20,947 bases of DNA from Candidatus Iainarchaeum sp. (GTDB lineage: Archaea; B1Sed10-29; WALL01; JAGHAM01). The DNA lies in NCBI GenBank assembly GCA_021161465.1, contig JAGHAM010000017.1:1-20947 (forward strand), written 5' to 3'. The position numbers were made by a program, and so were the translations under genes. Position 1 is the first letter of the stretch. The number at the start of each line of letters is the position of its first letter. Shown in pieces: positions 1-20,947 of this stretch. The notes beneath the pieces were generated by a model. The model had not been told where the DNA came from. It searched no databases and was given only the letters and a program-made list of their open reading frames with translations.

Positions 1-28
1 ACCCTCGACCTCTCGCTCTCTCGAACCT

Positions 29-78
29 GAGGCTTGCGCGAAGCGCAACCTCTAAAGCGCCAGCCGATTTTGCGGCTG
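29..78 (-). repeat. 50-nt two-hairpin module, copy A, inside tRNA-Thr intron
   Basis: On the plus strand the copy holds a hairpin with arms GAGG-c-TTGCGC and GCGCAACCTC around loop GAA (29-52), a short linker, then CAGCCG/CGGCTG around a six-base loop (61-78). It is the same length as copy B at 151-200 and matches it at 39 of 50 positions. Eight of the 11 differences form four compensatory pairs: 30-51, 31-50, 61-78 and 63-76. The other three fall in loops (41, 71) or the linker (60). Confidence 0.88.
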
Positions 79-150
79 TACCTGGTGCCCTTACGCGTAG
101 CGTAAGAAATCACTGGTACTTGGACAAGGTCCAGCGCCTGTTGTTCACAT

Positions 151-200
151 GGTGCTTGCGCGTAGCGCAACACCTAAAGCGTGAACCGATTTCGCGGTTC
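151..200 (-). repeat. 50-nt two-hairpin module, copy B, inside tRNA-Thr intron
   Basis: This copy has the same layout as 29-78. The first hairpin is GGTG-c-TTGCGC with GCGCAACACC around loop GTA (151-174), and the second is GAACCG/CGGTTC (183-200). Base-pair identities differ from copy A but pairing is fully preserved. A third copy of the second hairpin alone, GAACC/GGTTC, follows at 204-220. Its GGTTC arm also serves as one side of the BHB inner helix, so the two pairings compete. Confidence 0.88.
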
Positions 201-280
201 CGTGAACCGATTTATGGTTCTACAAGGCGAGTGCTCTACCACTAAGCTACCGAGGCTTGCGGGATATTATAAGCTTTCAA

Positions 281-290
281 TTTTATAAAA
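281..290 (-). promoter_or_regulatory. TATA-like box for tRNA-Thr
   Basis: The perfect palindrome TTTTATAAAA lies 25-34 nt upstream of the tRNA 5' end at 256, the spacing expected of an archaeal TATA box that starts transcription at or just before the tRNA. Confidence 0.6.
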
Positions 291-304
291 AGAATGGTGT
301 ATCA

Positions 305-320
305 ATACCTCTTTAGGTAT
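305..320. repeat. 6-bp inverted repeat between tRNA-Thr and rpe
   Basis: ATACCT, a CTTT spacer and AGGTAT form a perfect inverted repeat in the divergent intergenic region. It lies between the tRNA promoter and the rpe TATA-like box at 330-338, so it could be a small operator. Nothing else supports a function. Confidence 0.35.
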
Positions 321-329
321 TTAGTAATT

Positions 330-338
330 CTTATAAAC
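330..338 (+). promoter_or_regulatory. TATA-like box for the rpe-transketolase operon
   Basis: CTTATAAAC lies 45-53 nt before the rpe ATG. This leaves room for a leader of about 25 nt that contains the GGGGGG Shine-Dalgarno sequence at 374-379. Confidence 0.45.
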
Positions 339-382
339 AATTTCCTACATAATCTCATTCTGTCTTCAGCGCTGGGGGGAAA

Positions 383-1027
383 ATGATTAAAATCGCACCT
401 TCAATACTTTCGGCTGATTTTAGCAGGTTAGCTGATGAAATAGCAGAAGTAGAGAAAGCAGGAGCGGATTTGATACATGTTGATGTGATGGATGGGTGCT
501 TTGTCCCAAATATCAGCATAGGGCAACCAGTTGTGAGATCCATCAGAAAAACCACGAAACTGCCCCTAGATGTGCACCTTATGATAGAAAAGCCGGACAG
601 GTACCTAAAAGAATTCATAGATGCTGGAAGCGATAGGATAACATTCCACATAGAAGCAGATACTGACGTGAACTGGTGCATAAACACCCTAAGAGAGTTT
701 GGTGTTAGCGTAGGTATCGCATTAAGGCCGGAAACCCCCATCTCAGCGATAAGACAAATCCTAGATGGTATAGATATTGTCCTGGTTATGGGTGTAGAAC
801 CTGGATTTGGTGGTCAAAGGTTTATGGAAAGTGTTCTACCGAAAATCAGTGAGCTTAGGAAATTCTTTAAGGGTGAAATTGAAGTCGATGGTGGCGTAAA
901 CCGGGAAACCATATGCCAAGTAATAAATGCTGGCGCTGATACGCTTGTAGCCGGGAATGCTGTGTTTGGTTCAGGTGACTCAGGAAAAGCAGTCAAGGAG
1001 TTGAAAAAACTTGCAACTAAATGCTGA
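383..1027 (+). CDS. rpe: Ribulose-phosphate 3-epimerase
   Basis: This cytosolic TIM-barrel enzyme interconverts D-ribulose 5-phosphate and D-xylulose 5-phosphate in the non-oxidative pentose-phosphate pathway. At 214 aa it is full length for the family. It opens with the signature [13 protein letters not shown]. The metal and catalytic residues are visible: H32 and D34 in HVDVMDG, H65 in DVHLM, and D169 in EVDGGVN. The phosphate-binding glycines lie in the segment around residues 137-145 (GVEPGFGGQ) and G191-N192. The ATG at 383 follows a purine-rich GGGGGGAAA. The gene begins the pentose-phosphate operon and its 3' end overlaps the next gene by 17 nt. No residues are missing and identification is secure. 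Confidence 0.96.
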
Positions 1028-1841
1028 ACTTGTAAAAGACCTTGAAAAGAAGGCAAGGAGGCTTAGGAAAGACATAGTAGAGATGACAGCTGAAGCTGGC
1101 TCGGGGCATCCAGGTGGCTCTCTTTCAGCTGCTGATATCGTCGCAGTGCTTTATTTCTACCAGATGAGACACAAGCCAGAAAATCCAGAATGGCCAGATA
1201 GAGACAAGTTTGTCTTGAGCAAAGGGCACGCCGCACCTGTACTTTATGCTGCCTTAGCTGAGAGTGGGTATTTCGCTGTTAGTGAACTAAAATCATTGAG
1301 AAAACTGGGAAGTATGCTTCAGGGCCATCCAGATAGGGTAAAAATACCTGGAGTTGAGATATCAACAGGTTCACTAGGTCAAGGCTTGTCGGCGTCAGTG
1401 GGTATGGCACTGGCTGCAAAGCTCGACAAAAAAGACACAAGAGTTTATTGTTTAATCGGTGATGGAGAATGTGAGGAAGGCCAGATATGGGAGGCTGCCA
1501 TGAGCGCGTCGCACTATAACCTGGATAATCTAACAGCCATTCTCGATAGAAACAAACTCCAAATCGATGGCTCAACCAAAGAAGTGATGTCCATAGAGCC
1601 AATCGCCGACAAATGGAAAGCATTTGGCTGGCACGTAACTGTTATAGATGGGCATGACATAAGGGCTATAATCAAGGCTTTGAACGCGAAGACACCAAAG
1701 GGCAAGCCCTATATAATAATAGCTAACACAACAAAAGGCAAAGGGGTTTCATTTATGGAAGGTGTAGTTGACTTTCACGGGAAGGCACCAACCAGAGAAG
1801 AAGCATCAAAAGCCCTGGAGGAATTGAAATGTTTGGACTGA
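1011..1841 (+). CDS. tkt: Transketolase, N-terminal subunit
   Basis: This is the thiamine-diphosphate-binding half of a split, two-polypeptide transketolase, which moves two-carbon units between ketose and aldose phosphates. At 276 aa it matches the usual size of the N-terminal subunit. Residues 30-37 read GSGHPGGS, residues 71-73 read KGH, and the diphosphate and metal site runs from GDGE (150-153) to N181. The start is a TTG at 1011, inside the end of rpe, preceded by AAGGAG at 995-1000; no ATG in this frame gives a complete N-terminus. The gene overlaps the C-terminal subunit by 13 nt, which suggests translational coupling of the two halves. Identification is firm; only the rare start codon is inferred. 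Confidence 0.95.
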
Positions 1842-2770
1842 AAGAAGGAGAGATGATAGCAACCAGGGAAGCTTATGGCAAAGCACTGGTGGAGCTTGGA
1901 AAGAAGAGGAAAGATGTTGTTGTTCTGGATGCTGACTTATCAAAATCAACTAAAACCTGCTTCTTTGCAGCTGAGTTTCCAGAAAGGTTCTTTGATTTTG
2001 GGGTCGCTGAGGCTAATATGATGAGTGCCGCAGCAGGCCTTGCGTTGTCTGGGAAAGTTGCCTTTGCAAGCACCTTTGCAGTATTCGCAACTGGAAGGGC
2101 CTTCGACCAGGTTAGGATAAGCATTGCCTACTCTGATGCTAACGTAAAAGTCTGCGCGTCCCACTCTGGAGTGACTGTAGGTGAGGATGGTGCATCCCAT
2201 CATGCATTAGAGGACATGGCTTTGATGAGAACCCTGCCAAACATGCGCGTTGTTGTTCCTGCAGACGCCGTGGAAACATTCAAGATAATCCATGAGATAG
2301 CTGATATTTACGGGCCGTTCTACGTCAGGCTTACCCGCCCAAAAGTGCCTGTACTACCAGAGCACGACTTCAAGCTTGGAGAGGCCAGTGTAATGCGCGA
2401 TGGTGATGACGCCACAATAGTTGCTACCGGCATAATGGTAAGCAAAGCACTTGAGGCCGCCGAACAGCTTGCTCGCAAGGGCATCTCAACCCGTGTCCTA
2501 AACATGCACATGGTAAAGCCCCTAGACGAAAAAGCTGTTGTCAAAGCCGCAAAAGAAACAGGTTACATAGTGACCGCAGAAGACCACAGTGTAATAGGTG
2601 GACTTGGCGCAGCGGTATCTGAACACCTAGGAGAAACACACCCAACACCAATCGCGCGAGTTGGAACGAGAGACCATTTTGGCATCTCTGGCAAGCCTGA
2701 AGAGCTGCTTGAGAACTTTGGGATGAGCACGAGGCACATAACCAAAGCCGTTGAAGAACTGTTACACTAA
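1829..2770 (+). CDS. tkt: Transketolase, C-terminal subunit
   Basis: This subunit supplies the pyrimidine-binding and C-terminal domains of the split transketolase, and pairs with the product of 1011-1841. It has 313 aa. GVAEANM near residue 58 carries the glutamate that activates the cofactor aminopyrimidine ring, and the C-terminal transketolase domain occupies roughly residues 190-310. I chose the ATG at 1829 because GGAGG at 1817-1821 lies 7 nt before it. An ATG at 1853 would remove 8 residues, but its GGAG is only 2 nt away, too close for good initiation. The stop is followed by a 51-nt gap with a new TATA-like sequence before transaldolase. Confidence 0.95.
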
Positions 2771-2821
2771 AAAGAATTTAAACTCAAAGATGCTAAATAA
2801 TGCTTTCAGGGGGATTCGAAC

Positions 2822-3460
2822 ATGAAAATTTTTCTTGACACTGCCAACATAGAACAAATCAAAGAATTCGCGTTCATTCTGGATGGTGTAACCACCAACC
2901 CAACACTTGCAGCTCGGGAAGGGAAGACCTTCAAAGAAGTCATCCCAGATATTTGTAAGATAGTCGATGGTCCAATAAGTGCAGAGGTCCTAAGCCTAGA
3001 CTCCAAAGGTATGATAAAGGAAGCTAGGGAGATGAGCAAGTGGCATAAGAATGTTGTGATTAAGATACCAATGACTATTGAGGGCATCAAAGCAATAAAG
3101 CAACTAAGCAAGGAAGGTATAAGAACCAACTGCACCCTTGTATTCTCAGCCAACCAGGCGCTTCTCGCCGCGAAGGCAGGGGCAACCTATGTTAGCCCAT
3201 TCGTGGGAAGATTAGATGATATCGGGCAGGATGGTATGCAGGTAGTTGCTGAAATTCTAGATGTTTTTGACAACTATGAATTTGATACACAAGTAATAGT
3301 TGCCAGTGTAAGGCATCCAAACCATGTAAAGCAAGCTGCACTACTAGGTGCGGATATAGCTACTGTCCCATACGAAGTATTGAAGAAGATGTTCAGCCAC
3401 GCGCTGACTGACAAAGGCATAAAAGCATTCCTAGACGATTACAAGAAAGTTGAAAAGTGA
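2822..3460 (+). CDS. tal: Transaldolase, short TalC/MipB (fructose-6-phosphate aldolase-like) type
   Basis: This TIM-barrel enzyme transfers a dihydroxyacetone unit between sugar phosphates. At 212 aa it belongs to the short subfamily that includes both transaldolases and fructose-6-phosphate aldolases. The N-terminus [14 protein letters not shown] and the segment GVTTNPTL are diagnostic. The Schiff-base lysine is K81 in VVIKIPMT, and SPFVGRLDD and ASVRHPNH line the phosphate site. The short type alone does not decide between the two activities; the neighbouring transketolase and epimerase make transaldolase the better guess. AGGGGGA at 2809-2815 is the ribosome-binding site, and AATTTAAAC near 2775-2783 could be a TATA-like box for separate transcription. 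Confidence 0.93.
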
Positions 3461-3687
3461 AATTGATGTGGGCCGATGATGACAACACACTGCTATATCT
3501 TCTGTCTGTTCTCATCATATTATTCTTAATAGTGCTATTTTTGATAGTATGGTTTATGTCTCAACCAATCACATTTAGCATTCTAGATTACGTCGTCCAC
3601 CTAACTCTATTCCAAGCTCTTGGTTTTGCTGGTATTATCTTCGGCATTGCTTTTACTTTGGTGTATATTCTATCCAATCAGGAGTAA
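3457..3687 (+). CDS. Small two-helix membrane protein, unknown function
   Basis: This 76-aa protein has two predicted membrane helices, about residues 12-34 (very rich in Leu, Ile and Val) and 53-73. A short acidic N-terminus with WADDDN precedes the first helix. The first possible start is a GTG at 3457 that overlaps the transaldolase stop by 4 nt (GTGA); an ATG at 3466 would give 73 aa with no change to the helices. Its coupling to the pentose-phosphate operon is positional only. The 3' end overlaps the convergent prs by 10 nt. I do not recognise the family, and a chance ORF cannot be fully excluded, although the two clean helices and operon position favour a real gene. Confidence 0.6.
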
Positions 3688-4625
3688 GAAACACACGCGT
3701 CTTTAATGTACTCTGCCAGCGTCTTCTCCACGCTTATCTTTGAGATTGGAGAGTTGATAGTATTGGTCGCCACGAAGTCCGCGCCTCTAGTTGTCACGCG
3801 CTCGAAACACTCTCCGGATAAAACAGGATGGACCACCGCGCAAACAATTTTCCCTGCACCACGCTTTTTGCAAAGGTCTATTGCCTTAGCCAGAGTCCCA
3901 CCGGTTTCAGCAATGTCATCCACAATAACAACATCCCGTCCATTCAGCTCAGCTATGTCTTCCTCGCGGATGGTTGTTTCATAGGTGTTAAGGTCGCGCT
4001 TCTTATGTATCGCGCTTGCTTCTTTTGCACCCATAGCCTTAGCCACTTCATTCGCACTTTCGCTTGATGTGAAATCAGGAGCAATAACAACAGGGTCTTT
4101 GAAATCGTAGTTGCGCCCTAAATAATTTGCTATGTCTCCAAAAACAGATATAGTGTATGCATCTATTATGCCATCCGCGAACTTCAGCTTGCCCTCAGCC
4201 CTCTGCATATGCGCGCATACGACGAAAAGCTTGTCAGCGCCAGCTGACTTTAACAGCTCAAGCACGTATTTCGCTGAATGTGGCTCGCCATCCCTAAAGA
4301 CCTTATCCTGCATGGCATAGAAGAAATATGGCAATAACACATCCACTTTAGCCGCGCCCAGTGATTTAAGGTTCCTAACCACGAATAAAGTTTCCACAAG
4401 AGTCTGGTTTGGTTGGAAACCCTTACCGCTTCCAGTCCTGTTTACCAAGAGCACATGTTTGTTTAATATATCATCGCCAGCAGCCAGTACCCTCGGTCTC
4501 ACTTCCCTATCCGGGAATACATGCTTATCAAGTTCAACAAAGTCCGCACCTAGATAACCAGCCAGGTTCTCCGTAAAACTGTCCCTGGCCCCAACCACAA
4601 TATCAATACTATCACTAACTGCCAT
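3678..4625 (-). CDS. prs: Ribose-phosphate pyrophosphokinase (PRPP synthetase)
   Basis: The enzyme makes phosphoribosyl pyrophosphate from ribose 5-phosphate and ATP for nucleotide, histidine and cofactor synthesis. At 315 aa it is full length. The PRPP-binding loop VVIVDDIAETGGT covers residues 232-244, the catalytic flexible loop shows KKRD at 208-211, and the N-terminal domain has FPDRE (37-41) and PYFFYAMQDKVF (99-110). The ATG at 4625 is preceded by AGGTGATC, a strong match to the archaeal anti-Shine-Dalgarno. It lies 8 nt after the rpiA stop, so the enzyme that makes ribose 5-phosphate and the enzyme that uses it are cotranscribed. Confidence 0.95.
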   Translation of the reverse strand: MAVSDSIDIVVGARDSFTENLAGYLGADFVELDKHVFPDREVRPRVLAAGDDILNKHVLLVNRTGSGKGFQPNQTLVETLFVVRNLKSLGAAKVDVLLPYFFYAMQDKVFRDGEPHSAKYVLELLKSAGADKLFVVCAHMQRAEGKLKFADGIIDAYTISVFGDIANYLGRNYDFKDPVVIAPDFTSSESANEVAKAMGAKEASAIHKKRDLNTYETTIREEDIAELNGRDVVIVDDIAETGGTLAKAIDLCKKRGAGKIVCAVVHPVLSGECFERVTTRGADFVATNTINSPISKISVEKTLAEYIKDACVSYS

Positions 4626-4633
4626 AAGATCAC

Positions 4634-5269
4634 CTAAAACGTTTTAACTCCTTTCTTAGCACCAACCACTACTTTCCAAACATTCCTAGTGAATAATCCA
4701 TTCTCAACAACACCAGGTATGTTGTTCAGCATAAGCTCCATCTCATGTGGGTTTGTTATTTTTCCATAGCAGTCAAGTATGTAGTTACCCTGGTCCGTCA
4801 CGAAGTCACGTTTCTCTACCTTCTCAAATATTTCCGCAAGCTCTTTCCTGACTCTCTCATAGGCAAATGGTAGGACCTCCACGGGCAATGGATGCTTCTC
4901 ACCCAGGTGCTTAACCAACTTTGACTCATCCACTATAACAACGAACTTCTTGGCACGATAATCAATTATTTTCTCCCTCGTGAGCGCGCCGCCCCCGCCC
5001 TTGGTTAAATTTTTCTCTGGGTCAACCTCATCTGCCCCATCAATAGCTATATCCGGTATTAACTCATTTATGCTCCCCAACTCCATCCCGGCTTCTCTAC
5101 ATCTATCCTCGGTTTCAACTGACGTGGGTATAACAACTACGCGCAGCTTTCGTTTTGACAGTATGTCTATAGCATGTTTCACCGTGCTGCCTGTTCCCAT
5201 GCCAACTATCATGCCATCTTTTATGTACTTACAGGCCCTTTCAGCTGCCCGTTTTTTAAGTTCTTCCAT
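4634..5269 (-). CDS. rpiA: Ribose-5-phosphate isomerase A
   Basis: The enzyme interconverts ribose 5-phosphate and ribulose 5-phosphate. From the ATG at 5269 it is 211 aa, normal for RpiA. GTGST (25-29) binds phosphate, DGADE (78-82) and KGGGGALTREK (90-100, with K90 and E99) form the active site, and DESK (114-117) follows. The frame stays open upstream to 5440, but that extra 57 aa has no RpiA counterpart, and AACTATATGT at 5291-5300 is a TATA-like box 22-31 nt before the chosen ATG, which implies a leaderless or nearly leaderless transcript. First gene of an rpiA-prs operon. Confidence 0.95.
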   Translation of the reverse strand: MEELKKRAAERACKYIKDGMIVGMGTGSTVKHAIDILSKRKLRVVVIPTSVETEDRCREAGMELGSINELIPDIAIDGADEVDPEKNLTKGGGGALTREKIIDYRAKKFVVIVDESKLVKHLGEKHPLPVEVLPFAYERVRKELAEIFEKVEKRDFVTDQGNYILDCYGKITNPHEMELMLNNIPGVVENGLFTRNVWKVVVGAKKGVKTF

Positions 5270-5290
5270 GGAAAACCCTATAGATATAGC

Positions 5291-5300
5291 ACATATAGTT
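5291..5300 (-). promoter_or_regulatory. TATA-like box for rpiA-prs
   Basis: On the minus strand AACTATATGT lies 22-31 nt before the rpiA ATG at 5269. This spacing places the transcript start at or within a few bases of the start codon and supports the short RpiA start. Confidence 0.5.
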
Positions 5301-5379
5301 AATATTATTATTCCATTACACAGTAAGCGGGATGATAATTTATTAATCACAAGTGAGGAATTACATCGGAGGTTTTTGT

Positions 5380-5673
5380 ATGGTTTGTTATTCAGTACCA
5401 TTGGTGAGCGCGCTGATAGTTTATATGTGGAGAAGAGCAACTCACAATCAAAAGCCAGAATACTTATGGCTCAATCTCATGCTTCTTGGTGGAGCTATCT
5501 TTGGTGTTGTGGACCATCTATGGCACGGCGAATTGTTCCTGATAAGTGCCGACTGGATGTTAGATTTGGCACTTGGCTTTGCTATAACTATGGTCATAAT
5601 AGTATCGTGGGGAATAATACTAACCTCGCGAACCGCAGCAGAAGCCAGCACAAAATCGGTCCAAAAAGCATAG
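5380..5673 (+). CDS. Small three-helix membrane protein, unknown function
   Basis: This 97-aa integral membrane protein has three likely helices, at about residues 4-16, 30-50 and 58-84. The second contains the striking polar signature VDHLWHGEL, with histidines flanked by acidic residues, which looks functional rather than random. The ATG at 5380 has a strong GGAGGT at 5368-5373 with 6 nt spacing; the GTG at 5353 in the same frame would place that ribosome-binding site inside the gene, so I rejected it. A TATA-like stretch lies at about 5338-5347. It is divergent from rpiA. I do not recognise a named family; the conserved-looking D-H-x-x-H pattern could bind a metal or heme. Confidence 0.75.
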   Translation: MVCYSVPLVSALIVYMWRRATHNQKPEYLWLNLMLLGGAIFGVVDHLWHGELFLISADWMLDLALGFAITMVIIVSWGIILTSRTAAEASTKSVQKA

Positions 5674-5780
5674 GGAGTAGTTTGGCAATAACAGATAGTC
5701 AGACGATAATTGTCAATGAATTATGCAGATTTTCATTAAGTCTTGTGTTAGCCACAGCTACTCTGCAACTATCATTGCCT

Positions 5781-5933
5781 TCATAGTTTCTTCTTAAGCC
5801 TGGCCAGCTCGTATTCAAGGTTTGCCTTCTTAGTCTTGTCTATGATTGGCAGGCTAAGCTCCTTTTCTATCTCAGTAATTCTCTCCTTAAGCACCCTAGC
5901 CCTAACTGCTGATTGTTTTTTGCTTACTGGCAT
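5781..5933 (-). CDS. Short basic coiled-coil protein (50 aa), unknown function
   Basis: From the ATG at 5933 the product is 50 aa, beginning MPVSKKQSAVRARVLKER and ending LARLKKKL. It is highly charged, with heptad-like spacing of Ile and Leu that suggests one or two helices forming a coiled coil. GAGGGTG just upstream is a good ribosome-binding site. The open frame continues to 6023 but would then run into the 3' exon of tRNA-Met, so the short start is much more likely. It lies 45 nt downstream of the tRNA. Function unknown; short length limits confidence. Confidence 0.6.
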   Translation of the reverse strand: MPVSKKQSAVRARVLKERITEIEKELSLPIIDKTKKANLEYELARLKKKL

Positions 5934-5992
5934 TCGAAACACCCTCATCCATCTGTAGACAGCACAAGAATAAAAATATGCCGGCAACGGGA

Positions 5993-6120
5993 GTTCCAGC
6001 CCAACAAGCGGATTGCGTAGCAATCCTAGCAGGGTTAGAAGGGGCGCAGCCCCTATCCTGACAATCGGGATACGGACAGTACTGTATCCCTTGCAGGTTT
6101 AGAAAGGGTGCAACCCTTCT
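5993..6120 (-). other. 128-nt intron in the T loop of tRNA-Met (about 59/60)
   Basis: The T stem and first T-loop bases end at about 6121 and the last T-loop base and stem resume at 5992. The best splice model has central helix UUCA:UGGA, bulges AG^A and AC^U, and outer helix ACGGG:CCCGU. It gives a seven-base mature T loop UUCAAGU; a cut one base earlier gives UUCAACU. The inner helix is weak, so this is a relaxed BHB. The intron splits into two related halves of 64 nt, at 6057-6120 and 5993-6056. Confidence 0.85.
6027..6061 (-). repeat. 35-nt hairpin module, copy 2, in tRNA-Met T-loop intron
   Basis: The copy carries the hairpin AGGGGC / GCCCCT around loop GCA (6040-6054). It matches the copy at 6091-6125, exactly 64 nt away, at 27 of 35 positions. 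Four of the eight differences form two compensatory pairs (6041-6053 and 6045-6049). The other four are outside the stem. Confidence 0.85.
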
Positions 6121-6125
6121 CTTGA
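6091..6125 (-). repeat. 35-nt hairpin module, copy 1, spanning the T-loop exon-intron junction
   Basis: The hairpin AAGGGT / ACCCTT around loop GCA (6104-6118) corresponds base for base to 6040-6054, with G-C pairs replaced by A-T pairs (6105-6117, 6109-6113). The last five bases of this copy belong to the tRNA exon T loop, so the intron's second copy contains a look-alike of the splice junction. Confidence 0.85.
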
Positions 6126-6142
6126 ACCCGTGACCTCCAGAT

Positions 6143-6180
6143 GGCTTAGGCAGACACCGGTCAAATATCGCTGACCGCCC
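6143..6180 (-). other. 38-nt canonical intron (37/38) of tRNA-Met
   Basis: The intron lies directly after A37. The BHB motif is clear: outer helix CCAGA:UCUGG, central helix CUCA:UAAG with one C-A mismatch, bulges UA^G and CC^A, and inner helix GGC:GCC. A GGUCA:UGACC hairpin lies inside the intron. Confidence 0.9.
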
Positions 6181-6253
6181 TATGAGTCTGGCGCTCTAAC
6201 CAACTGAGCTATGCCGGCACGAAGTAGTTTTTTGTTCACTGGTTTTAATAAAC

Positions 6254-6715
6254 TTAATTAGTTTTCTCCTGTTGACCAAAGATTGCCTTTCTTTCCTTTT
6301 CTTTACTCTTCATAAGCCTCTTAACCCTACCAACGATATAGCTAACTCTCATTCTCTCTGGTCTCCTATCAGGATCAAAGTCCTGGTGGTGTATCATTTC
6401 ATCCCGAACTTCTTGGAGTAAGACTCTAGCAACATGTGAATGAAAGCCCTCTTTTTCTTCAAGTTCTTTTTGAGCTTCTTCTAAAAGATATCTAACATCA
6501 TTAAAAATAGGGTCCAAATGCCTATGATATTTGAAAATTTCAGGTAGTATAGGTTCTCTGAACCGCTCTAGGGTAAAGGGCACAAGTGTTTCGAGCTCTT
6601 TGCGTTCATATTTGATACGTCTTATCGCTTCATATTGTGCAGCTGTCTTATGCATTCCATGCTCCACCAAAGCTTTCGCGAATTCCCTTCTCTTTTCAAA
6701 TAATTTCTCTGGCAT
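6254..6715 (-). CDS. Charged helical protein of unknown function (153 aa)
   Basis: The product is hydrophilic and almost entirely helix-forming, with many Glu, Lys and Arg residues. It has no membrane segment and no catalytic motif that I recognise. Residues 76-92 (LLEEAQKELEEKEG region) could form a coiled coil, and the C-terminus is strongly basic (VKRLMKSKEKERK), as in some nucleic-acid or ribosome-associated proteins. A TATA-like CTATAAAATT at 6739-6748 lies 24-33 nt before the ATG and no Shine-Dalgarno is present, so the mRNA is probably leaderless. Its stop codon abuts the tRNA-Met promoter. Length, base use and promoter support a real gene; function is unknown. Confidence 0.7.
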   Translation of the reverse strand: MPEKLFEKRREFAKALVEHGMHKTAAQYEAIRRIKYERKELETLVPFTLERFREPILPEIFKYHRHLDPIFNDVRYLLEEAQKELEEKEGFHSHVARVLLQEVRDEMIHHQDFDPDRRPERMRVSYIVGRVKRLMKSKEKERKAIFGQQEKTN

Positions 6716-6757
6716 CCACTAACTTTTAGTAGAAGGGCTATAAAATTGCTATTGGTG

Positions 6758-7666
6758 CTATTTAGAAGCAGATATATCCTTGTAAGCCTGGGTCGCTGCT
6801 ATCGCACCTTCAGCACAGGCAACGACCACCTGCTTTAACTTGTTGTTTGTAACGTCACCAGCAGCAAAGAGACCTGGCACATTCGTTCTCTGCTCATCGT
6901 CTGTTATGATGTAATCGTGCTCATCAAGGGCTACACCTGATTCCTTAGCCAGAGTCGAATTGGGTTTCTCACCAACTTCAACGAACAACCCAGTGACTTC
7001 TAAGGTTCTTCCATTCGTCAGTTCTATAGCCTCAAGTGCATTCTCCCCAACCAGCTTTGATATTGTTGTATTTAAAACTGGCTCTATCTTTGAGTTCTTC
7101 TTCAATTGCTCAACCCATGTTGGCTCTGCCCTGAAAAACTTATCTCTTCTGTACACTATGTAAACCTTGTCTGCAAACTGGGAGAGCAATAATGCAGATG
7201 TCACAGCTGAGTCTCCGCCACCAACCACAGCTACCTTCTCCCCCCTAAAGAACGCAGCATCACATATGGCACAATAGCTTACCCCCTTGCCAGCAAGCTC
7301 GTCTTCCCTTTCAACCCCAAGCTTTCTCTTTTTCTGGCCAGTTGCCAGGATTACTTCCTTCGATTGTATATCCAAGGAAGGGCCTTTTACCAAAAACCCG
7401 CTCTCAGTTTTGCTGATAGTTTCAACATACCCATCAACTAGTTTAACACCCAATCCAGATGCATGAGCTTCCATCCTCTTCATGAGTTCTGTCCCGGTTA
7501 TTTCATCATAGGAGGGAAAATTGCCAACCTTGAAAGATTCGGTTATCATGCCTCCTCTTTGGGTAGTAATAACAACTGTGTTGAGTTTGTATCTGGCTGC
7601 GTATATAGCGGCAGTCAGGCCAGCAGGACCACCACCAACTATTGCTATATCGTAATTTTCAGCCAT
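6758..7666 (-). CDS. trxB: Thioredoxin reductase (NAD(P)H-dependent flavoprotein)
   Basis: The enzyme passes electrons from NAD(P)H through FAD to a redox disulfide and then to thioredoxin. From the ATG at 7666 it is 302 aa. FAD binding shows GGGPAG (11-16) and ATG (108-110), the redox-active pair is C132-A-I-C135-D, the nucleotide site has GGGDSA (149-154) and YRRDKFFR (172-179), and AAGDV lies near the C-terminus. The frame stays open further upstream, but those 46 codons overlap the thioredoxin gene and lack flavoprotein similarity. GGGGGGTGAG precedes the chosen ATG. The gene lies 16 nt after the thioredoxin stop, so enzyme and substrate are one operon. Confidence 0.95.
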   Translation of the reverse strand: MAENYDIAIVGGGPAGLTAAIYAARYKLNTVVITTQRGGMITESFKVGNFPSYDEITGTELMKRMEAHASGLGVKLVDGYVETISKTESGFLVKGPSLDIQSKEVILATGQKKRKLGVEREDELAGKGVSYCAICDAAFFRGEKVAVVGGGDSAVTSALLLSQFADKVYIVYRRDKFFRAEPTWVEQLKKNSKIEPVLNTTISKLVGENALEAIELTNGRTLEVTGLFVEVGEKPNSTLAKESGVALDEHDYIITDDEQRTNVPGLFAAGDVTNNKLKQVVVACAEGAIAATQAYKDISASK

Positions 7667-7682
7667 ACGCTCACCCCCCACA

Positions 7683-8105
7683 TCAACTCTTAATGTTTTT
7701 CTCAATCCATTGCCTAACCGCTGGCTCCGGTAACGCGCCCACAAACTCATCAGCGAGCAAGCCACCCTTGAACATCTTAACGGCAGGTATGCCACGGATA
7801 CCATAAATACGGCTAGTTAGCGGATTTTCATCAACATTTAACTTAGCTAGTATAAATTTTCCCTTATATTCCTCAACTAGACCCTCAAGTATAGGGCCCA
7901 AAGCTAGGCATGGCATGCACCAGGCTGCCCAAAAGTCAACCGCAACAGGCATCTTCTCAGATTGTTGTATAACCTTCTCATCGAAGTCAGCATCATTAAC
8001 TGCTATTATTGGCTCAAAATTATCATTCTCCATCTTAACACCACCTTGGATTTGCTTCCATCTCTCCATCAATTTTTTCTTTCTTATCTCCTCTAAATCG
8101 TCCAT
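7683..8105 (-). CDS. trxA: Thioredoxin with charged N-terminal extension
   Basis: The product is 140 aa from the ATG at 8105, which has AAGGTG a few bases upstream; a GTG at 8123 would add six residues. The thioredoxin fold covers about residues 30-140: the active site is AAWCMPC with C63 and C66, and the cis-proline segment is GIRGIPAVKMF. The first 25 or so residues, MDDLEEIRKKKLMERW onward, form a charged amphipathic helix that ordinary thioredoxins of about 105 aa lack. No signal peptide is present, so the protein is cytosolic. It precedes and is reduced by the trxB product next door. Substrates are unknown. Confidence 0.92.
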   Translation of the reverse strand: MDDLEEIRKKKLMERWKQIQGGVKMENDNFEPIIAVNDADFDEKVIQQSEKMPVAVDFWAAWCMPCLALGPILEGLVEEYKGKFILAKLNVDENPLTSRIYGIRGIPAVKMFKGGLLADEFVGALPEPAVRQWIEKNIKS

Positions 8106-8202
8106 AGGCAACACCTTCTGCACGACACAGGAGTGATTATTTTAACCACTACTACTTAAATAGGTGATGGAGTAGTGAATAATTACTATTAGAAAATCAC
8201 TA

Positions 8203-9075
8203 TTATATAACTTGCCCTGAGTATAGTTTTTTCCGCATTGCTTCAAGCATTTCCAGCTTTTTCCCAGAAAAATCCGCAGCCGTTTGAAGTTTAATACCCT
8301 CCCTCTCAGCAACCTTAAACGCACCATTGAGCCGTTCTTTCCATTTCAAGTCCCTAAGGAAATGGTGGTCTACAACCAAAGAATCCAGTGGACACTCTTT
8401 TATTACTTTTTCTATGTTCTTCACAGACAGCTCCAGACTAGCATGGCTATACCTAAAGCCAAGCATATACGACAACGGCCCATCTAAGAACAGGACATTT
8501 GGTTTGTTTTGCAGTATGAAGTTAACCTGGTCCTCAATAGCTGGCCCCTCTACATCCGATGTATGAATGAACCGATAGCCAGAGGCTTCATCTACAATCA
8601 ACACTTCAGTAACATACCCAAGCCGCGAGTTGGTGCCGTGAAAAACAGGCTGAGAAAACTTAACCAGTGTATTCCCAAACCGAAACTCCTTTCCATCAGA
8701 ATATTCCAGCCTTGAAGGCAAGCCTTTAATTTCTTTAAGAAAATAAGCAGCTCTTCCCATCTGGCTATGATTTATCTTCTCCGTTGGGTGTTTTACCAGT
8801 GCTACCTTATTCCCATAAAGTCCAGGCTCGTCTGGGTTGTAGTGGTCATAATGATAATGTGTTATTATTAGCACGTCTGCCTTCCTTGCATGCTCCTTTA
8901 TGGAATTCCAGTGCTCTTTAAGGCGAGATAACTCGATAGGATGTGGAGATAGGCCATATCTGCTCGGGCCGAGAGCAACACCTGGGTCTATCAAAATTTT
9001 AACATCATCAGTCTCAACAAACGTGCTCATCGAGCGCGTCCCAAGGCTGTCAAACGCCAGTGGGATTATTTTCAT
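8203..9075 (-). CDS. UPF0282-family metallo-beta-lactamase-fold protein
   Basis: This 290-aa hydrolase-fold protein has the metal motif THYHYDH (72-78), with further histidines and aspartates downstream (VFHGT, TSDVEG, VDHHFLRD). The N-terminus MKIIPLAFDSLGTRSMSTFV and the segment LIDPGVALGP are typical of UPF0282, an archaeal family of undetermined function. The frame opens upstream to 9168, but the ATG at 9075, after AGGTGG, gives the family N-terminus. It overlaps the end of the radical SAM gene by 26 nt. The family's substrate is not known, so no reaction is assigned. Confidence 0.9.
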   Translation of the reverse strand: MKIIPLAFDSLGTRSMSTFVETDDVKILIDPGVALGPSRYGLSPHPIELSRLKEHWNSIKEHARKADVLIITHYHYDHYNPDEPGLYGNKVALVKHPTEKINHSQMGRAAYFLKEIKGLPSRLEYSDGKEFRFGNTLVKFSQPVFHGTNSRLGYVTEVLIVDEASGYRFIHTSDVEGPAIEDQVNFILQNKPNVLFLDGPLSYMLGFRYSHASLELSVKNIEKVIKECPLDSLVVDHHFLRDLKWKERLNGAFKVAEREGIKLQTAADFSGKKLEMLEAMRKKLYSGQVI

Positions 9076-10000
9076 TAGAACCACCTCTCCTGAACCGACT
9101 TGGTAAAAGGTACACTTTACCACGGTAATTGACTCTAACCAGCTCCGAGCTAGACACCAGCTTATCAACTATTTTCTCAGCGAACTTCTCCTCAATTTTC
9201 CTTGCCTGCTCCTCCCGCAGTGGGTGGCGGGAGGTCAGCTCAAGGATAGCTGTCCGCGCGTCTTTGAACTCATCAACAACAAAATTGCCTGATTCATAGC
9301 CTGCTATGTCTATGGTCTTCCCAAGTAGGCCATGCGCAGCCATAATCCTTTCTGGCTCTGGTGGCTTAGCCCATGGCTCTGCTGGGGGTCTTATCGGAAC
9401 ATTTATGTAGATTCTATCAGGCCTCACCATATCCAGAGCCTTCTTTATGCCAGCTAACGCCTCATCAGAATCATTTAGCCCGGCAACTAGCATAACTTCC
9501 ATCCATATCTTGCCATGATACTCCTTCCTGAAGTCTATCTGACCCTGAAGCATCTTATCGAAGGCTATGTCTGGGTGGGGCCTGTTAATCTTCCTGAACA
9601 GCTCCTCGCTCCCGGCATCTAAAGTCGGCAGGACAACATCAGCCTCCATCAGGTCATGCCTGACATCTTCCATATAGAAAAGCGAGCCATTGGTTATAAC
9701 AGCCACTGGGATATCCCAGTTTTCCTTGCATTCGTGAATCAACCAGCCCAAATCCTTGCAAAGCGTTGGTTCCCCATCACCCACAAAAGTTATGTAGTCA
9801 GGACGCGACTCACCAACAACTGTTTTGATGTCCTTAAATATGTCCTCTCTTGGGTAGAAGCTTTCCCTCCTAGCCTGGAGATGGTTGGTCCTACCAAGCT
9901 GGCAATAGACACAGGAGTAAGAACAGGTCTTTGGTGGAATTGGACTAACACCAAGAGACTTTCCTAATCTTCTTGAGGGCACGGGACCATAAGCATACAT
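9050..10000 (-). CDS. Radical SAM protein (COG0731-like)
   Basis: The 316-aa protein has a CX3CX2C cluster (C26, C30, C33 in KTCSYSCVYCQLG) that binds a 4Fe-4S cluster and S-adenosylmethionine. GDGEPTL near residue 74 is the usual SAM-binding GGE-type segment. The N-terminus MYAYGPVPSRRLGKSLGV is typical of a COG0731 subgroup distinct from TYW1, which has a different cysteine context. The C-terminal 80 residues resemble a winged helix. The gene sits between two MBL-fold genes, 3 nt after the first and overlapping the second by 26 nt, so the three probably act together. Substrate unknown. Confidence 0.9.
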   Translation of the reverse strand: MYAYGPVPSRRLGKSLGVSPIPPKTCSYSCVYCQLGRTNHLQARRESFYPREDIFKDIKTVVGESRPDYITFVGDGEPTLCKDLGWLIHECKENWDIPVAVITNGSLFYMEDVRHDLMEADVVLPTLDAGSEELFRKINRPHPDIAFDKMLQGQIDFRKEYHGKIWMEVMLVAGLNDSDEALAGIKKALDMVRPDRIYINVPIRPPAEPWAKPPEPERIMAAHGLLGKTIDIAGYESGNFVVDEFKDARTAILELTSRHPLREEQARKIEEKFAEKIVDKLVSSSELVRVNYRGKVYLLPSRFRRGGSNENNPTGV

Positions 10001-10003
10001 TCC

Positions 10004-10639
10004 TCACAACTCCAGGATTCTCCCTGCACCACCCTCAACATACCTCTTAGGGTATGCCTCTTTTATCTCATCCTTGTATCGAGTGCAGTGTATTGGGCAG
10101 ATAACTTTTAGACCGTTAAGTACATCAAAATCGTGGAAATCGTGGAAACCCCCTACTAGGGCATAAGGCTTACCAAAGGCTGAAGCAGCCTCAAGAATCT
10201 TATCCACACCAGGATGAGAACAGCCCACTAAAACTACAAGCCCTTTCTTGGTTTTCAAAACAAGAGATTGCTCTATACCAGCAAGTTCGCCTGTGGAAAA
10301 CACATTAGTATGAAGCTTAGTGGATTTTTTAATTTTCACCAACTTGGCAGTTATTGACTCACTGAATGAGTCAGGGGCATACACGATGACATCGCTATTC
10401 CTATCCAGAAAACCATCGAGACCACCAACATGGTCCCAATGTGGATGAGATATGAAGACCTCATCTATCGCTGTTGGGTCTATGTTCATTTTTTTCATGT
10501 TGTTTAGCAGGATATCGCTATTTGCCCCTGTGTCGAAGAGTATCTTCGGCGCGCCCTCCAACTCAACAAGTGAAGAAAACCCCCAATCTGGCTTTAATCC
10601 AGCTAGGGCAGTGTTATCATATACTATTGATATCCTCAT
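10004..10639 (-). CDS. MBL-fold metallohydrolase, COG1237-like
   Basis: This 211-aa metallo-beta-lactamase-fold protein has the motif SHPHWDHVGG (64-73) and a second histidine motif GCSHPGVD, followed by GGFHDFHD and PIHCT. This pattern is that of COG1237, which includes enzymes proposed to act in the dihydropterin-methanopterin pathway as well as many uncharacterised members. The absence of other pterin genes here leaves the substrate open. A TATA-like stretch at 10661-10673 lies 22-34 nt before the ATG and there is no Shine-Dalgarno, so the transcript is probably leaderless. It is the first gene of the operon that continues with the radical SAM and UPF0282 genes. Confidence 0.88.
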   Translation of the reverse strand: MRISIVYDNTALAGLKPDWGFSSLVELEGAPKILFDTGANSDILLNNMKKMNIDPTAIDEVFISHPHWDHVGGLDGFLDRNSDVIVYAPDSFSESITAKLVKIKKSTKLHTNVFSTGELAGIEQSLVLKTKKGLVVLVGCSHPGVDKILEAASAFGKPYALVGGFHDFHDFDVLNGLKVICPIHCTRYKDEIKEAYPKRYVEGGAGRILEL

Positions 10640-10660
10640 GCCATATGCTTTAGCAAGACA

Positions 10661-10673
10661 ACAATAAAAAATT
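10661..10673 (-). promoter_or_regulatory. TATA-like box for the MBL / radical SAM operon
   Basis: On the minus strand an AT-only core (TTTTTTATTG) lies 22-34 nt before the ATG at 10639, in a divergent intergenic region of 116 nt shared with the squalene-synthase-like gene. Confidence 0.45.
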
Positions 10674-10722
10674 GCCGCTCATGCCGGTAACCGCGCCTTA
10701 AAGTTAGACCGCATACAGTTAG

Positions 10723-10732
10723 TTATATATAT
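10723..10732 (+). promoter_or_regulatory. TATA-like box for squalene-synthase-like gene
   Basis: TTATATATAT lies 24-33 nt before the ATG at 10756, and no Shine-Dalgarno sequence is present. Leaderless or nearly leaderless transcription is expected. Confidence 0.55.
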
Positions 10733-10755
10733 GCTATTCAAGTAAATGTGTATAT

Positions 10756-11745
10756 ATGTTAGTAAAAGAAGCAGCGAAGTACTGCAGGATAGCATTGAAG
10801 AATGTTTCCAGGTCATTCGCGCTAACTATTCCTATGGTTGAGAAGAACATCTTAACCCCAATGGTAGTTGGCTATCTAGAGGCTAGGATAATCGATAGCT
10901 TTGAGGATGAAAATGGACAGGAGCAGATAAGCCAGTATGAGAGAATAAAAAACATAGATAAGGTAATCGATATAATCTCAAACCCAGACAGCCAAGACTT
11001 GATGGATAGGATTGATGAATTGAAAGATGTGGCCAGGAGGATAAGCACAAATCCTTACTACCTGGACCTCATATTAAATATGGATAAGGTTATTGCGCTC
11101 CACAACACCCTTGACAACAGGGTAAAAGCAATAATCACCAGATGGTTCTCTGAGATGGCTTATGGAATGAAGAAATACGTAAACGTTGAAATAAAGACAT
11201 TCAACCAGCTAAACGAGTATTGTTACTACGTTGGTGGAACCATTGGTGGATTCCTGACAGACCTCATACTTGATGGAACTATGGCAGCAACAGAGCAGCA
11301 GGAAGCTATTTTAAACAGGAATAAGTTTGACTTTGGAAGATTCCTCCAGAAGGTCAACATAATACGTGATTTCAGGGCAGATATGATGAGAACTGGTAAA
11401 TCTTTCTGGCCAAGGGACGTTTTTGAGGAAGTAGGGATAAGTCCTGAGATGGCTTTAGACACTAGCCATAAGAATGAGGCAATGGAAGCCCTTAATAAGA
11501 TGATAAAGGAAACGGACCGACACGTGCAACCAAGCTTAGATTACATAGCTGCTGTTCCCTCTGACTATGAAGGTTATAGGAAAGCATTTGCTATAAACCT
11601 CCAGATGGGGATTGAAACCCTAAATAAGCTAAGAAACAACCCTAACGTTTTCTATAGTGACAAACCAGTTAAGATAAGCAAGATAACAAAATATCAGATA
11701 CTCATGAGTCCTGTCAAGCGCTTGGAAAAAATTTCAATACAGTAG
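10756..11745 (+). CDS. Squalene-synthase-like enzyme (squalene/phytoene synthase family)
   Basis: This family condenses two prenyl diphosphates head to head. The 329-aa sequence follows squalene synthase more closely than phytoene synthase: VSRSFALTIPM (17-27), the first aspartate motif DSFED (47-51), YCYYVGGTIGG (155-165), and LQKVNIIRDF followed by SFWPRDVF (197-223). The second aspartate motif reads DFRAD (205-209) where squalene synthases usually have DYxED. No C-terminal membrane anchor is present, unlike in eukaryotic enzymes. The likely product is squalene or a dehydrosqualene-type C30 hydrocarbon, but the substrate chain length cannot be read from sequence. No isoprenoid genes are adjacent. 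The ATG is fixed by the TATA-like box just upstream. Confidence 0.9.
   Translation: MLVKEAAKYCRIALKNVSRSFALTIPMVEKNILTPMVVGYLEARIIDSFEDENGQEQISQYERIKNIDKVIDIISNPDSQDLMDRIDELKDVARRISTNPYYLDLILNMDKVIALHNTLDNRVKAIITRWFSEMAYGMKKYVNVEIKTFNQLNEYCYYVGGTIGGFLTDLILDGTMAATEQQEAILNRNKFDFGRFLQKVNIIRDFRADMMRTGKSFWPRDVFEEVGISPEMALDTSHKNEAMEALNKMIKETDRHVQPSLDYIAAVPSDYEGYRKAFAINLQMGIETLNKLRNNPNVFYSDKPVKISKITKYQILMSPVKRLEKISIQ
11728..11744. repeat. 17-nt direct repeat, copy 1 (end of squalene-synthase-like gene)
   Basis: AAAATTTCAATACAGTA covers the last codons and stop of the gene and recurs exactly at 11796-11812, a period of 68 nt. Only two copies exist. Confidence 0.8.
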
Positions 11746-11795
11746 GTGTTCCATACAAAAGCTCTTAGCCACCTATTCGCAACCATTCATGTGAG

Positions 11796-11812
11796 AAAAT
11801 TTCAATACAGTA
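11796..11812. repeat. 17-nt direct repeat, copy 2 (convergent intergenic gap)
   Basis: This copy is identical to 11728-11744 and ends 7 nt before the glycosyltransferase stop codon on the other strand. It could be the scar of a local duplication or of an excised insertion. Confidence 0.8.
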
Positions 11813-11818
11813 AGCGTT

Positions 11819-12517
11819 TTATCTCACTGGCTTATATGACTTAACACTCTTACCTGTTCTGTGGAATCTAAAGGCATTCTGTAGGTGGAACTTAATGAAC
11901 CTCAGGTACCCCCACTCTTTTACCCTCCTCATAGACACACAGACAATTGTGTTGGGGTTAAAAGAAACATTTCCCTCTCTTTTCAGCCGCTTGACTAAGT
12001 CCAAGTCCTCTCCAGTCACAAGGTCCGTATTAAATCCACCTATCTTATTGAATTCCTTGTGTTTGAAAGCAAAATTAGAGCCAACTGGAACATCATCTCC
12101 AAGAACCCTCATTGAACCCATATAAGCAAGCATTGCTGCACCGAAGACCTTCCTCTCCAGCCAAGAGCCTTCATATGGCTCAACCAATCCATAAACCCCT
12201 ACGTTTCCCCTATCGATGGACTCAACCAGCTTAGCAAGCCAGTCAGCCCTAGCAACTGCATCAGCATCTGTTGACACAATTATTCTACCCTTAGCCAATT
12301 CACAGGCTTTCTGGCGACCTGCTGATATGGTTGGTTTCTTCTCAACCACGAACTTTGCACTGTATTCCAAAGCTACCTTTTCCGTCCTATCATGGCTTCC
12401 ACCATCTCCTATAATTACTTCATAGGAGCCATTGAACTCCTGACGGCTAATCGCATCTAAGCATCTCGGTAAATACTTCTCCTCGTTCAAAGTTGGAATC
12501 ACTATGGAAACATCCAT
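11819..12517 (-). CDS. Family 2 (GT-A) glycosyltransferase
   Basis: This 232-aa enzyme transfers a sugar from a nucleotide-sugar donor. The GT-A fold is shown by the N-terminus VSIVIPTLNEE, the EVIIGDGGSHD segment (33-43), the metal-binding DAD (84-86), GGF near residue 158, and GEDLDL, whose acidic residues are the likely catalytic base. Residues C-terminal to this are basic (RRVKEWGY, KFHLQNAFRFHR), consistent with membrane-surface association; there is no clear transmembrane helix. The acceptor is unknown. It converges on the squalene-synthase-like gene with a 73-nt gap, so the two are not cotranscribed. A role in a glycolipid or glycan cannot be specified. Confidence 0.9.
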   Translation of the reverse strand: MDVSIVIPTLNEEKYLPRCLDAISRQEFNGSYEVIIGDGGSHDRTEKVALEYSAKFVVEKKPTISAGRQKACELAKGRIIVSTDADAVARADWLAKLVESIDRGNVGVYGLVEPYEGSWLERKVFGAAMLAYMGSMRVLGDDVPVGSNFAFKHKEFNKIGGFNTDLVTGEDLDLVKRLKREGNVSFNPNTIVCVSMRRVKEWGYLRFIKFHLQNAFRFHRTGKSVKSYKPVR

Positions 12518-12538
12518 GAAATGTTTAAAACCACAGAG

Positions 12539-12550
12539 TTATATAAAAGG
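12539..12550 (+). promoter_or_regulatory. TATA-like box for hypCDE
   Basis: TTATATAAAAGG lies 28-39 nt before the hypC ATG at 12578. It is the only strong box before hypC, and hypC, hypD and hypE overlap or touch, so it probably drives all three. Confidence 0.6.
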
Positions 12551-12577
12551 TAAAGCAACACCCAAAAAGTGATAGAT

Positions 12578-12769
12578 ATGTGCCTCGCTGTCCCTGCTGA
12601 AATTCTAGAGATAAAGGGCGAATATGCTATTGCAGACTTTGGAGGAGCTCAGATGACGATAAAGATACTTCTCACACCAGATGTGAAAAAGGGGGATTGT
12701 GTTCTGGTCCACGCGGGGTTTTCGATAGAGAAGATATCCAAGGAGATGAGAGAGCGTGAACTATTTTAA
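12578..12769 (+). CDS. hypC: HypC, hydrogenase maturation chaperone
   Basis: HypC carries the Fe(CN)2CO unit with HypD during NiFe-hydrogenase assembly and later binds the hydrogenase large-subunit precursor. The start is the ATG at 12578, which gives MCLAVPAEI: the essential cysteine must be residue 2. A GTG at 12569 would bury it and was rejected. The 63-aa length is slightly short of the common 75-90 aa but complete, with the conserved GDxVLVHAGF motif at about residues 42-51. The end overlaps hypD by 14 nt. Confidence 0.95.
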   Translation: MCLAVPAEILEIKGEYAIADFGGAQMTIKILLTPDVKKGDCVLVHAGFSIEKISKEMRERELF

Positions 12770-13805
12770 CCGAGAGGACTCTCGGATGTTGCTGAGGAAA
12801 ATCAAAGAGCTAAACCCAAAGAGAGACATAAACATAATGGAGGTATGTGGCACGCACACGCAAACCATAGCGAAATACGCGCTGAATAAAGTCCTACCAG
12901 GTAATATACACCTCATCTCAGGCCCAGGCTGCCCTGTCTGTGTAACACCGTCCTCAGAGATAGACTCTGCAATTGAGGTATCCAAAAAAACCACCATAAC
13001 TACGTTCGGTGATATGTATAGGGTTCCAGGAACGCGCACCTCTCTCTCAGAAGGTGGTGGAGATGCAAAAGTGGTCTACAGTATAGCCGACGCAACAAAA
13101 CTTGCCAGAGAGAATCCTGATAAGCAGATAGTCCACTTCGCCATAGGCTTTGAAACCACGACCCCATCAACTGCTGTGGAGGTCCTTGGTGGCGTAGATA
13201 ACTTCTCAATCATCTGCTCACACAAGCTGATTCCCCCAGCCATGGACTTCTTGCTCTCCAGTGGAGAATGCAAAATTGATGCTTTCCTTTGCCCAGGCCA
13301 TGTATCCACAATAATTGGAAGCAAACCATATGAGCCAATCGCCGAGAAATATGAAAAGCCATGTGTGATAGCTGGCTTTGAGCCAGAGGATGTGCTTCTA
13401 AGCGTATATATGATGTTAAAGCAAATGAAGAAGAACGAGCCAAAAGTCGAGATAGAGTATAAGAGAGTAGTAAAGCCCGAAGGCAATGAAACTGCACTGA
13501 AGGCAATAAAGAAGGCCTTCAACGTATGTGACAGCAACTGGAGAGGTATTGGAAAGATAAAAAACTCTGGCTTAGAACTTAGGGGCAAATTCAAAAAATT
13601 CGATGCAAAGAAAAAATTTGATATTTCTGTGGATGGCTCCATAGACATAAAGCCAGGCTGCAGATGTGGAGAGATAATGAGAGGGCTTGCAAGGCCAAGT
13701 GAGTGCCCGTTGTTTAAAAAAGCATGCACGCCAGACTCGCCTGTTGGACCGTGCATGGTGTCAGTAGAGGGTGCCTGTAACGTAGCGTTCAGGTTCGGTG
13801 GCTGA
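12756..13805 (+). CDS. hypD: HypD, iron-sulfur scaffold for Fe(CN)2CO assembly
   Basis: HypD, with HypC, builds the cyanide- and carbonyl-ligated iron of NiFe hydrogenase. The 349-aa protein has MEVCGTHTQ (C31), GPGCPVC (C59, C62), and the C-terminal 4Fe-4S region with PGCRCGEIMRG, SECPLF, KKACTP and VGPCMVS. A GTG start at 12756 is preceded by AAGGAG; an ATG at 12786 would remove the N-terminal segment normally present in HypD. It overlaps hypC by 14 nt and ends within the hypE start region. All required cysteines are present. Confidence 0.95.
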   Translation: MNYFNREDSRMLLRKIKELNPKRDINIMEVCGTHTQTIAKYALNKVLPGNIHLISGPGCPVCVTPSSEIDSAIEVSKKTTITTFGDMYRVPGTRTSLSEGGGDAKVVYSIADATKLARENPDKQIVHFAIGFETTTPSTAVEVLGGVDNFSIICSHKLIPPAMDFLLSSGECKIDAFLCPGHVSTIIGSKPYEPIAEKYEKPCVIAGFEPEDVLLSVYMMLKQMKKNEPKVEIEYKRVVKPEGNETALKAIKKAFNVCDSNWRGIGKIKNSGLELRGKFKKFDAKKKFDISVDGSIDIKPGCRCGEIMRGLARPSECPLFKKACTPDSPVGPCMVSVEGACNVAFRFGG

Positions 13806-13806
13806 A

Positions 13807-14805
13807 ATGGATAAGATAAAGTTATCTCACGGTGCAGGTGGAGAAAAGATGCAAAAGCTCATCAGTTTGATAACCTCATCAATAGAGCTTAAGAAAACCA
13901 TTGGCGGTTCAGGGTTGGATAAGCTGGAGGATGCAGGCATAGTGAAAATAGGAAACAAAAAGATAGCTATGACAACAGACTCGTATACTGTGAACCCTTT
14001 GTTTTTTCCTGGTGGAGATATTGGGACTTTAAGCGTTTACGGGACAATAAATGACCTTGCAGTCATGGGTGCGAAGCCAGTTGCATTAAGCTTGTCTCTG
14101 ATTGTTGAGGAGGGTCTCGCAATAGATGTGTTCAAGAGAGTTATGAAATCAATAAACAAAGCCTCCAAATCTGTTAACACCCCAATAATAACAGGGGATT
14201 CAAAGGTTGTTGAGCGCGGAAGCCTTGACAAGATGGTTGCAAACACAGCTGGCATTGGGTTGGTCAATAACCTAATAACTAACTACGGCGCGAAACCAGG
14301 CGACAAGATATTGGTCTCAGGGCCAGTAGGCGAACACGGACTGGCACTTCTTGCAGAGAGATTTGGCTTCAAGACTAAGTTGAAATCTGACTGTGGCCCT
14401 GTGCTGAAAACCATTGAAAAAGCCATGTCAGCAGGAAGGGTAACTGCGATGAAAGACCCAACCAGAGGCGGGCTCGCCACCTGCCTGAACGAGCTTGCCC
14501 AGAAGTCAAAAAGGACTTTTTTTGTCAGGGAGGAAGACATACCCATAAGAAAAGAAGCAAACAGCATAGGTGAGGTTTTAGGGATAGACCCTTTGCAAAC
14601 CGCCTGCGAGGGGAGAGTGGTAATGTGTGTTAGGCCAAAGGACGCTGATAATGTGCTGGAAACCATTAAAGAAGAGAACAAGCGTGCATCCATCATTGGT
14701 GAGGTTGGAAAGAAGACAGAAGGAAGGGTTGTAGTAGAAACCAAAATCGGCGGAAAAAGGTTTATGGAAATGCCTATTGGTGAGCTTTATCCAAGGATAT
14801 GCTAA
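13807..14805 (+). CDS. hypE: HypE, carbamoyl dehydratase for cyanide ligand synthesis
   Basis: HypE accepts a carbamoyl group from HypF on its C-terminal cysteine and dehydrates it, using ATP, to thiocyanate, which donates cyanide to iron. The 332-aa protein starts KIKLSHGAGGEKM, contains PTRGGLATCLNE of the PurM/AIR-synthase fold, and ends in PRIC, the family's C-terminal cysteine motif. The ATG at 13807 has GGTGG at 13797-13801; a GTG at 13798 in the same frame would add three residues. Its last 32 nt overlap the convergent hypF. Confidence 0.95.
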   Translation: MDKIKLSHGAGGEKMQKLISLITSSIELKKTIGGSGLDKLEDAGIVKIGNKKIAMTTDSYTVNPLFFPGGDIGTLSVYGTINDLAVMGAKPVALSLSLIVEEGLAIDVFKRVMKSINKASKSVNTPIITGDSKVVERGSLDKMVANTAGIGLVNNLITNYGAKPGDKILVSGPVGEHGLALLAERFGFKTKLKSDCGPVLKTIEKAMSAGRVTAMKDPTRGGLATCLNELAQKSKRTFFVREEDIPIRKEANSIGEVLGIDPLQTACEGRVVMCVRPKDADNVLETIKEENKRASIIGEVGKKTEGRVVVETKIGGKRFMEMPIGELYPRIC

Positions 14806-17011
14806 AAGCCTGACCCAAGCTTATCCCTCCATCACCACATGGGACTTTCGTTTGTGTTTTAATTCCAGTTATCTCTTCTGCAAGGAAACGATTAAACAAC
14901 TCATTTGATGCAACCCCGCCGGTGAAACATATGTTCCTGCTTTTAGACTTTTCAGCGATTCGCGCGAGCCCAACCGCAAGTGCGTGGTGGACCGAGAGCG
15001 CTAAATCCTCGGGAGGGCTGTCCAAGCTTTCAACTAGAGCTTTGAATATGCCAGTTGTTTCTAGAACATAACTGTCGTTCTCTCTGGTGATTTTAACTGG
15101 TAGTTCGATGTATTCCTTTCCAGAAAGCGCGAGATTTTCAAGTTTGATTGCTGGCTCCCCCTCATAAGTCCGCTCATAGCAGACTCCAAGCAAGGCTGAA
15201 ACCGCATCTAAAAACCTGCCGCAGCTGCTGCTTTCAACTACGTTAAAGCCTGTCTCCAGCTGCTTTAGCCAGACCCGGACTTCATCTTTTGAGGCAGCAA
15301 CGGTCCCTGCAATCTCGTTAGCATCCATGAACTTTGAAAGAATTCCAACTGCAAGCCTAACTGGCTTTTTCGTTGCCACATCCCCACCAATCATTGGCTG
15401 ATACTCCAGGTGACCAATTCTATTAAAGGCATTTCCCCTTGCTGTTATCACTTCACCGCCCCAAGCTTTCCCATCAAGCCCATAGCCATAGCCATCGCAA
15501 ACTATCCCAGTAGCTTCTTCTAGCTTATGCTCCGCCATGCATGATGCTAAGTGTGCGAAGTGGTGCTGCACCTGCACCAGCCTGCAACCGTATTTCTCTG
15601 CCAGCTCTTTTGCCAACCTGGTTGTGTTAAAGCTAGGGTGCAAGTCACATACAATCGAATCAAACTTACTAGCCCCTATAAGCCCCTGAAACTTTGACAG
15701 GCTTTCTTTCAAACCATTGAAGGTATCAAGATTAGATGTGTCTCCAATGTATTGTGAGGGATAAGCCTTCCCATCTTTGGCTATGCAGAAGGTGTTATCC
15801 AACTCCGCACCTAAAGCAAGGATTGTCTCACCAGCATCTGCAACCTCAACCGGCTCAGGAACATACCCCCTAGACCTTCTCAAAAAAACCAGCTTCTCCT
15901 GAACAACCCTTATGACAGAGTCATCACAGCGATTGTATATCTCCCGGTTATGTAGCAGGAAGTAATCCACGATGTTCGCCAGCTTCGCCATCGCCTGTTC
16001 ATCGTCCTTGATGGTTGGCTCGTCAGGTAGGTTAGCTGAGGTCATGACTATAGGCCCTTTAGTGTGGTCAAGCAGCAGATAATGTAAACCAGTGTATGGT
16101 AGCATAACTCCAATAGTCTTTAATCCTGGAGAGAGTTTATCAGACAACCAATAATGGTTAGAGCGCCTTAGAACTACAATTGGCTTTCGCCAGCTCTTTA
16201 GTAGCTTTTCCTCAGTTGCGCTTACCATGGCGAAGCTCTTGACTGTATCCATGTCACGCGCCATGATGGCCAAAGGCTTCTGGGGTCTTCTCCTCCTTTC
16301 CCTAAGCCGCCCAATGGCTTTATCGTCTGAAGCAAGGCATGTTAGGTGTATGCCACCAATGCCTTTTATGGCAACTATCTTACCCCTATTCAGCAGCTCC
16401 GCTGTTTTCTTTATCTGGTCAGAAGCCGGCAACTCATTCCCATGGATGTCAACTAACTGCAAATTTGGCCCGCACTTATGGCATGCTATCGTCTGCGCGT
16501 GGTGCCTCCTATTGAGTGGGTCTGTGTACTCCATCTCGCAGTCACTACACATCTTGAATTGAGACATAGTAGTTGTCTCTCTATCATATGGAAGTTCCCT
16601 CGTCATGGTAAACCGGGGTCCACAGTTTGTGCATGTTATAAACCAATAGTTGTGCCTCCTGTTGCTTTCATCGTACAACTCTCGCAGGCAGTCGTCGCAT
16701 ATGCCCACATCTGGAGGTATTGAAACAGAAGTAGCAACCCCTGAACTCCTTAGAATCTTGAAACTGTTGTAGTTTCCGAAAGTACCTTCGCTTGAAGAAA
16801 CATCCTCTATCGTGACCAGCGGAGGGCTGGAGTTCCTCAACTTGGTAAAGAACGCGCTTATCCTACTCTTGCTACCATCGAGAACAAGCTCAACACCCCT
16901 TCCTATGTTTTTCACATATCCTTTAAGCTTGAGCTCGCTAGCAATTCTATAAACAAATGGCCTGAACCCAACACCCTGGACAGTACCCTTTACCAAAGCC
17001 TTAACTTGCAT
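14774..17011 (-). CDS. hypF: HypF, carbamoyltransferase
   Basis: HypF makes carbamoyl-adenylate from carbamoyl phosphate and ATP and transfers the carbamoyl group to HypE. At 745 aa all domains are present: acylphosphatase (1-90; GVGFRPF with R17), two zinc fingers with CX2CX18CX2C spacing (C105 to C130 and C155 to C180), a YrdC-like domain (about 195-385), and a Kae1-like C-terminal domain with HHFAH and DGYGYGLDG. It faces hypCDE, with a 32-nt tail-to-tail overlap with hypE. A TATA-like TTAAAAA at 17035-17041 lies 24-30 nt before the ATG and no Shine-Dalgarno is present. Confidence 0.96.
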   Translation of the reverse strand: MQVKALVKGTVQGVGFRPFVYRIASELKLKGYVKNIGRGVELVLDGSKSRISAFFTKLRNSSPPLVTIEDVSSSEGTFGNYNSFKILRSSGVATSVSIPPDVGICDDCLRELYDESNRRHNYWFITCTNCGPRFTMTRELPYDRETTTMSQFKMCSDCEMEYTDPLNRRHHAQTIACHKCGPNLQLVDIHGNELPASDQIKKTAELLNRGKIVAIKGIGGIHLTCLASDDKAIGRLRERRRRPQKPLAIMARDMDTVKSFAMVSATEEKLLKSWRKPIVVLRRSNHYWLSDKLSPGLKTIGVMLPYTGLHYLLLDHTKGPIVMTSANLPDEPTIKDDEQAMAKLANIVDYFLLHNREIYNRCDDSVIRVVQEKLVFLRRSRGYVPEPVEVADAGETILALGAELDNTFCIAKDGKAYPSQYIGDTSNLDTFNGLKESLSKFQGLIGASKFDSIVCDLHPSFNTTRLAKELAEKYGCRLVQVQHHFAHLASCMAEHKLEEATGIVCDGYGYGLDGKAWGGEVITARGNAFNRIGHLEYQPMIGGDVATKKPVRLAVGILSKFMDANEIAGTVAASKDEVRVWLKQLETGFNVVESSSCGRFLDAVSALLGVCYERTYEGEPAIKLENLALSGKEYIELPVKITRENDSYVLETTGIFKALVESLDSPPEDLALSVHHALAVGLARIAEKSKSRNICFTGGVASNELFNRFLAEEITGIKTQTKVPCGDGGISLGQAFSISLDKAHQ

Positions 17012-17085
17012 TAGATAAATTTTGTAAACTCTGCTTAAAAACAGTCACTTTGTAGACTAACTGTTACTCAACTTCGCAGGATACA

Positions 17086-17325
17086 TCAACGCTTGATTAT
17101 AGCATAGATATACTTATAGTGAAGCACCAAATGTATGACAACCAGCGCGATGAACAAAAATCCTGTGACTGTGTGGATGTTAGTCCAAACGACCTTGTCA
17201 ACACCAAAAAGTGTAGCTAGTCCACTATGCTTACCATCTGGCAATAGGAATAAAGCAATACTTGTCACTATAACTGGTATGAAAACGATCCCTGCAAACA
17301 AATCGACTATCAAATCTAATTTCAT
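17086..17325 (-). CDS. DUF4405-like small membrane protein, possible heme binding
   Basis: From the ATG at 17325 the product is 79 aa with two membrane helices, about residues 5-27 and 52-72. The second contains NIHTVTGF and VIHLVLHYK, the spaced histidines seen in DUF4405 and cytochrome b561-like proteins, which may ligate heme. The frame opens to a GTG at 17349, but TATATATT at 17350-17357 is a TATA-like box 25-32 nt before the ATG at 17325 and would be overrun by the longer start. Family placement is by eye; the substrate or redox partner is unknown. Confidence 0.72.
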   Translation of the reverse strand: MKLDLIVDLFAGIVFIPVIVTSIALFLLPDGKHSGLATLFGVDKVVWTNIHTVTGFLFIALVVIHLVLHYKYIYAIIKR

Positions 17326-17368
17326 ATCTTTCAGTTTTGGGTGCACCACTATATATTAATGAGGGATA

Positions 17369-18217
17369 CTACCCCAGAAACTCCTTGCTAACCATAAGCC
17401 CTGCAGCTATGATTATCACACCACCAACTATAACGTTTAGCATTAGCGACTGGCCCAGGAAGACGAAGCCAAGGAGCGTTGCTGCTATTGGACTTATTAT
17501 CAGGGCTGCTGCTTGGGTTAGGTTTGCAGTCTCGCACTTGAGTGCGTATGTCTTCGTCAGGTAACCTAAAGCATTAAACAAACCCAGCAACAACACAAGC
17601 CAGAAATAATCCAGCAGATGCACGAAGCCAGTGGTTATTGAAAATGGCAGGAGAAAGAGTGCAGCAAACAACATATACCAAAATGTAATTCCTGCTCTGT
17701 GGTTGTACTCTTTTCTTCTTATCAGAATTATGAGTATAGCAAAGGTAAATGCGCTTACGAACATCATGCTGGCTCCGAAAGCCCGAACTGGTTCCAATGG
17801 GTTTATCACTGCAATCCCAACCAGTGCGACCAAGATTGCTGCAACCTCCCTCCATGTGGCCTTTTCCCTCAAGAATAAAAATGAGAATGCCAAGACTATA
17901 AATATCGAGGAATTAGCCAGAAATGTCATAGTGCCTATTGGAGCTGATACCATAGCTATGTTAAAAGTCATTATTGAAATAGCAAGCGAAAGCCCCATCA
18001 AAAGATAGTCCTTAACGTCGGTCTTAGTTGGTTTTAAAGTATGTGGTTCGATGAAGAGCACAAAAGGCAATAGAAACATAGCAGAAACGAAAGGCCTGAG
18101 GAAATGCAACTCTGCCAATGGGAACTCTGGACCAAAAAGATTTAGAACCAGGCTCATGCAGGCAAAGAACAACGGCGACAGCAAAATTGCCACAATACCA
18201 AGAAACCGTCTCTTCAT
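17369..18217 (-). CDS. EamA-family (DMT superfamily) transporter
   Basis: The 282-aa protein has ten predicted membrane helices arranged as two EamA repeats, about residues 5-140 and 148-280, the standard architecture of drug/metabolite transporters. The NSSIFIVLAFSFLFLREK segment near residue 102 and its counterpart SPIAATLLGFVFLGQ near 242 are characteristic. The solute is unknown; the family exports amino acids, metabolites and drugs. A TATA-like stretch at 18239-18250 lies 22-33 nt before the ATG, so the gene is probably leaderless. It diverges from the ABC exporter genes. Confidence 0.9.
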   Translation of the reverse strand: MKRRFLGIVAILLSPLFFACMSLVLNLFGPEFPLAELHFLRPFVSAMFLLPFVLFIEPHTLKPTKTDVKDYLLMGLSLAISIMTFNIAMVSAPIGTMTFLANSSIFIVLAFSFLFLREKATWREVAAILVALVGIAVINPLEPVRAFGASMMFVSAFTFAILIILIRRKEYNHRAGITFWYMLFAALFLLPFSITTGFVHLLDYFWLVLLLGLFNALGYLTKTYALKCETANLTQAAALIISPIAATLLGFVFLGQSLMLNVIVGGVIIIAAGLMVSKEFLG

Positions 18218-18238
18218 TAGATGGTATTACACAATATA

Positions 18239-18250
18239 ATTATATATATT
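18239..18250 (-). promoter_or_regulatory. TATA-like box for EamA transporter
   Basis: ATTATATATA-type sequence lies 22-33 nt upstream of the ATG at 18217. A second box, CAATATATGC at 18286-18295, faces the opposite way, 31-40 nt before the ABC ATPase ATG. Confidence 0.5.
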
Positions 18251-18325
18251 TTGGTAGTTGGTAACGATTATTAATAATAGAAAAGCAATATATGCGGCTA
18301 ACCACCACAGATAAAAGTGAATCCA

Positions 18326-19309
18326 ATGATAGATACAAAAGAACTAACGAAAAGATTTGGAGAGCTAACCGCAGTGAAATCTATAGAGCTACATATCCAA
18401 GAAGGGGAGATTTTTGGGCTTTTAGGACCTAACGGAGCTGGCAAGACAACTACCATTTCAATGCTTTCAACAATTCTCACGCCAACAAGCGGAACTGCCA
18501 TAGTAGCAGGGCACAATGTAGCAACCGAAAGGGAAGATGTGAGGAAGGACATAGGAGTGGTGTTCCAAGACCCCTCACTGGATGACGAGCTTACAGGCTA
18601 CGAGAACCTTGAATTCCACGGCAGGCTGTATGGTATGTCAAAGGATGAAAGGAAGGAAAGGATAGTTGAATTGTTAGAACTCGTTGAGTTAATCGATAAG
18701 AAAGATATTCCTGTCAAGAACTACTCTGGGGGAATGAAGAGAAGGCTTGAGATAGCAAGGGGCCTAATGCACAAGCCGCGGGTGCTGTTCCTTGATGAAC
18801 CAACAATCGGCTTAGACCCGCAGACGCGCAGGTATATCTGGAAGTACATAAAAGAAATGAACGCGCAGGAGCGCGTAACAGTCCTTGTTACAACTCATTA
18901 CATGGAAGAAGCTGATTACTTATGCGATAAAGTTGCAATAATTGACCATGGGGAGATAATCGCCCTAGACAAACCATCAAGGCTTAAATCCAAGATGGGT
19001 AAGAGTGTCATTTCGATGGATGTTTCAAAACCAGACAAGTTTTGCGAGCTGGTTAGGAAAAGTAAGTGGGTGATAAAGAGTAAGTGCGTTGGTGACAAGG
19101 TTCATCTAACAGTCAAAGATGGTGAAAAGCTAATCCCAAAACTGGTTATACTGGCTGAGAAGAATGGGTTAAATGTAAACAGCATTACAATGCACTCTCC
19201 AACCCTTGAAGACGTGTTTATCCAACTAACCGGGAGACACCTGCGTGAAGAGCAGGCAAGCTCCACTGATGCACTCAGGAAGAGGTTCATGGCTAGGAGG
19301 GGACACTGA
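18326..19309 (+). CDS. ABC exporter ATP-binding subunit, DrrA-like
   Basis: The ATPase energises the membrane protein encoded next. The 327-aa product has Walker A GPNGAGKT (34-41), Q-loop Q81, signature NYSGGM (132-137), Walker B LFLDEP (154-159) and switch histidine H191, followed by a C-terminal domain of about 100 residues like that of DrrA-type drug-resistance ATPases. An ATG at 18326 after GTGA is preferred to a GTG at 18317. The stop overlaps the permease ATG by one base (TGATG), so translation is coupled. Substrate unknown; drug or lipid export is typical of the family. Confidence 0.95.
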   Translation: MIDTKELTKRFGELTAVKSIELHIQEGEIFGLLGPNGAGKTTTISMLSTILTPTSGTAIVAGHNVATEREDVRKDIGVVFQDPSLDDELTGYENLEFHGRLYGMSKDERKERIVELLELVELIDKKDIPVKNYSGGMKRRLEIARGLMHKPRVLFLDEPTIGLDPQTRRYIWKYIKEMNAQERVTVLVTTHYMEEADYLCDKVAIIDHGEIIALDKPSRLKSKMGKSVISMDVSKPDKFCELVRKSKWVIKSKCVGDKVHLTVKDGEKLIPKLVILAEKNGLNVNSITMHSPTLEDVFIQLTGRHLREEQASSTDALRKRFMARRGH

Positions 19310-20049
19310 TGGCTATATACACTATATGGTTGAGGGAGATGCTACATTTTATCAGGGATAAAAGCAGGATAATTGGCTCTATGGGTATGCCTTTGTTTTT
19401 CCTTCTGTTCATTGGAACCGGCCTGAATTCAGCGTTCTCTGTCCCAGGGGGGGTAGGGTATATGGAATTCATGGCACCAGGAATAGTTGGGATGATTTTA
19501 CTCTTTGGTTCCATCTTCTCTGGTTTAAACGTAGTCGCGGACAAGCAGTTTGGCTTTATGAAAGAAATGTTGGTTGCCCCTGTGCCAAGGTCCTCTCTGG
19601 TCCTTGGTAAAACACTTGGTGGAGCCAGCACTGCACTTCTGCAAGCTCTGCTCCTGCTATCACTCGTGTTTTTGCTTGGGGCTGTTAAGTTCTCATTGAT
19701 TGCTTTGCTGCTGGTTATCCCAATTATGTTCTTTATCTCTGCAAGTTTTGTCAATATAGGAATTATATTCGCAACCAGGATAAGCGACCCGCACGGGTTC
19801 CAGGTAATCATGAACTTCTTCATCATGCCATTATTCTTCCTGTCCGGCGCGCTGTTTCCAGTGGATAACCTTCCAGGATGGCTGAAGATACTCGTGCTTG
19901 CCAATCCGCTAACCTATGGTATAGACGGGTTGAGAGGCATACTTATAGGCCATCCTACATTCCCACTTTGGATAGACTTCACTATTCTTGTGGTATTCTC
20001 TGCGATAACCGTTCTCATTGGTGCGTATGCATTTGAGAAAATGCAATGA
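19309..20049 (+). CDS. ABC-2 type permease, DrrB-like
   Basis: This integral membrane subunit pairs with the preceding ATPase. The 246-aa sequence has six predicted helices, a short cytoplasmic N-terminus (IWLREMLHFIRDK), and the conserved ABC-2 segment ending in SGALFPVDNLPGW followed by ANPLTYGIDGLRG. This matches DrrB-like permeases in length and motif order. It is translationally coupled to the ATPase. Its stop is followed by a hairpin at 20068-20082. The transported compound cannot be inferred. Confidence 0.94.
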   Translation: MAIYTIWLREMLHFIRDKSRIIGSMGMPLFFLLFIGTGLNSAFSVPGGVGYMEFMAPGIVGMILLFGSIFSGLNVVADKQFGFMKEMLVAPVPRSSLVLGKTLGGASTALLQALLLLSLVFLLGAVKFSLIALLLVIPIMFFISASFVNIGIIFATRISDPHGFQVIMNFFIMPLFFLSGALFPVDNLPGWLKILVLANPLTYGIDGLRGILIGHPTFPLWIDFTILVVFSAITVLIGAYAFEKMQ

Positions 20050-20067
20050 GTAACAATAGAAAATAAA

Positions 20068-20082
20068 CCAGGCAGAGCCTGG
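20068..20082 (+). terminator. Hairpin after the ABC exporter genes
   Basis: CCAGGC, AGA and GCCTGG form a perfect 6-bp stem 18 nt after the permease stop. No T tract follows, so it may stabilise or end the transcript but is not a typical intrinsic terminator. Confidence 0.4.
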
Positions 20083-20200
20083 AACACGACGGTTATAGAA
20101 ACACGCTAGCCAAAAGCTATCGACTAGAGTTTTACTAGTAGCTAAAATCTCAACAACACAGAAGAACCTATGCAATCCTAAAATAGCTACCGCTGTTTAT

Positions 20201-20216
20201 CTTGAATTAGTTCAAG
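20201..20216 (-). terminator. Hairpin after cspA
   Basis: CTTGAA, TTAG and TTCAAG form a perfect 6-bp inverted repeat ending 8 nt beyond the cspA stop codon at 20224. It lacks a T tract. A 3' end or stability element for the cspA mRNA is possible. Confidence 0.4.
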
Positions 20217-20223
20217 AATCAGC

Positions 20224-20415
20224 TTAAACTTTCTTCACTTTAGTTGCCTTAGGCCCTTTTGGGCTTTCTGCTGGCTCAAACTCGACTTCGTCTCCCTCTC
20301 GAAGGGTAGCTCCGCCTTCAATATCATTTATGTGCACGAAAATGTCGTTCCCATCTTCCTTCTCTATGAAGCCATATCCTTTTCTAGTATTGAACCACTT
20401 AACTTTACCTTTCAT
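20224..20415 (-). CDS. cspA: Cold-shock domain protein CspA
   Basis: This 63-aa single-stranded nucleic-acid-binding protein acts as an RNA chaperone. The N-terminus MKGKVKWFNTRKGYGFI carries RNP1 (KGYGFI, 12-17), and RNP2 follows as DIFVHI (24-29). The remainder fits a five-strand OB fold and it is a standard length. GAGGAG a few bases before the ATG at 20415 is a strong ribosome-binding site, and GTTTATAACC at about 20467-20476 is a TATA-like box. Cold-shock proteins are patchy in archaea, so acquisition from bacteria in an ancestor is possible, but nothing local marks a recent transfer. Confidence 0.95.
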   Translation of the reverse strand: MKGKVKWFNTRKGYGFIEKEDGNDIFVHINDIEGGATLREGDEVEFEPAESPKGPKATKVKKV

Positions 20416-20504
20416 TTAAAACTCCTCATTAAACTTATTATGTTGGGTGGTATTATGAGAGCCTTTGGTTATAAACTTATCGTATGGTAATTTCCTTTCA
20501 CGCA

Positions 20505-20561
20505 CTACCTACTATAGTAGAAGGTAGGAGAGAATGATCGCTAATGTTCATCATAATCTCC
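20505..20561. repeat. Two adjacent inverted repeats between cspA and the next gene
   Basis: The first is CTACCT / AGGTAG (20505-20510 with 20522-20527) around a self-complementary ACTATAGT core; 20509-20520 is itself a perfect 12-nt palindrome. The second is GGAGA..ATGAT (20527-20538) with ATCAT..TCTCC (20550-20561), followed by CTCTTTTT on the plus strand. They could be operators for cspA, or a short structured RNA with a T-tract end; no other evidence separates these. Confidence 0.5.
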
Positions 20562-20633
20562 ACTCTTTTTCCTCGAAAACATCCATGCTTTAAATACAGG
20601 GATTCATAAGGATACACAACTGGTTGTAGTAGC

Positions 20634-20947
20634 ATGGGTGTTCGACGATTGAAGAAATCTCTATCGGGATTTGAAGCTGAGTTTTACATTCTAGACAACA
20701 ATGGTGTCCCAATAAAAGATGCTGACCCACTAATCAAAGAATGCAGAAGGGACTTAGGTAGAAACAATGTTAAGCAGGAATGCAATAAAAGCTGGGTAGA
20801 ACTGACATCATACCCTTCAATAGGCGTGAATGACACTTCAGTGGATTTATTGAACACACTAGAACACGTTTGTGAAGTAGCTGAAAAAAAGGATATGTAT
20901 GTCTTCCCTTTTTCAACATACCCAATGAAATACGAGCCAACAATACA
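20634..20947 (+). CDS. Glutamate-cysteine-ligase-like (GCS2) enzyme, 3' truncated by window
   Basis: The frame stays open from the ATG at 20634 to the window end, giving 104 codons. It begins MGVRRLKKSLSGFEAEFY and continues with LDNNG and DADPLIKE, then WVELTSYPS. The G-x-E-x-E-F-x-x-x-D start is typical of carboxylate-amine ligases of the GCS2 family, which join glutamate to cysteine or related amines. The ATP and amine sites are outside the window, so the exact substrate is unknown. CTTTAAATAC at 20588-20597 is a TATA-like box about 37-46 nt upstream. Confidence 0.7.
   Translation, partial: MGVRRLKKSLSGFEAEFYILDNNGVPIKDADPLIKECRRDLGRNNVKQECNKSWVELTSYPSIGVNDTSVDLLNTLEHVCEVAEKKDMYVFPFSTYPMKYEPTI

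Follow-up and report, generated by a model that had tools for sequence, protein, structure and literature searches.

The contig analysed here, a window of 20,947 nucleotides from the assembly of an uncultured Candidatus Iainarchaeum species (our genome G000), carries on its reverse strand a tRNA-Met gene (5979..6218) with a CAT anticodon and an elongator-like body, interrupted by two introns. The gene was not called by ARAGORN, and with the Rfam tRNA model it scores 17 bits, below the gathering score of 29; it was recognized from its sequence together with its orthologues. The smaller intron (38 nt, 6143..6180) lies in the anticodon loop at position 37/38 and is placed there by the exon pieces that match on either side, at 6181-6218 and 6121-6142. 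A 29-nt intron occupies the same place in relative G001; the ends of the two are alike, and the middle of the one in our tRNA-Met is longer. The larger intron (128 nt, 5993..6120) interrupts the T loop at 59/60, one of the listed non-canonical positions of tRNA introns. Its boundaries are supported by the spliced product, since excision of 6120-5993 gives the T loop TTCAAGT, and the G005 and G007 orthologues, both of them free of a T-loop intron, have this very loop. As is characteristic of archaeal BHB tRNA introns, the exons match those of the orthologues and removal of the intron leaves a cloverleaf.

Of chief concern here is the internal organization of this T-loop intron. An earlier note, made from the letters alone, had divided its 128 nt into two halves of 64 nt, and the division, its coordinates and the order of hairpin, linker, hairpin and tail are all present in the sequence. 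Cut at 6057/6056, each half has, in order, a hairpin 1 whose loop is TGC, a linker CTAA..CCTGC, another hairpin and a tail that reads GATTGT or GCTTGT. Unit 1 (64 nt, 6057..6120) has hairpin 1 at 6119-6103 and the second stem-hairpin at 6097-6057; unit 2 (58 nt, 5999..6056) has its hairpins at 6054-6040 and 6034-6000. The likeness of the modules, given in the note as 27 matches in 35 positions, stands, with the count corrected to 26 of 35 in the ungapped register, where the best of 500 dinucleotide-shuffled pairs reached 21. With gaps allowed, the local score is 19, a value above those of all 2000 such pairs (maximum 18), so that the halves pass the shuffled-sequence check proposed for them, with a similarity above chance. 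The two compensatory pairs that had been noticed are also real and both lie in hairpin 1: where the loop is closed, U-A has become C-G, and within the stem A-U has become G-C.

Units of this kind recur throughout the genome, which was covered by searches and by short stretches around the matches. Used as a DNA query, the Met intron with its exons found 22 matching places, and those that were fetched are T-loop introns of other tRNAs, except for one anticodon-loop intron and one copy beside a tRNA. A covariance model built from 15 units, which themselves match it by construction, gave 33 matches in the genome at E<=1e-4 and 45 at E<=1. Eight of the 13 hairpin pairs have changed on both sides; the covariation score of 0.319 (shuffled mean 0.174) was equalled in none of 500 shuffles, and the signal collapses once the pairing partners are slid. 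A finder permitting an intron at 59/60 returned 22 T-loop introns, while some seven tRNAs have no large one; this list, in which three of the interrupted tRNAs are cut by a contig end, is partial and family-biased and is no census. Divided by hand, these introns contain from one to four units: one in the introns of 49-67 nt at C12 (two introns), C16, C30, C34, C35 and others; two in those of Met (128 nt), C20 (127 nt), C25 (181 nt) and C30:64883 (197 nt); three at C34 (264 nt) and C40:53048 (321 nt); and four at C40:2733 (318 nt). With single-unit introns of the family present in other tRNAs of the genome, the description of the Met intron as two homologous units in tandem is well supported. 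A tRNA-His carries one unit in its anticodon-loop intron (C40:31352-31408) and a related unit in its T-loop intron as well. Near-identical introns thus occupy non-orthologous tRNA genes, with copies at several tRNA positions, as in introns regarded as transposed. As read from the DNA, most of the tRNA genes identified in this genome are broken at one and the same position by this block, present singly or in rows of as many as four, and for that reason the block seems to have spread in the manner of a mobile element.

Other insertions were seen in and beside the tRNA genes of this genome. A complete unit lies at C21:8151-8208, directly past the 3' end of one tRNA and in the spacer before the next. 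The tRNA at C21:7955-8040 has a T-loop insertion of about 12-13 nt (TTCGA AGCTTCGGCTGA ATT) resembling a minimal T-loop intron, in which a stem carries a CTTCGG loop and the word TGAA is present. The T-loop introns at C21, C20, C35:69853, C28 and C30:89004 make up a second family, which has a hairpin of another type (AATAAGG..CCTTATAAGCCC); one of them apparently carries it twice, with TGGA retained near the inner junction.

The arrays at C34 (6540-6844) and C25 (1-250) have the same tRNA 3' half and exon, followed by different downstream flanks. One 83-nt unit accounts exactly for the difference between them (264 and 181 nt), the rest being the same, and the breakpoint falls at 19-nt direct repeats (TGCACCAGAAGGGTTGCAC) within hairpin 1. 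Since the difference is exact to the unit and lies between direct repeats, recombination seems to alter the arrays in whole-unit steps; in this draft genome each of the two loci stands at the end of a contig, so that the difference may instead be a strain or assembly variant.

Units at E<=1e-4 were found in six of the 19 genomes of the class, G000 included. Among 11 Met-anticodon tRNA genes from class relatives, ten are without a T-loop intron, and that of G012 has one of 46 nt and of another sequence. G001, the nearest relative and a member of the same family, has the similar anticodon-loop intron at Met and no T-loop intron there; short T-loop introns of one unit each do occur in other tRNAs of that genome. 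In G012, several tRNAs carry T-loop introns of a homogenised family of its own (GGGGTTGCACCCCCTCTACCCCTGCAGGCCACGTGAAGCGGCC...), with a hairpin 1 and a linker (GGGGTTGCACCCCCTCTACCCCTGCAGG) like those of the G000 units, and similar hairpins are found in anticodon-loop introns of G001, G002 and G011. As it is absent from ten of the 11 orthologues, including that of G001, the Met T-loop intron was most simply gained in the G000 lineage. Outside the class, matches to the unit model were weak and none of those opened is a T-loop intron; of the matches of a pattern scan, some of them bacterial, those in one Woesearchaeota and one Euryarchaeota genome are likewise not T-loop introns of tRNAs. A search of viral contigs found no exact unit and three loose matches, none of which resembles a tRNA interrupted in such a manner.

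That the units look alike by chance, or as a low-complexity artefact rich in G and C, is a prospect we regard as negligible: short hairpins with runs of G and C easily resemble one another, but the shuffles, the 33 model matches at E<=1e-4 and the covariation refute it. Conservation of the hairpins through compensatory change, and their recurrence across many genes, might also be expected of guide RNAs or another small RNA retained in tRNA introns for its function, and some archaeal tRNA-Trp introns do contain C/D guides. However, the Met intron has neither a C nor a D box, a pair of both occurs in none of 22 introns, and the Rfam search gave nothing above chance beyond a sub-threshold tRNA, so that no family matches the intron; moreover, the number of units varies from one to four and many tRNAs of the relatives have none. 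A role of this kind thus seems highly improbable. A local origin deserves longer consideration. The earlier note had favoured tandem duplication of one 64-nt intron, in which case an ancestral single-unit Met intron would have been duplicated in place and its halves would then have diverged independently. The halves are indeed clearly homologous and in register, and a change of unit number between direct repeats does occur at another tRNA, but units of other tRNAs resemble each half far more closely than its partner does. The best matches to unit 1 are the opening units of the arrays at C40:2733 (GlyC40_u1), C34 and C25 (56/63), and the best match to unit 2 is the one in the tRNA-His anticodon-loop intron (48/55); the two Met units match each other at 42/57, the partner ranking 13th and 11th of 30. 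In a maximum-likelihood tree of 22 units, a clade of the two Met units is rejected (AU p = 0.00119), while for the two units of C20 the same test does not reject a sister relation (p = 0.29), and so it does not reject every pair; the units are short and were cut by hand, giving 59 columns, and strong support is confined to 2 of 19 inner branches, which makes this a coarse tree of subfamilies. The single-unit intron that the note had suggested looking for in orthologous tRNA-Met genes is preserved in none of the 11 Met-anticodon genes recovered from class relatives. Comparison of the units leads us to reject a local tandem duplication as the source of the Met array, the claim covering a recent event more than an ancient one, since gene conversion after duplication could erase sisterhood or mimic its loss; duplication in place followed by independent divergence we rate as unlikely. 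The note's other suggestion, that one intron unit was set beside another, fits better with two units that belong to different subfamilies and are not sisters. Coming as they do from two subfamilies, the units most likely form an array because an extra one was joined from elsewhere in the genome; the hairpin-1 repeats that the units share may have been the site of an ectopic recombination or gene conversion that brought it in, or an intron may have been inserted beside another.

The splice site of the Met intron forms a regular 3-4-3 BHB. On the exon strand of the central helix stands TTCA (6123..6126; tRNA 54-57), followed by the AGA bulge (A6122 G6121 ^ A6120), and on the intron strand TGGA (5995..5998), followed by the ACT bulge (A5994 C5993 ^ T5992); the outer helix is the T stem, whose 5' strand ACGGG (6127..6131) pairs with the 3' strand CCCGT (5987..5991). 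In the transcript, the T stem (49-53/61-65), the 4-bp TTCA/TGGA helix and the 3-nt bulges would form one BHB, which an alpha-type EndA would cut at AG^A and AC^T; RtcB would then ligate the exons, and the array would leave as a single 128-nt piece. With the units lying inside the BHB, an array should be excised whole whatever the number of units it contains. In 20 of the 22 family introns, the 3' cut is preceded at 2-3 nt by a word that can pair with TTCR; among shuffled introns the mean is 0.8 and the highest count 5. On this reading, a second (3') bulge of 4 nt is required in about half of the T-loop introns, and a strict alpha4-type EndA might refuse it. The genome encodes both enzymes associated with BHB introns: RtcB, and one EndA of the alpha4 kind (170 aa; C16, L212:1474-1986), which aligns nearly end to end with that of Methanocaldococcus jannaschii (1A79), with a single-residue gap and no loop insertion. 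Left to fold freely, the Met intron favours pairing of hairpin 1 with hairpin 1 across the units.

The alternative that the two units are tandem introns with splice sites of their own, removed stepwise at an internal junction TCAGG^AT as the earlier note had thought possible, draws on archaeal tRNAs in which one intron leaves before the second BHB forms (tRNAscan-SE 2.0, PMC8450103). A 119-nt array at C30, moreover, retains TGGA near its internal junction and could be spliced differently from Met. The TTCA-pairing words of the Met intron, however, are confined to sites 6 and 11 nt away from its 3' end, and there is no such word where the two units meet. The resemblance of TCAGG^AT to the exon junction TCAAG^AG is the weakest part of the note, since the internal CAGG is the 3' strand of stem 2 and is paired with CCTG. 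At most of their internal junctions, the arrays have GYAGG|AAGA, with no TGRA strand such as true 3' sites possess. As the internal junction has no pairing partner, stepwise splicing is quite unlikely, and single outer excision of the 128 nt is the likely course. We consider it highly probable that the Met intron is an archaeal BHB tRNA intron, excised whole, whose body is a two-copy array of a mobile or converting two-hairpin module.

The module family appears to be homogenised, as a mobile or a converting family would be, and occupies 59/60 in most of the tRNA genes found, in one to four copies each. Its spread would fit ectopic recombination or gene conversion between copies, given the shared exon flank (GGTTCAAA...TCCC), the homogenisation within the genome and the indel bounded by repeats; re-insertion of units at the level of RNA is also possible. 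No coding element accompanies the units in the stretches that were read around them. More speculatively, and with rather low confidence, the module might be autonomous, a mobile RNA unit directed to the T loop at 59/60 and to the ends of its own resident copies, possibly by reverse splicing with EndA and RtcB. Nested arrays would then build up in the tRNA introns, and this in a lineage with an EndA that lacks the loops to which such expansion is attributed.

The closest precedent for the unit family is the transposition of tRNA introns in the Thermoproteales, where very similar introns move among tRNAs (Fujishima et al. 2010, MBE 27:2233, as it is presented in PMC4090602, PMC4033280 and PMC10714607). 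That transposition was itself inferred, and its mechanism is not known (PMC4090602). G000 differs in belonging to a small-genome archaeal class outside that order and in having most of its copies at one position, 59/60; it also has arrays of one to four repeated modules in its introns, and none are described for the Thermoproteales in the accounts of them given in those three papers. In the Asgard archaea Atabeyarchaeia and Freyarchaeia (PMC11291895), nearly all tRNA genes are reported to be interrupted, often at non-canonical positions and repeatedly, much as in G000; there, the many introns are reported from differing positions, whereas G000 has one homologous modular family in tandem. The ordered removal of closely spaced introns (PMC8450103) likewise involves more than one intron-like segment in a tRNA, but each of those introns has its own BHB once the first is gone, and the internal junction of the Met intron has none. 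The tRNA-Thr of Caldiarchaeum (PMC3293823) is similar in showing recent, locus-specific gain of a tRNA intron with signs of recombination; it differs in having at the locus a 1.8-kb element with a predicted recombinase, as against the units of G000 with no coding element in the stretches read. A search of the literature, with most subscription papers outside its reach, gave no report of repeated intron-module arrays. What seems new here is the modular arrays; the movement of similar introns among archaeal tRNAs was known already.

Non-canonical introns are reported to go together with an EndA bearing a Crenarchaea- or ARMAN-specific loop (PMC12397907, PMC4090602), and such loop insertions have been linked to broad specificity (PMC12397907). 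G000 breaks with this trend, being full of non-canonical introns and having an EndA without such an insertion. With its states of one to four units, a unit-exact indel between repeats and empty orthologous sites, this family is one in which the gain, growth and homogenisation of introns could be traced step by step. The tRNA-Met described here was missed by both ARAGORN and the Rfam tRNA model, and genomes of this kind would therefore look poor in tRNAs.
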